NCBI GenBank assembly: GCA_014193115.1
Contig: BJHQ01000014.1
Span: 62,001 to 126,000 of the forward strand
DNA: 64,000 nucleotides
Direction: 5' to 3'
From: Planctomycetota bacterium
GTDB lineage: Bacteria > Planctomycetota > UBA11346
Part shown: positions 1-64,000 of the stretch, piece by piece
Position numbering within the stretch: position 1 is the stretch's first letter
Layout: every line of letters starts with the position of its first letter
Made by a program: the position numbers and the translations under genes
The notes under the pieces: model-generated
Seen by the model: only the letters and a program-made list of their open reading frames with translations
What the model was told of the DNA's origin: nothing
Database searches by the model: none

Positions 1-250
1 TCCGCACCCAGCGCCAGTTCCAGTCGACCAGCGCGGTCTGGCCGATGCGATCGAGCTGGGCCCGGGCGACCCGGCCGGATTCGGCGGCGACATCAATCGT
101 GGCGTCATGGCGGGCGATGTGGATCGGTCCGATGCGCTCGATCGGCACACCGGCGGCCAGGACCAGTTCACCAGGGGTCATCCGGGTCTCGGGGGGCAGG
201 CGGACGCGGATGCGCACCTGTCCGGCGGCTGGGGGGGGCAGTTGATCCAC
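1..250 (-). CDS. Truncated gene with DbpA-like RNA-binding domain
   Basis: An open frame on the minus strand runs off the left edge. Translation from a GTG at 250 gives about 83 residues. The pattern is a TPGELV segment, then GVPIERIGPIHI and TIDVAAESG, which resembles the small RNA-binding domain at the C-terminus of DbpA-type DEAD-box helicases. In that family the domain binds structured RNA such as 23S hairpin 92. Upstream the frame is closed by a TGA near 343 and has no ATG, so the GTG start is a guess. No helicase core is visible, so this may be a stand-alone RNA-binding domain or the start of a longer protein. Family assignment rests on pattern only. Confidence 0.4.
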   Translation of the reverse strand, partial: MDQLPPPAAGQVRIRVRLPPETRMTPGELVLAAGVPIERIGPIHIARHDATIDVAAESGRVARAQLDRIGQTALVDWNWRWVR

Positions 251-379
251 GGCGGGATGCTGTTGGCACTGGCGGGCGAGGCCAGGGGCCAGATGTCCAG
301 CGTCTGCCTCGGGCCATGCCCAGCCGATGGTGCTGCTTCATGTACTGCCCACGCGAACCCCTTAGGTTGCGACTCCCCG

Positions 380-1186
380 ATGGATTTCCACCTCCACACC
401 ACCGCCAGCGATGGGCTGCTCTCGCCCCAGGCGCTGCACGCCGAAGTCGTCCGTGCCGGCGTCGCCGCCTGGGCGGTGGCCGACCACGACACGGTGGATG
501 GCTGGCGGGCGCTGCGCGGCGCCCCTGGGCTGGTGGCGGCGGTCGAGGCCACCGCCGGCGCCGATGGCCGCGAGGTCCACGTCGTCGGCCTGGGCATCAA
601 TCCCGACTCGCCGGAGCTGATCGCTTTGCTTGCGGGCAACCAGGCGCTGCGCCGGCAGCGGATCGCCTTGCTCATCGACCGCCTGCCCGAACGTCTGCGC
701 CGCGGCCTGACCGTCGAATCGGTCGAGCAGCACGCTGGGCCAGCGCGGCCGGCGGCCCTCACCCGCCTGCACCTCGCCCGCACCCTGGTCGCCACCGGAA
801 AAGTCGCCAACACCCGTCGGGTGTTCGCGGAATTCCTCGGCGATGAACATGCCGCCGACGCCGATCTTCCCGAATTTCCTCAGCTTTTCTCGGTCGCCAA
901 CACGATTCGTGCGGCAGGCGGGCTGGCCATCCTCGCCCATCCCGGCCAGCATGGCACGCTGGCGGCGATCGATCGGCTGATGGCCGCCGGCCTCGACGGA
1001 CTGGAGGTCCGCCATCCCGGCCTCGATCGGGTGCTGGCGGCGGAGCTCGACCAGCGGGCTGCGGCCGCCGGCTGGTGGTGCTCGGCGGGCAGCGACCTGC
1101 ATTTCCTTGGCGCCAGGACTCCGGGCATGTGTCGCCTGGACGACGCCCGGCGGCTGCGTCTGACCGCCCGTCTGGGCCTTTCCTGA
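380..1186 (+). CDS. PHP domain metal-dependent phosphoesterase
   Basis: A 268-residue protein of the PHP (polymerase and histidinol phosphatase) superfamily, YciV/RNase AM type. Metal-binding motifs are in order: HLHTTASDG at residues 4-12, ADHDT near 40, AHPGQH near the middle, and SDLHF near the C-terminus. Members hydrolyse phosphoesters such as 3',5'-bisphosphonucleotides or short RNA 5' ends in the cytoplasm; the substrate here is unknown. The frame is open upstream to 107, but the PHP motif needs only six residues before its first ligand, so the ATG at 380 is preferred. It is divergent from the DbpA-like gene. The length matches the family. Confidence 0.85.
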   Translation: MDFHLHTTASDGLLSPQALHAEVVRAGVAAWAVADHDTVDGWRALRGAPGLVAAVEATAGADGREVHVVGLGINPDSPELIALLAGNQALRRQRIALLIDRLPERLRRGLTVESVEQHAGPARPAALTRLHLARTLVATGKVANTRRVFAEFLGDEHAADADLPEFPQLFSVANTIRAAGGLAILAHPGQHGTLAAIDRLMAAGLDGLEVRHPGLDRVLAAELDQRAAAAGWWCSAGSDLHFLGARTPGMCRLDDARRLRLTARLGLS

Positions 1187-1273
1187 CCGTCAGGAACCAC
1201 CGCTGACTGCTCACTGCTGGGGCAGGCGGAAAAATCCTTGTAGAATCCTAGTCTGACGACGGCTGGCCGCTGG

Positions 1274-1720
1274 TCATTTGATGGGCTTCGGCCGCTGGCT
1301 GACGGCGACGATGACGCCGTCCTTGGTCCGCACGCAAAGCACGAAACGACGATACGTGTACCATGCGAAGGGGCCGCCAAGCTCCGTGTGTTCGGGCAGG
1401 CCAAAATGGCGGATGATGGTGTCGTAGTCCGTGCCGACCTGAGGCAGGTCGATCGTGGTCTGGGTCGAGGCCGACGCCTGGTCAGGCCCCTGCGGCGAGA
1501 TGAGCAGTCGCGGCCCCTGACCGGTTGAGATGGGCTCTCCTGGTCGCTGGCCGCTGCGGCTGCGGCCGGCCTCGGCGATGCGTTGTTCGATAGCTTTTCG
1601 TTGCTCGATCGCTTCATCGATGGCCTGGAAGCCGGCTCCGACCATCAGTGACATTCCATAGACCAGTCCAGCTGCGAGGATGGCCACGGCGATGATGGCA
1701 CGCACGGGAACAACCCTCAT
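1274..1720 (-). CDS. Small membrane-anchored hypothetical protein
   Basis: A 148-residue protein not recognised by family. From the ATG at 1720 it begins MRVVPVRAI and has one strong hydrophobic segment (residues 7-30), either an uncleaved signal anchor or a signal peptide. A short charged coiled region (about residues 33-53) and a Ser/Gly/Pro-rich linker follow. The C-terminal 60 residues look globular (GTDYDTIIRHFG, then WYTYRRF), reminiscent of small SmpA/OmlA-like or lipoprotein-type domains, but that is only an impression. The ATG at 1753 would add 11 polar residues before the hydrophobic segment. It lies downstream of the DUF6785 gene on the same strand, about 100 bp away. Confidence 0.6.
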   Translation of the reverse strand: MRVVPVRAIIAVAILAAGLVYGMSLMVGAGFQAIDEAIEQRKAIEQRIAEAGRSRSGQRPGEPISTGQGPRLLISPQGPDQASASTQTTIDLPQVGTDYDTIIRHFGLPEHTELGGPFAWYTYRRFVLCVRTKDGVIVAVSQRPKPIK

Positions 1721-1822
1721 GGACTGGCACCGATCGCCTCGATGAGCGTGCACGCAGCCAGGCGACGTCGGGACGGCCCATGATCACCCGAGGCACGGCC
1801 CACAGGAGGCACTTTCCGGCGC

Positions 1823-3811
1823 TTACCCGAATGCCTGCCAAGCGGCAAGTTCCCGCCCGCCTAGCTTCCAACTGAGTACGCAGATGAATTGCACGGTGTA
1901 GCCGAGGAGATCCCCCACCACCAAACCGATCGCCACCATCCGCAACTTGGAATACAAAGCCGGGCCGCCATAGCGCAGTGTCAGGACCTTGGCCCCCCAG
2001 CCGGCGCACAAGCTGAACCACACCATCCAGACCGGAAAACTGGTCGCCACCACCAAGCCCAGCGGATGGAACGCGAATCCGGTCCACCAACGGCGCAGCG
2101 CGACCAGCGCGATCAGCAGACCAGCGCCGAGCAACGCAGGGCTCGAGCGCAAATTCACCCACCAGGCGCCCCACGGACCATCTGGATGGGCGATGGCGTC
2201 GCTCATCTGCTTGGCCATGGACCCGACTCGGAAATCGCCGCTGAGGTCGCTCTTCCCCGGGCCGGTCCACGCAGTGAGCAGCCATGCGGTCAGGGCGGCC
2301 AACGTCCCGATGATGGCGACTGCGGCGATGCCCAGCATGACCTTGCTGACCGGCATGTCCTGACGTTCGGCGATGCCGGCAGCCTGGGCGGTGAATCCCA
2401 CGAAGTTCTTGCGGGTGTCGTTCAGGGCCACGGAATTCAGCCAGAGCAGACCGACCAGGGCCTGGAAGGGCAGCAGCATCGGCAAACCCAGGGCGAGGGC
2501 GAGCCGGGCGGTCTCGGTCGCCGCTTGGAAGAACGCCAAGCCGCTCTCGGCCACCACCCGGGCGAGCATGATCAAGTAGGCCAGGGCGAGCAGGATCCCA
2601 AGGATGGCGGCGCCGAGGCTGCCGCCGAGCCAGGTGAGCAGACCGACCAGCGCAACGCAGGTGAACAAAAGTCCGCGCACGCCCCAGACCCCGACCTGGT
2701 CGCCAGCGCCATCGCCCAGTCCGACCGCGGCGCGCAGCAAGGCCCAGTAATGGTGGCGGCCGAGCCAGGCGACGACCACCGCCATCGCCAGGGTGGCGCC
2801 GCCACCCATCGCCCGGCCTTCGATCTCGAGACTGACCGGCATGCCCGCGGCGGTGATCCAGCCGCAGACCACGACGCTGATCCAGAATCCGCTCCACACC
2901 GAGAATCCGACCTCCAGCGACAGCAGGAACGCCAAGCCGATGATCACCGGACGGATCCGGAGGTTCTCCCAATGGTCGGTGATCAGGTATTTGGTGTTGG
3001 GATCCGACTGCATGCCGAGCAGATCATGGAAATCCTTGAGCTTCAGCTCGGCCGGGATCGCTGGCAACGGATGCCATTGCCAGGTCGATCCCAGGTTCCA
3101 GGCCCAGTACAGCAACACGACCACGATCGCCGCCCAGAACCCGCCGGAACGCAAAGCCGAACCATCCGCCAGGGCCTGGGGCACCTGCATCGCCGGATAG
3201 GGCAGCCGTTCGTGCTGGGCCCACTGCCGGCTGGTAGCCGCAGTCAACGACAACATGAGCAGCAGGCCGAGACCGACCAGCAGGCCGGTCCAGGCCAGCG
3301 GTTGGAGCAGCGGCTCGACTGGCAGTGAGGACAGCTGTTGGCCTCCCTTGGTCACGCCTTCGATCAACCGGTCCACCGCCGCTGCATCATCGCCGGTGCG
3401 CGGCGGCACCGACAGCACCGTGGGGAACGCTTCGAGCAGGGGCTTGGCATTATTGTCGAGGGACAGCGTGTAGCGCTGGAACATCGAGCCGCCCCACGAC
3501 GCCCCCAGCGAGGTGACGCCGGCGGCCGTCAGCAAGAAGGCGGTGGCGAGCAGGACCTCGCGGACCGACAGCAGCCCGACCCAGCGCAGCAGGGCCAGCA
3601 CGATGACCAAGGCCATCGGGATCATCGGCAGGTAGCCTCCGACCGGGTCGAGGCCGCCTTGGATGTTCACCCATGGGGTGAAGGCCGCGAAACCCACAGC
3701 CAGCACCCCGGCAGCGATCGCAACCCAGGTCCGGATCGCGCCCGGCGGAGCGCCTGCGGTCCGCGCCACCGGAGCCGACGGCGTCGCAGACGGTGGGGCG
3801 GCATCGCTCAT
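1823..3811 (-). CDS. Polytopic membrane protein, DUF6785/DUF6784 type
   Basis: A 662-residue integral membrane protein with about 12 or more hydrophobic segments spread along its length. The N-terminus is a Pro/Ala-rich tail of about 25 residues, followed by the first helix (WVAIAAGVLAVGFAAF). Motifs such as RLPYPAMQVP near residue 200 and the long helical second half recall OPT-like DUF6785/6784 proteins, found mainly in planctomycetes, verrucomicrobia and lentisphaeras. Function is unknown; a transport role is inferred from topology alone. Its ATG overlaps the stop of ffh by 4 bp, so the two are probably co-transcribed, which may reflect co-translational insertion or chance. Confidence 0.75.
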   Translation of the reverse strand: MSDAAPPSATPSAPVARTAGAPPGAIRTWVAIAAGVLAVGFAAFTPWVNIQGGLDPVGGYLPMIPMALVIVLALLRWVGLLSVREVLLATAFLLTAAGVTSLGASWGGSMFQRYTLSLDNNAKPLLEAFPTVLSVPPRTGDDAAAVDRLIEGVTKGGQQLSSLPVEPLLQPLAWTGLLVGLGLLLMLSLTAATSRQWAQHERLPYPAMQVPQALADGSALRSGGFWAAIVVVLLYWAWNLGSTWQWHPLPAIPAELKLKDFHDLLGMQSDPNTKYLITDHWENLRIRPVIIGLAFLLSLEVGFSVWSGFWISVVVCGWITAAGMPVSLEIEGRAMGGGATLAMAVVVAWLGRHHYWALLRAAVGLGDGAGDQVGVWGVRGLLFTCVALVGLLTWLGGSLGAAILGILLALAYLIMLARVVAESGLAFFQAATETARLALALGLPMLLPFQALVGLLWLNSVALNDTRKNFVGFTAQAAGIAERQDMPVSKVMLGIAAVAIIGTLAALTAWLLTAWTGPGKSDLSGDFRVGSMAKQMSDAIAHPDGPWGAWWVNLRSSPALLGAGLLIALVALRRWWTGFAFHPLGLVVATSFPVWMVWFSLCAGWGAKVLTLRYGGPALYSKLRMVAIGLVVGDLLGYTVQFICVLSWKLGGRELAAWQAFG

Positions 3812-5274
3812 CGCCGGTTCTTCTTGGCCAGCATCTTCTTCCGCTTGCGCTCCTGGCGGTATTTCTTGAGCGCATCCTGGTCGTCCTTGCGGGCGAACAG
3901 TTTGTTCGGATTGGGCATGAACGCCTGAGGATTGGCGAGCTGCTCCGGGGTCAGGTGCGGATTGTCGGGCAGGCGGGCCGCCATCTCCTGGAAATCCCCC
4001 ATCTTCCCCATCATTTTCTTCATGGTCAGGAAATGCTTGAGCAAGGCCTGCACATCGTTGGTGCTGGTGCCACTGCCCAGAGCGATGCGCCGGCGCCGGC
4101 CCATGTCGATCAGCTCCGGCTGGGAGCGTTCGTACTTGGTCATCGAACCGATCATCGCCTGATAGCGGCGGAAGACCGATTCATCGATGTTGAGCTCAGA
4201 GAATTTCGCACCGACCCCGGGGATCAGGCCGAGCAGGTCCTTGATCGAGCCCATCCGCTGGATGGCTTTCAGCTGATCCTGGAAATCCTGGAGGTCGAAC
4301 TTGTTCTTCTTGATCCGCTCTTCGAGTTTCTTGGCCTCGGTCTCATCGACCGCCGCCTGGGCTTTCTCGACGAAGGTCAGCACGTCGCCCATGCCGAGGA
4401 TCCGCCGGGCCATGCGATCCGGATGGAAGGGCTGCAAGGCGTCGAGTTTTTCGCCGGTGCCGACGAATTTGATCGGCTTGCCGATGGTGGCGCGCAGGCT
4501 GACGATCGCTCCGCCCCGGGTGTCGCCATCGAGCTTGGTCACGACCACGCCGTCGAGGGACAGCCGGTCGTTGAAAGCCTTGGCCGAATGCACCGCATCC
4601 TGGCCAGTCATGGCGTCGATCACCAGATAGGTCTGGTGCGGAGTGGTCCGGCGGTGGATGTCGGCGACCTCGGCCATCAGCGCGTCGTCGACGTGGAGCC
4701 GGCCAGCGGTATCGAGGATCACCACATCACGATTGTCGAGCTGGGCGTGGTTCACGCCGCGGGCGCACAGCTCCGGCGCCTTCAGGCCGGGCTCATGGAA
4801 AACCGGCACGCCGATCTGCCCGCCCAGGATCTTGAGCTGATCGATGGCCGCCGGCCGCTGCAGGTCGGCGGCGACCAGCAGCGGCCGCTTGCCCTGTTCT
4901 TTCAGCATCCGCGCCAGCTTGCCGCAGGTCGTGGTCTTGCCCGAGCCCTGCAACCCGGCCATCAGGATCACGGTCGGTCCGGCCTTGGCGAAGGGGATGG
5001 CGCTGTCGGCGGCACCCATCACCGCGATCAGTTCGTCGTGGACGATCTGCACCACCTGCTGGCCGGGAGCGACGCCTTTCAGCACCGATTCGCCCACCGC
5101 CTTGGCGGTGACGGCATCCAGGAAGGTCTTCACGACACCGACGTTGACGTCGGCTTCGAGCAGGGCCCGGCGGACCTCCCGCAGCCCTTCCTTCAGATTG
5201 TCCTCGGTCAGGGTCCCGCTGCCGCGGAACCGGTTGAAGATGGAGGTAAAACGGTCGGCGATCTGAGTGAACAT
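3808..5274 (-). CDS. ffh: Signal recognition particle protein Ffh
   Basis: A 488-residue SRP54 GTPase that binds signal sequences on the ribosome and, with 4.5S RNA and FtsY, targets membrane proteins. The N domain covers about residues 1-90. The G domain shows the P-loop GLQGSGKTTT (107-116), DTAGRLH and TKLDGDTRGG. The C-terminal M domain carries the Met-rich helix FLTMKKMMGKMGDF. The tail is Lys/Arg rich and ends KKNRR. Length is typical (450-500). The start MFTQIADRF is the usual type of Ffh N-terminus. It is followed after a 4-bp overlap by the DUF6785 gene. No SRP RNA was found nearby. Confidence 0.97.
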   Translation of the reverse strand: MFTQIADRFTSIFNRFRGSGTLTEDNLKEGLREVRRALLEADVNVGVVKTFLDAVTAKAVGESVLKGVAPGQQVVQIVHDELIAVMGAADSAIPFAKAGPTVILMAGLQGSGKTTTCGKLARMLKEQGKRPLLVAADLQRPAAIDQLKILGGQIGVPVFHEPGLKAPELCARGVNHAQLDNRDVVILDTAGRLHVDDALMAEVADIHRRTTPHQTYLVIDAMTGQDAVHSAKAFNDRLSLDGVVVTKLDGDTRGGAIVSLRATIGKPIKFVGTGEKLDALQPFHPDRMARRILGMGDVLTFVEKAQAAVDETEAKKLEERIKKNKFDLQDFQDQLKAIQRMGSIKDLLGLIPGVGAKFSELNIDESVFRRYQAMIGSMTKYERSQPELIDMGRRRRIALGSGTSTNDVQALLKHFLTMKKMMGKMGDFQEMAARLPDNPHLTPEQLANPQAFMPNPNKLFARKDDQDALKKYRQERKRKKMLAKKNRR

Positions 5275-5585
5275 GGTACAGGTGGGGCGGGCCAGGGCCT
5301 GACGGGAGCCGGAGGACCGGGAACCGTCCGTTGGACCGCATGTGGTGCAAGAGCTGGCCTGGTTCCAGGCCGGGAATCCAAGGTACTCGCTGAGGTCCCT
5401 GGCGTTGCAGCCAATCCATCTGGATCCCGCTTCGTTGCTTCACCAACCTGCGGTGGTCAGAAGACACGTGCGAGGAACCATCCTTCGAGTCGAACTGAAC
5501 CCGACCGGAGCGTCGGCGATTGACAGCCGGCCGAACCCCACCATCGTACCGCCCCTCCGACCGAATCGCCGTCTGGATCGCCGCC
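5275..5585. other. Divergent intergenic region between ffh and rpmH
   Basis: About 310 bp separate the divergent ffh and rpmH starts and must hold both promoters. A near-palindrome GGCCTGGTTCCAGGCC lies around 5354-5370. I looked for an SRP RNA (the CAGG.CCGGAAGG.AGCAG core) on both strands and did not find it. No convincing -35/-10 pair stands out and no small gene is supported. Confidence 0.5.
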
Positions 5586-5771
5586 ATGCACATCCGTACC
5601 CGCCGAAGCGCCCTCAAGCATCGCAAGCGCACTGGTTTCCGCCGGCGCTCCAAAACCAAGGGCGGTCGCGCCATCATCAGCCGCCAACGCGCCCTCGCCG
5701 CCGGCAAGCCCAAGCGCAAGCAGGGCAAGCAGGGCAAAGGCAAGAAGCTGCTCAACGGCAAACGCCAGTAA
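5586..5771 (+). CDS. rpmH: Ribosomal protein bL34, atypical
   Basis: A 61-residue, extremely Arg/Lys-rich protein. The central segment RTGFRRRSKTKGGRAIISRQR matches the bL34 core (HGFRxRMxTKxGRxxLxRRR), but the usual N-terminal KRTxQPSxRKR is replaced by MHIRTRRSALKHRK. A Lys/Gly-rich C-terminal tail of about 20 residues (KPKRKQGKQGKGKK) follows the normal end. bL34 sits in the large subunit near domain III of 23S rRNA. The open frame continues upstream to 5520, but the ATG at 5586 gives the family-like length. It is not beside rnpA or dnaA as is common. A hairpin terminator follows at 5822-5850. Confidence 0.75.
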   Translation: MHIRTRRSALKHRKRTGFRRRSKTKGGRAIISRQRALAAGKPKRKQGKQGKGKKLLNGKRQ

Positions 5772-5821
5772 TCCCTGGATTGTTGCCGCGACAGCGGCGA
5801 TCCGTACATTGCTCGACGGCC

Positions 5822-5850
5822 CAACACCTCTGCATTTCGCAGGGGTGTTG
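5822..5850 (+). terminator. Hairpin terminator after rpmH
   Basis: A 12-bp stem (5822-5833 with 5839-5850, one G-T pair) closes a 5-base loop ATTTC. It lies 50 bp after the rpmH stop and before the lexA promoter. The T tract after it is weak, so termination is inferred from position and stem strength. Confidence 0.6.
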
Positions 5851-5890
5851 CCGTTCCTGGAGTACGCATTCGAGCGGATGTGCTCCGTAC

Positions 5891-5933
5891 TGACCCATGG
5901 ACACTTGACATGGGTCAACATCGACACTATTCC
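5891..5933 (+). promoter_or_regulatory. lexA promoter with palindromic operator candidate
   Basis: A perfect 9-bp inverted repeat, TGACCCATG (5891-5899) and CATGGGTCA (5909-5917), is separated by 9 bases. It overlaps a TTGACA (-35, 5905-5910) that is 17 bp from TATTCC (-10, 5928-5933). The palindrome sits where a LexA dimer could repress its own gene. With this spacing transcription would begin at or next to the ATG at 5940. Confidence 0.6.
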
Positions 5934-5939
5934 CTGTCC

Positions 5940-6566
5940 ATGCGCAGCGCTGAACTCCCGCCGGGCCAAGCCCGTATCCTGACCTACTTCGCCGACGCCG
6001 AAGACGATGGGCGCCAGGTCAGCAGGGCCGAGGTCGCCGTCGCATTGAAATACGCGTTCCCCTCTGCGGTCAGCAAGCACGTGGAAGCCCTGGAACGCAA
6101 AGGGCTGCTGATCGCCGATCGCGACAAAAAACGCAATGTCCGCCTCACCGAACCCGGCTGGCAGATGATCGACCGGGTCCCTGCCCGGCTCGGGGTGCCG
6201 GTGGTCGGCGCGATCGCCGCCGGTGTGCCGATCCTGGCGACTGAGAACCGCGTCGGCTTCCTGGCCGACGTGAAGCCGGCCCCGGGCCGCATCGCCTTGC
6301 AGGTACGCGGCGATTCGATGATCGATGCCGGCATCCTCGACGGCGACTACGCCGTGATCCAAACCAAGACCGAGATCGCCAACGGCCACATCGGCGCAGT
6401 GGTCGTTGATGGCGAGGCCACCCTCAAGCGCGTGGTGCGCCACGCCGACCGGATCGAACTGATCGCCGAGAATCCCAAGTATGCGCCCATCGTGATCGAA
6501 CGTGACCGCCTGCCGCTGGTCGAGTTCGTCGGTCCGTTGTGCTTCGTCTACCGCTCGGTCCGCTGA
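5940..6566 (+). CDS. lexA: SOS repressor LexA
   Basis: From the ATG at 5940 this is a 208-residue LexA, the usual length. The N-terminal winged-helix part (residues about 10-72) includes [20 protein letters not shown]. The C-terminal S24 latent peptidase has the self-cleavage dipeptide A94-G95 (AIAAGVP), catalytic Ser126 in RGDSM and catalytic Lys163 in TLKRV. RecA filaments on single-stranded DNA trigger cleavage and derepress DNA repair genes. Upstream starts exist (GTG 5880, ATG 5910), but both lie within or before the palindrome and promoter at 5891-5933. recA follows 95 bp downstream on the same strand. Confidence 0.92.
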
Positions 6567-6601
6567 CCGCCGGCTCTCGCCCACGAGATCCGATGCTCAT
6601 C

Positions 6602-6619
6602 CGCCGACCGCGGTCGGCG
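6602..6619. promoter_or_regulatory. 18-bp perfect palindrome upstream of recA
   Basis: The sequence CGCCGACCGCGGTCGGCG is an uninterrupted palindrome lying 43 bp before the recA ATG and 36 bp after the lexA stop. It could be a regulator site for recA. It does not match the sequence of the palindrome in front of lexA, although the centre-to-start geometry suits an operator. As RNA it could not form a normal loop without opening central pairs. Confidence 0.4.
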
Positions 6620-6661
6620 CACCCGCTCCACCCACCACCAACACACCACCACGAGTCCACC

Positions 6662-7756
6662 ATGCCCGCCGAAGCCAAACCCGCCCTCGACAAATCCGCC
6701 GACAAGAGCCCGGAAAAAACCGCCGAAGCCGCCAACCGGCGCAAGGCCCTCGACGCTGCCCTCGACCAGATCGACAAGGTCTATGGCAAAGGCTCGATCA
6801 TGCGCCTCGGCCAGGTCGAAAAGGTCGAGGTCGGCGCCATCCCGACCGGTTCGCTGTCCCTTGACCTGGCGATCGGCATCGGCGGCATTCCACGCGGCCG
6901 CATCACTGAGATCTATGGACCTGAATCGTCAGGCAAAACGACTTTGGCGCTGTCAGCCATCGCCCAAGTCCAGAAAGAGGGCGGAACCGCTGCCTTCATC
7001 GACGCCGAGCACGCTCTCGATCCCAGCTGGGCGGAAAAGATCGGGGTCAACATCAAGGATCTGCTGGTGTCCCAGCCGAGCCACGGTGAACAGGCCCTGG
7101 ATATCTGCGACCTGCTGGTCCGTTCCAACGCTGTCGATGTGGTCGTGGTCGACTCGGTGGCAGCGCTCACTCCCAAGGCCGAACTTGATGGCGAAATGGA
7201 CGAATCCCAGGTCGGGGTCCAGGCCCGGATGATGTCCAAGGCGATGCGCAAGCTCACCGGCGCCATCAGCCAGTCACGCGGAGTGGTGATCTTCATCAAC
7301 CAGATCCGCGAGAAAATCGGAGTGGTCTATGGCAGCCCCGAAACCCAGCCCGGCGGTCGTGCGCTGAAATTTGCCGCGTCGCTCCGCCTCGACATCCGTC
7401 GGGTGACTTCGATCACCGAAGGCGACCGCTCCATTGGCAACCGGGTCCGGGTGAAGGTGGTCAAGAACAAGGTCGCGGCGCCGTTCACCAAGGCCGAATT
7501 CGACATCATGTTCAACGAAGGCATCAGCTACACCGGCGATGTCCTCGACCTGGCGGTGCTCGCCAAGGTGGTCAACAAATCCGGCGCCTGGTTCACCTAT
7601 GGCCCCAACAAGCTCGGCCAGGGCCGCGAGAATGCCAAGCAATTTCTCAAGGACAATGCCAAGGTGTGCGAAGAAATCGTGGCCAAGGTCCGCCAGGCCA
7701 ATCTCGACTTGCTCGACGGCGCCGACAGCAGCGGCGCCCCAGTGGCCGGTGAATGA
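6662..7756 (+). CDS. recA: Recombinase RecA
   Basis: A 364-residue RecA, the ATP-dependent strand-exchange protein and co-protease for LexA. Walker A is GPESSGKT at residues 86-93. The later motifs [15 protein letters not shown] and [10 protein letters not shown] are intact, as is loop 2. The ATG at 6662 is chosen because the longer open frame from 6539 overlaps lexA and is basic, low-complexity sequence. A charged Ala/Lys extension of about 25 residues precedes the usual RecA N-terminal domain ([19 protein letters not shown]). It lies directly downstream of lexA, consistent with shared SOS control. Two hairpins follow the stop. Confidence 0.97.
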
Positions 7757-7758
7757 CC

Positions 7759-7817
7759 CTGCCTGCATGAAGCAGGCAGCACCGGCCCAGCGACGGTCCT
7801 ACTGACAGAGACCGTCG
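7759..7817 (+). terminator. Two hairpins after recA
   Basis: The first hairpin is CTGCCTGC (7759-7766), loop ATGAA, GCAGGCAG (7772-7779), starting 2 bases after the recA stop. The second is CGACGGTC (7791-7798), an 11-base loop, GACCGTCG (7810-7817), then TTT. Together they make a plausible transcription end for lexA-recA. Confidence 0.6.
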
Positions 7818-8025
7818 TTTGGTCGTCCGCGGCGTGCCTGAGTAAAGCTCGCAGCTGGTGTTTGCGATCCTCCACCGCGAACACCAGACGCGTGGCATCC
7901 TGAACGAAGAACCGAGCGAGCCCCCTGGACCAGCCTAGGCAAGGGCGGCTCCCTGGATGGTCCATGCCAGGGCAACGATCCGCCCGGTAGTTGCCAGCGG
8001 AGGCAATTGCGAGCTAGACTGTCCC

Positions 8026-8895
8026 ATGCTCGCCGCCACTGCCCTGCGATCGGCCAGCCTCCCTGAACAGGTCCGCCAACGCCTGTCGACCGTGGTCGGC
8101 ACCCACCAGCTTGAACTTCCGGTTTTGCCCGAGGTCGCCCAGCAGGTGATCACCCTGGCGAATAAAGATGGTGTTGATCTGCGCGATCTCGGCGAATTGA
8201 TCAAGCGCGATCAGGGTCTGGCCGGCAATCTGATGCGCCTCGCCAATTCTCCATTGTACGCACCGCCAACGCCGCTGGTGTCCCTGGATCAGGTGGTCAG
8301 CCGGCTCGGTCTGACCAAAGTCCGTGAAATGGCCCTGATCATCAGCTGTTCCGGAAAAGTCTTCGCGGTGCCTGGCCACGAAGCGACGGTCCGCCTCCAG
8401 TTCCGCCATTCCCTGACCTGTGGCTTGATCGCGCAAGAAATCGCTCGTGGACGCCGGATGAATGTCGAGGAGGCCTTCCTCGGCGGAATGCTCCACGACA
8501 TTGGCCGGCCGGTGCTGCTCCAGGCGATCGTCGACTTCGGCCGTGAGGCCCAGGCCAAGCTCGAACCCGGAGCCATCGAAGGCGCCTGCTCGGTGCTGCA
8601 CGAAATGGTCGGCAGTGAATTGATCCAGCGATGGACCCTGCCAGTCCGCCTGGCTGAAGCCATCCGCCACCACCATGAACCGAGCAAAGCCGGCTCCGGC
8701 GCCGCCGGGTTGTCGGCGGTCATCGCCCTCGCCGACGATCTCAGCCACCTGGCGCTGGCAGGTCCCAAGCAGGTGACGGAGACACAGTTCCGCGATCACC
8801 CGGTGCTTGATACCCTGAATTTGTACGACGATGAGCTCGACCTCATCCTGGCCAAGCTACCGGACATCGCCAACCAAGCGAAGGCGATGGGCTGA
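8026..8895 (+). CDS. HDOD domain signalling protein
   Basis: A 289-residue protein whose centre is an HDOD domain (about residues 25-225), starting with VLPEVAQQVITLANKDGVDLR. HDOD proteins are usually non-catalytic HD-fold regulators. Here the metal-ligand positions seem kept: FRHS, LHDIGR, VLHEMVG, RHHHEP and ALADD, so phosphodiesterase activity cannot be excluded. No response-regulator, EAL or GGDEF domain is attached. The ATG at 8026 is preferred; the frame extends to 7957 but adds non-conserved sequence. The gene ends 3 bases before the transhydrogenase-like gene, so the two are probably co-transcribed. The functional link is unknown. Confidence 0.85.
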   Translation: MLAATALRSASLPEQVRQRLSTVVGTHQLELPVLPEVAQQVITLANKDGVDLRDLGELIKRDQGLAGNLMRLANSPLYAPPTPLVSLDQVVSRLGLTKVREMALIISCSGKVFAVPGHEATVRLQFRHSLTCGLIAQEIARGRRMNVEEAFLGGMLHDIGRPVLLQAIVDFGREAQAKLEPGAIEGACSVLHEMVGSELIQRWTLPVRLAEAIRHHHEPSKAGSGAAGLSAVIALADDLSHLALAGPKQVTETQFRDHPVLDTLNLYDDELDLILAKLPDIANQAKAMG

Positions 8896-8898
8896 ATC

Positions 8899-10335
8899 AT
8901 GGTGGACCGCAACGCACTTCCCGCGACCGATCGGTACGACGTGCTGGTCATCGGCGGCGGACCATCCGGTCACCATGCCGCCTCGACCGCGGCCACCGCA
9001 GGCCGCCGGACCCTGCTGATCGAACGCGACCAGGCCGTGGGCGGTTCATGCGTCGCCCGCGGCACCATCCCGTCGAAAACCCTGCGCGAGACTGCCCTGG
9101 CAGTGATCGGTTTCCGCCGCCGCTCCGGCGGGGTGTTCGCGGTCGCCATGCGGGAGGATTTGCAGGTCGCATCGCTGATGAACCGCCTCGATGAAGTGGT
9201 GGCGGCGCATCAGCGATTCCTCAGCGACCAGCTATCCCGAAGCAGCATCGAGCGCGCCCATGGCCGGGCCCGCTTCCTAAGCCCACACCTGGTCGAGATC
9301 ACCGGCACCCGCGGCCGCAAACGGATCGTGGCTGGCGAGCTGATCGTGATCGCCGCCGGGTCGCGGCCACGCACCCCGCCCGAAGTCCCGGTGGACCACA
9401 CCCACATCCTCGACAGCGATTCGATCCTGTCGCTGACCTATTTGCCGCGCTCCCTGGCGGTTCTCGGTGCCGGTGTCATCGCCAGCGAATACGCCTCGAT
9501 TTTCTCTGCTCTCGGGGTCACCGTGACCATGGTCGACAAGGGCGAGCGCCCCCTCGGCTTTCTTGACGGCGAATTGACCAGCCGCTTCGTCACCGCGTTC
9601 TCCGCTGCCGGCAGCCGCTATGTCGGGAAAGCCTCGGCGAAAACCGTGGTGTGGGACGGCGAGCAGGTCGTGACCACACTGACGACCGGCGAGGTGCTGC
9701 GCACCGACAAGCTGCTCTGCGCCCTCGGCCGGGTGGCCAATCTCGATGGACTCGACATTGAGGCCGCCGGAGTGAAACCAACCGATCGCGGCCTGATCCC
9801 GGTCGATAGCCAGTTGCGCACCGTCGTGCCCCACATCCTCGGGGTCGGAGATGTCATCGGGCCGCCGGCCCTGGCGTCGAGCGCCATGGATCAGGGCCGG
9901 CGGGCGATCTGTCACGCCCTTGGCCAGGATCCCGGCGTACCTCCTGAGCTGATCCCGATGGGCATCTACGCCATCCCCGAGATGTCCCAGGTCGGTCTGA
10001 CCGAGGCCGAGGCGATCAAACGCCACGGCTCCTGCACCGTCGGCCGGGCCCCGTTCAGCGAGATCGCCCGCGGCTGGATCTCGGCCAATCAGGACGGCTT
10101 CCTCAAGCTGGTGGCAGATGGCGCGGGCAGGAAATTGCTAGGCATCCAGGTGATCGGCGAAGGCGCAGCCGAACTCGTCTCGGTCGGCCAGATGGCCCTG
10201 ATCGGCGGAATGGATGTCGCCACCTTCGTCGTGAACACCTATAATTTTCCCACCCTGAGCGAAGCTTACCGGGTCGCGGCTCTGGATCTGCAAGAAAAAA
10301 TGCGCGCTGCTCCGGTCTCAATCAGTGCCGCTTGA
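8899..10335 (+). CDS. sthA: Soluble pyridine nucleotide transhydrogenase, SthA type
   Basis: A 478-residue flavoprotein of the pyridine nucleotide-disulfide oxidoreductase family. The FAD Rossmann motif VIGGGPSGHHAA is at residues 18-29 and the NAD(P) motif LGAGVIASEYASIF is mid-protein. The active-site region is GGSCVARGTIPSK (49-60): only one cysteine remains where lipoamide dehydrogenases have CxxxxC, as in SthA. The C-terminal segment YNFPTLSEAYRVAALD also fits SthA rather than the HP(T)xxE of disulfide reductases. SthA transfers hydride between NADPH and NAD+. It follows the HDOD gene after 3 bases. Another mercuric-reductase-like oxidoreductase is possible but less likely. Confidence 0.88.
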   Translation: MVDRNALPATDRYDVLVIGGGPSGHHAASTAATAGRRTLLIERDQAVGGSCVARGTIPSKTLRETALAVIGFRRRSGGVFAVAMREDLQVASLMNRLDEVVAAHQRFLSDQLSRSSIERAHGRARFLSPHLVEITGTRGRKRIVAGELIVIAAGSRPRTPPEVPVDHTHILDSDSILSLTYLPRSLAVLGAGVIASEYASIFSALGVTVTMVDKGERPLGFLDGELTSRFVTAFSAAGSRYVGKASAKTVVWDGEQVVTTLTTGEVLRTDKLLCALGRVANLDGLDIEAAGVKPTDRGLIPVDSQLRTVVPHILGVGDVIGPPALASSAMDQGRRAICHALGQDPGVPPELIPMGIYAIPEMSQVGLTEAEAIKRHGSCTVGRAPFSEIARGWISANQDGFLKLVADGAGRKLLGIQVIGEGAAELVSVGQMALIGGMDVATFVVNTYNFPTLSEAYRVAALDLQEKMRAAPVSISAA

Positions 10336-10497
10336 TCGGTCATTTTCCCAACCATTTGACCGGACTTAGCTCACGCCGCTGGCCGTGACTCGCAGATCGC
10401 CCTTGGCCGCAATTGGCCGGTCTTGACGCCGCTGGCTGGCGTGAAGCCGCAGTCGATGCCCTTGGCAGCCGTGAGCGCTTCCCATGGTCCGCCATCC

Positions 10498-11244
10498 ATG
10501 CCGCGCATCTGGGCCCTGTCCGACCTCCATCTGTCCACCAGCGGCGCCAAGCCGATGGACATCTTCGGCGACCACTGGGACGACCATGCTGGCCAGATGG
10601 CCGCGAATTGGGATGCCGTAGTCGGTGACGATGACATCGTGCTCACCCCTGGCGATTTCAGTTGGGCCAACAAACCGGCCGAGGCCGCCGGCGACCTGGC
10701 CTGGCTGGGATCGCGACCAGGCCATAAAATCCTGGTGAAAGGCAACCACGACCATTGGTGGCCAAGCAGCCAGGCCAAACTTGCGGCGCTGCTGCCGGCC
10801 AAGACCTATGCGCTGAAGAAAACTGCTTGCCAGATCCATGGTGTGGGATTCTTCGGGGCCCGGGGCGGCGATTTCGCCCCGGCGACCCGCTATGGCGACG
10901 AGCGTACCATGGCCGACATCGACGCCTGGCTCGACCGCGAAGAGCACGAATTGCGATTATCGATCACCGCCCTCGATGCCCTCGCACCAAATGACGGCAC
11001 GCCGCGCGGCCCGCGAATAGCTCTTTTCCACTACCCGCCGATCCCCCCAGGACGCCAATCCAGCCGCTTCACCACGTTGATACGCGATGCCGGAGCCAGC
11101 CACTGCATCTACGGCCATCTCCACGGCCGCGAAGTCGGAGCCGCAAAGGTTGAAGGAACCTTCGATGGCGTCACCTATCGCTGCGCCTCTTGCGACCAGA
11201 TCGGCTTCGCCCCAACGCTGGTCCTGGAGATCGCCTCAGGATGA
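10498..11244 (+). CDS. Calcineurin-like metallophosphoesterase
   Basis: A 248-residue cytoplasmic metallophosphoesterase. The dimetal motifs are in order: SDLHLS at residues 8-13, GDFSW near 53, GNHDHWW near 82, FHYPP near 180 and GHLHGRE near 205. This is the YkuE/YmdB-like small form; the substrate (phosphodiester, nucleotide or protein) is unknown. The ATG at 10498 places MPRIWALSDLH at the start as is usual; the longer frame from 10423 adds unrelated residues. It is transcribed alone, 160 bp after sthA. Confidence 0.88.
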   Translation: MPRIWALSDLHLSTSGAKPMDIFGDHWDDHAGQMAANWDAVVGDDDIVLTPGDFSWANKPAEAAGDLAWLGSRPGHKILVKGNHDHWWPSSQAKLAALLPAKTYALKKTACQIHGVGFFGARGGDFAPATRYGDERTMADIDAWLDREEHELRLSITALDALAPNDGTPRGPRIALFHYPPIPPGRQSSRFTTLIRDAGASHCIYGHLHGREVGAAKVEGTFDGVTYRCASCDQIGFAPTLVLEIASG

Positions 11245-11723
11245 CTCCCATTTTGCACCGGGCCGGCACTCAGGTTCTATCCGCTGCCTCAGGTTGAATG
11301 GATCATGCAAAGGTCCAAGTGAGCACAGGGGAACCATCTGAGCAGCACCACTGATCAGCGCCTGCACTGGACTCCCGCCCCGGCCCTCAAGGCTGATCGT
11401 CACTTTGGGATGGAGCGTCGAAAAACCTTCAGCGAAAAAAGGTCATCGGGGTGCTGAGGGTATCGCCGCCCGCGCTGGTCAAATAGCCAGCGAGTAGCGC
11501 ATCGGAACGACGATAAGCAGGGCCGGCCGTGGCTGGCAGCGGTTCGGCTGGCTCTCCAGCGATGACGACCACGACCGACAAACACAGGATGAGCCAGACC
11601 ACGCATGCAGCTTAACCAGACGAGGAGGAACTCGAGCGACCGCTTCAGGCGTCCCAAACGCAAACACCCCGGTCAAAGGACCGGGGTGTTTGCTGGACTC
11701 GCTGTTGACCAGTGCTGCCAGCG
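11245..11723. other. Intergenic region between convergent genes
   Basis: About 480 bp lie between the metallophosphoesterase (plus) and rpsG (minus). The only structured element is the strong hairpin at 11661-11692. Short open frames here have no family pattern and overlap that terminator, so none is called. The remainder shows nothing recognisable. Confidence 0.5.
11661..11692 (-). terminator. Strong terminator after rpsG
   Basis: A perfect 14-bp stem, CAAACACCCCGGTC with GACCGGGGTGTTTG, closes a 4-base loop. On the minus strand the 3' arm ends TGTTTG and is followed by CGTTT, a usable T-rich tail. It lies about 30 bp past the rpsG stop and ends the rpoBC-rpsLG run. The stem is symmetric, so it could also stop plus-strand transcripts. 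Confidence 0.85.
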
Positions 11724-12305
<582 letters not shown>

Positions 12306-12404
12306 GAGCGGTTTCCCTTGGATCCGGGACGCAGCCCGGAGGTACTCCCTCCGCGGCGCGGAAGGTGCGGTGGATCAGTTGGTAAAATCAGGCGGCGGCC
12401 TGGG

Positions 12405-12774
12405 CTAGGCGGATTTCTTCTTCGGACGCTTGGCGCCATAGAGCGAACGGCTCTGCATCCGACCCTGGACGCCCTGGCAGTCGAGCTTGCCGCGGATCAC
12501 GTGGTAGCGCACGCCGGGCAGGTCCTTCACGCGACCGCCGCGGACCAGCACCAGGCTGTGTTCCTGCAGGTTGTGCTTTTCACCGCCGATGTATGCGGTG
12601 ATCTCTTTGCCGTTCGACAGCCGCACACGGGCGATCTTGCGCAGGGCCGAGTTCGGCTTCTTCGGGGTCATGGTCTTGACCTGAAGGCAGACCCCGCGTT
12701 TGAACGGGTTCGACTCGAACTGCGGGCTTTTGCTCTTGGTCTGGACCTTGGTGCGGCCCTTGCGGATGAGCTGA

Positions 12775-12788
<14 letters not shown>
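12405..12788 (-). CDS. rpsL: Ribosomal protein uS12
   Basis: A 127-residue uS12 at the decoding centre. The ATG at 12788 gives the universal N-terminus [12 protein letters not shown]; a longer frame starts inside rpoC and is rejected. The decoding-centre segments [11 protein letters not shown] and [11 protein letters not shown] carry the wild-type lysines at which streptomycin resistance mutations usually arise. The start lies 14 bp inside the end of rpoC, so the two are translationally linked. rpsG follows after about 100 bp. Confidence 0.97.
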
Positions 12789-16935
<4,147 letters not shown>

Positions 16936-17018
16936 GAGGTCATGGTCCTGCGGCGGTGGCTACGGCAATCATCGCGTCATGCGGGCCGGGAAGGAAGGAT
17001 CTCCCCGGCCCGGTCTGG

Positions 17019-20000
17019 TCAGGGTTCGGCTGATGGGTCGGACTCGCCGTCCACACCCATTTCAGCGGTGTCCTTGACCAGCTCCTGATCCAGTCCCAGC
17101 TCCTCGGCCTTGCCAGCGGTGGCGCCGAAATCCAAGGTCGATGGCGGATTGTCGCCAAAGGCCATGTCCTCCGGGCGATGCAGGCGGATGTCGAGACCAA
17201 GACCGCGGATCTCGTTCATCAGCACTTCAAAGGCCATCGGCGTGCCATAGGTCAGCGAGCCGTCGCCCTTGACCATGGATTCGTAGATCCGGGTGCGGCC
17301 GTCGACGTCGTCGGACTTGACCGTGAGGATCTCCTGGAGGACATGGCTGGCGCCGTACGCCTCCAAGGCCCAGACCTCCATTTCACCGAAGCGCTGGCCA
17401 CCGAAGCGGGCCTTGCCGCCGAGGGGCTGCTGGGTGATCAGCGAGTAGCTGCCGGTGGCGCGGGCATGGAGCTTATCCTCCACCAAGTGGTGAAGCTTCA
17501 GCATGTACATGATGCCGACCGTGGTCTTCTGGTCCATCGGCTCGCCGGTCCGACCGCTGTTCAGACGGATTTTGCCGTCTTCTGGCAGGCCGGCCTCACG
17601 CAGCATGGTCCGGATCTCCTCTTCGCTGGCGCCTTCGAACACCGGGGTCTGAGCTTGCAGACCGAGGGTGATCGCGGCCCAACCGAGGTGGGTCTCCAGC
17701 ACCTGACCGACGTTCATGCGCGACGGCACGCCCAGCGGATTCAGGCAGATGTCCACCGTCTTGCCCGTAGGCAGGAAAGGCATGTCCTCTTCCGGCACGA
17801 TGACCGAGATGACACCTTTATTGCCATGCCGCCCGGCCATCTTGTCGCCGACCTTGAGGGTCAGTTTGCGGGCGACGAAGACCTTGACCATCTCCAGCAC
17901 GCCGGTCGGCAGATCGTCGCCGCGCTTGGCGTTGACGATCTCCTTTTCGCAATCGGCCTTGATCTGCTCGATCTGGGGATCGAACTCGTCGTAGATCGAC
18001 CGCGCCTTGCGACGCTTGCTGCCGACCAGGTTCAGCGCGGTGACCGACAGCTCCTTGTTGAGCTTGAGCACCTCGGTATCGCCGAGCTGGGGCGAGTACT
18101 CGACCACTTCCCCGGTCTCGATGTTGACCACGTTGGCGCCGGCGACTTCCCAGATCTGGTTGAATTTTTCCCTGGCTTTCGCGGCCATGACTGCCTGGAA
18201 GCGATCTTCGATGACTTTGATCCGCGACTGCTCCTCGCGCTTGTCCTTCTCGGTCAGGGCGGCACGGCGCTGGAAGCGCTTGCACGCCACCACCACCCCG
18301 CGGATGCCGGGCTTCATCACCAGCGAGTCGTCGCGCACGTCTTCACCGGCGCGGCCGAAGATGGCGTGGAGCAGCTTCTCTTCGGGCGACAGCTCGGACT
18401 TGTTCTTAGGCGTGACCTTGCCGACCAGGACGTCGCCTGGGCGGACCAGGGTGCCGACCCGGACGAATCCGCGCTCATCGAGGTTGCGCAGGGCTTCTTC
18501 GCTGCGGCCAGGGATCTCGCGGGTGAATTCCTCTTTGCCGAGCTTGGTCTCGCGGATTTCGACCTTGAATTCCTCGATGTGGATCGAGGTGAAGCGGTCT
18601 TCCGCGAGCAGGCGCTCGTTGACGACGATGGCGTCTTCGAAGTTGTAACCGTCGAAGGGCATGAACGCGACCAGGCAGTTCTTGCCCAGGGCCAGCTCGC
18701 CTCCATCGGTGCCACCGCCATCGGCGATGATCTGGCCAGGGGTCACCTGGTCGCCGAGCCGGACGATGGGCGCCTGGTTGAGGCAGGTGCGCTCGTTCAG
18801 GCCGTGGTATTTACGCAGCTCGTAGCGGCGGTTGCCGTCGGCGGTGCTGATGATGATCTGCTTGGCGTCGACCGCGACCACCTCTCCGGCCACATCGGAC
18901 ATCACCACCATGGAGGAAGATTTGGGAATCTCCTTTTCCATGCCGGTGGCGACGATCGGGGCGTCGTTGATCAGCAACGGCACCGCCTGGCGCATCATGT
19001 TGGCGCCCATCAAGGCGCGGTTGGCGTCGTCGTGCTCAAGGAACGGAATGAGCGCGGCCGACACGCCGATCATCTGCTTGGCCGAAACGTCGACATAGGT
19101 GACCTCGTTGGAGGCGACCTCGGTGAACTGGCCGGCATGGCGGACCTGGACGATGTCCTTGGCGAACCGATTCTTGTCGTCGAGCTCGACCGTGGCCTGG
19201 GCGATTTTCGCTTCGGCTTCTTCGTCGGCCATGAGATGCACGATCTCATCGGTGACCCGGCCGTTCTCGATCTTGCGATAGGGCGTGACCAGGAATCCGT
19301 ATTCATTGACCGCGGCGTAGATCGCCAGCGAGACGATCAGACCGATGTTGGCACCTTCAGGGGTCTCAATCGGACAGATGCGGCCGTAGTGGCTGGTATG
19401 GACGTCGCGGACTTCGAAGCCGGCGCGTTTGCGGTTCAGACCTCCCGGGCCGAGAGCCGACAGGCGGCGCTCGTGGGTCAGCTGCGACAGCAGGTTCGAC
19501 TGGTCGACCACCTGCGACAACTCGCCGCGCTGGAAGAAGTTCTGGATCGCGCTGTCCACCGCCTGGTTGTTGAACAGGTTGCGGGGGGCAAGGGCAGCGG
19601 CGACGTCTTCCTGTTGGAGGTCGCGGCTGAGCTTCTCTTTGACTGCGCGGCGCAGCTTGAGCATGGCCGCGCGAAGTTCGTCGCTGAGCAGGTCGGCGAT
19701 CGGACGTACCCGGCGGTTGCCGAGATGGTCGATATCGTCGATTTCGCCGGCGGCGGCATTGGTGCGGATCAGGGTCAGCAAGTACTGCAAAGCATGGGAG
19801 TAGTCGTTGATCGTCAGGACCCGCGACTCGCCTTCGACCTTGAGCTTGCGGTTGATGCGGAAGCGACCGACCGCACCGAGGTTGTAGCGCTGCTCGTTGA
19901 GGAACCGGTCGGTGAAGAATTCGCGGACCTTGGCCTCGTCGGTCGGGTTGCCCGGACGGAGGCGGCGGTAGATGCGGAGCAGGGCATCTTTATGGCTCTG

Positions 20001-20909
20001 CGACTCGTCTTCGCGCAGAGTGTTGAGCAGAATGTCGTCGGGCTTGGCCGGCTGGTCGCTGTTCTTGACCCCTGAGATCACCGTCACGTTTTCGACGCCG
20101 AGATCTTTGAGGTTGTTGAACACGCCCTCGGTCATGGTCTCGCAGGCTTTGGCCAGGACTTCGCTGTCCTCCTTGGAGACAATGTCAGCTGCGAGGATCT
20201 TGCCGACGGCCTTGTCCTTGGCGCCACGGCTGGCCACCGAGATCTCCTCGGTCTCGTAGAACTCTGAGATGATCGCGGCGGTAGAACCGTGGGGCTCGCT
20301 CAGCGCCCGCAGGAAGCAGGTGGCGAGGACCTTGGTGCTCTTGTCGATCTTGATCTGGAGGATGTCTTTGGAGGTCTGCTCGACCTGGATCCACGAGCCG
20401 CGCTCGGGGATGATCCGGCAGGAATACGTGCGCCGTCCGCTGGCTCCGGTCTCGCTTGAGAAATCGACGCCCGGCGAACGCTGGATCTGGGTGACGATGG
20501 TACGCTCGGCGCCGTTGACGATGAATTCGCCACCGCCGATGCGGATTGGGAAGTAGCCGATGTGGACGTCCTCTTCGAGGACATCCTTGAAGGTCGGGTG
20601 GTTCTGGCCCTCGACCCGGATCTTGATCTTGATCCCGCGCTGGAAGGTGAGACCGAGGTCGCGGCACTCATCCAGAGTGTGCTGCGGCGGCGAGAACAGA
20701 TAGCCGTGGTACGAGACCTTGACCTGGTCCTCGTAGCCGGTGATCGGGAAGAACTCCCGAAAGATCGCCTCCAGGCCCTTGTGCTGGGGTCTCTGGTCAG
20801 GCTGCGCGTCCGAGTCGAGGAACTCGTCGTAGCTGCGCGACTGGAGATTCACCAGGCTGGGGACAGGGATGACCTCGCGGGTCTTGCCGAAGTGCCGGAT
20901 CGGGCGCAT
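17019..20909 (-). CDS. rpoB: RNA polymerase subunit beta
   Basis: A 1296-residue beta subunit that with beta' forms the catalytic cleft. Conserved segments visible include the rifampicin region (SQVVDQSNLLSQLTHERRLS and RRLSALGPGGL), MRQAVPLL, and HGNKGVIS near the C-terminal third. The N-terminus reads MRPIRHFGKTREVIPVPSL, a normal start. The acidic C-terminal tail after ALEAYGASHVLQEIL is somewhat long. It is separated from rplL by about 220 bp that carry hairpins. Confidence 0.98.
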   Translation of the reverse strand: MRPIRHFGKTREVIPVPSLVNLQSRSYDEFLDSDAQPDQRPQHKGLEAIFREFFPITGYEDQVKVSYHGYLFSPPQHTLDECRDLGLTFQRGIKIKIRVEGQNHPTFKDVLEEDVHIGYFPIRIGGGEFIVNGAERTIVTQIQRSPGVDFSSETGASGRRTYSCRIIPERGSWIQVEQTSKDILQIKIDKSTKVLATCFLRALSEPHGSTAAIISEFYETEEISVASRGAKDKAVGKILAADIVSKEDSEVLAKACETMTEGVFNNLKDLGVENVTVISGVKNSDQPAKPDDILLNTLREDESQSHKDALLRIYRRLRPGNPTDEAKVREFFTDRFLNEQRYNLGAVGRFRINRKLKVEGESRVLTINDYSHALQYLLTLIRTNAAAGEIDDIDHLGNRRVRPIADLLSDELRAAMLKLRRAVKEKLSRDLQQEDVAAALAPRNLFNNQAVDSAIQNFFQRGELSQVVDQSNLLSQLTHERRLSALGPGGLNRKRAGFEVRDVHTSHYGRICPIETPEGANIGLIVSLAIYAAVNEYGFLVTPYRKIENGRVTDEIVHLMADEEAEAKIAQATVELDDKNRFAKDIVQVRHAGQFTEVASNEVTYVDVSAKQMIGVSAALIPFLEHDDANRALMGANMMRQAVPLLINDAPIVATGMEKEIPKSSSMVVMSDVAGEVVAVDAKQIIISTADGNRRYELRKYHGLNERTCLNQAPIVRLGDQVTPGQIIADGGGTDGGELALGKNCLVAFMPFDGYNFEDAIVVNERLLAEDRFTSIHIEEFKVEIRETKLGKEEFTREIPGRSEEALRNLDERGFVRVGTLVRPGDVLVGKVTPKNKSELSPEEKLLHAIFGRAGEDVRDDSLVMKPGIRGVVVACKRFQRRAALTEKDKREEQSRIKVIEDRFQAVMAAKAREKFNQIWEVAGANVVNIETGEVVEYSPQLGDTEVLKLNKELSVTALNLVGSKRRKARSIYDEFDPQIEQIKADCEKEIVNAKRGDDLPTGVLEMVKVFVARKLTLKVGDKMAGRHGNKGVISVIVPEEDMPFLPTGKTVDICLNPLGVPSRMNVGQVLETHLGWAAITLGLQAQTPVFEGASEEEIRTMLREAGLPEDGKIRLNSGRTGEPMDQKTTVGIMYMLKLHHLVEDKLHARATGSYSLITQQPLGGKARFGGQRFGEMEVWALEAYGASHVLQEILTVKSDDVDGRTRIYESMVKGDGSLTYGTPMAFEVLMNEIRGLGLDIRLHRPEDMAFGDNPPSTLDFGATAGKAEELGLDQELVKDTAEMGVDGESDPSAEP

Positions 20910-21030
20910 GAGGTTCTCCAGGGCCGGGGAGTTCCGCGGCCGTCAGACTTGTACCAATGGGGGGCGACAGGCTAGAAGAGAAGGCCCGCCTGGCAAGACG
21001 CCGATTCGACCCGGGTTGGACAAGCCCTGT

Positions 21031-21127
21031 CCATCGGCGGATCGCCGATGGCAAAGCCGTGTCCAGGTACCGGGTCGGATGGGTGCACGCAGGTGGGTTG
21101 ACGGCAGGTCCGGCGAAGCCGGACCTG
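21031..21127 (-). promoter_or_regulatory. Hairpins in the rplL-rpoB spacer (candidate attenuator)
   Basis: On the minus strand, 3 bases after the rplL stop, there is a 10-bp stem (21118-21127 with 21105-21114) closing a 3-base loop. A second hairpin is CCATCGGC/GCCGATGG (21031-21038 with 21044-21051) with a 5-base loop. No T tract follows the first. In enterobacteria the same spacer has a partial terminator and an RNase III site that lower rpoBC relative to rplL; a similar role here is inferred from position. Confidence 0.5.
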
Positions 21128-21130
21128 ATA

Positions 21131-21538
21131 TCACTGGCCTTCGACTTTGACCTTGCAACCGGCGGCTTCGAGCTTCTTGACCAGCTCGTCGGCAGCGGCC
21201 TTTTCGAGGCCTTCCTTGACCGGCTTCGGGGCGCCTTCGACCAGGGCTTTGGACTCGCCCAGGCCGAGGCCGGTGATCTCGCGGACGGCCTTGATGGCGC
21301 CCATCTTGTTGGCCGTGCCGTCGACCAGGATGACCCGGAAGGAGGTCGGAGCCTCTTCGGCGGGTTTGGCGGCAGCGGCGGCGCCGGCAGCGGCCGGAGC
21401 GGCGGCAGCTGGGCCGGCAAGGGCGGCGTCGGAGACGCCGAGAGCGGACTTGAGCTGGTTGACCAGCTCGACCAGCTCGATGACGGTCAGGGTCTTCACC
21501 TGGTCGACGATGGTCTGGATCTTGGCGGTATCGGCCAT
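21131..21538 (-). CDS. rplL: Ribosomal protein bL12 (L7/L12)
   Basis: A 135-residue bL12, the stalk protein that recruits translation GTPases. It has an N-terminal dimerisation domain (residues 1-35, [16 protein letters not shown]), then an Ala/Pro hinge that is unusually Ala-rich (about residues 42-64). The C-terminal factor-binding domain includes [26 protein letters not shown]. The C-terminus continues a few residues past the usual VELK-type end. It is encoded between rplJ and rpoB. Confidence 0.97.
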
Positions 21539-21593
21539 GGGATGTTCCTAGGTGCGGGTCACTTGCCCGCGGGTTGAGGTGGACGGGTCGAGC

Positions 21594-22115
21594 TCAGGCT
21601 GCCGGCGGCGCGGCTTCCGGTTCGGACTTGACTTTGAGGATGCGGATAAGCTCGGTCGGCTTGGTATTGAGGATGCGGACCAGCTGGGCCAGAGGCGCTT
21701 GCAGGGTGCGCAGGACCAGCGCACTGGCCTGCTCGCGGGTCGGCATGTCTGCCAGAGTTGCAGCATCCTTCGCGTTCAGGACGGTGCCTTCGATGACCCC
21801 GCCTTTCAGTGCGATCTTGTCCTCTTTGACCAGATCGTTGATGAGCTTGGCGGTGGCGGAGATGTCCGGTCCGGCGGCGATCACCCCGACCGGGCCTTTG
21901 CGCGGAACGGCCTTGTCGGCGCCGGCAGGCAGCACGCGGTAGAGGATCGAGGACTTGGCCACCTTCAGCCGGGCGCCGACCTTGCGCAGGCCGGTGCGGA
22001 ACTTGATGGCGTCTTCGCTGTTCAGCTTGGAGGCGTCGATTAGCACCAGGCAGGTGGCGCCGCTGACGTGGGCCTTCACCTCGCCCAGCATCAGCTCGTT
22101 TATCAGGCTTGGCAT
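21594..22115 (-). CDS. rplJ: Ribosomal protein uL10
   Basis: A 173-residue uL10, the base of the L12 stalk that anchors bL12 dimers to 23S rRNA. The conserved RNA-binding part includes GLRKVGARLKVAKSSI, and the C-terminal helix for bL12 binding is present, ending in an Ala/Pro-rich tail. It is co-oriented between rplA and rplL. In many bacteria uL10 (with bL12) autoregulates through an mRNA leader; nothing specific for that was identified here. Confidence 0.95.
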   Translation of the reverse strand: MPSLINELMLGEVKAHVSGATCLVLIDASKLNSEDAIKFRTGLRKVGARLKVAKSSILYRVLPAGADKAVPRKGPVGVIAAGPDISATAKLINDLVKEDKIALKGGVIEGTVLNAKDAATLADMPTREQASALVLRTLQAPLAQLVRILNTKPTELIRILKVKSEPEAAPPAA

Positions 22116-22125
22116 GGTGGATTCC

Positions 22126-22851
22126 TCAGGCGTCGGCGGCGGAGCTGATGGCGACGGGCACGCCCGGGCCCATGGTCGCCGAGAGAGTGGCGCTGACCAT
22201 GAAACTGCCCTTCACCGACGATGGCCGGTGCTCGGACACGTGGATCAGGAAAGCATCGATGTTGCCGGTCAGCTGGGCCTCATCGAATCGGGTGGTGCCG
22301 ACCCGGACGTGGACGTTGCCGTTGGCGTCTGCGCGGTATTCGGTCTTGCCGGCCTTGAACTCGCGGACGGCGGTGACCACGTCGTCGGTGACGGTGCCGG
22401 ATTTGGGGGCCGGCATCAGGCCGCGGGGTCCGAGCACTTTACCGAGCCGGCCGACGAAGCGCATCATCTTCGGAGTGGCGATGGCCACGTCGAAGTCCAT
22501 GAAACCCTCATTGACCGCGGTGACCAGATCTTCACCGCCGGCCTTGACTGCACCGGCCTGGAGGGAGCCCTGGATCTTGTCTCCGTCATCGACGAACACG
22601 ATCACCCGGACGTCGCGGCCAGTACCGTTGGGAAAGCTGAACGATCCGCGGAACTGCTGATCGGCCTTTTTGGTGTCGAGGTTGAGATGGAGCGAGAGGT
22701 CGACGCTCTCAGCGAACTTGGCCCCGATCTTGGGGGCGGCCATCTGCTTGATCAGGGCCACCGCCTCGGTGAGAGGGCGGGGGACGTGGGCCTTGCTGGC
22801 GTCGCCGAGCAGGGCCGCGGCGGCGCGGTAGCGCTTGCTGCGGTATTTCAT
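22126..22851 (-). CDS. rplA: Ribosomal protein uL1
   Basis: A 241-residue uL1, the mobile stalk protein at the E site. It contains the domain II signature LGKVLGPRGLMPAPKSGTV, and N- and C-terminal domain I halves are present. The ATG at 22851 is preceded by GGAGGAACC on the minus strand, a clear ribosome binding site, and gives the usual MKYRSKRYR start; a 14-residue longer frame exists. It follows rplK after about 60 bp and precedes rplJ by 10 bp. Confidence 0.96.
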   Translation of the reverse strand: MKYRSKRYRAAAALLGDASKAHVPRPLTEAVALIKQMAAPKIGAKFAESVDLSLHLNLDTKKADQQFRGSFSFPNGTGRDVRVIVFVDDGDKIQGSLQAGAVKAGGEDLVTAVNEGFMDFDVAIATPKMMRFVGRLGKVLGPRGLMPAPKSGTVTDDVVTAVREFKAGKTEYRADANGNVHVRVGTTRFDEAQLTGNIDAFLIHVSEHRPSSVKGSFMVSATLSATMGPGVPVAISSAADA

Positions 22852-22912
22852 GGTTCCTCCGTGGTGCAGACGGCCGCTGGTGCGGCCTCCCACGCGTGAA
22901 TGTGAAAACGGA

Positions 22913-23347
22913 TCAGTCGGTGACGGAGATGCCCATGGAGCGTGCGGTACCCTGCACCGAGCGCATCGCCGCGTCCAGGGAGGCGGCCGTCATTTCGGCG
23001 ACCTTCTTTTCGGCGATCTGCTTGACCTGGTCTTTGGTGACCTTGCCCACGGTGGTCAGCGGGTTGGGGGCGCTGGAGCCCTTTTCCAGTCCCGCAGCCT
23101 TGCGCAGCTGGGCGCTTACCGGCGGCTGTTTGAGGATGAACGTGAAGGTCTTGTCTTTGAAGACCGTGATCACCACCGGAATGATCTCGCCCTTCAACTT
23201 CGCTGTCGCGTCGTTGAATTGCTTGACGAACATCGCGATGTTGACGCCCTTGGCGCCAAGGGCCGGACCGACCGGCGGGGCCGGGGTCGCACCACCGCCT
23301 GGGATCACCAGGTTGATGGTGCCGATGATTTCCTTCGCCTTAGCCAT
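22913..23347 (-). CDS. rplK: Ribosomal protein uL11
   Basis: A 144-residue uL11 in the GTPase-associated centre. The N-terminal domain has [20 protein letters not shown] (usually [17 protein letters not shown]), and the C-terminal RNA-binding domain includes [19 protein letters not shown]. Length is typical. It opens the rplKAJL part of the string after nusG, about 110 bp downstream. Confidence 0.97.
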
Positions 23348-23458
23348 AATGGGTCCTGCGTCGCTGCCTGCTGGTCGGTTGCCGAGGGGGCGGGATGGTG
23401 GGCCATTCCCGCGGAATGCAAGGGTGGGTTTGAATCGCTACAAGAGCAAGCGCTGGCG

Positions 23459-24001
23459 CTAGACCGCTGATTCGACCTGCCAGACTTCGAGCCAGACCGG
23501 TGTCTGACGTCCAAAAACCGTGATCATCGCACGGAGCTCGCCCTTCTGGGCGTTGATCTCCGCGACCACGCCCTCCATGCCGGCGAAGGTTCCTTCTTTG
23601 ACCTTGATCCGGTCGTCGAGCTTGTAGGGCATCTGGACCAGTTCGCGGCGCTGTTCATCTGGCGTCGGAGCCGTGGCGATGCGGACGATCCGTTCCGCTT
23701 CTTCGTTGGTCAGCGCCACTGGATTGTGCGGATCCGGGCCGAGGAATCCGGTGACTCCGTCAATTGAATCGATGGTTTCCAGCAGCGCATCGGTGGGTTC
23801 CATCTCAATATAGATGTACCCTGGAAACAACTTGCGCTCGGTGGAGACTTTTTTTCCGCGTTTCACCTCGGTGATGCGTTCGGCCGGGATCAGCATCTGT
23901 CCGACGCCGGCTTCCAGCTTTCGTTCACGCAGGGCAATCTGGATATTCTCACGGCAGGAATTTTCCCGGCCGCTGACCGCTTTCAGGACGTACCAACGCA
24001 T
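23459..24001 (-). CDS. nusG: Transcription factor NusG
   Basis: A 180-residue NusG that bridges RNA polymerase with Rho or ribosomes. The NGN domain starts MRWYVLKAVSGRE and includes KRGKKVSTERKLFPGYIYIE and GVTGFLG. The KOW domain (DDRIKVKEGTFAGMEGVV) ends the protein. The ATG at 24001 is chosen because the longer frame reaches into secE. Its ATG shares one base with the secE stop (TGATG), which points to coupled translation. Confidence 0.96.
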   Translation of the reverse strand: MRWYVLKAVSGRENSCRENIQIALRERKLEAGVGQMLIPAERITEVKRGKKVSTERKLFPGYIYIEMEPTDALLETIDSIDGVTGFLGPDPHNPVALTNEEAERIVRIATAPTPDEQRRELVQMPYKLDDRIKVKEGTFAGMEGVVAEINAQKGELRAMITVFGRQTPVWLEVWQVESAV

Positions 24002-24420
24002 CAGATCCAGCCTTTCAGGGCGGGCAGACCGCTCCGCATGAGCGAAATGAAGATGTAATCGACCGCGAGCACGGTGGCGGCGACTACCACCAGCACCAAG
24101 CCGACCACCAGCGTGGTGCGGAACAACGGTCCGGGTTCGGGCCATTCGACTCGAGTCATCTCAGACTCGACCTCAACCAGGAAATCGACCGTGCGCGGCA
24201 GGAATCCGACCAGGATCAAGCCTGCGATCAAGGTTGCGAGTGAACAGGCTGCAAAAAATCCCCCCTGGACCAGCTGGCGGATGTGCGCTGCCTGGTCGGC
24301 TGACGATGCCGCCGTACCGAATCCTTTATAGGCGCCATTCCACGCGAAATCGGCGGCGATCACCGCCACCATGATGAGGCAGACGACGCGGATGACACGT
24401 CCCTGCGGCCATTTGTACAT
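24001..24420 (-). CDS. secE: Preprotein translocase subunit SecE
   Basis: A 139-residue SecE with three hydrophobic segments (about residues 9-30, 50-72 and 100-130), as in the longer enterobacterial type rather than the single-helix type. The amphipathic motif FLVEVESEMTRVEWPEP precedes the essential last helix. SecE clamps SecY in the membrane. It lies between tRNA-Trp and nusG, the standard position, and overlaps nusG by 1 base. Confidence 0.93.
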   Translation of the reverse strand: MYKWPQGRVIRVVCLIMVAVIAADFAWNGAYKGFGTAASSADQAAHIRQLVQGGFFAACSLATLIAGLILVGFLPRTVDFLVEVESEMTRVEWPEPGPLFRTTLVVGLVLVVVAATVLAVDYIFISLMRSGLPALKGWI

Positions 24421-24487
24421 CGCTACACATCCCCTCGTGGGTTACCGGCGGGGCCGGCAGGCGGTGAATCCGTCAAGTCGAAGGCGG

Positions 24488-24563
24488 TGGCACGGGAGGA
24501 GGGATTTGAACCCCCGACCGGCGGATTTGGAATCCGCTGCTCTACCAGCTGAGCTACCCCCGT
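24488..24563 (-). tRNA. tRNA-Trp (anticodon CCA)
   Basis: Cloverleaf on the minus strand: acceptor ACGGGGG/CTCCCGT, D arm GCTC/GAGC, anticodon loop TTCCAAA on stem GCGGA/TCCGC, and T loop TTCAAAT. The 3' CCA is encoded. It sits between rpmG and secE, a common location for tRNA-Trp. Confidence 0.95.
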
Positions 24564-24625
24564 ATGCACCTCCGCCAAGCGGGCGAATGCCAATCCAGAA
24601 CAGGTCGATCACGCGGCCTGTATGA

Positions 24626-24787
24626 TCATTTCCGTTTCTTCTCCTTGTGCACGGTGTGCTTGCGCAACCGTGGGCTGTACTTCTTCAGTTCCAGCTTGGG
24701 AGAGGTTTTTGAGCGGCTGGTGTAATAGTTGATGTCGCCGGTTTCGGCGCACACCAGCATCACATGTTCGCGTTTATCTTTGGCCAT
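24626..24787 (-). CDS. rpmG: Ribosomal protein bL33
   Basis: A 53-residue basic protein beginning [18 protein letters not shown], followed by YYTSRSK and [17 protein letters not shown]. This is the bL33 pattern of the zinc-free form: only one cysteine (Cys13) is present and the CxxC pairs are lost. bL33 binds near the E site of the large subunit. Placement between tuf and tRNA-Trp matches many genomes. Confidence 0.93.
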
Positions 24788-24855
24788 GGCTGCGTGCTTT
24801 CGTCACAAGAGTGGTCCCGGCCGATTCCGATCGGCCGGGACCCAGGATTCGTTGA

Positions 24856-26073
24856 TCAGGCCTTGGCGGGCAGGATCTTGGTAACCACGCCCGAGCCGAC
24901 GGTGTGGCCGCCTTCGCGGATGGCGAAGCGCAGTCCGGGTTCCATCGCGACCTTCTTGCCCAGCTCGACCTCGATCTTGAGGTTGTCGCCAGGCATGGCG
25001 ATTTCCTTGTCCTTCGGGAGGTTGATGGTCCCGGTAACATCGGTGGTGCGGAAGTAGAACTGCGGGCGATAACCGTTCTGGAACGGCGTCTTGCGGCCGC
25101 CTTCTTCGCCTTTGAGGATGTACACCTCGGCCTCGAAGTTGGCGTGGACGCTCACCGTCTTGGGCTTGGCGATGACCATGCCGCGTTCGATCGACTCCTT
25201 GGCGATGCCGCGCAGCAGCACGCCGCAGTTGTCACCGGCGATGGTTTCTTCCATCTCCTTGCGGAACATCTCTATGCCGGTGGCGACCGAGGCCATCGGC
25301 TCTTCCTTCAGGCCGACGATCTCGACCGGCTCGCCCAGCTTCAGCTTGCCGCGCTCGACCCGACCGGTGGCGACGGTGCCGCGACCTTCGATCGAGAACA
25401 CGTCTTCGACCGACATCAGGAACGGCTTGGCGTCTTCGCGGGTGGGCTCGGGGATGAAGCTGTCGAGGGCGGCGAGCAGGTCGATCACCGGCTTGGCGTC
25501 GGGGCTCTTGGCGTCGGTGGCGGCAAGGGCCAGGTCGCTGCGTCCACGAATGATCGGGGTCGCATCGCCGGGGAACTGGTACTTCTTCAGCAGGTCGCGG
25601 ATTTCCTCCTCAACCAGCATCAGCAAGTCAGGATCATCGACCAGGTCGATCTTGTTCAGGAAGACCACGATGTGGTTCACGCCGACCTGGCGGGCGAGCA
25701 GGACGTGCTCCTTGGTCTGGGGCATCGGGCCGTCGCCAGCCGACACGACCAGGATCGCCCCGTCCATCTGGGCTGCGCCGGTGATCATGTTCTTGATGAA
25801 GTCGGCGTGCCCGGGGCAGTCAACGTGGGCGTAGTGGCGCGCGTTCGAGCTGTATTCGACGTGCGAAGCGGCGATGGTCACCGTCTTGTTGGCGTCGCGG
25901 ACGGTACCGCCCTTGGTGATTTCAGCGTAGGTGCGTGGAGGAGTCGCCTTGGGATCGACCAGGGAGCACACATGCACGAGGGCCGCAGTCAGGGTCGACT
26001 TGCCATGGTCGATGTGACCGATGGTGCCGACGTTCACGTGCGGCTTGTTGCGGTTGAACTTTTCCTTGGCCAT
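24856..26073 (-). CDS. tuf: Elongation factor Tu
   Basis: A 405-residue EF-Tu that delivers aminoacyl-tRNA to the ribosome. G1 is GHIDHGKS (residues 19-26), G3 is DCPGH with catalytic His89, and G4 is NKID. Domains 2 and 3 follow ([18 protein letters not shown]). The switch I effector segment reads [15 protein letters not shown] (60-74), where the near-universal motif is RGITINTAHVEY; the Mg-binding Thr66 is kept but the Gly and Arg before it are replaced. It follows the Thr-Tyr-Gly-Thr tRNA genes as in enterobacterial tufB. A second tuf elsewhere cannot be excluded. Confidence 0.96.
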
Positions 26074-26144
26074 GATCGGGGGTTCCTACGGGCGTCAGCC
26101 CGGGGTGGTTGCGACGACTGACGGGAGGGGAGTCGGTCGGGTGA

Positions 26145-26220
<76 letters not shown>

Positions 26221-26300
26221 GGAAGAATGTGGTAACCGATGTTAGAAAGAGCCGTTCCAGGAGCACCAGACAGCGTCGGTCGCATCAGGCGGCGGGTGGA

Positions 26301-26376
26301 TGGAGCGGGCGATGGGATTTGAACCCACGACATTCTGCTTGGAAGGCAGACGCTCTAGCCGCTGAGCTACGCCCGC
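26301..26376 (-). tRNA. tRNA-Gly (anticodon TCC)
   Basis: Acceptor GCGGGCG/CGCCCGC, anticodon loop CTTCCAA on stem TCTGC/GCAGA, T loop TTCAAAT, and CCA encoded. It reads GGA and GGG. Third in transcription order of the four-tRNA cluster. Confidence 0.95.
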
Positions 26377-26389
26377 ATCCGGTCAGGGA

Positions 26390-26476
26390 TGGTGGGCAGA
26401 GTAGGATTCGAACCTACGAAGGCGCGATGCCAGCAGATTTACAGTCTGCCCCGTTTGGCCGCTTCGGTATCTGCCC
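26390..26476 (-). tRNA. tRNA-Tyr (anticodon GTA)
   Basis: A class II tRNA of 87 bases with a long variable arm. Acceptor GGGCAGA/TCTGCCC, anticodon loop CTGTAAA on stem GCAGA/TCTGC, T loop TTCGAAT, and ACCA at the 3' end encoded. Second in the cluster. Confidence 0.95.
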
Positions 26477-26540
26477 GATTGGCCCGCGCGCCCGGTGCGA
26501 TCGGGTGTTGTCTGGAGAACTGGGAAAGAGCCGGGACCGT

Positions 26541-26616
26541 TGGAGCCACCTGCCGGACTCGAACCGGCGACCCACGGTTTACAAAACCGTAGCTCTACCA
26601 GCTGAGCTAAGGTGGC
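26541..26616 (-). tRNA. tRNA-Thr (anticodon TGT)
   Basis: Acceptor GCCACCT/AGGTGGC, anticodon loop TTTGTAA on stem ACGGT/ACCGT, T loop TTCGAGT, and CCA encoded. It reads ACA and ACG. First gene of the Thr-Tyr-Gly-Thr-tuf run. Confidence 0.95.
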
Positions 26617-26695
26617 GTGCGCCCCCGCCTTTTTATGAGAAAGGACGGGCAGGCTAGAAACAGCCCCCCCTGTGTCAAGGCGACGCCTATTTCAT

Positions 26696-27172
26696 GGGGG
26701 CTTCGCCCCCACGGCCCTTTGGGCCTGTTCCAGCTCCGCTTCGCTCCGCGCTGCGCAGGTCGCAGGCCTTTGGCCTGCTGCCACCAGCGGTGGCGCCTGC
26801 TCCGCCCCTGGCCGTGGTCGGCGCTCGTTTTCCTTCGGAAAACGTGGGCGCATCGCCTCCGGCGATTTTCTGCGCCCACCGCTCCTCCGGCGGCCGTTCC
26901 CCGCTCGCTTTGCTCTCGGGGACCCCTTTCCATTGGGGGCTTCGCCCCCACGGCCCTTTGGGCCAGTTCCAGCTCCGCTTCGCTCCGCGCTGCGCAGGTC
27001 GCAGGCCTTTGGCCTGCTGCCACCCGCGGTGGCGCCTGCTCCGCCCCCCTGGCCGTGGTCAGCGCTCGTTTTCCTTCGGAAAACGTGGGCGCATCGCCTC
27101 CGGCGATTTTCTGCGCCCACCGCTCCTCCGGCGGCCGTTCCCCACTCGCTTTGCTCTCGGGGACCCCTTCCC
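26696..27172. repeat. Two-copy 239-bp tandem array of short hairpins
   Basis: Copy 1 is 26696-26934 and copy 2 is 26935 to about 27172; they are nearly identical. Each copy packs at least six perfect hairpins with 3-base loops. In copy 1 these are GGGGGC/GCCCCC (26696-26710), GGCCC/GGGCC (26713-26725), GCAGGCC/GGCCTGC (26762-26778), GCCACC/GGTGGC (26780-26794), CGTTTTCC/GGAAAACG (26826-26844) and ATCGCC/GGCGAT (26852-26866). The last is nested in GTGGGCGC/GCGCCCAC (26844-26879). A decayed partial third copy follows to about 27235. No gene is supported here. Confidence 0.85.
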
Positions 27173-27253
27173 GTGCTCATCGCGGCCCGTTGGGCCTGGT
27201 CGCCCCTCGTTTTCCTTCGAAAAGCGAGCTGGCGGCCCTGCCTGTGGCTTTTT

Positions 27254-28468
27254 TCAGCCGACGCCGGCGAGCTGGCCGACCCGGGGGAGTTCGCCGACCA
27301 GTGGCTTCAAATACGGCAGCAGGCGTTCGGTCACCACGTCGTTCCCGGCCGCATTGAGGAACTCCCGGGGCATCGACTTGGTCTCTTTGGCGACGGTATG
27401 CAGCGGGGTCACAAAGGTTTCGATGCTGTATTGAGCGCCGTCGCCGATTCGACGGAAGGCGATGCTGCCGCTGGCATTCCCAGCGAGGGCGGCGGCGACC
27501 GCTGCAGACCCGGCGCGACGGGCCTCGACCGCGTCGATGGTGCTGACCACTCCGGGGAAGCAGCGTTGCAGATAGCCGAAGGTATCGGCGCGAACCCGGT
27601 GCTTCTTCTCCGGCCAGCTCTTGGCCAGGTGGGTCTTGAGGGTCTCGGCCAGGAAATCGCCGAGGGCGCCGGATCCAGACAATTGGGCGTTGCCGTGGCT
27701 GTCGACCTCGCCGCTGGTGACGATGCCCTTGCCACCCGGTCCATGGATGCCTTCCGACACTGCGATGATGCAGCGGCCGATGCGGCGATAGACGGCTTCG
27801 ACATCCGCGCAAAAGGTTTCCAGCGAGAAATCGGTTTCCGGGCAATAGATCAGATGCGGCCCATCGTTGGGGAAGACCCTGGCCAAGGCGCTGGCGGCGG
27901 TCAGCCAGCCGGCGTTGCGGCCCATGACGATGTTGACCTTGATGCCGGCCAGGCTGCGATTATCGAGGTTGTCGCCCATGAACGCCTGGGCCACGAACTT
28001 CGCGGCCGAACCGTACCCCGGGCAGTGGTCGGTGACCCGCAGATCATTGTCGATGGTCTTGGGGCAGTGGAAGCAGGTCAGCGGATAGCCCGCCTTGACC
28101 GCCATCTCGTGGACGATGTGGGTGGTCTCGGCGGTATCATTCCCACCAATATAGAAGAACGCGGTGACGCCGAGTTCTTTGAAACGCGCGAAGATCTTCT
28201 CGCCGTCCTCTGCGCTGGCTTTGCGCCGCACCGATTTCAGCGCCGCTGACGGGGTGTTCGCCACCAGTTCCAGGGTTTCTGGAGATTCCTTGGAAAAATC
28301 GCAGAACTTGCCGTCGATGATGCCCTGGATGCCGTGGATCGCGCCGAGCACCTTGGGGAACTGGTCACGCCTGGCCAAGGCGGCCTGCACCACTCCGATC
28401 AGGGTCTGATTGATGACCGCGGTGGGTCCGCCGGATTGGCCGACGACGAGGGTGCCGGGCTGGTGCAT
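27254..28468 (-). CDS. Diphosphate-dependent phosphofructokinase
   Basis: A 404-residue phosphofructokinase of the PPi-using type. It interconverts fructose 6-phosphate and fructose 1,6-bisphosphate in glycolysis or gluconeogenesis. The phosphate-binding motif is GGNDT (residues 108-112) in place of the ATP-type GGDGS/T, and the catalytic loop is PKTIDND (136-142), where Lys replaces the Gly of ATP enzymes. Both changes mark PPi dependence. The N-terminal GQSGGPTAVIN is intact. It is transcribed toward the hairpin array, which begins within about 20 bp of its stop codon, and lies 78 bp downstream of lysA. Confidence 0.92.
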   Translation of the reverse strand: MHQPGTLVVGQSGGPTAVINQTLIGVVQAALARRDQFPKVLGAIHGIQGIIDGKFCDFSKESPETLELVANTPSAALKSVRRKASAEDGEKIFARFKELGVTAFFYIGGNDTAETTHIVHEMAVKAGYPLTCFHCPKTIDNDLRVTDHCPGYGSAAKFVAQAFMGDNLDNRSLAGIKVNIVMGRNAGWLTAASALARVFPNDGPHLIYCPETDFSLETFCADVEAVYRRIGRCIIAVSEGIHGPGGKGIVTSGEVDSHGNAQLSGSGALGDFLAETLKTHLAKSWPEKKHRVRADTFGYLQRCFPGVVSTIDAVEARRAGSAAVAAALAGNASGSIAFRRIGDGAQYSIETFVTPLHTVAKETKSMPREFLNAAGNDVVTERLLPYLKPLVGELPRVGQLAGVG

Positions 28469-28546
28469 GGAAGCATCCTTTCAGGAGGTCGGAAATGCTT
28501 GTCCGCGTGCTGTGACCAGCAAGGGCCTGCGTATGCAGCAACGCGG

Positions 28547-29752
28547 TCACCATTCCCAGGCGTCGAGCAGTTCTTGCACCGTCTGCCGCCGCCGGGCCAG
28601 GCGAACCGCGCCACCATCAACCACGACCTCGGCCGGCAGCGGCCGGGTGTTGTAGGTGCTGGCCATGGCCGAGCCGTAGGCGCCGGCGTCGTGCAGGGCG
28701 AGCAGGTCGCCGGGCTGGGGTCGGGGCAGAACGCGATCGCGGGCGAACAGATCGCCGGATTCGCAGATGTTGCCGACCACGTCCACGGTCGCGGGCGGAG
28801 CGTCGGGCCGGGTGAGATTGCAGATCCGGTGATAGGCACCGTACATGGCCGGACGGATCAGGTGGTTGAAGCCGGTGTCGCAACCGACGAAGCAGCGTCC
28901 ATCGGGGTTGGTCTTCACACTGGTCACGGTGGTGACCAGCGTGCCGGCCTCGGCGACCAGGAAGCGGCCAGGCTCCAAACGCAGCTCGACCCGCCGGCCG
29001 ATGCGGACGCAGAAGTCCTCCATCATGCTAGTGACAGCGGAGCCGACCCGGACCAGATCGATGGAGCGGTCGCCGGGTTTGTAGGGGATGCCCAGGCCGC
29101 CGCCGACATCGACGAAACGCAGGTGAGGCAGCCTGGCGGCGACGCTGAGGATCACCGAGCACGCGGCGATGAACGCTTCAGCATCGAGGAACCCAGAGCC
29201 GATATGCATGTGGCAGCCGATGACCTTGAGGCCATAGGTGCGCTCGATCGCCAGCACGCGGTCGATCTCGGCGTGGTGGACGCCGAACTTGGTCAGCGGC
29301 CCAGCGGTACAGATTTTCTCATGGGATCCGGCGCCGATGTCCGGATTGAAGCGCACCGACGCCACCGTTCCGCCGGCGGCAGCCAGGCGTTCGAGCCGGT
29401 CGAGGCTGCCGCAGTTAATCAAGACGCCTTGCGCCAGCGCCTCGGCCTGTTCGGCGTCGGTCATGTTGTTTTCGGTGTACAGCACCCGGTCCGGAGGCAC
29501 GCCCAGACGCAGGGCGAGGGCGACTTCGCCGGGCGACACCGCGTCGATGCCGAAGCCTTCGTCGACGATGGTCCTGGCGACCAGCGGCACCGGGTTGGCC
29601 TTGATCGCGAACAGCGGTTGAAAGGGACGAAAGGCGATTGCCTTTTTCAGCGCCTGGGCCTTGCTCCGCACCAAGTCGAGGTCGTAGACATAGAGCGGAG
29701 TTGCGAACCGTGAGGCAAGCGCAGACAGGTCGATGGAAGGAGCGGCAGGCAT
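28547..29752 (-). CDS. lysA: Diaminopimelate decarboxylase
   Basis: A 401-residue PLP enzyme of the alanine-racemase-fold decarboxylases that converts meso-diaminopimelate to lysine. The PLP lysine is Lys51 in FAIKANP, the glycine-rich phosphate loop is VDVGGGLGIPY, and the CESGD segment supplies the other-subunit active-site cysteine. The motif HMHIGSGF fits LysA. The ATG at 29752 is preferred, since the longer frame adds 44 non-conserved residues and would overlap the divergent methyltransferase gene. Ornithine/arginine decarboxylase-like relatives are possible but less likely. PPi-PFK follows downstream. Confidence 0.9.
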   Translation of the reverse strand: MPAAPSIDLSALASRFATPLYVYDLDLVRSKAQALKKAIAFRPFQPLFAIKANPVPLVARTIVDEGFGIDAVSPGEVALALRLGVPPDRVLYTENNMTDAEQAEALAQGVLINCGSLDRLERLAAAGGTVASVRFNPDIGAGSHEKICTAGPLTKFGVHHAEIDRVLAIERTYGLKVIGCHMHIGSGFLDAEAFIAACSVILSVAARLPHLRFVDVGGGLGIPYKPGDRSIDLVRVGSAVTSMMEDFCVRIGRRVELRLEPGRFLVAEAGTLVTTVTSVKTNPDGRCFVGCDTGFNHLIRPAMYGAYHRICNLTRPDAPPATVDVVGNICESGDLFARDRVLPRPQPGDLLALHDAGAYGSAMASTYNTRPLPAEVVVDGGAVRLARRRQTVQELLDAWEW

Positions 29753-29876
29753 GGGGAGGCGAGACGTACCCGACGGGCGGGCGCTGTCACGCCAGCAAGG
29801 CGTGGTGGTTCCGACCAGCCTCTGGGCGCGACCGCAGGGCGACTTGGCGTAGCGCATTTTTTCGCGACCATCGTGC

Positions 29877-30587
29877 ATGGCCACGGCAGTCCAGGCGATG
29901 TTCGGTCGGATCTCCGGGCGTTATGACCTGTTGAACCGGGTGCTGTCGGCGCGCCAGGATGTCGCCTGGCGGCGGCAGGCGGTGTCCAGGTTGCGGCCCC
30001 ATGGCCGGGTCCTCGACCTGGCCTGCGGTACCTTCGATCTCGGCCTCGAAGCCCTGGCCCAGGGCCGGGCCGGGGTGGTCCATGGCTGTGATTTCTGTTT
30101 GCCGATGCTCCACGCCGGAGCGGCGAAACGTTCCGGACGTCCGATCACCGCCAGCGTCGGCGATGCTCTGCATCTGCCATTCGCCGACGCCTCATTCGAT
30201 GCGGCGCTGGTCGCGTACGGCTGGCGCAATTTCCCCGATCCGGCGGCGGCCGCGGTTGAGCTTCACCGGGTGGTGCGTCCCGGTGGGCAGGTGCTGATCC
30301 TCGAATTCTTCAAGCCAGAGCGCTGGTGGCCGCGGATTTTCCATGGTACTTTCGGCCGCTATGTCATCCCCACCGTCGGCGGACTGCTCTCGGGAGACCG
30401 TTCCGCGTATACCTATTTGAACGCCAGCACGGCAAAATTCCTGTCCGTTGCCGAGGCCGACACCGTGCTCCGCGCATCCGGTTTCACCGCCACGGTGTGG
30501 ATGCCGTTCTTTGGCGGGGTCAGCCACGGAGTCATCGCCGAACGCGGTGGTGTCATCGCCGGACCCGGCGGTGGGGGCGGAGCCTGA
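29877..30587 (+). CDS. UbiE/MenG-type quinone methyltransferase
   Basis: A 236-residue class I SAM-dependent methyltransferase. Features: FGRISGRYDLLNRVLS at residues 9-24 (the UbiE start signature), VLDLACGTFDLGLEAL for SAM binding (the usual ACGTGD has Phe for the second Gly), a DALHLPFAD segment, and a GWRNFPD motif matching UbiE GLRNVTD. This suggests the last C-methylation of menaquinone or ubiquinone. The C-terminus is a Gly-rich tail. It is divergent from lysA with 124 bp between, and the PIN/TRAM gene begins 3 bp after its stop. Confidence 0.85.
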   Translation: MATAVQAMFGRISGRYDLLNRVLSARQDVAWRRQAVSRLRPHGRVLDLACGTFDLGLEALAQGRAGVVHGCDFCLPMLHAGAAKRSGRPITASVGDALHLPFADASFDAALVAYGWRNFPDPAAAAVELHRVVRPGGQVLILEFFKPERWWPRIFHGTFGRYVIPTVGGLLSGDRSAYTYLNASTAKFLSVAEADTVLRASGFTATVWMPFFGGVSHGVIAERGGVIAGPGGGGGA

Positions 30588-30590
30588 CCG

Positions 30591-31595
30591 ATGCTCATCC
30601 ACTTCTTGCGCGTCGTGTTCGTCGCCCTGGCGGTGATCATCGGAATGACCGACGGCCGTCGCTTCTATGACTCGGTGTATCCAGCTGCGCCGGCCTGGTT
30701 CGGCGGCATCATGGGCTTCGCCGTGGCGGTCACGCTGATCGCCGCAGAACAAGCCTTCCGCAGCCGCTTCACCCGCAGCCTGGTGGCCTTCCTGATCGGT
30801 TTAGCCGGCGGTCTGGCGCTGTCCTGGCTGGTGCTGTCGGTGCTGCGCCTGGCACTGCAGGGCAGCGAAGGCTGGTACAGCAATCTCGACGTGCCGATCG
30901 TGCTGGTATTGACCTACCTGGTGATGGTGACCGTGATCCGCAATGCTGATCGCCTGCGGGTGGTGGTCCCCTTCGTCGAGTTCCGGGCCGAACGCCGTGG
31001 TGGCGGCCCGCTGGTGCTGGCGGTCGACCTGCTCGGGGATGGCCGGCTGCTCGGCCTCCTGAAATCAGGTTTCATCGCCGACCGGGTGGTCATCCACCAG
31101 CGAATCATCGCCCACTGGGAGGCTCTGACACGCTCTGACGATCCGGCCCAGGCCGCCAGGTCCCGGCGTGCGATCGAATCCCTGGTGGAACTCCGCGCCT
31201 TGCCCGGTTTGCTGGTGGAGATCGACGCCACCGAGATCCCGGCCACCGCCGACCTGCCCGAACTCGCGATCCGCCTTGCCCGGCTGGAAACCGGCCGGGT
31301 CGCCAGCGCCGACCGCGACACCGTCCACCGCTGCTCGGCCCAGGGCGTGCCCGTCCTGGATTTCGCCGCATTGGCCGCGGCATTGTCCCCAACCGTCAGA
31401 CCGGGAGAGCAGCTCGATCTGTTGATCGTCAAGCCCGGCGAAGCACGCGGCCAAGGCGCTGGCTTCCTCGACGACGGAAGCCTGGTGGTGGTGGCCGGCG
31501 CCGCCGACCGCATCGGCCAGACCGTGCATTGCACCGTGCTGCGCATGCACACCACCGCTAACGGCCGGATGGTCTTCGCCGAACTGTCCGTCTGA
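30591..31595 (+). CDS. Membrane-anchored PIN and TRAM domain protein, YacL type
   Basis: A 334-residue protein. Four hydrophobic helices cover about residues 5-125. A PIN-fold nuclease domain follows (LAVDLLGDGRLLGLLKSGF with its acidic residue, later ASADRDTVHRC, then GVPVLDFAALAAAL). A C-terminal TRAM domain ends the protein (GQGAGFLDDGSLVVVAGAA, then NGRMVFAEL). This matches the Bacillus YacL architecture, a membrane protein of uncertain role, possibly RNA cleavage at the membrane. The PIN metal site seems partly altered from the usual TND. Translation starts 3 bases after the methyltransferase stop. Confidence 0.85.
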   Translation: MLIHFLRVVFVALAVIIGMTDGRRFYDSVYPAAPAWFGGIMGFAVAVTLIAAEQAFRSRFTRSLVAFLIGLAGGLALSWLVLSVLRLALQGSEGWYSNLDVPIVLVLTYLVMVTVIRNADRLRVVVPFVEFRAERRGGGPLVLAVDLLGDGRLLGLLKSGFIADRVVIHQRIIAHWEALTRSDDPAQAARSRRAIESLVELRALPGLLVEIDATEIPATADLPELAIRLARLETGRVASADRDTVHRCSAQGVPVLDFAALAAALSPTVRPGEQLDLLIVKPGEARGQGAGFLDDGSLVVVAGAADRIGQTVHCTVLRMHTTANGRMVFAELSV

Positions 31596-31703
31596 CGTGC
31601 GGAGCAGTTCGGCAGGTGGCGCCGCCAACCCGCAACGACCAGCCGGACCGCGACATTGCCAGGGACGGCGCAGCCTATAAAAGGGCCAACCCCCAATGGT
31701 TCC

Positions 31704-31778
31704 GCCCGGATAGCTCAGCGGTAGAGCAGCGCTTTCGTAAAGCGAAGGTCGGAGGTTCGATTCCTCTTCTGGGCACCA
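31704..31778 (+). tRNA. tRNA-Thr (anticodon CGT)
   Basis: Acceptor GCCCGGA/TCTGGGC, D arm GCTC/GAGC, anticodon loop TTCGTAA on stem GCGCT/AGCGA (a G.A mismatch at the top pair), T stem GGAGG/CCTCT, and CCA encoded. It reads ACG. It stands alone between the PIN/TRAM gene and the squalene-repeat gene. Confidence 0.9.
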
Positions 31779-31978
31779 GTATTTTACGCCTGTTGAAGTT
31801 CAAATGACACGGGCGCAGGCGATCGTCCCGCCGCAATGTTATCGGAAACAGAGCGTCCGGTTCAGGTTGCCGATGGCCTGCCTGGTCGTCCGCCCTTGGG
31901 AATGGACGACGTGCCAATCTGTCCGTCGCGCACTGTCAGCGGATTCTCGGTATTGGCCGCCGCAGGCTGCCTTGGTGG

Positions 31979-33016
31979 TCACCGCTGGAAGATGGGCAGG
32001 TACTGGTTCGGCACCTGCAAGATGATCAGCGCCATGGCGGTCGGGTAGGCACCCTGGTGCTCGCCCTGGGCCCACCGGCCGTCGGGGGCCTGGGTCTTCA
32101 CCAGGTGGGGGGCGGCCTTCGCCCAGTAGGTGTCCCAGTCGGTCGGATCGGGGCTGTGGAACAGGGCCTGCGCGCAATAGTATTGGCCGTACCACAGGTA
32201 GTTCCCCTGCCCTGAGAGATGCTGGGCGAAATTGCGGCGGATGAAGGCCAAGGCCGGACCCAGGGTGCGATCCTTGGGATCGGACACGCCGGACCCGATC
32301 AGGCTCATCGCTCCCGCCGCAGCCCGGGGGATGCCTTCGGCGCCTTCGACGCCCCAATTGCCGCGATGGCCGCGGGTGTAGCTGAAACTGCCATCACCAT
32401 TGGCGCAGCCACGGACATAGTCGATCGCCTTGCGGATGACCTCGACCGTGCGGGCGCTGCCGACGCCGGCGTTCCAAGCGGCGCGCAGTGCCATGACCTG
32501 GCAGATGGTGACGCTGATGTCGGCATCCACCGGGGCCGGGGCGTAGCGCCAGCCACCTTCCTCATTCTGCGCGCTGTGGATCAGGTCGGTGGCGGCCTCG
32601 AGCGCCCGGCGCACCGGTTCGTCCGGCGACATGCCATAGCATTCGGCCAGGTAGAGCGTGGCGAAGCCATGGGCATACATGTTGCCGCCGTCGCCCAGGT
32701 AGCCATTGCTGCGATCCTGTCGCTGGAGCACGGATTTCAGGCATTTCGCAGCCGCTGCGCGGTACTCGCCGCGGCTCGGCGTGTAGCCGCCTGCGAGCAG
32801 CGCCATGCCGGCCAGGGCGGTGGGCGCCATGTCTTGGAAGGAGCCATCATCGCCCTGCATTTTCAGGAGGGCGGCGATTCCGCGGTTGACGGCGTTGGCG
32901 ACTGCCGCATCGGGAGTGAACGACGCGGCCGGGAGCGCCGCGACCACCGCTAAGGAGAGGACCGCCAAACGCAGCGCCGCCGCAGTCAGCTGGTTCATGG
33001 ATCGCAGCATGATCAC
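31979..33016 (-). CDS. Secreted squalene-cyclase/prenyltransferase repeat protein
   Basis: A 345-residue protein. An N-terminal hydrophobic segment ending near ALPAASF suggests a signal peptide. The rest is a chain of alpha-alpha barrel repeats, each with a QW-like motif: GDDGSF, NEEGGWRYAP, NGDGSFSYTRGH and APDGRWAQGE. This is the fold of squalene cyclases and terpenoid synthases, but the DxDD-type catalytic motif was not seen, so it is likely a non-enzymatic or unknown member. Its ATG overlaps the stop of the DUF4175-like gene by 4 bp, implying shared translation. Such pairs are familiar from planctomycetes; a cell-envelope role is inferred. Confidence 0.75.
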   Translation of the reverse strand: MIMLRSMNQLTAAALRLAVLSLAVVAALPAASFTPDAAVANAVNRGIAALLKMQGDDGSFQDMAPTALAGMALLAGGYTPSRGEYRAAAAKCLKSVLQRQDRSNGYLGDGGNMYAHGFATLYLAECYGMSPDEPVRRALEAATDLIHSAQNEEGGWRYAPAPVDADISVTICQVMALRAAWNAGVGSARTVEVIRKAIDYVRGCANGDGSFSYTRGHRGNWGVEGAEGIPRAAAGAMSLIGSGVSDPKDRTLGPALAFIRRNFAQHLSGQGNYLWYGQYYCAQALFHSPDPTDWDTYWAKAAPHLVKTQAPDGRWAQGEHQGAYPTAMALIILQVPNQYLPIFQR

Positions 33017-36000
33017 CGCCCGTCTTCGAGGACTTCGAGGTACCGCTCGAACAATTGCTGGGCCCGGGCGCTGTGGAGCTGTTCTCGTGCATTGCGCAGC
33101 TGCTCGCGGCGTTCGGGAGGCAGATGCATCAGTCCGCCGCCTTCCTGGCCGGCCGCGACCCGGACCCGTTCGCCGGTCCCGCCTTTCTGCGGGCCGCCGG
33201 CTTGGGCCTGGCCGGCCTGGGCCTGACCGGATTGCTGGCCTTCTTCCGGCTTGGCCGGCTGGGGTTTTTGCCCGGCTTGCGGCTGAGGTTTGGATTCCCG
33301 GCGTTTCTGCTGGGATTGCGATTGCGACGAGCCTTGGCTGTTGCTTCCGGAGGCTTCGGCCAGCACCTGGCGCAGATGCAGCTCGGCGACCTCTTGTTCG
33401 GTGCGGGTAGTGGCGCCGCGGTCCTTGGTCGCCAGGAGTTCAGCGGATTGGGCAGCGGCCCGCCAGGCCCGGGTGAGCAGCAGCTGGGCCCGGCTTCCTG
33501 GTCGGGTCTGGCCCTGCACGGTCTCCACCAGATCTCGGACCCGGGACTGGGCAGCGGCAAGATCCACCGGCCGGTTGACCTCGGTCAGGCGCTTGACCTC
33601 ACCCTGCATCGCCGCGAGCAGTGCCAGCTCGGCCGCGGGCGGGAAGGGCGGCTGTTGGCCGGCTCCACCAGCGCCGCCTTGCCCATCTTTGCTTTCCCCG
33701 GAGGGCAGGTTGCTCGCGATGTCGATCAACCGGGCGATCTCGGCCAAGGCGGTCGCGGCCAGGCGCCGGCCACGGCCTCCGGCAGCGGGCTTGGCGAAAT
33801 GGGTCCCAGCGGCGGTCAGTGCGGCCTGGATCCGCGAGGTGGCTTCGGTCGCCAAGGCGAACTGCTTGAGCCGGGCGAGGACTTCCTCTTGGCAGATCAG
33901 TGCCAGGTCGGCCTCGGTCTGGCCGAGGGTCGTGGCCTGGCGCGAGGCGGCAAAGGGCAGCGGGGTGTCGCCGTGGTTTTTTTCCAGGGCGGTGGCCTCG
34001 ACGACCGCTTTGGCTTGCTGGCGATGCAGGTCACGAAGCACGGCCAGGACATCGCGCTCACCTGGCTTGTTCTTCTTGTCGTCAGGCTTGTCGGCATCGC
34101 CGGCCAATTTGCGCTGGGCCTCGCGGAGCAGCGCCGCGGCTGCGCCGGCATCGCGGCTGGCGCCGGCGCGATCCCCGCTGTGCATTTCGCTGGCCGCCGC
34201 CTCGGCCGACTTCTCAGCTGCCTCAGACAATTTACCCGCGTCGGGATCGGACTTTTTGGCCTCCTCGCTGGCCCGCTCGATGTCGTTCTTCAGCCGGTTC
34301 TGCTCCGCTTCCAATTCCTGCGGTTTGCCGCCGGCATCGAGGGCCGATTGGAGCATCTCTTCGCGCCAGGCGAGTTCACCGAAGCGCTCGGCGAGCGCCT
34401 GGTCGGCGGCATTTCCGCGTAATTTTTCTTGCAGTTTGCGCATCGCATCAAGGGCATCGGCCTGATTGGCGGGGGCCTGGGCGCGCTGGTCGTCGCTGCC
34501 CGCCTGCTTCGCCGCCAAGGCCAGACGGTCGCCGGGCGCACGGCTGCGGACCAGGGCTTTGGCCTCGTCGAGGCTCGACGACGGATCAGCGAGCAGCCGG
34601 CGTTCGACCTCGCGCACCTGCTCGGCGAGTTCGGTCTGGCGCTTGACGATGTCGGCCCGCCGGGCGGCACCTTCTTCGTCGATGGGCTTCACCAGGTAGT
34701 CGCGAGCGAAGGATTTGGTCGCCTGGGCCAGCGCTTCCTCCCGGGCGATGAGGGTGGCCAGAGTCCGGCCGAGGTCGCTCTCTGCCACCAGCTGGGCGAG
34801 CAGACGTTCAGCTTCGGCCAGTTCGCCATCGGCGTTCCGCGCGGCGGCGCTGCCTGCCGACTCGCCCTTGGCCGCGGCGGTGAGCTGGGGCGTGGCCGCG
34901 GCGGTGTGCACCAGGGCCAGGCGGGCAGGTTCTGATTGCTCAGCGGGCATCCGGTTCTCGGCCCACCGGCGTTGGAAATGACCAAGCAATTCCCCTGCCT
35001 TATCTGCGGCAAGGGCGGCGGCCCGGGCAGCCGCACCAAGGCGCTGGTCGTTGGCCAGGCCCTGGCCGAGCTCTTCGCGTGCCCGGCCGATCCGCTCCTT
35101 GGCCTCGCCGGCCTGGCGGGCGAGATCGGCGCGCAATTCGTCTTCGCTGACGACCTTCAGGGTCAGGGGCTGGCTCCGGCCGATGCCTGGACCGCTCACG
35201 TTGTTGGCGTCGCTGGCCCGGGCCTGGACCACCACCTGATCGCCGGGCTTGGCCAGACCGGCGATGGCCAGTTCGGCGGGCCGGGTGGCGCTGGCCTTGC
35301 CGCTGACATCGGTCCAGCGGGCCAGATCGCTGGGACTTCCCGCCTTGGTGTCAGCCGCGGAACGGACGCTGCGTTCGATGGCGAGCTCGGCCAGGGCGAG
35401 ATCGTCGCCGCCGGTGGCGGTCAGGCGCACCACTGCTTGCGGGCCGACAACTTCATCATTCCGCGGACCGCGCAGATCGGCCACCGGCGGGCGGTCGGCT
35501 ACCGCGGCCAAGGTCATGCGTGTGGTAGCTGTGGCGATGCCGTCACCGTCGCTGCCGCCGAGGACGAGTTCTCCGCCCAAACCGACCGTGAAGCTGCCTT
35601 TGGCGGTCGCTCCGGTTACACTCAACGGCTTGCGTTCTCCGCCCGGCAGGTCGATCCAGGCCGACGCGATTGTCCTCTGATCGGTCACCGGAGACGCCAG
35701 GAATTCTGCAAGGAATTCAACGTTTGATCCGGCCAGGGCCGATACCGCCAAGGTGCTCGATTCCACCATCGGCTGCCCGGCGTAGGCGGGCGGCGTGATC
35801 GTCGCGGAAATCCGTTGGATCGCAGCGCGGTCGACCACCCGCACGGTCATCGGCACCGGCAAGGCATCGCCTGCGCTGGCGGTGATGGTCCACCGCCCGG
35901 GCGGCAGGCCGAGGGCGTGCCGCCACGGCCCGTCGAGTCCAGCCAGCTGACGATCCTCACTGATGCCCTTGTCGCTGACCCAGGACAGGGTCACCGCCGA

Positions 36001-36618
36001 GACCGGTCCGCGGGTCCGCGTCACGGAGATCACGGCCTTTTCATCGGAGGCCACCACCGGGCGCTCAAGATTGGCAGTGATCGCGCTGTGACGGCGCCAT
36101 TCCGCATCGGACCACGGCGCCAGCAGCCGGGCCAGACCATCTTCGGCAAGCCAGGGCATGGCCAGGGCGACGATCGCCGCAATCAGGAAGACTCCTGCGG
36201 CCAGCCCAAGATTCCGAGACAGTTTGTGGGCCGGCACCAAGGCCACGGCAGGCGTCGCAGCCAGAACATCGGCCAGCGCCCGGTCGTCGGCCGGCCCGAG
36301 GGTCAGACCTTCGACCCGGCTGATCAGCCGCCCGGCGAGGGTCGGAGTGCGCCGTTCCGCCAGCGCGGCCAGGGCCCGGTCATCAGTGCTGAGGCCCAGC
36401 GGGCGTAACAACCGTTTGCGTGCGGCCAACGCCACGGCCACTCCGAGCCCGGTCAATCCAACCACGCGGATCCAGCCAGGTAAACGGAAGGCCCAGTCGA
36501 GAGCGATCAGGGCGGCGGCGACCACGATGGCGATGACCACCAGCCGGGCGGCGCCATCGATCACCAGCACCGACCGCAACCGGCCGCGAAGGCGGGAAAG
36601 GAACGCGGCATGGTCCAT
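33013..36618 (-). CDS. Large membrane-anchored coiled-coil protein, DUF4175-like
   Basis: A 1201-residue protein from the ATG at 36618; the frame extends to 36675. The N-terminus has two hydrophobic helices (about residues 20-65), then a third near 140-160, then a beta-rich domain region. A long Ala/Glu/Lys/Arg helical region follows, very likely coiled coil (about 480-1000). A Gln/Ser/Pro-rich low-complexity stretch precedes the last basic helix (ERREQLRNAREQLHSARAQQ). The architecture resembles DUF4175 proteins. Function is unknown; a periplasmic scaffold is inferred. The downstream squalene-repeat gene overlaps by 4 bp. No VWA or MoxR genes are adjacent. Confidence 0.7.
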   Translation of the reverse strand: MDHAAFLSRLRGRLRSVLVIDGAARLVVIAIVVAAALIALDWAFRLPGWIRVVGLTGLGVAVALAARKRLLRPLGLSTDDRALAALAERRTPTLAGRLISRVEGLTLGPADDRALADVLAATPAVALVPAHKLSRNLGLAAGVFLIAAIVALAMPWLAEDGLARLLAPWSDAEWRRHSAITANLERPVVASDEKAVISVTRTRGPVSAVTLSWVSDKGISEDRQLAGLDGPWRHALGLPPGRWTITASAGDALPVPMTVRVVDRAAIQRISATITPPAYAGQPMVESSTLAVSALAGSNVEFLAEFLASPVTDQRTIASAWIDLPGGERKPLSVTGATAKGSFTVGLGGELVLGGSDGDGIATATTRMTLAAVADRPPVADLRGPRNDEVVGPQAVVRLTATGGDDLALAELAIERSVRSAADTKAGSPSDLARWTDVSGKASATRPAELAIAGLAKPGDQVVVQARASDANNVSGPGIGRSQPLTLKVVSEDELRADLARQAGEAKERIGRAREELGQGLANDQRLGAAARAAALAADKAGELLGHFQRRWAENRMPAEQSEPARLALVHTAAATPQLTAAAKGESAGSAAARNADGELAEAERLLAQLVAESDLGRTLATLIAREEALAQATKSFARDYLVKPIDEEGAARRADIVKRQTELAEQVREVERRLLADPSSSLDEAKALVRSRAPGDRLALAAKQAGSDDQRAQAPANQADALDAMRKLQEKLRGNAADQALAERFGELAWREEMLQSALDAGGKPQELEAEQNRLKNDIERASEEAKKSDPDAGKLSEAAEKSAEAAASEMHSGDRAGASRDAGAAAALLREAQRKLAGDADKPDDKKNKPGERDVLAVLRDLHRQQAKAVVEATALEKNHGDTPLPFAASRQATTLGQTEADLALICQEEVLARLKQFALATEATSRIQAALTAAGTHFAKPAAGGRGRRLAATALAEIARLIDIASNLPSGESKDGQGGAGGAGQQPPFPPAAELALLAAMQGEVKRLTEVNRPVDLAAAQSRVRDLVETVQGQTRPGSRAQLLLTRAWRAAAQSAELLATKDRGATTRTEQEVAELHLRQVLAEASGSNSQGSSQSQSQQKRRESKPQPQAGQKPQPAKPEEGQQSGQAQAGQAQAGGPQKGGTGERVRVAAGQEGGGLMHLPPERREQLRNAREQLHSARAQQLFERYLEVLEDGR

Positions 36619-37068
36619 AGCGCAAGATTGCCTGATGGGCATGGCGAATCCAGTCGCAACCGTGGGCATGCTCACAACCCAGAGGCACTTTCCCGATCAG
36701 CTGACCGGGCGTGATCGGAAAAACTGCTTGATCACTTGAAATCCATCGACCTCGCCCAAGCAAATGACAAGCAGATGATTCGACGCTCACACCCGGCCGA
36801 TCGACCCTTGCATTCAGAATCCCGCTTACCAAAGTGCCCGCCCTCCTACGAACGGGTCGCAAGGCCCGGTCCTCTGGGGACCGCCGATCGGGGCCAAGCC
36901 CTCCTGATCGGCGAGACCGAAGCCTGAGTTGGGACGTCAACCCCACACAGGAACAACTCCGGTCATGGTCCACGGGCCCACCGCAGCCGATCCGGGTTCA
37001 CCCTGGCAGGCTGGCTCGGCGCTGCTGCGCCGAGGAAATCGGCGCTCTCGCGCCGTGGAGATTGTCGA
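36619..37068. promoter_or_regulatory. Divergent region and structured leader before rpsJ
   Basis: This 450-bp gap holds the promoters of the DUF4175-like gene and of the S10 run. Near rpsJ there are four possible RNA hairpins: CGGTCC/GGACCG (36867-36883), GCCGATC/GATCGGC (36883-36912), CTCGGCGC/GCGCCGAG with loop TGCT (37015-37034) and CGGCGC/GCGCCG with loop TCTC (37040-37055). The last ends just before the ribosome binding site GGAG (37057-37060). A leader that senses a ribosomal protein is possible; no family match was recognised. I see no confident -35/-10 pair. Confidence 0.45.
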
Positions 37069-37383
37069 GTGAACGAGAAGATCAAGATCCGGCTCGAGGC
37101 TTACGACCACCGTATCCTCGACAAGGCTGCCCTCGACATCGTCGAGACTGCCAAGCGCACCGGCGCAAAAGTCGCCGGCCCAATCCCCTTGCCGACCAAA
37201 ATCGAGCGCTTCACCGTTCAGCGCTCGCCCCATATCGACAAGAAGTCCCGCGAACAGTTCGAACTGCGGACCCACATCCGCATGATCGAGATCCTCGAAC
37301 CGACCGCCAAGACCAACGATGTCTTCTCGAAGGTCGATGTCCCTGCGGGCGTCGACATCACCATCAAGCAGACGGTGAGGTGA
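37069..37383 (+). CDS. rpsJ: Ribosomal protein uS10
   Basis: A 104-residue uS10 (NusE), a small-subunit head protein and antitermination partner of NusB and NusG. It starts with GTG at 37069 ([18 protein letters not shown]); GGAG lies 8 bases before it. The P-L-P-T-K loop and [20 protein letters not shown] are standard. First gene of the S10-spc-alpha run, 4 bp before rplC, with a structured leader upstream. Confidence 0.97.
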
Positions 37384-37387
37384 GCCC

Positions 37388-38020
37388 ATGCCGGTCGCAC
37401 TCTTCGGCACCAAGATCGGAATGACCCGGGTTTATGATGGCGACATCGCCGTCCCGGTCACCGTGATCCAGTGCCAACCCAACGAAATCGTCGAAGTGAA
37501 GACCGTGGAAAAGCACGGTCATGCTGCGATCAAGGTCGGCGTCGGCGCCAAGAAGCGCAAGCCAACCAAGGCCGTGGCCGGTGAATACAAGAAGGCAGAC
37601 GTCGCTCCGCGGCGGTTCATGCGCGAAATCCCGGTGCCGACCGACGCCAAGGGCGCTCCGGCCATCGAGATCAAGGCCGGGACCAAGCTCACAGTCGCAG
37701 CACTCGACGTGAAGAAGCTCTGCGACGTCATCGGCCGCAACAAAGGCCGTGGCTTCGCCGGCGTCGTCAAACGCCACAACTTCAGCGGCCACAACGCCAG
37801 CCACGGCGCGATGGGCATGCGCACTCCCGGCTCGATCGGCTGTCGCATGGACCCCGCCCGGGTGTTTCCGGGCCAGCGCATGGCCGGCCACTGGGGCAAT
37901 GAACAGGTGACCATCAAGAACCTCAAGATCGTCAGCATCGACCAGGACCAACATCTGGTCGTGGTCCGCGGCGCCATCCCGGGCCCCGCTGGCGGCCTGG
38001 TCTCGATCCGTCAGGCTTGA
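37388..38020 (+). CDS. rplC: Ribosomal protein uL3
   Basis: A 210-residue uL3, one of the first large-subunit proteins to bind 23S rRNA, near the peptidyl transferase centre. It begins [18 protein letters not shown] and has the conserved [15 protein letters not shown] and [10 protein letters not shown] loop. Length is typical of bacteria. It is followed by rplD, whose true ATG is 12 bases beyond the stop. Confidence 0.97.
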
Positions 38021-38031
38021 AAGGACGCGCC

Positions 38032-38664
38032 ATGGCCACCGTGACTATCTATAACACCGAAGGCGCCGCGACCGGCAGTGTCGATCTCGACCCCGCCAAG
38101 CTCGATCGCGAAGTGCGCAAGGCCCTGTTGAAAGAGGCCTATATTGCATCCCAGGACGCCCAGCGCCAAGGCACCCACAAGACCAAGAAGCGGTCCGAGG
38201 TTGCCGGCGGCGGCAAAAAGCCGTGGCGCCAGAAGGGCTCCGGCCGTGCCCGTCAGGGTTCAACCCGGTCGCCGCAGTGGGGCGGTGGCGGCCACGCCAA
38301 GACCGTTGAACCACGGGATTACAACTGGGATATCCCCGCTGGCCAGAAACGCCTGGCGACCAGGTCCGCTCTGCGGTTGCGTCTCGAAGAAGGTGCGTTG
38401 GTCGCGGTTGATGGCCTTGACGCAGCGGTCGGCACCGAACCCCGCACACGGGTGGTGGCCAAATTCCTGACCAAACTCGGCCTGGGCGGCAAAGGCACCT
38501 TGCTGGTTTCCGAAGGTCATCAGGGGAATCTGCACCTGAGCACTCGGAACCTCGCCAAAGTCGATGTCCTGGAGCGCCGCAACCTCAACGCCGGTGCGGT
38601 CCTCCGCCGGCCCCACCTGATCTTCACCAAGGGCGCTCTCGACGCCCTGGTGGCATCACTGTGA
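38032..38664 (+). CDS. rplD: Ribosomal protein uL4
   Basis: A 210-residue uL4, which lines the exit tunnel and can autoregulate the S10 operon in enterobacteria. The ATG at 38032 follows AAAGGACG. A TTG at 38017 also opens the frame but overlaps the rplC stop. The basic loop [22 protein letters not shown] is the tunnel extension. The C-terminal NVLxLL helix region is replaced by [11 protein letters not shown], within family variation. Confidence 0.95.
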
Positions 38665-38677
38665 TCGGGAGCCAGAC

Positions 38678-38959
38678 ATGACACCCTACGATATCATCAA
38701 GCGTCCGGTGGTCACTGAAAAGTCGACCTACACCCAGAACAAGCAGGGCCGGTACACTTTTGAAGTCGATCTGCGCGCCAACAAATCGCAGATCAAGTCG
38801 GCGGTCGAGACCTTGTTCAAGGTCAAGGTCGTGGCCGTCAACACCATGCACTGCCGCGGGACCTGGCGGCGGATGCGGGCTGGGCAACCGGGCATGACCT
38901 CGTCCTGGAAGAAGGCCATCATCCGGCTGGTCGCCGGCCAACAGATCGAAGGGATGTGA
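38678..38959 (+). CDS. rplW: Ribosomal protein uL23
   Basis: A 93-residue uL23 at the tunnel exit, docking site for SRP and trigger factor. Standard start IIKRPVVTEKSTY and middle RYTFEVDLRANKSQIKSAVE; the loop that reaches the tunnel is present. Length is typical. One base separates it from rplB. Confidence 0.96.
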   Translation: MTPYDIIKRPVVTEKSTYTQNKQGRYTFEVDLRANKSQIKSAVETLFKVKVVAVNTMHCRGTWRRMRAGQPGMTSSWKKAIIRLVAGQQIEGM

Positions 38960-38960
38960 T

Positions 38961-39815
38961 ATGGGCTATCGCAAGCTCCACTCCGCCTCCGCAGGCGCCC
39001 GTCAGGCCACGATCCCGGACTTCGCCGAGATCACCAAAAGCGAGCCGGAAAAGTCGCTCCTCAAGAAATTCCATTACCGCGCCGGGCGCAATTCCAAAGG
39101 CCGGATCACGGTTTGGCACAAGGGTGGCCGCCACCCCCGACAATACCGCGCGGTCGATTTCAAGCGCCGTAAGCTCGACATCGTCGGCACGGTGCGCGGC
39201 ATCGAATATGATCCGAACCGCAACTGCCGGATCGCCTACGTCACGTACGCCGACGGTGAGAAGGCCTACATCCTGGCTCCGAAAAATCTCGAAGTCGGTG
39301 CCACGGTGGTGAGCGCAACCGCCCAAGGCGAACCGAACGTCGGCAATTGCATGGAGCTGCGCTACATCCCCCAGGGTCTCGCGGTGCACAACATCGAAGT
39401 GCACCCGGGCAAAGGCGGCCAGCTCGCCCGCTCCGCCGGGACGTTCGCCCGCCTGATGGCGGTCGATGGCGGCCACGCCATCATCGCCATGCCTTCCGGT
39501 GAGCTGCGCAAGGTCCACGCCATCTGCCGCGCCACCATCGGTGAAATCGGCCGGTCCGATGCCAATGTCCGGAATATCGGCAAGGCTGGCCGCAATCGCT
39601 GGCTCGGCGTCCGCCCGACGGTGCGCGGCAACGCTATGAATCCGATTGCCCACCCGCTGGGCGGTGGTGAAGGCCACACCAACGGCGGTCGCCAACACTG
39701 CACGCCGTGGGGCCTGCTCGAAGGCACCAAGACCCGCAAGAAGCATCATCGCACCAATGTGTTCATCATCCGTCGCCGCGACGGCCGCACCGTCACCAGC
39801 GCAAAGCAGGACTGA
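38961..39815 (+). CDS. rplB: Ribosomal protein uL2
   Basis: A 284-residue uL2, needed for subunit joining and peptidyl transferase. RNA-binding domain in the first half (GRNSKGRITVWHKGGRHPRQ), and the C-terminal extension carries the conserved His region (HPLGGGEGHTNGGRQ). Slightly longer than the 273-275 norm. It lies one base after rplW and 3 bases before rpsS. Confidence 0.97.
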   Translation: MGYRKLHSASAGARQATIPDFAEITKSEPEKSLLKKFHYRAGRNSKGRITVWHKGGRHPRQYRAVDFKRRKLDIVGTVRGIEYDPNRNCRIAYVTYADGEKAYILAPKNLEVGATVVSATAQGEPNVGNCMELRYIPQGLAVHNIEVHPGKGGQLARSAGTFARLMAVDGGHAIIAMPSGELRKVHAICRATIGEIGRSDANVRNIGKAGRNRWLGVRPTVRGNAMNPIAHPLGGGEGHTNGGRQHCTPWGLLEGTKTRKKHHRTNVFIIRRRDGRTVTSAKQD

Positions 39816-39818
39816 TCC

Positions 39819-40100
39819 ATGAGCCGCAGTTCGCGTAAGGGACCCTACCTCGACCTCAAGCTGCTCGCCAAGGTCGAGAAGCAGAAGGCCGGCAACCAGC
39901 GCACCCCGATCAAGACCTGGTCGCGGGCGTGCACAGTGGTGCCGGACTTCATCGGCCACACCTTCTCCGTGCATAACGGCAAGGGTTTCCACCAGGTGTT
40001 CATCACCGACAACATGGTGGGCCACAAGCTCGGCGAGTTCGCTCCCACCCGCACCTTCCGCGGCCATGGCGGCGGCAAGAAAGAGGAGGAGAAGAAATGA
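39819..40100 (+). CDS. rpsS: Ribosomal protein uS19
   Basis: A 93-residue uS19 in the head of the small subunit. Family signatures: [37 protein letters not shown] and [26 protein letters not shown]. Its stop overlaps the rplV start by 4 bp. Confidence 0.97.
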
Positions 40101-40456
40101 GCGAAGTCTATCGCGCCATCCAGCGCAATGCCCGGATCAGCCCGCGCAAAGCGCGGCTCTCCGCCGGCCTCATCCGCGGCAAACGGGTCGAGGACGCCAT
40201 CAACATCCTGCGCTTCGAGCATCGCCGCGGTTCGTTCATGCTCCGCAAGGTTCTGGAGAGCGCCGTCGCCAACGCCGCCAACCTGGGCGGCGCCGATCCG
40301 CTCGACCTGCTGGTGGTCGATGCACGGGTCGATCAGTCGACCACCATCAAACGCTTCCGTCCCGCGCCCAAGGGCCGCGCCCACAGCATCTACAAGCGCT
40401 GCAGCCACATCACGGTCGCCGTTGCCGCCGCCGAACCAGAAAAAGCCAAGGCCTGA
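40097..40456 (+). CDS. rplV: Ribosomal protein uL22
   Basis: A 119-residue uL22, which touches all 23S domains and forms the tunnel constriction. It has [22 protein letters not shown] and the [22 protein letters not shown] loop. Its ATG overlaps rpsS by 4 bp; rpsC begins 3 bases after its stop. Confidence 0.96.
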
Positions 40457-40459
40457 GCC

Positions 40460-41104
40460 ATGGGACACAAGATCAATCCCCTCGGCTTCCGCACCGGAAT
40501 CACCGAACCCCATCGCAGCACCTGGTACGCCAAGGGCACGCAGTATTCCACCCTGGTGATCCAGGATGAGAAGATCCGCTCGTACCTGAAGAACCGGTTC
40601 TTCTCAGCCGCGATCGAGAAAATCCTGATCGAACGCAAGGCGGAGCGGGTGGTCGTGACCCTCCACGCCGGACGCCCAGGCGTGATCATCGGCAAGCGTG
40701 GCGCCGAGATCGACGCCCTCACCAAGCACCTCGAGAAAATCTCGGGGACAGCGGTGAAGGTGAACATCATGGAAGTGCGCAAGCCCGATGTGTCGGCCCA
40801 GCTGGTCGCCGAAAACGTTGCCGAGCAGCTCGAGCGCCGCGGCAGCTTCCGCCGAGCGATGAAGCGCGCGGTGGAGAACGCGATGCGCGAAGGCGCCAAG
40901 GGCTGCAACGTCAAGATCAGCGGCCGCCTGGGTGGCGCTGAGATCGCACGGGTCGAGCACGACATGCAGGGATCGGTGCCGCTCAACAGCCTGAACACCA
41001 AGGTCGACTACGGCTATGCCACCGCCAAGACCACCGCCGGCATCATCGGGGTGCGGGTGTGGGTCAACCATGGCAAGTATTCCGACCTGAAGACCGAGAA
41101 CTGA
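40460..41104 (+). CDS. rpsC: Ribosomal protein uS3
   Basis: A 214-residue uS3 at the mRNA entry channel. KH domain (GVIIGKRGAEIDALTKHLEK) and C-terminal domain with RMKRAVENAMREGAKGCNVKI-like helix (here RAMKRAVENAMREGAKG). Slightly shorter than enterobacterial uS3 (233). It starts MGHKINPLGFRTGI. Confidence 0.97.
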   Translation: MGHKINPLGFRTGITEPHRSTWYAKGTQYSTLVIQDEKIRSYLKNRFFSAAIEKILIERKAERVVVTLHAGRPGVIIGKRGAEIDALTKHLEKISGTAVKVNIMEVRKPDVSAQLVAENVAEQLERRGSFRRAMKRAVENAMREGAKGCNVKISGRLGGAEIARVEHDMQGSVPLNSLNTKVDYGYATAKTTAGIIGVRVWVNHGKYSDLKTEN

Positions 41105-41107
41105 GCC

Positions 41108-41530
41108 ATGGCCCTGCTCCCCGCCCGCGTCAAATACCGCAAACCGCACACCCGCGGTTTCCGCCTCAACCATGTTGCCGGCACCGGCAACAAGCTCGCC
41201 TTCGGCGATTTCGGTCTGCAGGTCCTGGAAAGCGGCAAGATCACTGCTCGCCAGCTCGAAGCGGCCCGCGTCACCGCGAGCCACTACCTCGGCCGGGTCG
41301 GCAAGGTCTGGATCCGCATCTTCCCCCATACACCGGTGACCAAGCATCCGGCGGAAAGCCGCATGGGATCGGGCAAGGGCGAGGTCGAATACTGGGCGTC
41401 GTTCATCGACGCCGGCACCATCATCTTCGAATATGCCGGCGTCACCGAGGACCAGGCCCGTCAGGCGATGCGCCTCCAGTCCTTCAAGCTGCCCCTGCGC
41501 TGCCGCATGATCAGCCGTACGTCGACCTGA
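41108..41530 (+). CDS. rplP: Ribosomal protein uL16
   Basis: A 140-residue uL16, which positions aminoacyl-tRNA in the A site. Features: MALLPARVKYRKPHTRG, FGDFGLQVLESGKITARQLEAA and IFPHTPVTKHPAESRMGSGKGEVEYW, the conserved A-site loop containing the hydroxylated Arg of other species. It follows rpsC after 3 bases. Confidence 0.97.
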   Translation: MALLPARVKYRKPHTRGFRLNHVAGTGNKLAFGDFGLQVLESGKITARQLEAARVTASHYLGRVGKVWIRIFPHTPVTKHPAESRMGSGKGEVEYWASFIDAGTIIFEYAGVTEDQARQAMRLQSFKLPLRCRMISRTST

Positions 41531-41547
41531 AACGGGACGCGATCACC

Positions 41548-41754
41548 ATGAAGAAGACCGCCAAATCCGCCTTGCGCGACACCAGCCCCGATGATCTGCG
41601 CAAGCAGATCGACGAGCTGCGCGGCGGGCTGCTGAAAGCCCGCTTCGCGACCCGCCTTGAAGGCAAGCGCCAGGGCATGGGACAGCGCAACGCCCGCCGG
41701 CAGATCGCACGGATCGAAACCATCCTCACAGAGAAGTCGAAGGCAGCGAAATGA
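41548..41754 (+). CDS. rpmC: Ribosomal protein uL29
   Basis: A 68-residue uL29 at the tunnel exit. It is a two-helix protein: SPDDLRKQIDELRGGLLKAR, then an RNARRQIARIETILTEK helix. The ATG at 41548 is chosen because the long frame from 41059 runs across rplP. The stop overlaps the rpsQ start by 4 bp. Confidence 0.94.
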   Translation: MKKTAKSALRDTSPDDLRKQIDELRGGLLKARFATRLEGKRQGMGQRNARRQIARIETILTEKSKAAK

Positions 41755-42080
41755 ACCAGCCAGCTCAAGTGGACCCGGCAGCCAGCAATCCGGCAGGGGC
41801 CAGCAGCTCGGTCGCCAGCGACGGCGTTCGTGGCGGCATCCGCAAGCGCGTGGTCGGCATCGTCGAATCGGACAAGATGCAGAAGACCCGGGTAGTCTCG
41901 GTCACTGAGCAGCGCCGCCATCCGAAGTATGGCAAGTACCTCAAGCGGACCCAGACGTTCCACGTCCACGATGAGAAAAATGAATCGAAGGCCGGCGACC
42001 GGGTCCTCATCATCGAGACCCGCCCGCTGTCCCGGACCAAACGCTGGCGCCTGATGCAGGTGCTCGAGCGGGCCCTCTGA
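41751..42080 (+). CDS. rpsQ: Ribosomal protein uS17 with N-terminal extension
   Basis: A 109-residue uS17 with an OB-fold core from about residue 29 ([20 protein letters not shown], then [13 protein letters not shown]). The first 28 residues are an Ala/Ser/Pro-rich extension absent from the usual 80-85 residue protein. The core binds 16S helices 7 and 11. The start overlaps rpmC by 4 bp, which supports it. Confidence 0.93.
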
Positions 42081-42120
42081 TCCTGACCGCAGACCGGCGA
42101 ACACCGAAAGACCCCACACC

Positions 42121-42489
42121 ATGATCCAGATGCAGAGCTGGCTCGACGTAGCCGACAACAGCGGCGCCAAACGCGCGATGTGCATCAAGGTGCTCGGCGG
42201 CAGCCATCGCCGCTATGCCACCATCGGCGATGTGATCGTCGTCACCATCAAGAAGGCGATGCCCAACAGCGATGTGAAGCAGAAGGCCGTATGCAAGGCC
42301 GTGATCGTCCGCACCGCCGCACCGATCAAGCGCGAAGACGGCAGCGTGGTCCGCTTCGACAACAACGCGGTCGTCCTGGTTGATGACGACAGCAATCCCA
42401 AGGGCACCCGCATCTTCGGCCCGGTGGCCCGCGAACTTCGCGGCCGCAACTACATGAAGATCGTCAGCCTGGCCCCGGAAGTGGTCTGA
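42121..42489 (+). CDS. rplN: Ribosomal protein uL14
   Basis: A 122-residue uL14 at the subunit interface, a docking site for RsfS. Standard start [18 protein letters not shown] and [17 protein letters not shown], ending IVSLAPEVV. Length equals the family norm. It lies 40 bp after rpsQ. Confidence 0.97.
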
Positions 42490-42502
42490 AAGGAACATCG
42501 CG

Positions 42503-42877
42503 ATGCCCTCCAAGGTCAAAAAACAGCTTCCCGACCGTGCGCCCAAGTGCCACGTCCGCACCGGCGACCAGGTGGTCGTCCTGAGCGGCGACACCAAAGG
42601 CAAGACCGGCACCGTGATCAAAGTGTGGCCGCTTGAGCAGCGCGCCCTGGTCGAAGGCGACGCGGCGATCAACGACACCCGCCACGTCCGTCCGAATCCC
42701 CAGGCCCAGCAGGAAGGCGGCCGGCTGAAACGCTTGCGCCCCTTCCACGTCGCCAAGCTCGCCCTGCTCGACCCGACCACCGGCAAGGCCACCCGGGTCC
42801 GCCACGAACGCACCGCCGACGGTGTCGTCCGGGTGGCGGTCAAATCGAAGCACCGCTTCGCCTCCAGCCGGCCCTGA
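42503..42877 (+). CDS. rplX: Ribosomal protein uL24
   Basis: A 124-residue uL24 with the KOW motif (HVRTGDQVVVLSGDTKGKTG) that starts 23S assembly. A slightly longer C-terminus than usual ends KSKHRFASSRP. The ATG is preceded by GAAAGGAAC. uL5 follows after 32 bp. Confidence 0.95.
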   Translation: MPSKVKKQLPDRAPKCHVRTGDQVVVLSGDTKGKTGTVIKVWPLEQRALVEGDAAINDTRHVRPNPQAQQEGGRLKRLRPFHVAKLALLDPTTGKATRVRHERTADGVVRVAVKSKHRFASSRP

Positions 42878-42909
42878 CCCAGCATCGCCTCCGACCGAAT
42901 AGCACCCGC

Positions 42910-43488
42910 ATGAGCAGCATCAAATCCAATCAGGCCAAGCCGGTCCTGCAGCCCACCAGCAAGGATCTCTACCAAGAGCGCCTGCCGGAGATCCTCACCA
43001 AGCACGGGATCAAGAACAAGCTCGCCGGGCCGAAGATCGAAAAGGTCTCGCTCAACATGGGCGTCGGCCGGGCGATGCAGAACGGCGAAATCCTGAACAT
43101 CGTCGCCGAGCATTTGACCCAGATCGCCGGCCAGAAGGTCCAGGTGACCAAGGCGCGCAAGGCAATCGCCAACTTCCGCACCCGTATCGGGGTGAAGATT
43201 GGCTGCCACGTCACTCTGCGCGGACCCCGCATGTGGGCGTTCCTCGACAAGCTGGTGAACCTGGCGATCCCGCGCATCAAAGACTTCCGCGGTCTGTCGC
43301 CAAAGGGCTTCGATGGACAGGGCAACTTCAACATGGGTCTTCGCGAACAAGCGCTCTTCCCTGAAATCCAGCTGGACAAGCTCGATCACAACCAGGGCTT
43401 GCAGATCACCGTCCAATTCCGCAACAGCTCGCCGGCGCTTTCGCTGGAAGTGCTGAAGTCGATCAACATGCCCTTCCGGGCGAAGTGA
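42910..43488 (+). CDS. rplE: Ribosomal protein uL5
   Basis: A 192-residue uL5 that binds 5S rRNA and contacts P-site tRNA. Key segments: [38 protein letters not shown] and the [22 protein letters not shown] core. It starts with about 15 residues more than the common form. rpsN follows after 13 bp. Confidence 0.97.
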
Positions 43489-43501
43489 CCAGGACCACGC
43501 C

Positions 43502-43807
43502 ATGGCCAAGACCAGCCAAGTCCATCGCAACCTGCACCGCCAGGCGCTGATCGCCAAGCTCAAGGGCAAGCGCGCTGCGCTGCGTGAGCGCAGCAAGGAC
43601 ATCAAGCTGTCCCTCGAAGAGCGCATGGAGGCCCGCGCCGCATTGGACCTGCTGCCTGCGAACAGCGCTGCCGTCCGTTGGAAGAACCGCTGCCAGCTCA
43701 CCGGCCGCAGCCATGCCTATATCCGGAAATTCGGCATCTGCCGCAACGCCCTCCGCCTGCTCGCCCATCAGGGCGTGCTTCCCGGCCTGACCAAAGCGAG
43801 CTGGTAA
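43502..43807 (+). CDS. rpsN: Ribosomal protein uS14, long zinc-free form
   Basis: A 101-residue uS14, the long type without the CxxC zinc ribbon. C-terminal [25 protein letters not shown] is standard. It belongs to the head of the small subunit. The zinc-free form means no alternate zinc-dependent swap is needed for this copy. Confidence 0.96.
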
Positions 43808-43817
43808 AGGATCGACC

Positions 43818-44216
43818 ATGAGCTGCACTGACCCCATCGCCGACATGTTGACCGTGATCCGCAACGGAATCCTGGCCAACAAGGAACAGGTGACCGTGCC
43901 CTTCTCGAAGGTGAAGGAAGGCATCTGCGCCGTCCTCCTCTCCGAAGGCTACATCCGCCGGTTCAACGTCCTGGACACCAAACCGGCAAGGACGCTGACC
44001 ATCGCCTTGAAGTACGCGGAGACCGGCGAGCCGGTGATCCATCAGATCGACCGCGTCTCGACCAGCGGCCGCCGGGTCTATTCCGGCCGCAAGGGTCTGA
44101 AGCCGATCATCCGCGGCTTCGGCATCAGCGTGGTCTCGACCTCGTCCGGCATCCTCTCCGACCGCGACTGCCGCAAGCGCAAGCTGGGCGGCGAAGTCAT
44201 CTGCGTCGTCCAATGA
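43818..44216 (+). CDS. rpsH: Ribosomal protein uS8
   Basis: A 132-residue uS8, a primary 16S binder and repressor of the spc operon in enterobacteria. Motifs: DPIADMLTVIRNGILANKEQV and the C-terminal VVSTSSGILSDRDCRKRKLGGEVICVV. Length is typical. Confidence 0.97.
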   Translation: MSCTDPIADMLTVIRNGILANKEQVTVPFSKVKEGICAVLLSEGYIRRFNVLDTKPARTLTIALKYAETGEPVIHQIDRVSTSGRRVYSGRKGLKPIIRGFGISVVSTSSGILSDRDCRKRKLGGEVICVVQ

Positions 44217-44244
44217 TCCAGCGCGCTGAAACCAGGAAGCACCC

Positions 44245-44808
44245 ATGAGCAAAATCGGCAAGGTCCCAGTGGACATCCCCGGCGGAGTCCAGATCAGCGT
44301 CGATGCGAAATCGCGCCAGGTCGCGGTCAAAGGTCCCAAAGGAACCCTCAAGCTCGGTCTGGTCGAAGGCATCTCGGCCAAGGTCGATGGCGGCAAGGTC
44401 GTGATCGAACGCGGCAACGACGAGCGCTTCGTCAGGGCCATGCACGGCACCACCCGGGCCCAGATCAAGAATATGATCGAAGGCGTCACCAAGGGCTACC
44501 AGCGCAAGCTGGAAGTCCACGGCGTCGGCTACAAGGCGATCCTCCAGGGCAAGAAGCTGGCCCTGACCGTGGGCTTCGCCAACACCATCGAGGTCCAGAT
44601 CCCCGAGGGCGTGACGGTGACGACACCGGACCAGACCCACATCGAGGTCACCGGCATCGACAAGCAGCTGGTCGGCCAGATTGCGGCCACCATCCGCAAG
44701 GTCCGCAAACCTGAGCCCTACAAAGGCAAGGGCGTCCGCTACGCCGACGAGGTCGTGCGCAAGAAGGCTGGCAAATCCGCCGCCACCGGTGGCGCCGGCA
44801 AGAAGTGA
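44245..44808 (+). CDS. rplF: Ribosomal protein uL6
   Basis: A 187-residue uL6 near the sarcin-ricin loop. Features: MSKIGKVPVDIPGGVQ, VKGPKGTLKL and the C-terminal RKPEPYKGKGVRYADEVVRKK followed by a basic tail. It is encoded between rpsH and rplR. Confidence 0.97.
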   Translation: MSKIGKVPVDIPGGVQISVDAKSRQVAVKGPKGTLKLGLVEGISAKVDGGKVVIERGNDERFVRAMHGTTRAQIKNMIEGVTKGYQRKLEVHGVGYKAILQGKKLALTVGFANTIEVQIPEGVTVTTPDQTHIEVTGIDKQLVGQIAATIRKVRKPEPYKGKGVRYADEVVRKKAGKSAATGGAGKK

Positions 44809-44856
44809 TCCCGGGCAGCACCGACTCCAACCAGCACGACCGAACAGGGAACAGAC

Positions 44857-45225
44857 ATGCAACGCATCAAGGCCAAGTGGCATTCAATCGCGATCAAGAA
44901 ACGGCGCATCCGCAAGACCGTTGAAGGTCTGCCCAGCCGTCCCCGGCTCACCGTCTATCGCAGCGAAAAGCATATCTACGGCCAGATCATTGACGACCTC
45001 GCCGGCAAGACGCTGGTCGCGACCAGCACGGTGGCGATCGACCTGGCCGCTGCCGTCAAGAATCTTTCGCCGATGGACGCCGCCAAGAAGGTCGGTGAAA
45101 CCATCGCCGAGAAGGCCATCGCTGCTGGAATCACCAAAGTGGTCTTCGACCGTAATGGCCGTCGCTACTCCGGCCGGCTGCAGGCCTTGGCCGAGTCAGC
45201 GCGGGCCAAGGGCTTGCAGTTCTGA
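44857..45225 (+). CDS. rplR: Ribosomal protein uL18
   Basis: A 122-residue uL18, which binds 5S rRNA with uL5. Motifs: RPRLTVYRSEKHIYGQIID and the C-terminal FDRNGRRYSGRLQALAESARAKGL. Length is typical. A 92-bp spacer separates it from rpsE. Confidence 0.97.
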   Translation: MQRIKAKWHSIAIKKRRIRKTVEGLPSRPRLTVYRSEKHIYGQIIDDLAGKTLVATSTVAIDLAAAVKNLSPMDAAKKVGETIAEKAIAAGITKVVFDRNGRRYSGRLQALAESARAKGLQF

Positions 45226-45317
45226 GCCGGATCACCATCATTCCGCCCCCCTCGATCGACACCCCGACCAACGCCGTCGCTCCCTGAACGTCCGAACGGA
45301 TTAAGAGGAATCATCCC

Positions 45318-45923
45318 ATGCCCATGCCCAGGAGACCTGGTCCAGGCGCCGGCAACCGCTCCGGCGGCGCTGCCACCGGCGGCGGCAGTCGCGACGGCGC
45401 CGGCCCCCAGACCCGCACCGAGCGCCGTGGCGGCGCCCCGGCCCAACGCGAGAGCCGCAGCAAGCTCTACAGCGAAGACGTGGTCAAGATCAACCGCTGC
45501 GCCAAGGTCGTGAAGGGTGGCAAGCGCTTCAGCTTCGCCGCTTTCATCGTCCTTGGTGATGGCCGCGGCAAGGTCGGCTACGGCAAGGGCAAGGCCAAAG
45601 AGGTCGCCTCGTCGATCGACAAAGCGGTGCGCGAAGGCGAGAAGAACGTTCGCCCGTTCCCGCTGGTGAACGGAACCATCCCCCATGAGGTCGAGGGCCG
45701 CTACGGCTCATCCAAGGTCCGTTTGATGCCGGCCGCCCCCGGAACCGGCGTCATCGCTGGCCGGTCGGTGCGCGCCGTTCTCGGCAAGCTCGGGGTCCAC
45801 GACATCCTGACTAAAGCCTACGGCAACCATAATCCGGTGAATCTGATCCGGGCCACGTTCGACGCGCTCAGCCGTCTGCGGACCCGCGAACAGTACCTCC
45901 AGATGCGCGGAGTCGAGCTGTGA
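45318..45923 (+). CDS. rpsE: Ribosomal protein uS5 with N-terminal extension
   Basis: A 201-residue uS5. The conserved core begins about residue 50 ([23 protein letters not shown]) with the [12 protein letters not shown] fidelity loop. The first 45 residues are a Gly/Arg/Pro-rich low-complexity tail, longer than normal. AGAGGAATC precedes the ATG. Its stop overlaps the rplO start by 4 bp, so there is no room for rpmD (uL30), which is usually between them. Confidence 0.95.
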
Positions 45924-46420
45924 GCCTGCAAGACATCCTCTCCACGCCGACCGGCCGCAAGGACCGCAAGCGGGTCGGTCGAGGCCTCGGTAGCGGACTC
46001 GGTAAAACCGGCGGCCGCGGCAGCAAGGGCGAAGGCTCGCGTACCGGCGGCAAGAACCGCGGCCCGCTTTTTGAAGGCGGCCAGAAACCCTTGTGGATGC
46101 GCCTTCCCAAGCGCGGCTTCAATAACGTCAATTTTGCCACCCGCTACATCGCTCTGCCCTTGCACCGAGTTCTAGAACGGGTGACCGGCGATGTGATCAA
46201 CCTTGAGACCCTCACGGCCGCCGGGTTGGCCAAGCATGATACCGCCGTGAAGCTGGTTGGCGGGCGCGGCGACCATGCCGAAGCCAAAGCCAATCGGGCG
46301 GTGAACGTCACCGTCCACCGCGTGTCCGCCAAAGTCAAAGCCGCGATCATCGCCGCCGGCGGCACCGTCACCGAGACCGACCTTCCGTCCGACGGCGCTT
46401 CGTCCGCGCCAACCAACTGA
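45920..46420 (+). CDS. rplO: Ribosomal protein uL15
   Basis: A 166-residue uL15 starting with GTG at 45920, overlapping rpsE by 4 bp. The Gly/Arg-rich N-terminal extension ([19 protein letters not shown]) wraps 23S rRNA. The C-terminal core is somewhat short of conserved landmarks but clear, and an acidic Ser/Ala tail ends it. secY follows after 28 bp. Confidence 0.95.
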
Positions 46421-46448
46421 TCAGACGCGGACGACCAGGCAAACCACG

Positions 46449-47783
46449 ATGGCCGAGCGAGATCTCTCCGAGAGTCCGGTCCGCGAGCTGTTGCGGCGGT
46501 TCCTGATCACCTTCTTCCTCGGGATGGTGGTGTACCGGTTCGGGACGTATGTCCCGATCCCCGGAGTCAGCGTCGAAGTCCTCGGTAAGCTGGTAACCGA
46601 CAGCACCAGCACGATCGGTGCGATCCTGCGTTATGCCGACATGTTTTCGGGTGGCGCAATCCAGAATGCCTCGATCTTCGGACTGGGCGTTACTCCGTAC
46701 ATCTCGGCGAGCATCATCATCCAGCTGCTGACCTACAGCATTCCCGCTTTGAAAGCGCTGCAAAAGGAAGGCGAAGGCGGGCGGAGGAAGCTCAATCAGT
46801 ACACCCGGTATGCGACGTTGCTGATCTGCCTGGTCCAGGCGACCATCGCAGCGATCGCCCTGGCAAATTACACGGTGAATGTCGGATCGCAGGGAGAGAC
46901 CTCCCTGCTCCAGCAAGGTTACGACAGATTCGCCTTCATCGTGACCGCGGTGATGGTCATCACCACTGGTTCGATGGCGATCCTGTGGATCGCTGAGCAG
47001 ATCACACGTCACGGCATCGGCAACGGCGTGTCGATCATTATCGCCATCGGCATCATCGCCTATATGCCGTCGGCCTTGAGTGGCATCGGCACCGACTTGG
47101 TCAAGGTCCTTATGGTCGCAATTGTGTGCCTGCTGCTGATCGCCGCGATCGTGGTCGTCGTCCAGGCGGTACGCCGGATCGGGCTTGAACAGCAGCGCCG
47201 TGTCCAGGGCAATAAAATCTACGGCGGTGCCCAGACCACCCTGCCGCTCAAGCTCAACCAGGCCAACGTCATCCCAGTGATCTTCGCCAGTCCGGTCATC
47301 ATCGTCATCAATGTGCTGGTCGGCTGGCAGGTGATCGCCTGGCTCGGCCTCGACCAGATGTTCAGCTATGGAAACGTTGGCCACCGCTATCTGTTCGCCG
47401 CCCTGATCATCTTCTTCACCTTTTTCTACATCTCGATCACTTTCGATCTGAAAGAGATGTCGAGCCATTTCAAGCAATCCGGATTCTTCGTCCGCGGCAT
47501 CCGGCCTGGTCAGAACACGGTCGATTATCTTCAGGCCATCCTCACCCGGATCACTTTCGTCGGAGCGATCTTCCTCGCGTTGATCGCCATCATGCCTGAA
47601 ATCATCGGCAGTACGCTAGGCCAGACCCATTCGAACCTGCTCGTCGGTGGTACCGGGTTGATGATCATCGTCGGTGTCACCATCGATGTGATGCAGAAGG
47701 TCGGTACGTTCTTCCTCGCCCAGCAATACCGCGGCCTCGGTGACGAGGGCGGCCGGAAGCCTTCGGGCGGCAAGCGGTTCTGA
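46449..47783 (+). CDS. secY: Preprotein translocase SecY
   Basis: A 444-residue SecY, the channel of the Sec translocon, with about 10 transmembrane helices. Features: [19 protein letters not shown] near residue 80 and the C-terminal [16 protein letters not shown]. The cytosolic loop [19 protein letters not shown] (here [17 protein letters not shown]) is standard. The usual secY neighbours adk and map do not follow; infA begins 1 base after its stop. Confidence 0.97.
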
Positions 47784-47784
47784 C

Positions 47785-48015
47785 ATGGCCAAGGAAGAAG
47801 CGATCCGTCTTGAGGCCGTCGTCAAAGAGGCCCTGCCCAATGCCAGATTCAAAGTCGTGGTCCAAATGCCCGGCGGGAAGCAGCATGAAGTGCTGACCCA
47901 CATTTCGGGCAAGATCCGGATGCACTACATCCGCATCCTGCCTGGCGACAAGGTCACGATCGAGATGACTCCCTACGACCTCACCCGCGGCCGCATCGTC
48001 TACCGCGAAGCCTGA
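47785..48015 (+). CDS. infA: Translation initiation factor IF-1
   Basis: A 76-residue IF-1 with an OB fold ([18 protein letters not shown], then [19 protein letters not shown], then [11 protein letters not shown]). It blocks the A site during initiation. The ATG at 47785 is chosen, 1 base after the secY stop; a longer frame lies inside secY. Length is typical (72). Confidence 0.97.
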
Positions 48016-48029
48016 TCCTGGAACTCCCC

Positions 48030-48143
48030 ATGAAAGTCCGTCCATCCGTTCGTCGCCGGTGCGAGAACTGCAAGATCGTCCGCCGCAAGGGGAAGGTCTA
48101 CATCGTCTGCACCGACCCCAACCACAAGCAGCGTCAAGGCTGA
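48030..48143 (+). CDS. rpmJ: Ribosomal protein bL36
   Basis: A 37-residue bL36 of the zinc form: [22 protein letters not shown], Cys11, Cys14, and later [12 protein letters not shown] with Cys27 and His32. It binds 23S near the 5S and sarcin-ricin region. Its position between infA and rpsM is the classical one. Confidence 0.96.
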
Positions 48144-48149
48144 TCCGCC

Positions 48150-48527
48150 ATGCCTCGTATCCTCGGTGTCGACATCCCCGCCAACAAGAAGGTCCCCTAC
48201 AGCCTTGCCGCGCTCTACGGCATTGGGTTGAAGCGGGCCAAGGACATCTGCGCCGCCTGCGGCATCGAGCTGGATCGCCGTGCGTTCCAGCTCAATGAGT
48301 CCGAACTCGCCAAGATCGCGACCCACATCGAGGGCAGCTACGTCATCGAAGGCAACCTGCGCCGCGAAATCCAGGCGAACATCGCCCGCTTCAAAGAGAT
48401 CGGCTGCTACCGTGGCTTCCGCCACGCCCGCAACCTGCCGACCCGCGGCCAACGGACCCGGACCAACTCCCGGACCCGCAAGGGCAAGAAGAAGACCGTC
48501 GCCAACAAGAAGATCCTCCGCAAGTGA
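48150..48527 (+). CDS. rpsM: Ribosomal protein uS13
   Basis: A 125-residue uS13, which forms bridges B1a and B1b and contacts P-site tRNA. Motifs: MPRILGVDIPANKKVPYSLAA, RHARNLPTRGQRTRTNSRTRKG, and a basic tail. It starts 6 bases after rpmJ. Confidence 0.97.
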   Translation: MPRILGVDIPANKKVPYSLAALYGIGLKRAKDICAACGIELDRRAFQLNESELAKIATHIEGSYVIEGNLRREIQANIARFKEIGCYRGFRHARNLPTRGQRTRTNSRTRKGKKKTVANKKILRK

Positions 48528-48562
48528 TCCGGCTGCACTGAAGCCTCTCCAAGGAACCCGTC

Positions 48563-48940
48563 ATGGCCTATTCGAAGAAGAAGATCAAGAAGACGATCCG
48601 TACCGGTGTCGTCCACATCAACTCGACCTTCAACAACACCATCGTCACCATCACCGACAGCAATGGCGAAGTCGCCTGCTGGGAGTCCGCGGGCTCGATC
48701 GGCTACAAGGGCAGCAAGAAATCCACGCCGTTCGCCGCCCAGTTGGCGATGGAGCGGTGCGCCGACAAGGCCACCAAGCTCGGATTGAAAGAGTGCGAAG
48801 TGTGGGTGCGCGGACCTGGCGCCGGTCGCGAAAGCGCGGTCAGGGCCCTCATCAATGCCGGCGTCGCGGTCAAGGCCATCGTCGACGTCACCCCGCTGCC
48901 TCACAACGGCTGCCGTCCCGGCAAGAAACGCCGCGTCTGA
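48563..48940 (+). CDS. rpsK: Ribosomal protein uS11
   Basis: A 125-residue uS11 in the platform. Motifs: [21 protein letters not shown] and [15 protein letters not shown], ending [16 protein letters not shown]. rpsD (uS4), which normally follows in the alpha operon, is absent; rpoA is the next gene. Confidence 0.97.
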
Positions 48941-49025
48941 TGTGAGTCCCTGCTGCCTGGCGGCAGCGGCGCTTTCTGCTGATTCCAACCTCCCTTTCAT
49001 CACCCCGAACGATCGGAACCCTCCT

Positions 49026-50030
49026 ATGCGCATCCGCTGGCGTGGCTTTGAACTCCCCACCCGTGTCGAGAAGATCGAACTCTCGGGCACTCCCAACTAC
49101 GCCAAGTTCCATGCCGAACCGTTTGAGCGCGGTTTCGCCACGACCATCGGCAATGGACTGCGCCGGGTGCTGCTCAGCTCGATTCAGGGCGCCTCGGTGC
49201 GCTCGATCCGGATCCAGGGCGCCAACAACGAGTTCACCTCACTCGAGGGCGTTCTCGAAGATGTGACCAACATCATCCTGAACGTGAAGCGTCTGCGCCT
49301 GCGTCTGCATTCCGATGAAAACGTCGTCGTCCGCCTTGAGAAATCGGCCAAGGGTCTGGTCACGGCTGGCGACATCACTCCGCATCAGGATGTTGAGATC
49401 ATCAATCCTGAGCAGGTGATCGCCACGTTGACCAAAGATGTCCGTTTCGTCATGGAGCTCGATGTCGGCGCTGGGCGCGGCTTCGTTCCTGCGGAATCCC
49501 AACGCATCGACGGCTCGCCTCTGGGCACGATTGCCATCGACTCGATCTATTCCCCGGTCTCGCGGGTTTCGTTCAGCACCGCGCCTTGCCGTCTGGGCAA
49601 GCGTACCGACTACGAAGCCTTGGATCTGGAGGTCTGGACCGATGGTTCCATCACCCCCGAGTTGGCGCTGGTCGAGGCAACCAACATTCTGCGCAAGCAT
49701 CTGAATCCTTTCGTGAAGTATTTCGAAGTCGGCCGCGAGTTCGAGGCCGGCGCTGCCGGTCTCAGCGTCGAAGGCGATGCCGAACGCACCTCGCTGCTTG
49801 CCAAGCAGATCAATCTGCTCGACTTGAGCGTGCGGACCGAGAACGCGTTGCGCGCAGCCAACGTCAAGCTGGTCGCCGACCTGATCCAGATGGACGAGGC
49901 GGAAGTCGCCGGAATCCGCAACCTGGGCAAGATCGCCACCAAAGAGCTGAAGAAGAAACTGGCCGATCGCGGCCTGTCCTTCGGCATGCGCTTGGCCGGA
50001 GCCGGCGGCGAGAGCGCGGCCAAGGCCTGA
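49026..50030 (+). CDS. rpoA: RNA polymerase subunit alpha
   Basis: A 334-residue alpha subunit. The N-terminal assembly domain contains ERGFATTIGNGLRRVLLSS. The C-terminal alphaCTD (about residues 255-320) has LLDLSVRTENALRAANV and NLGKIATKELKKKL for UP element and activator contacts. The ATG at 49026 follows CCTCCT context; a longer frame begins inside rpsK. rplQ follows after 30 bp. Confidence 0.97.
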   Translation: MRIRWRGFELPTRVEKIELSGTPNYAKFHAEPFERGFATTIGNGLRRVLLSSIQGASVRSIRIQGANNEFTSLEGVLEDVTNIILNVKRLRLRLHSDENVVVRLEKSAKGLVTAGDITPHQDVEIINPEQVIATLTKDVRFVMELDVGAGRGFVPAESQRIDGSPLGTIAIDSIYSPVSRVSFSTAPCRLGKRTDYEALDLEVWTDGSITPELALVEATNILRKHLNPFVKYFEVGREFEAGAAGLSVEGDAERTSLLAKQINLLDLSVRTENALRAANVKLVADLIQMDEAEVAGIRNLGKIATKELKKKLADRGLSFGMRLAGAGGESAAKA

Positions 50031-50060
50031 TTTTCCAAGCAGAACGAAGGGAACCACACC

Positions 50061-50435
50061 ATGCGCCATCGCGTCGATCATCGTAAACTGGGCCGCACCT
50101 CCGAGCATCGCATCGCGCTGCTGCGCAACTTGGTGAGTTCCCTCCTTGAGCATGGCCGGGTGACCACCACCCTGGCCAAGGCCAAGGAAGCCCGGCGATA
50201 TGCTGAAAAGGCCATCACCCTGGGAAAGAAGGCCATCGCCGCAGCTGACGCAGCCGGCAAGCTGCATTATTCTCGTCAGGCGCTGTCGACCCTGAACAAC
50301 CGCGAAGCAGTGAAGCGCCTGATTGGCGAGGTCGCCGGCAAGTACACCGAGCGCAAGGGCGGTTACACCCGGATCTACCGCGCTGGCTATCGGCTCGGCG
50401 ACCACGCTGAAGTGGCGATCCTCGAACTGGTCTGA
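50061..50435 (+). CDS. rplQ: Ribosomal protein bL17
   Basis: A 124-residue bL17 at the tunnel exit. Motifs: MRHRVDHRKLGRTSEHRIALLRN and LTTxxA-like VTTTLAKAKEARRYAEKAI, ending GDHAEVAILELV. It is the last gene of the ribosomal run. No clear terminator was seen after it. Confidence 0.97.
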   Translation: MRHRVDHRKLGRTSEHRIALLRNLVSSLLEHGRVTTTLAKAKEARRYAEKAITLGKKAIAAADAAGKLHYSRQALSTLNNREAVKRLIGEVAGKYTERKGGYTRIYRAGYRLGDHAEVAILELV

Positions 50436-50466
50436 GGTTGTCGATTCATCCCGCCTCCCTGGTCGG

Positions 50467-51411
50467 ATGATCTGGACGGTCGCGATGACGCCGCCTCCAG
50501 GAAAGCAGCTCAAGCCCATCGGTGCACCTCCCCTGAGCGGAATTGCTGGCGGAGTTCGGTACTCCCTGGGCATGGTTGGCCTGGCTGTCTATCCGCCGGG
50601 GACGACGTTCGGCCCTCGCCAGCTCAGGGATTATGAATTCGTTTGGATCGAAGCCGGTGACGTGATCTGGCATCCCGATGGCGGCCAGGTTCCGGCTCCG
50701 GCTGGAACCCTGCTCCTGTGCCGTCCCGGGATGCGTGATGGATTCACGTGGGATCCCAGACATCCGACCCGCCATGGGTTCTTGCATTTCAGCATTTTGG
50801 AAGGGCAGGATCGTCTTCCACCGGTTGAGACCTGGCCGCTCAGCCGATCCTTGCCACCTGGCGATATATTCCGGCCGCTGCTTCATCATTTCCGCTGGCT
50901 GTGGCAATCCCGTCCGGACGGATGGGAAGGATTGGCAGCAAGCGCACTGCACCACGCACTCACAGCGTATTTTGCAGATGCCTTTGCCGGCGCTGATCCC
51001 TTGCCTCCGCCGCTGCATCCGCTGGTGGAACGGGTTGCCGTCGGAGTCGAAAAAACCTGGACGGGCGGACGTCCAGTGCCGCTGTCACTGGGCCATCTCG
51101 CTCAACTCGCCGGGGTGTCGCGAGCCCATCTGGCGCGGGTGTTCCGCCGGGAACTGGGGACCACCCCGGTAGCCGCTTTGCGCGAATTACGACTGTCCCG
51201 GGCGGCAAGCTTGCTGGCGCGGACCAATCTGCCGGTGCAGGCGGTGGCCGAAGCCACGGGTTTTGCCGATCCCTTCCATTTTACCCGGATGTTCACCACT
51301 CGTTTTGGCCAGTCTCCGAGAACCTTCCGCACCGCCTTGGCTGCCGGCGCCGACATGCCGCCGATCCGGATCGCCCGGGTCGCGGACCTTGCCCGACGGG
51401 TGTGGAGGTAA
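50467..51411 (+). CDS. AraC-family transcriptional regulator
   Basis: A 314-residue regulator. An N-terminal cupin-like sensing domain (about 1-180) includes GPRQLRDYEFVWIEAGD and a PAGTLLLCRPG segment. The C-terminal double helix-turn-helix (about 200-290) shows LSLGHLAQLAGVSRAHLARVFRRELG and VQAVAEATGFADPFHFTRMFTTRFGQSPR. The ATG at 50467 is one of two close starts (also 50485); a longer frame overlaps rplQ. The ligand is unknown. Direct repeats 30-65 bp past its stop may be its binding site for the next gene. Confidence 0.9.
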   Translation: MIWTVAMTPPPGKQLKPIGAPPLSGIAGGVRYSLGMVGLAVYPPGTTFGPRQLRDYEFVWIEAGDVIWHPDGGQVPAPAGTLLLCRPGMRDGFTWDPRHPTRHGFLHFSILEGQDRLPPVETWPLSRSLPPGDIFRPLLHHFRWLWQSRPDGWEGLAASALHHALTAYFADAFAGADPLPPPLHPLVERVAVGVEKTWTGGRPVPLSLGHLAQLAGVSRAHLARVFRRELGTTPVAALRELRLSRAASLLARTNLPVQAVAEATGFADPFHFTRMFTTRFGQSPRTFRTALAAGADMPPIRIARVADLARRVWR

Positions 51412-51442
51412 GCGGAGCGAAGGTTGGTATCGCTACCGGAAA

Positions 51443-51477
51443 CATTGGTGCATGCCGTCCGGATCATTGGTGCATGC
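51443..51477. promoter_or_regulatory. Tandem 13-bp direct repeats (candidate AraC operator)
   Basis: CATTGGTGCATGC occurs at 51443-51455 and again, identical, at 51465-51477. The period is 22 bp, two helical turns, which suits the paired HTH motifs of AraC proteins. An inverted GGTA..TACC (51425-51438) lies just before. The site sits between the AraC gene and the flippase-like gene. Confidence 0.55.
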
Positions 51478-51614
51478 AATTTTGCATTTGGGACGAGAAG
51501 ACCGAGCCTTCCACCGCTCGGCCATCAAGCTCCATCAGTTCACCTAGCTCGGTTATTTCGTCGAGCATACCTCCAGGATTTTTTCTAACGGCCCCGGCGT
51601 CATGCTTTTAGCTT

Positions 51615-51634
51615 GGGCACCCTGCCAGGTGCCC
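51615..51634 (+). promoter_or_regulatory. Hairpin covering the next gene's ribosome binding site
   Basis: GGGCACC (51615-51621) pairs with GGTGCCC (51628-51634) around a 6-base loop. The 3' arm contains AGGTG, the best ribosome binding site for the ATG at 51638, so folding could hide it. It could alternatively be a weak terminator. Confidence 0.4.
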
Positions 51635-51637
51635 TAT

Positions 51638-52633
51638 ATGCTCCACAAAGCAACCATGTTTTCTCCCTCTGGTCCGCGCGAGGCTGGTCGGAAGTCGTTT
51701 CTCTCCGTGTCGCCTCTTCATGTGCGTCTGGTCGCCGGGCTGGTGATCAGCGCAGGCAGCCTGTGGTTGCTGCTTTGTGGCTTGCCGGTGGCCGATTGGC
51801 TCGCTGTTCTTGCCCGGCTCCATCCAGCGTGGGTGCTGGCTGCGGTCCTGGCTGCTGTCGCTGCGGTTCTCGTCCGCGGGTGGCGATGGGGATGCCTGGT
51901 GCATGCCGCTGTACCGCGGATTGAGCCAGCCACCTGCCTCGGGCCGTACCTGGCTGGAAGCGCTGTGAACAATGTGCTTCCCGCCCGTGCCGGCGATGTG
52001 TGGCGGCTGATTGCAGTGCCTGGTGATCCTCGGCGCATCCTCGGGACCTTGGCGCTGGAACGCGGGCTGGATGTCGCAGGGGTACTCACCTTGGGCGCTC
52101 TCGGGGTGATGGTCCTCGGCTTGTCCTGGTGGCCTATCGCCATGAGCGTGGCCAGCATCGCGGTGTCTGGCCTGATCGTCACCCTGTGCATGGCCCATCG
52201 CTGGGCGACACCAATGCGGCGAAGGTCACGGCAGGCAGATCGGATCGGCGTGGTATGCGGTGTGGCTGCGCCGGCTTTGGCCGCGATGCGCGACGCCCGG
52301 CGGAAAGGACAGCTGAACAACGCCATCGCTCTCACCTGCCTTGCCTGGCTGATCGAAGCTGCTGTTTTCGCTTCATTGGCTGCGGGACTCGGCCTCGGCC
52401 TCGATCCAGCGGGAGCGGTCGTCACCTGTGCGGCGGCGACCCTGGCCACCATGATTCCGGCGGCGCCGGGGCATGTTGGGACCTTTCATCTTGGAGCTGC
52501 CGCCGGAGCTGACTTGGCCGGAGCGACCCTTGCCCAGGGTACCGCCCTGGCATTGGTGGCCCATGCCGTGTTGTGGGTCGCGACGACGGTCCTGGGCCTT
52601 GGCTGGCTGGTGCGATCAGCAGCACGGCGCTGA
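51638..52633 (+). CDS. Flippase-like integral membrane protein (UPF0104/MprF N-terminal type)
   Basis: A 331-residue membrane protein with about 8 hydrophobic segments. Conserved features of the lysylphosphatidylglycerol synthase transmembrane family (UPF0104, AglD-like) include RGWRWGCLV, YLAGSAVNNVLPARAGDVWR and AAPGHVGTFHLGA. Members flip or process lipid-linked molecules, but no catalytic domain is attached. Starts at 51602 and 51656 are also possible. 51638 is chosen for its AGGTG ribosome binding site. It is followed by the FKBP gene after 93 bp. Confidence 0.8.
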   Translation: MLHKATMFSPSGPREAGRKSFLSVSPLHVRLVAGLVISAGSLWLLLCGLPVADWLAVLARLHPAWVLAAVLAAVAAVLVRGWRWGCLVHAAVPRIEPATCLGPYLAGSAVNNVLPARAGDVWRLIAVPGDPRRILGTLALERGLDVAGVLTLGALGVMVLGLSWWPIAMSVASIAVSGLIVTLCMAHRWATPMRRRSRQADRIGVVCGVAAPALAAMRDARRKGQLNNAIALTCLAWLIEAAVFASLAAGLGLGLDPAGAVVTCAAATLATMIPAAPGHVGTFHLGAAAGADLAGATLAQGTALALVAHAVLWVATTVLGLGWLVRSAARR

Positions 52634-52726
52634 TCGGCTGGGCAGCGCGGCAATCCTTGCGCTGAACCCCGCACCAGGATCATGGAATGACCACCCCATG
52701 CGGCTCCGCCGCCCAGAGGTCCGCTC

Positions 52727-53104
52727 ATGGATGCCCAACGTGCCCACCTGGTGAAGAATGCCTTGGTCGATGGCGTGACCATGACCGGCAGCGGCTTGCA
52801 GATCCGCCACCTCAAGCAGGGGACCGGCAAAAAACCCGGCCCGCGCAGCACGGTCACCGTCCATTACACCGGCAAGCTGATCGACGGGAGAACCTTCGAT
52901 TCGTCGTCCGGCGGAGACCCGATCAGTTTTGGACTGCATCAGGTGATTCCCGGCTGGACCGAAGGCCTGCAATTGATTGCGGTGGGGGGCCAAGCCGAGC
53001 TCACCATTCCGTCCGATCTCGCCTATGGCCCGCGCGGTGCGCCGCCGGATATCCCTGGCGGAGCAACTCTGATCTTCATCGTTGAATTGCTGGCGGTTCG
53101 CTGA
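52727..53104 (+). CDS. FKBP-type peptidyl-prolyl isomerase
   Basis: A 125-residue cytoplasmic FKBP. The domain spans about residues 22-124: GLQIRHLKQGTGKKPGPRS, VHYTGKLIDGRTFDSS, FGLHQVIPGWTEGLQ, LAYGPRGAPPDIPGGATLIF. The active-site Tyr, Phe, Asp and Trp are in place. No signal peptide is evident. It catalyses cis-trans isomerisation of X-Pro bonds. It converges with the TsaE-GT gene. Confidence 0.92.
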   Translation: MDAQRAHLVKNALVDGVTMTGSGLQIRHLKQGTGKKPGPRSTVTVHYTGKLIDGRTFDSSSGGDPISFGLHQVIPGWTEGLQLIAVGGQAELTIPSDLAYGPRGAPPDIPGGATLIFIVELLAVR

Positions 53105-53144
53105 TCCGCAGCGCCACTTCGGGCAGCGCCGCCGCGGGCGAGAG

Positions 53145-55595
53145 TCAGCCCGCGTCCTTGCCGGTGCCGTCCAGCCCATGGACGGTTTTCTCCCAGTAGT
53201 GCGGTTTGACCAGCAATTGCCACAGGCCTTTCCAAGCGCCGATGGCGATCAGCCACCAGTACAACGGCGTCAGCAGAGACGCGCCGATCAGTCCGCGCTG
53301 GCCGACGCGACGGCCCCAGATGACCGCGACTGCCACGAACGCCAGGTTCCCCATGAACAGGCAGGCGGCGGCAGCGGCGAAAACCATGGATAACGTGGAC
53401 AGCACCGGATTTTCGGCATGGCCGGAGTACACCAGTGGCCAGCTGAGGCGTTCCGCCAGCAGCTGGTGATCCAGATATTCATCCACCACCAGGAGGTCAT
53501 AGAGCGAGATGCCGTGGGCGAAATCCCAGGCCAGGAGACCGGCGTAGGTCCCGGTGATCAACCACAGGATCAGGTTGAGCGCAGCCAGCACCGAGACGCA
53601 GAAGACCGATGAGAAGAACCCCAACGCCGCCCAGGGACCAAGTCTCCACAAGAGCCAGACGGGGCGACGGCTCCACACCAGGTGGGTGATGGCATAGCCT
53701 TTCAGCCAACGGCTGCGCTGGCGGATCCAGTTGCCGACATGACTGTTGGCTTCCTCCCAGGTGACGCTGTCGAGCATCGCGGTGCGCTTGCCGGCGATGT
53801 GCAGGCGGACGCCGAGGTCGCAGTCCTCGGTGACATTGAACGGATCCCAGCCGCCGAGGGCGCGCAGCGCATCGGTGCGGAAATGGTTGCTGGTGCCGCC
53901 AAGCGGGATCGGCACACCCAGACGCACCAGCCCCGCCAGATAGCGGCCGAACCAGACATTGTATTCCACCGCGAACCAGCGGGTGAGCAGATTCTGCCGG
54001 TGGTTGTGGTAGGCGAGGTGGGCCTGGAGGCAGACCACGCGGTCGCCGCCTTTGCGCTGGTCGAGCTGACGGAAAGTAAGCACTGCTTTTTTCAGCTGAT
54101 CCGGATCCGGGCGGTCCTCGGCATCGAAAATGACCAGGAACTCGCCGGTCGCACGTTCCAGTCCGTGGTTGCAGGCCCGCGGCTTGGTCTTGGGCTGGGC
54201 AGGCGGCACGACCACGATCGCGGCCCACGGAGGAACGCCGGCGGTCTGCAAGGCGGCAAGGGTTTCCGGGTCGTCGGCTTCGAGCAGGAATTGCACATCA
54301 AGCTGGCTGCGTGGATAGTCGAGTTTTTCCAGGCTGACCAGGATGTTGCGGGCGACATTGCGCTCGCGGTAGAGCGGCACCAGCACCGTGAACCGCGGCC
54401 AACCGCCGGGCGGCTCGGCCAGCGAGCCTTGCCCGAAGCCACGTCCGCCGCCCATCGCCACCGCCAGCAAGCGGAACAGGATGGCCACGGTGTAAATCAC
54501 GCAGATCGCACCGGCGACCACGCCCAGGCAGATCAGCCAATCGAAGAAGAGCAGATAGACCACCGCCAGCACTGCGGCCGCATACCAGGGTTCCTGGCCG
54601 GCCGGTGCGGTGCTGCGGTGGATGAAGGCTCCGATCGACGACGCCACCATCGCTCCGCCGATCAGCCCGAGCAGCGCTCCGCTCAGATTGCCGAAATGGA
54701 TATGCAGGAATCCGACCAGCGGATCATGGGCCGCAGTCAGCGGCAACGGTGGTCCAGCGAGGTGGGAGCCGATCGCCGCGCCGATCCCGCCGAACACCAC
54801 GCCCAGCAGCAGCCAGGGCCACGAGAAAGTGCGCCAGGCGCAGGTCGGCCGATGCAGCTCAAGGTAACGCCGAACCAAGGGATCCGCGCCGTCCACGGCG
54901 TCGATCCGGGTGACTGCATGGACGGCCGGCGGAGTCGGCTGAGGATCCGTCATCTGAGCGATCGGCGATGGTTCTGCGAGGAGCTGAACTGACGAGGCGA
55001 CACCACCAACGTCGGTAGATTCGGCATTCGACGGTCCTGGAACTGACTCAACCCGGCTGGACATGGCGATGGTACGGACGTCACCGGCTTCGGTTGCCGA
55101 CCGTTGCTGACGGTCAAACCAGGATGGCGGCGGAACGATCGTCGCGATGCGCCCGCCACTGGCCTGGTCATGCGCCAGGCCGATCCGCCAGGTGCGTCCG
55201 CCGGGCAGGGCCGGCAGCACCCGTTCCGCCCATTCGACCGCCGCGATGCCCTCGCCTAGCGCCTCAGAAAAACCCAGGGCGTCCAAATCACCCGGCCCGC
55301 CAAGACGCCAGGCGTCGACATGGACCACCGTCCATCGCGTCGTGGCATAGGTGTGGAGCAGGGTATAGGACGGGCTGGAAACCTGATCGCCATCACCGCC
55401 CAAAGCGACGATCAGCGCGCGCACCAGGGTCGTCTTGCCCGAGCCAAGCTGGCCATCGATGGCCAGCACCTCGCCCGGCCCAACGGCTGCGGCCAGGCTT
55501 TCGGCGAGGTTCCGGGTGGCGTCGAGATCCGCGAGATGGATCGGCGAGGCAGGCAGTTCGGAGTGGATTGGCGAAGCTCGAGCGGGCGCGGTCAC
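53145..55595 (-). CDS. TsaE domain fused to a GT2 membrane glycosyltransferase
   Basis: A continuous 816-residue frame with two unrelated parts. Residues about 20-150 are a TsaE-like P-loop ATPase (GQLGSGKTTLVRAL at 49-62, SPSYTLLHTY at 74-83, VHVDAWRL at 91-98, EWAERV at 121-126); TsaE helps make tRNA t6A. A Pro/Ser-rich linker (160-240) follows. Residues about 255-800 are a processive-type GT2, with paired helices, FTVLVPLYRER, EADDPET (439-445), FDAEDRPDP (490-498), TEDCDL (589-594), QRSRWLKG (626-633) and further transmembrane helices. Internal ATGs at 55064 and 54953 could start a separate transferase. No stop or frameshift is visible between them. Confidence 0.8.
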   Translation of the reverse strand: MTAPARASPIHSELPASPIHLADLDATRNLAESLAAAVGPGEVLAIDGQLGSGKTTLVRALIVALGGDGDQVSSPSYTLLHTYATTRWTVVHVDAWRLGGPGDLDALGFSEALGEGIAAVEWAERVLPALPGGRTWRIGLAHDQASGGRIATIVPPPSWFDRQQRSATEAGDVRTIAMSSRVESVPGPSNAESTDVGGVASSVQLLAEPSPIAQMTDPQPTPPAVHAVTRIDAVDGADPLVRRYLELHRPTCAWRTFSWPWLLLGVVFGGIGAAIGSHLAGPPLPLTAAHDPLVGFLHIHFGNLSGALLGLIGGAMVASSIGAFIHRSTAPAGQEPWYAAAVLAVVYLLFFDWLICLGVVAGAICVIYTVAILFRLLAVAMGGGRGFGQGSLAEPPGGWPRFTVLVPLYRERNVARNILVSLEKLDYPRSQLDVQFLLEADDPETLAALQTAGVPPWAAIVVVPPAQPKTKPRACNHGLERATGEFLVIFDAEDRPDPDQLKKAVLTFRQLDQRKGGDRVVCLQAHLAYHNHRQNLLTRWFAVEYNVWFGRYLAGLVRLGVPIPLGGTSNHFRTDALRALGGWDPFNVTEDCDLGVRLHIAGKRTAMLDSVTWEEANSHVGNWIRQRSRWLKGYAITHLVWSRRPVWLLWRLGPWAALGFFSSVFCVSVLAALNLILWLITGTYAGLLAWDFAHGISLYDLLVVDEYLDHQLLAERLSWPLVYSGHAENPVLSTLSMVFAAAAACLFMGNLAFVAVAVIWGRRVGQRGLIGASLLTPLYWWLIAIGAWKGLWQLLVKPHYWEKTVHGLDGTGKDAG

Positions 55596-55647
55596 AGCCG
55601 ACAGTCTACATCCGATTCGACCGCCTGCCTGGCGGTGGTGTGCCTGT

Positions 55648-56256
55648 TCACAACCGGATGCCCAGCACCAGGCGCACGGTCAACGGCCTGGCCTCGGCAG
55701 TAGCGGTGGTGAAGCCGGGCGGGGTGTATTCGAGCCGGATGGATTCGTACCCGATCGACAATCCTGCTTGGAATCCATTGGAGAACGTGTGCAACCAGGT
55801 GGCTTCCATCAGCCATTGGCGATAGCGGTCGTCCTTGGCGCCTTTGGCAATCTTGCCGCGTTCGTCGCCGAAGCCGACGCCATAGCCGCCGACCACCTCC
55901 AGCTGATCGCTGTGATCCCAGTCCAGGGCCAGGCCGCCGAGGATCTGACCGCCCATCACGTCGACATCGACGGCGCCAGGACCGCCATTGCCGTCCTTGA
56001 GTTTCGCGGGCAGGCGCATCGCCACCAGGCGCGGGCCGATCACCAGTCCGCCGGCGCAGCCGACGCTGCTGTCATAGCTGAGGTCGCCGCACAGCAGGCC
56101 CACGCCATAGGCCTGTCCGCCACCAGTAGTCCAGCCGCCATAAGCGCGCAGATCAGCAAAGAACAGGTCCCGACGGTCGCTCCGCCAGCCGTCGGCCGCG
56201 CCGGCCAGACCGGTTGAAGCGATCATCAGGACGGCCAGGGAAACGCAGCGCAGCAT
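55648..56256 (-). CDS. Secreted, possibly outer-membrane beta-barrel protein
   Basis: A 202-residue protein. A clear signal peptide (MLRCVSLAVLMIASTGLAGA, cleavage after AGA or AADG) is followed by alternating Gly/aromatic-rich strands (YGGWTTGGGQAYGVGLL, VVGGYGVGFGDE, WLHTFSNGFQAGLSIGYES). The last strand LTVRLVLGIRL ends with an aliphatic/charged pair as outer-membrane barrels do. No family recognised. A conserved hypothetical is the safest label. It is 30 bp downstream of the 558-residue protein gene on the same strand. Confidence 0.65.
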   Translation of the reverse strand: MLRCVSLAVLMIASTGLAGAADGWRSDRRDLFFADLRAYGGWTTGGGQAYGVGLLCGDLSYDSSVGCAGGLVIGPRLVAMRLPAKLKDGNGGPGAVDVDVMGGQILGGLALDWDHSDQLEVVGGYGVGFGDERGKIAKGAKDDRYRQWLMEATWLHTFSNGFQAGLSIGYESIRLEYTPPGFTTATAEARPLTVRLVLGIRL

Positions 56257-56286
56257 CGTGATGATGGTCGCCCTTCCTCGGCCACC

Positions 56287-57963
56287 TCAAGGGCGCGGCG
56301 GCGGCGGATCGCGGATGAACAGCCACCCGACCAGCACACCGCACCAAGCGCCCAGACCAGCGAGCAAAACGATCCAGGCGAGGTAGGCGCCGCCGACCAG
56401 GCGTTCTCCCGGTCGCGGCTGGGACCAGTCGTTGGCGTGGCCGCGGTCCTGATCGATCACGACATCATCCGCAAAGCCTGGAGCCGTCGCCCAGCCCGGC
56501 GCGGTGTGAAGCGAGCGGATGCTCGCGGATTCGGGACGTTCACCAGCGGCCAGCAAGGCCGACTCGCGTCGGTGGAGCTCGGCCTGCATTTGGCGGCCTT
56601 CCGTCAACGCGATCCGGCACAGGTCGCGTTCCGCCGCCAGCCAGGCCGCGGCACCGCGCTGATTGATGGAATCCGCCAAAGCCCGTTGCCGGGCCTGGCA
56701 ATGGGAGACCAGCCAAGCCCGGTCGTCGTAATTCGGGGAAAAGCGATCGACCAGCTCCACCGCCCGTTCATAGGCATGGACCGCCAACCGGCGCTGGCCG
56801 ATGCGTTCCAGCACCCCACCCAGCGCCAAAGCGAAATGTGGGTTGGCGCCGCCGCCATGCATCCACATGCCGAGGATGCCGAGCACGGGCTCATCGAAAG
56901 GAACGTGACCATCAGCGAGCCGACCGTCTTCGCTCCAGCGTGGCTCGGAGCCGTCTGGTCCGACCGGTCGGATCAATCGCCTGATCGCCAGGCGCATGGC
57001 GTCGTTCCCAGGGCGATCGAGGAAAGGCAGTCCACCTTCGACCGGATTGCTCGCCAGCAACACCAGAAGCGACTCGACCATCTTGCCATCGGCATAGGCG
57101 TGCACTGCTCCTTGGATCAGTGCGGTCGTTCCGATGGGGATGTTTGCGAGCGGCTGACCGATCAGGTCGCGCTGACGGAGCAGCGTCGAATTTCGAGCAA
57201 CCTGCTGAAGGTGCACCGCCGTGGTCAACTGCCAGGTTTCGCGCCCGAAGTGGGCCACCGGGTTGATTGCCATGGCGGAGCGCAGATGCGCCAGTCCTTC
57301 ATCCACACCGGCGCCGGCCTCGGCGTCGCCGCGCAGAAAACTGGGCAGATGGCGATGAAGGAGCGCCGTGGCCAGGTTCGCCTTGGCAGAATACCAGTGG
57401 CCAGCCACCTCATTGAGCACTGGCCGCTGTCGGAATCGATCCAGTTCAACGGTATCTAGCAGCATCTGTTCTGACCTGACCGCGACCACTGGCGCAGGCA
57501 CCGGGCCGCGGCGGGGCAGCAGTTCGAGCTTGCGCCGCATCACCGCCACCGCGTCGTCATCCCGGCCCGCATGCATCAGGCCCACTGCCAGATCGTCGCA
57601 GGCATCCAACCAGGCATCGCTGGGCGCCTCGCCGGCCGCCAGGCGCTCAGCCGCGGCATCGATCAGGTTCCGTGCTTCCGTGTTGCGCGCCTCGTACCAG
57701 GCCTCGCCGTGCCGCGGGAAATGCTCGTGAAGCACGTCTTCGACCATCGCGAGTCGCAGCGCGGTGCCTCCCGGATACTTCGCCAGACGCCACGGTGCCG
57801 GATAGCGCTTGAGCTGCGCGGGCAGGCTGGTTGCGGTGAAGGACTCGTGCCACCAGGCATCCCACCAGCCATCGGGCTTGAATCGGGAAGAACTCGGGGT
57901 GACGAAAATGCTCAGAGCCACCCCGAACAGCAGGCCGAGCACGGTCGCCCGCATCCGGTTCAT
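56287..57963 (-). CDS. Two-helix membrane protein with repeat-like core
   Basis: A 558-residue protein of unknown function. From the ATG at 57963 it has an N-terminal hydrophobic segment (about 5-20), a long mostly helical region with TPR-like spacing (such as AWLDACDDLAVGLMHAGRDD and RLAVHAYERAVELVDRFSP), and a second hydrophobic helix near the C-terminus (LAWIVLLAGLGAWCGVLVGW) followed by a Pro-rich tail. AGGGA precedes this ATG by 9 bases; ATGs at 57984 and 58020 extend it. Likely periplasmic core between two anchors. It shares orientation with the barrel-like gene. Confidence 0.6.
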   Translation of the reverse strand: MNRMRATVLGLLFGVALSIFVTPSSSRFKPDGWWDAWWHESFTATSLPAQLKRYPAPWRLAKYPGGTALRLAMVEDVLHEHFPRHGEAWYEARNTEARNLIDAAAERLAAGEAPSDAWLDACDDLAVGLMHAGRDDDAVAVMRRKLELLPRRGPVPAPVVAVRSEQMLLDTVELDRFRQRPVLNEVAGHWYSAKANLATALLHRHLPSFLRGDAEAGAGVDEGLAHLRSAMAINPVAHFGRETWQLTTAVHLQQVARNSTLLRQRDLIGQPLANIPIGTTALIQGAVHAYADGKMVESLLVLLASNPVEGGLPFLDRPGNDAMRLAIRRLIRPVGPDGSEPRWSEDGRLADGHVPFDEPVLGILGMWMHGGGANPHFALALGGVLERIGQRRLAVHAYERAVELVDRFSPNYDDRAWLVSHCQARQRALADSINQRGAAAWLAAERDLCRIALTEGRQMQAELHRRESALLAAGERPESASIRSLHTAPGWATAPGFADDVVIDQDRGHANDWSQPRPGERLVGGAYLAWIVLLAGLGAWCGVLVGWLFIRDPPPPRP

Positions 57964-58117
57964 CGGACCGGTCCCTGTTTTCATCGTTGGCTTCCCGGCG
58001 GGCCACCCGTCCTGGGTCATTGCTTGTTTTCCATGAAAACACCTGGGCGGATCGGATTCACCGATCCACCACCGCCCAGACGGGAATCCCCCGTTCGCTG
58101 CGTTCGATCCAGCGGCA

Positions 58118-58333
58118 TCAGCCGCGCCGCCGAGAAAAGAATATCGCGGAACCGATCAGCACCACGCCCGCTCCCAAGATCACGAATCCGCCGGCCGGAG
58201 TCCGCCCGGTGGCCGGCGGAGCCTTTTCGACGGCTCCCGGAACATCGCGGTAGCGGTCGCGGAACTCCTGTTCAGCGAGTCGGACCTCCTGATCATTGAG
58301 GCAGGCGAAGAACACCAGGGTTTCGACCAACAT
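58118..58333 (-). CDS. Small C-terminally anchored membrane protein
   Basis: A 71-residue protein. The C-terminal half is a single hydrophobic helix (FVILGAGVVLIGSAIFF) followed by SRRRG, a tail-anchor or sorting-signal arrangement without LPXTG or PEP-CTERM. The N-terminal half is charged with one Cys. It lies 155 bp upstream of the 558-residue gene on the same strand. It is called because the hydrophobicity pattern is coherent, but codon evidence is limited. Confidence 0.45.
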   Translation of the reverse strand: MLVETLVFFACLNDQEVRLAEQEFRDRYRDVPGAVEKAPPATGRTPAGGFVILGAGVVLIGSAIFFSRRRG

Positions 58334-58412
58334 GCGTAGAGCCTAGCACGGTGAAGCAGCATGGCGAGACGGTACCGACCGCGCCTGGACTGGGTTGGGC
58401 TGGCTGGGCTGG

Positions 58413-58558
58413 GAGCGCCGAGCGCCAGCTCGGCTGGGCTGGACTGGACTGGGCTGGGCTGGGCTTCGAGCGCCGAGCGCCAGCTCGGCTGGAGTCGACT
58501 TGCGTCCGTGCAACCGCGTGTTCGGTCTTTGGTTTTGCCGAGCTGGCGCTCGGCGCTC
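58413..58558. repeat. 25-bp direct and inverted repeats upstream of gcvP
   Basis: GAGCGCCGAGCGCCAGCTCGGC plus TGG occurs at 58413-58437 and 58468-58492 in direct orientation with a 55-bp period, and the 22-bp core occurs inverted at 58537-58558. Each copy contains its own hairpin GCCGAGC/GCTCGGC with a 4-base loop. The stretches between are runs of GGCTGG and GGACTGG. The patch fills most of the 285 bp between the small membrane protein and gcvP; no gene is supported in it. Confidence 0.85.
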
Positions 58559-58618
58559 CCAGGGTCGACCAGGACGACCGCTTCACGTCGGCTTCCCAGC
58601 TCCACGATCCCGCCCCCC

Positions 58619-61459
58619 ATGCACGCTGCTTCTGCCGCCGCCCCCCTGCTCTCCGATTTCGCCCAGCGCCATGTGGGGCCGACGGAGGTGGAGCGGCAGG
58701 CGATGGCGGAGCAGCTGGGGTATCCCGACCTGGACGCTCTGATCGTGGCCGCGGTGCCGGCGGCCATCCGCACTCCCCGCCTGACCGGACTGCCCGAGCC
58801 GGTGGGTGAGCACGCCGCCTTGGCCGAACTGGCCGAGATCGCCGCCCAGAATCGGCCGCTGCGCTCGTGCATCGGCCTCGGCTATCACCACTGCCTGGTG
58901 CCGCCGGTCCTGCAACGCACGGTCTTGGAAAATCCTGGCTGGTATACGCAGTACACGCCGTATCAGGCCGAGATCAGCCAAGGCCGGCTGGAATGCCTGC
59001 TCGCCTTCCAGACCCTGGTCAGCGATCTGACCGGACTGCCGGTGGCAAACGCCTCGCTGCTCGACGAGTCCACTGCCGCCGCCGAGGCCATGCATCTCTG
59101 CGCCAATGCTGCCGACGGCGAGCGCTCGGTCTTCCTGGTCGCCGATGACGTGCTCCCGCAGACCTTGGCGGTGGTCACCACCCGGGCCGAGGTCCTCAGC
59201 CAGACGGTGCGGACCTTCCCCGCTGGAACCGTGCCGGCGATCACTGCCGACGTCTTCGGCGTCCTGCTGAATCATGTCGGCCGCGACGGCGAGATCCGTG
59301 ACCTGCGGCCTGCGGTTGCAGCCGCCCATGGCGCCGGAGCGCTGGTGGTCATGGCCACCGATCCGCTGGCCTGCTGCTTGTACGTTCCGCCAGGCGAGCT
59401 CGGCGCCGACGTGGCGATCGGCTCGGCCCAGCGCCTGGGCGTACCGCTCGGCTTCGGCGGCCCCCACGCGGCGTTCTTCGCCACCACCGATGCCCGCAAG
59501 CGGTTGATGCCAGGGCGGCTGGTCGGCGTCAGCCGCGACCGGCTCGGCCAGCCCGCTTACCGGCTGGCCCTGCAAACCCGCGAGCAGCACATCCGCCGCG
59601 AAAAAGCCACGTCGAACATCTGCACCGCACAGGCCCTGCTCGCTAATCTGGCGGCCCTGTACGCGATGTGGCATGGCCCCGAAGGACTCGCCGCCATCGC
59701 CCGGAGGATTCAAGGTCATGCCCAGCGCCTGGCGGCATCGCTGACCACCGCCGGCATCGCCGTGGCGCCGGGCCAGCGTTTCGGCGTGGTGGTGGCCATC
59801 GGCATCGATGCGCCCGCGGTGCTCGCCCAGGCTGAACGCAAAGGATTCGTGCTCCGCCAGATCGACGCCCAGCGCGTCGCCATCGCCCTCGACGAGGCGA
59901 CCACCGACAGCGAAATCGCGACCCTGGCCAATGCCATCGCCGGTCGGCCGGTCGCCGTGACCGAAAGCGCTGCGGACCTGCCCTCCGCCGCGCTGCGCAC
60001 CAGCCCGTTCCTGACCCATCCGCTGTTCCACCGCCATCGCACTGAAACCGCGATGTTGCGCTACACCAAGCTGCTCGAATCCCGGGATCTGTCTCTGGCC
60101 CACAGCATGATCCCGCTCGGCTCGTGCACGATGAAGCTCAACGCCGCGGCCGAGATGATGCCGCTGACCTGGCACCAGCTCGGCGGCCTGCATCCCTTCG
60201 CCCCGAGCGAGCACTGCCGGGGTTGGGCAACCATCGCCGACGACCTCGAAGCCTGGCTCGGCGCGATCACTGGCCTGCCCGCGGTCAGCTTGCAACCGAA
60301 CAGCGGCGCCCAAGGCGAATACGCCGGACTGCTGGCGATCCGCAGCTACTTGAAAGCCTCCGGCCAGAGCCACCGCTCGGTGTGCCTGATCCCGGTCAGC
60401 GCCCACGGCACCAATCCCGCCAGCGCCGCCTTGGCCGGATTGCGGGTGGTGGCGGTGGCCTGCCGCCCCGATGGTGACATCGATCTGGCGGATCTCGAAA
60501 CCAAGGCCAACGCCCACGCCGGCGACCTGGCCTGTCTGATGGTGACCTATCCGTCGACCCACGGCGTGTTCGAGGCCGGCATCCAACAGGCCTGCAAACT
60601 CGTCCACGCCCGCGGCGGGCAGGTTTACCTCGACGGAGCGAACCTCAACGCCCAAGTCGGCCTGACCAGCCCCGGAGTCATCGGCGCCGACGTCTGCCAC
60701 ATCAATCTGCACAAGACGTTCTGCATTCCCCACGGTGGCGGCGGTCCGGGCATGGGCCCGATCTGCGCCGCCGAGCACCTTCGCCCGCATCTGCCCGGCC
60801 ACCCGTTGGCGCCCGGCTCCCGTCCGGTCAGTGCTGCGCCCTGGGGTTCGGCCTCGATCCTGGTCATTCCGTGGATGTACATCCGGATGATGGGCGGCGA
60901 TGGACTGACCCTGGCCACCGCGACAGCGATCCTCAACGCCAATCGCATCGCGAAGGCACTCGCTCCGCATTATCCGATCCTGTATACCGGCCCCGGCGGT
61001 CTGGTCGCCCATGAATGCATCATCGATCTGAGGGAGTTCAAAAAGATCGGCATCGAGGCCGAAGACGTGGCCAAACGCCTGATGGATTACGGCTACCACG
61101 CACCGACCCTCAGCTTTCCGGTGCCCGGGACGCTGATGATCGAGCCCACCGAATCCGAGGATCCCGCCGAGCTCGATCGTTTCTGCGCCGCCCTGATCGC
61201 CATCCGCGCTGAGATTTCAGCGGTGGCCGAGGGCCGCAGCGATCGTGCCGACAATCCCTTGAAGATGGCGCCCCACACCGCCGGCGAGGTCTGCTCAGAC
61301 ACCTGGTCGCATGCGTATGGCCGCGAGCTCGCTGCCTTCCCGGCGCCATGGACCCGGGAGCGCAAATTCTGGCCGGCGGTGGCGCGGATCGATGGGGCCT
61401 ATGGCGACCGCAACCTGATCTGCACCTGCGTCGGGATGAGCGAACGGGCTGGAACCTGA
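58619..61459 (+). CDS. gcvP: Glycine dehydrogenase (decarboxylating), full-length P-protein
   Basis: A 946-residue P-protein of the glycine cleavage system, with both halves fused in one chain. Glycine is decarboxylated and the aminomethyl group passed to the H-protein lipoate. The PLP lysine is Lys699 in HINLHKTFCIPHGGGGPG. The N-terminal half carries FGGPHAAFFATTD. The ATG at 58619 follows the repeat patch; the frame stays open through the repeats upstream, but those residues are low complexity. gcvT and gcvH are not adjacent. Length is typical (about 950). Confidence 0.96.
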   Translation: MHAASAAAPLLSDFAQRHVGPTEVERQAMAEQLGYPDLDALIVAAVPAAIRTPRLTGLPEPVGEHAALAELAEIAAQNRPLRSCIGLGYHHCLVPPVLQRTVLENPGWYTQYTPYQAEISQGRLECLLAFQTLVSDLTGLPVANASLLDESTAAAEAMHLCANAADGERSVFLVADDVLPQTLAVVTTRAEVLSQTVRTFPAGTVPAITADVFGVLLNHVGRDGEIRDLRPAVAAAHGAGALVVMATDPLACCLYVPPGELGADVAIGSAQRLGVPLGFGGPHAAFFATTDARKRLMPGRLVGVSRDRLGQPAYRLALQTREQHIRREKATSNICTAQALLANLAALYAMWHGPEGLAAIARRIQGHAQRLAASLTTAGIAVAPGQRFGVVVAIGIDAPAVLAQAERKGFVLRQIDAQRVAIALDEATTDSEIATLANAIAGRPVAVTESAADLPSAALRTSPFLTHPLFHRHRTETAMLRYTKLLESRDLSLAHSMIPLGSCTMKLNAAAEMMPLTWHQLGGLHPFAPSEHCRGWATIADDLEAWLGAITGLPAVSLQPNSGAQGEYAGLLAIRSYLKASGQSHRSVCLIPVSAHGTNPASAALAGLRVVAVACRPDGDIDLADLETKANAHAGDLACLMVTYPSTHGVFEAGIQQACKLVHARGGQVYLDGANLNAQVGLTSPGVIGADVCHINLHKTFCIPHGGGGPGMGPICAAEHLRPHLPGHPLAPGSRPVSAAPWGSASILVIPWMYIRMMGGDGLTLATATAILNANRIAKALAPHYPILYTGPGGLVAHECIIDLREFKKIGIEAEDVAKRLMDYGYHAPTLSFPVPGTLMIEPTESEDPAELDRFCAALIAIRAEISAVAEGRSDRADNPLKMAPHTAGEVCSDTWSHAYGRELAAFPAPWTRERKFWPAVARIDGAYGDRNLICTCVGMSERAGT

Positions 61460-61570
61460 GCGCCTGCCATGCGACCACGCTTGCAGCCCGCCGAACCGCA
61501 AACACTGCCGTCCCCCAGCCGCTTTCCCCCACGGCCTGGACGATCCCTCGGCCCGGCAGACGCTGTGCCC

Positions 61571-62344
61571 ATGCTGATGAAGCGGGTGATCGTGTGCCTC
61601 GACGTGCGCAATGGCCAGGTGACCAAAGGCGTGAAATTCCAAGGCAATGTCGATCTCGGTGATCCGGTGGACTACGCCCGGCGCTATTACCAGCAGGGCG
61701 CGGATGAATTGGTCTTCTACGACATCACCGCCTCAGCCGAGGGCCGCACCCTGTTCGTCGAGGTGGTCCGCCGGGTGGCGGCGGCGATCTTCATCCCCTT
61801 TGCCGTCGGCGGCGGCATCCGCAGCGTCGACCACATGCGGGCGGTGCTCACCGCTGGAGCTGAAAAAGTCTCGCTCAATTCCCCGGCGGTGCGGGAGCCC
61901 GACCTGCTCACCGCCGGCGCCCGGGCCTTCGGCTGCCAATGCGTGGTCCTCGGCCTGGATGCCAAACGGGTGCCGGCCAGCGCCGCCATCCCAAGCGGAT
62001 ATGAGGTCGTCATCGAGGGCGGCCGGACGCCCACCGGCAAAGATGCCGTGGCTTGGGCCAAGGAAGCCGAAGCCCGCGGCGCTGGCGAGATCTGCCTCAA
62101 TGCCATCGATACCGACGGCGTCCGCCAAGGCTACGAATTGACCATCACCCGGATGATCGCCGACGCGGTGCGCATCCCGGTGATCGCCAGCGGCGGCGGC
62201 GGCAAGCCTGAGCACCTCACCGCCGCGGTCACCACCGGCGGCGCCGACGCCGCCCTGGTGGCGAGCATGGTCCATTACGGCGACTACACGGTCGCTGCGA
62301 TCAAGGCCGAGATGGCTGCGGCGGGCGTGCCGGTCCGTCTCTGA
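61571..62344 (+). CDS. hisF: Imidazole glycerol phosphate synthase subunit HisF
   Basis: A 257-residue TIM barrel that, with HisH, makes imidazole glycerol phosphate and AICAR from PRFAR. The catalytic Asp residues are in CLDVRNG (near 11) and VLGLDAKR (near 130). Phosphate loops GGGIRS and [10 protein letters not shown] are intact. ATG 61571 ([12 protein letters not shown]) is preferred to ATG 61577 or the longer frame from 61469. hisH and other his genes are absent, which is common for scattered his genes. It starts about 110 bp after gcvP. Confidence 0.94.
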
Positions 62345-62450
62345 CCGGCGACTGCACGACCGGTCCTGGTTCTGGCCCTGGCCCGCTGCTTGCTAGACAA
62401 CCGGTCGGGCGCGCCATCCTGACCCGCCCCCACGAGCCGTCAGCGGAGCC

Positions 62451-63563
62451 ATGGCCAAGCGCGATTACTACGAGATCCTCGGCGTCGCCAAGGACGCCGA
62501 TGACGACACCATCAAGAAGGCGTACCGCAAACTCGCCATGAAGCACCACCCGGACCGCAATCCGGGCGACAAGGATGCCGAGGCCAAGTTCAAGGAGGCC
62601 GCCGAGGCCTACGAGGTGCTGTCCGACGAGAAGAAGCGGGCGCGCTACGACCAGATGGGCCACGCCGGGGTCGAGGGCATGGGCCACGCCGGCGGCGGGT
62701 TCAATTCGATGGAGGACGTCTTCGCCCAGTTCGGCGACGTCTTCGGTGGCGGCCGGCTGTTCGAGCAGTTCTTCGGCCAGCGCGGCGGCGATCGCGGCCA
62801 GGGCGCCAGCCTGAAGCTGCCGCTGGAGATCAGCTTCCGCGAAGCCGCGTTCGGCTGCTCAAAAACCATCGATCTCAAGCGCAATGAGACCTGCGAGACC
62901 TGCAACGGCAGCGGCTCCAAGCCGGGGACCAAGCCGACGGTCTGCCGGCTGTGCAGCGGCGCGGGCATGATCCGCCAGGGCCAAGGCATCTTCATCGTCC
63001 AGACCACCTGCCCGCAATGCGGCGGTGCCGGGAAGGTCATCGCCGATCCGTGCACCTCGTGCGGCGGCGAAGGCGCCAAACCGAAGAAAATCACGCTGAA
63101 AGTCCGCATCCCGCCGGGCACCGACGATAACTCCCGGCTGCGCGTGGCCGGCGAAGGCGAACCCGGGCGCGACGGCGGCCCTCGTGGCGATCTCTATGTG
63201 TTCGTCAGCGTCGCCGCCGATCCGTTCTTCGAACGGCACAACAACGATGTGGTGTGCAAGGTGCCGCTGACCTATGCCCAGGCGGCGATGGGCGCCGAGA
63301 TCGATGTGCCGACTCTCGAAGGCCAGGCCACCCTGCGCATCCCCAGCGGCACCCAACCCAGCGACCTGCTGCGCATGCGCGGACTCGGCATCCCCGATCC
63401 TGAAAACGGCCGCCGCGGCGATCAGATCGTGGTCGCCACCATCCAGGTGCCGAAGCGGCTCTCCGATCGCCAAAAAGAGCTGCTCCGCGAACTCGGCGAG
63501 ATCGAAGAACGCAGCGGCGAGCAGCGGTCCTTCTTCGACAAGATCAAAAAAATGTTCGGGTAG
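62451..63563 (+). CDS. dnaJ: Chaperone DnaJ
   Basis: A 370-residue class A J protein. J domain [20 protein letters not shown] with HPD at residues 33-35, then a Gly/Phe-rich stretch ([14 protein letters not shown]). Four zinc-finger repeats follow: [24 protein letters not shown] and CTSCGGEG. C-terminal substrate domains and a dimerisation tail complete it. It stimulates DnaK ATPase. grpE starts 70 bp after its stop. No heat-shock operator (CIRCE) was seen upstream. Confidence 0.97.
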
Positions 63564-63633
63564 ATCCCGCTGAAGCACCGCTCCGCCGGCCTTCCGCACC
63601 CCAACCAGCCAGCTCCGCAAGGCCGCGAATGTC

Positions 63634-64000
63634 ATGAGCTGGTTCGACCGATTCTTCAGGAACTCCGCCATGAGCGACCCAACCGCCACCCAATCCCAGT
63701 CCGATCCTGCGCAGAGCACCGAGTCATCGGCCCGACCTGAAGTCGCTGGCTGCGGCCATGAGGAAACCTTGGCGAAGCTGGCGGGCGAAGTCGCCGAGTG
63801 GCGCGAGCGCTGTGCTCGGCTTCAGGCCGAGTTCGACAACAGCCGGCGCCGGCTGCGCAAAGAGGCCGAAGAGGCCGGCGATCGCGCCATCGCCCGGGCG
63901 GTGCGTCCGTTCCTCGATCAGATCGACAACCTCGGCCGTGCCCTCGATGCCGCCAAACCCGAGGCATTCACCGAGTTCGCCCAGGGCGTCCAGCTGGTCC
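63634..64000 (+). CDS. grpE: Nucleotide exchange factor GrpE, 3' end outside window
   Basis: The first 122 residues of GrpE are in the window. After an acidic low-complexity N-terminus (SQSDPAQSTESS) comes the long coiled coil (ETLAKLAGEVAEWRERCARLQAEFDNSRRRL) and the four-helix part start (ARAVRPFLDQIDNLGRAL). GrpE opens DnaK to release ADP. Two starts are possible, 63634 (MSWFDRFFRNS) and 63670 (MSDPTATQ). dnaK may follow beyond the edge. Confidence 0.92.
   Translation, partial: MSWFDRFFRNSAMSDPTATQSQSDPAQSTESSARPEVAGCGHEETLAKLAGEVAEWRERCARLQAEFDNSRRRLRKEAEEAGDRAIARAVRPFLDQIDNLGRALDAAKPEAFTEFAQGVQLV

Follow-up and report, generated by a model that had tools for sequence, protein, structure and literature searches.

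TsaE is near-universal among bacteria, almost all of which need this ATPase for tRNA modification. The known forms (YjeE/YdiB) are soluble, stand-alone proteins of ~150 aa, and annotations of bifunctional TsaE/phosphotransferase proteins exist in Alphaproteobacteria. Processive GT2 enzymes, the type to which cellulose and hyaluronan synthases belong (PF13641/PF13632; for example BcsA, 4p00), have in common DxD-like, TED and QxxRW motifs and a cytosolic GT-A domain set between membrane helices. The bacterial TsaB-TsaD pair requires TsaE to carry out t6A synthesis over successive rounds (PMC9654439). Fusion of a t6A-complex subunit to another enzyme has been described for TsaB and RimI in other bacteria (PMC5335608); it differs from the case presented here in the subunit involved and in its non-membrane partner. 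A role of TsaE in the cell wall had been suspected before the protein was linked to t6A, and a wall phenotype still attaches to its Streptococcus pneumoniae homologue UbK, whose mutants show cell-wall defects (PMC6733980). UbK, however, is stand-alone and cytoplasmic and has no glycosyltransferase.

The window analysed here is a stretch of 64,000 nucleotides from a Planctomycetota bacterium of UBA11346 (contig BJHQ01000014.1 of assembly GCA_014193115.1, positions 62,001-126,000). On its minus strand, positions 53145-55595 form a single frame of 816 codons that starts with GTG, is uninterrupted by stops and joins TsaE to a membrane sugar transferase. A literature search found no paper on a TsaE-glycosyltransferase fusion. 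A sequence-only reading of this DNA had described the frame as holding an N-terminal TsaE-like ATPase and a complete GT2. Both are borne out as genuine by Pfam, with 99.5 bits for PF02367 on residues 22-144 (cut-off 26.6, E=1.8e-28) and 101 bits for PF13641 on residues 400-632 (cut-off 27, E=1.3e-28). All of the motifs quoted in that reading were located, namely Walker A (GQLGSGKTT), VHVDAWR, EWAERV, DAED, TEDCD and QRSRW. Chance is no explanation for the two domain matches, but it could by itself produce the open join.

The TsaE ATPase domain spans residues 19-169 (55089-55541, minus strand). The NCBIfam model TIGR00150 also matches the first half of the protein (78.6 bits, cut-off 60.1), and phmmer aligned TsaE structures of the PDB with about residues 25-134. 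In an AlphaFold2 model built on 26 sequences (mean pLDDT 84), two ordered halves are separated by a disordered linker. The TsaE domain mostly exceeds a pLDDT of 90, and Foldseek relates it to 6n9a and 1htw with target TM-scores of 0.75-0.77, the value for Thermotoga maritima TsaE (6n9a) being 0.77. Walker A (residues 48-56), HVDAWR (92-97) and EW (121-122) are intact and lie in invariant alignment columns. The whole domain is shared with TsaE of the T. maritima TsaB2D2E2 complex, including Walker A, SPS/T-Y, HVDA-R, EW and the fold. It differs in forming the N-terminal part of what is predicted to be a membrane protein: the usual form of a small stand-alone protein is not found here, with a GT2 in the same frame, and the family models do not demand that form.

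A search for a second tsaE, which the sequence-only reading had proposed, yielded none above the cut-off in the genome (5.25 Mb, 94% complete), the next matches scoring below 20 bits, and the fused copy is thus the sole tsaE over the cut-off. TsaD, TsaB (in a frame with GPGSFTGLRTG) and TsaC/Sua5 have one homologue each, on other contigs of the genome. As TsaB-TsaD need TsaE for repeated rounds of synthesis, this only copy should be functional, and selection is expected to act on the TsaE half. The catalytic residues of both TsaE and GT2 are kept in fused and split relatives alike.

As for the second half, four N-terminal membrane helices are predicted within residues 259-381 (54453-54821, minus strand). 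The AlphaFold2 model places them at residues 259-279, 304-325, 335-351 and 353-381, and hydropathy resolves three to four of them. They precede the catalytic domain at residues 402-641 (53673-54392, minus strand), in which the D, DxD-like (DAED), TED (TEDCD) and QxxRW (QRSRW) motifs are present and conserved in 16 relatives. Hydropathy and the model both place further helices after it, at residues 654-796 (53208-53636, minus strand). Helices flanking a cytosolic GT-A domain, as in processive GT2 enzymes, are thus predicted. Foldseek finds BcsA and hyaluronan synthase for this half, and phmmer matched the remainder of the protein to GT2 mannosyltransferase and cellulose synthase structures in the PDB. 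The equivalog model for CelA/BcsA (TIGR03030) gives 39 bits, far under its cut-off of 699, so the transferase is BcsA-like and not cellulose synthase BcsA proper. Compared with BcsA-type GT2 (4p00), it has no PilZ domain match and has its own set of N-terminal helices, and in four genomes it carries TsaE at its N-terminus. Among GT2 paralogues of the class, those at loci L039, L040 and L041 (genomes G011, G021 and G012) lie in much longer frames of ~1250-1370 aa, which may represent further fusions or else stretches of frame that are not used.

The even number of N-terminal helices and the clustering of positively charged residues in the predicted cytosolic and catalytic loops would place both domains in the cytosol. 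According to this model, nothing prevents TsaE from meeting TsaB-TsaD. That the join would bring an essential tRNA enzyme to the membrane, as had been proposed, agrees with this predicted topology, which sets TsaE on the cytosolic face; the membrane location itself is a prediction.

The class to which the window belongs is represented in our collection by 23 genomes of uncultured Planctomycetota, from one family and 12 genera. In all 17 loci in which both genes could be read on one contig, tsaE is directly followed by the GT2 gene on the same strand. A stop separates them in 13 of these loci, and the frame is continuous in the other four, those of the window and of G003, G004 and G019. Pfam detects both domains in each of the three other fused frames; in two of these, G003 and G004, just 24-30 nt, free of any ATG, separate one match from the other. 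Alignment of related genomes thus recovered the join predicted from the window, but it also showed split homologues to be the majority, which partly goes against that prediction. They include a genome of the same genus, G001, where the two genes overlap by 4 bases (ATGA). Because this congener is split, the join in the window itself rests on one assembly, whereas the fusion type does not. At locus L010 of G011, tsaE and GT2 are in frame with each other and a lone TGA keeps them apart, so that one substitution would fuse them.

Beyond the class, in a search directed at other phyla, we examined 80 loci of the genome collection that hold the nearest GT2s, and the only one with tsaE belongs to G020, a class member; in G031, the two genes lie on different contigs. 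A scan of the collection with the TsaE part alone as query found nothing. Ten other loci of the phylum with long tsaE frames (G044, G040, G241, G287, G058, G211, G275, G200, G197 and G055) were considered as further TsaE fusions. Their extra length, inspected by eye, is low-complexity sequence rich in R, G, P and S, mostly upstream of TsaE and with no GT2. They were dismissed, since such length is as expected for unused frames in GC-rich DNA.

The gcvP gene adjoins the pair divergently in several genomes of the class and likewise in the window, where two extra genes intervene. Just upstream of the called gcvP frame, and partly inside it, positions 58385-58565 hold copies, both direct and inverted, of a GC-rich repeat whose unit measures ~55 bp and has the core GAGCGCCGAGCGCCAGCTCGGC. 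It has >190 partial matches genome-wide and belongs to a dispersed REP-like family; the true start of gcvP probably lies beyond the repeat, on its downstream side. Elsewhere in the window, a 241-bp unit is present in two tandem copies that are 97% identical (26695-27169).

In a tree of the two domains, G003, G004 and G019, which represent two genera, form one clade (support 100/99), and the window falls elsewhere on a weak backbone. Parsimony requires at least two changes, which would make the window's join an independent one, but a single fused clade is not rejected (AU test, p-AU 0.46). Random spacers with the observed lengths and composition would let 2.3 of the 17 pairs be read through, compared with four seen, three of which are those of one clade. 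With about two joins expected by chance in GC-rich DNA, the open frame alone is no argument for a selected fusion, and both the adjacency and the fusion can arise without functional coupling.

We consider it probable that the frame makes one bifunctional protein, a working TsaE tethered to a membrane GT2 through fusion of an operon. The recurrence of the join in three other genomes and the contrast in ribosome-binding sites described below count in favour. The split congener, the number of chance joins, the weak codon bias of the linker and the fact that planctomycete genes may lack a Shine-Dalgarno (SD) sequence at their start count against. Alternatively, the frame may be open while the cell mainly makes two proteins, by cleavage of the linker, by a start of GT2 at an internal ATG, or both. 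The linker, residues 173-225 (54921-55079, minus strand), has a pLDDT below 50 at 173-210 and 212-225, and a disordered segment of this kind is likely to be protease-sensitive; most relatives, moreover, do make two proteins. Two in-frame ATGs, at residues 178 (55062-55064, minus strand) and 215 (54951-54953, minus strand), had been noted as possible starts for a separate transferase. Both are present, and the second opens with MTDPQPTPP, similar to the start of the split GT2 of G020 (MTDPQGTPPQ), but both have an anti-SD dG of +0.3, i.e. no SD. Among the 13 split genes, by contrast, nine likely GT2 starts, picked by eye among in-frame candidates, have a strong SD (dG of -5 or lower), compared with 14% of background ATG/GTG sites; the other four do not. 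The linkers of the three other fusions contain GTGs but no ATG. Most of these GTGs have a weak SD; exceptions, one each in G019 (dG -5.4) and G004 (-5.0), make an internal start possible there. From these sites, separate production of GT2 in the window appears unlikely. Most simply, the former GT2 start would have decayed, leaving the transferase to be translated within the fusion. Overall, we regard the production of mainly two proteins as unlikely.

It is improbable that tsaE and GT2 of the window genome are truly separate, as in its congener, and that a sequence error confined to this genome has created the join. The split in G001 and the lone in-frame TGA of G011 would fit such an error, and with stops in frame 2 of the linker (residue positions 160, 171 and 182), an error of one base might conceal one of them. 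Nevertheless, both halves are intact and in the same frame, and the join is seen independently in three other assemblies. In the spacer, frame 0 also outscores the other two, although codon bias is weak there in every frame. As proof of coding, this bias is uninformative, since tails known to be coding in split relatives do not score higher. A very improbable alternative, prompted by UbK, is that the TsaE half now serves chiefly to regulate the transferase, tuning envelope synthesis as a kinase-like or ATP-sensing switch. The adjacency of the two genes across the whole class and the wall defects of UbK mutants would be in keeping with such a role, as would the role in wall synthesis proposed early on the basis of the Haemophilus influenzae homologue, as cited in PMC6733980. 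However, with a sole tsaE and with TsaB, TsaD and TsaC present, the t6A duty is expected to be retained; the linker is disordered in the AlphaFold2 model, and adjacency with fusion does not require coupling.

For the single bifunctional protein that we favour, the ancestral state would have been tsaE and GT2 as constant same-strand neighbours; the tsaE stop and the ribosome-binding site of GT2 itself would then have been lost. The N-terminal half would be a working TsaE that binds the soluble TsaB-TsaD pair, hydrolyses ATP and resets the pair in the modification of tRNA at t6A37. A disordered linker of ~55 residues would connect it to the processive-type, BcsA-like GT2, which may make an envelope polysaccharide or glycan in the inner membrane. 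With both active sites in the cytosol, TsaE could work as a tethered subunit. We infer that the full-length protein accumulates with both halves active, and that the tether hardly affects t6A chemistry. Altogether, the observation made in the sequence-only reading stands, and its interpretation is supported in part.

The pairing throughout the class and the fusion in two lineages might also reflect a functional link. TsaE would then anchor the t6A machinery, possibly including TsaB-TsaD, to the membrane GT2 and so couple translation or ATP status, via t6A, to the synthesis of envelope polysaccharide. We rate this full scenario as improbable. Given UbK and the class-wide pairing, a regulatory link between t6A and the envelope is an attractive, if unproven, idea. 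A lineage in which the two genes are always paired and sometimes fused provides a natural construct with which to ask whether t6A synthesis tolerates tethering to the membrane and whether the two processes communicate.
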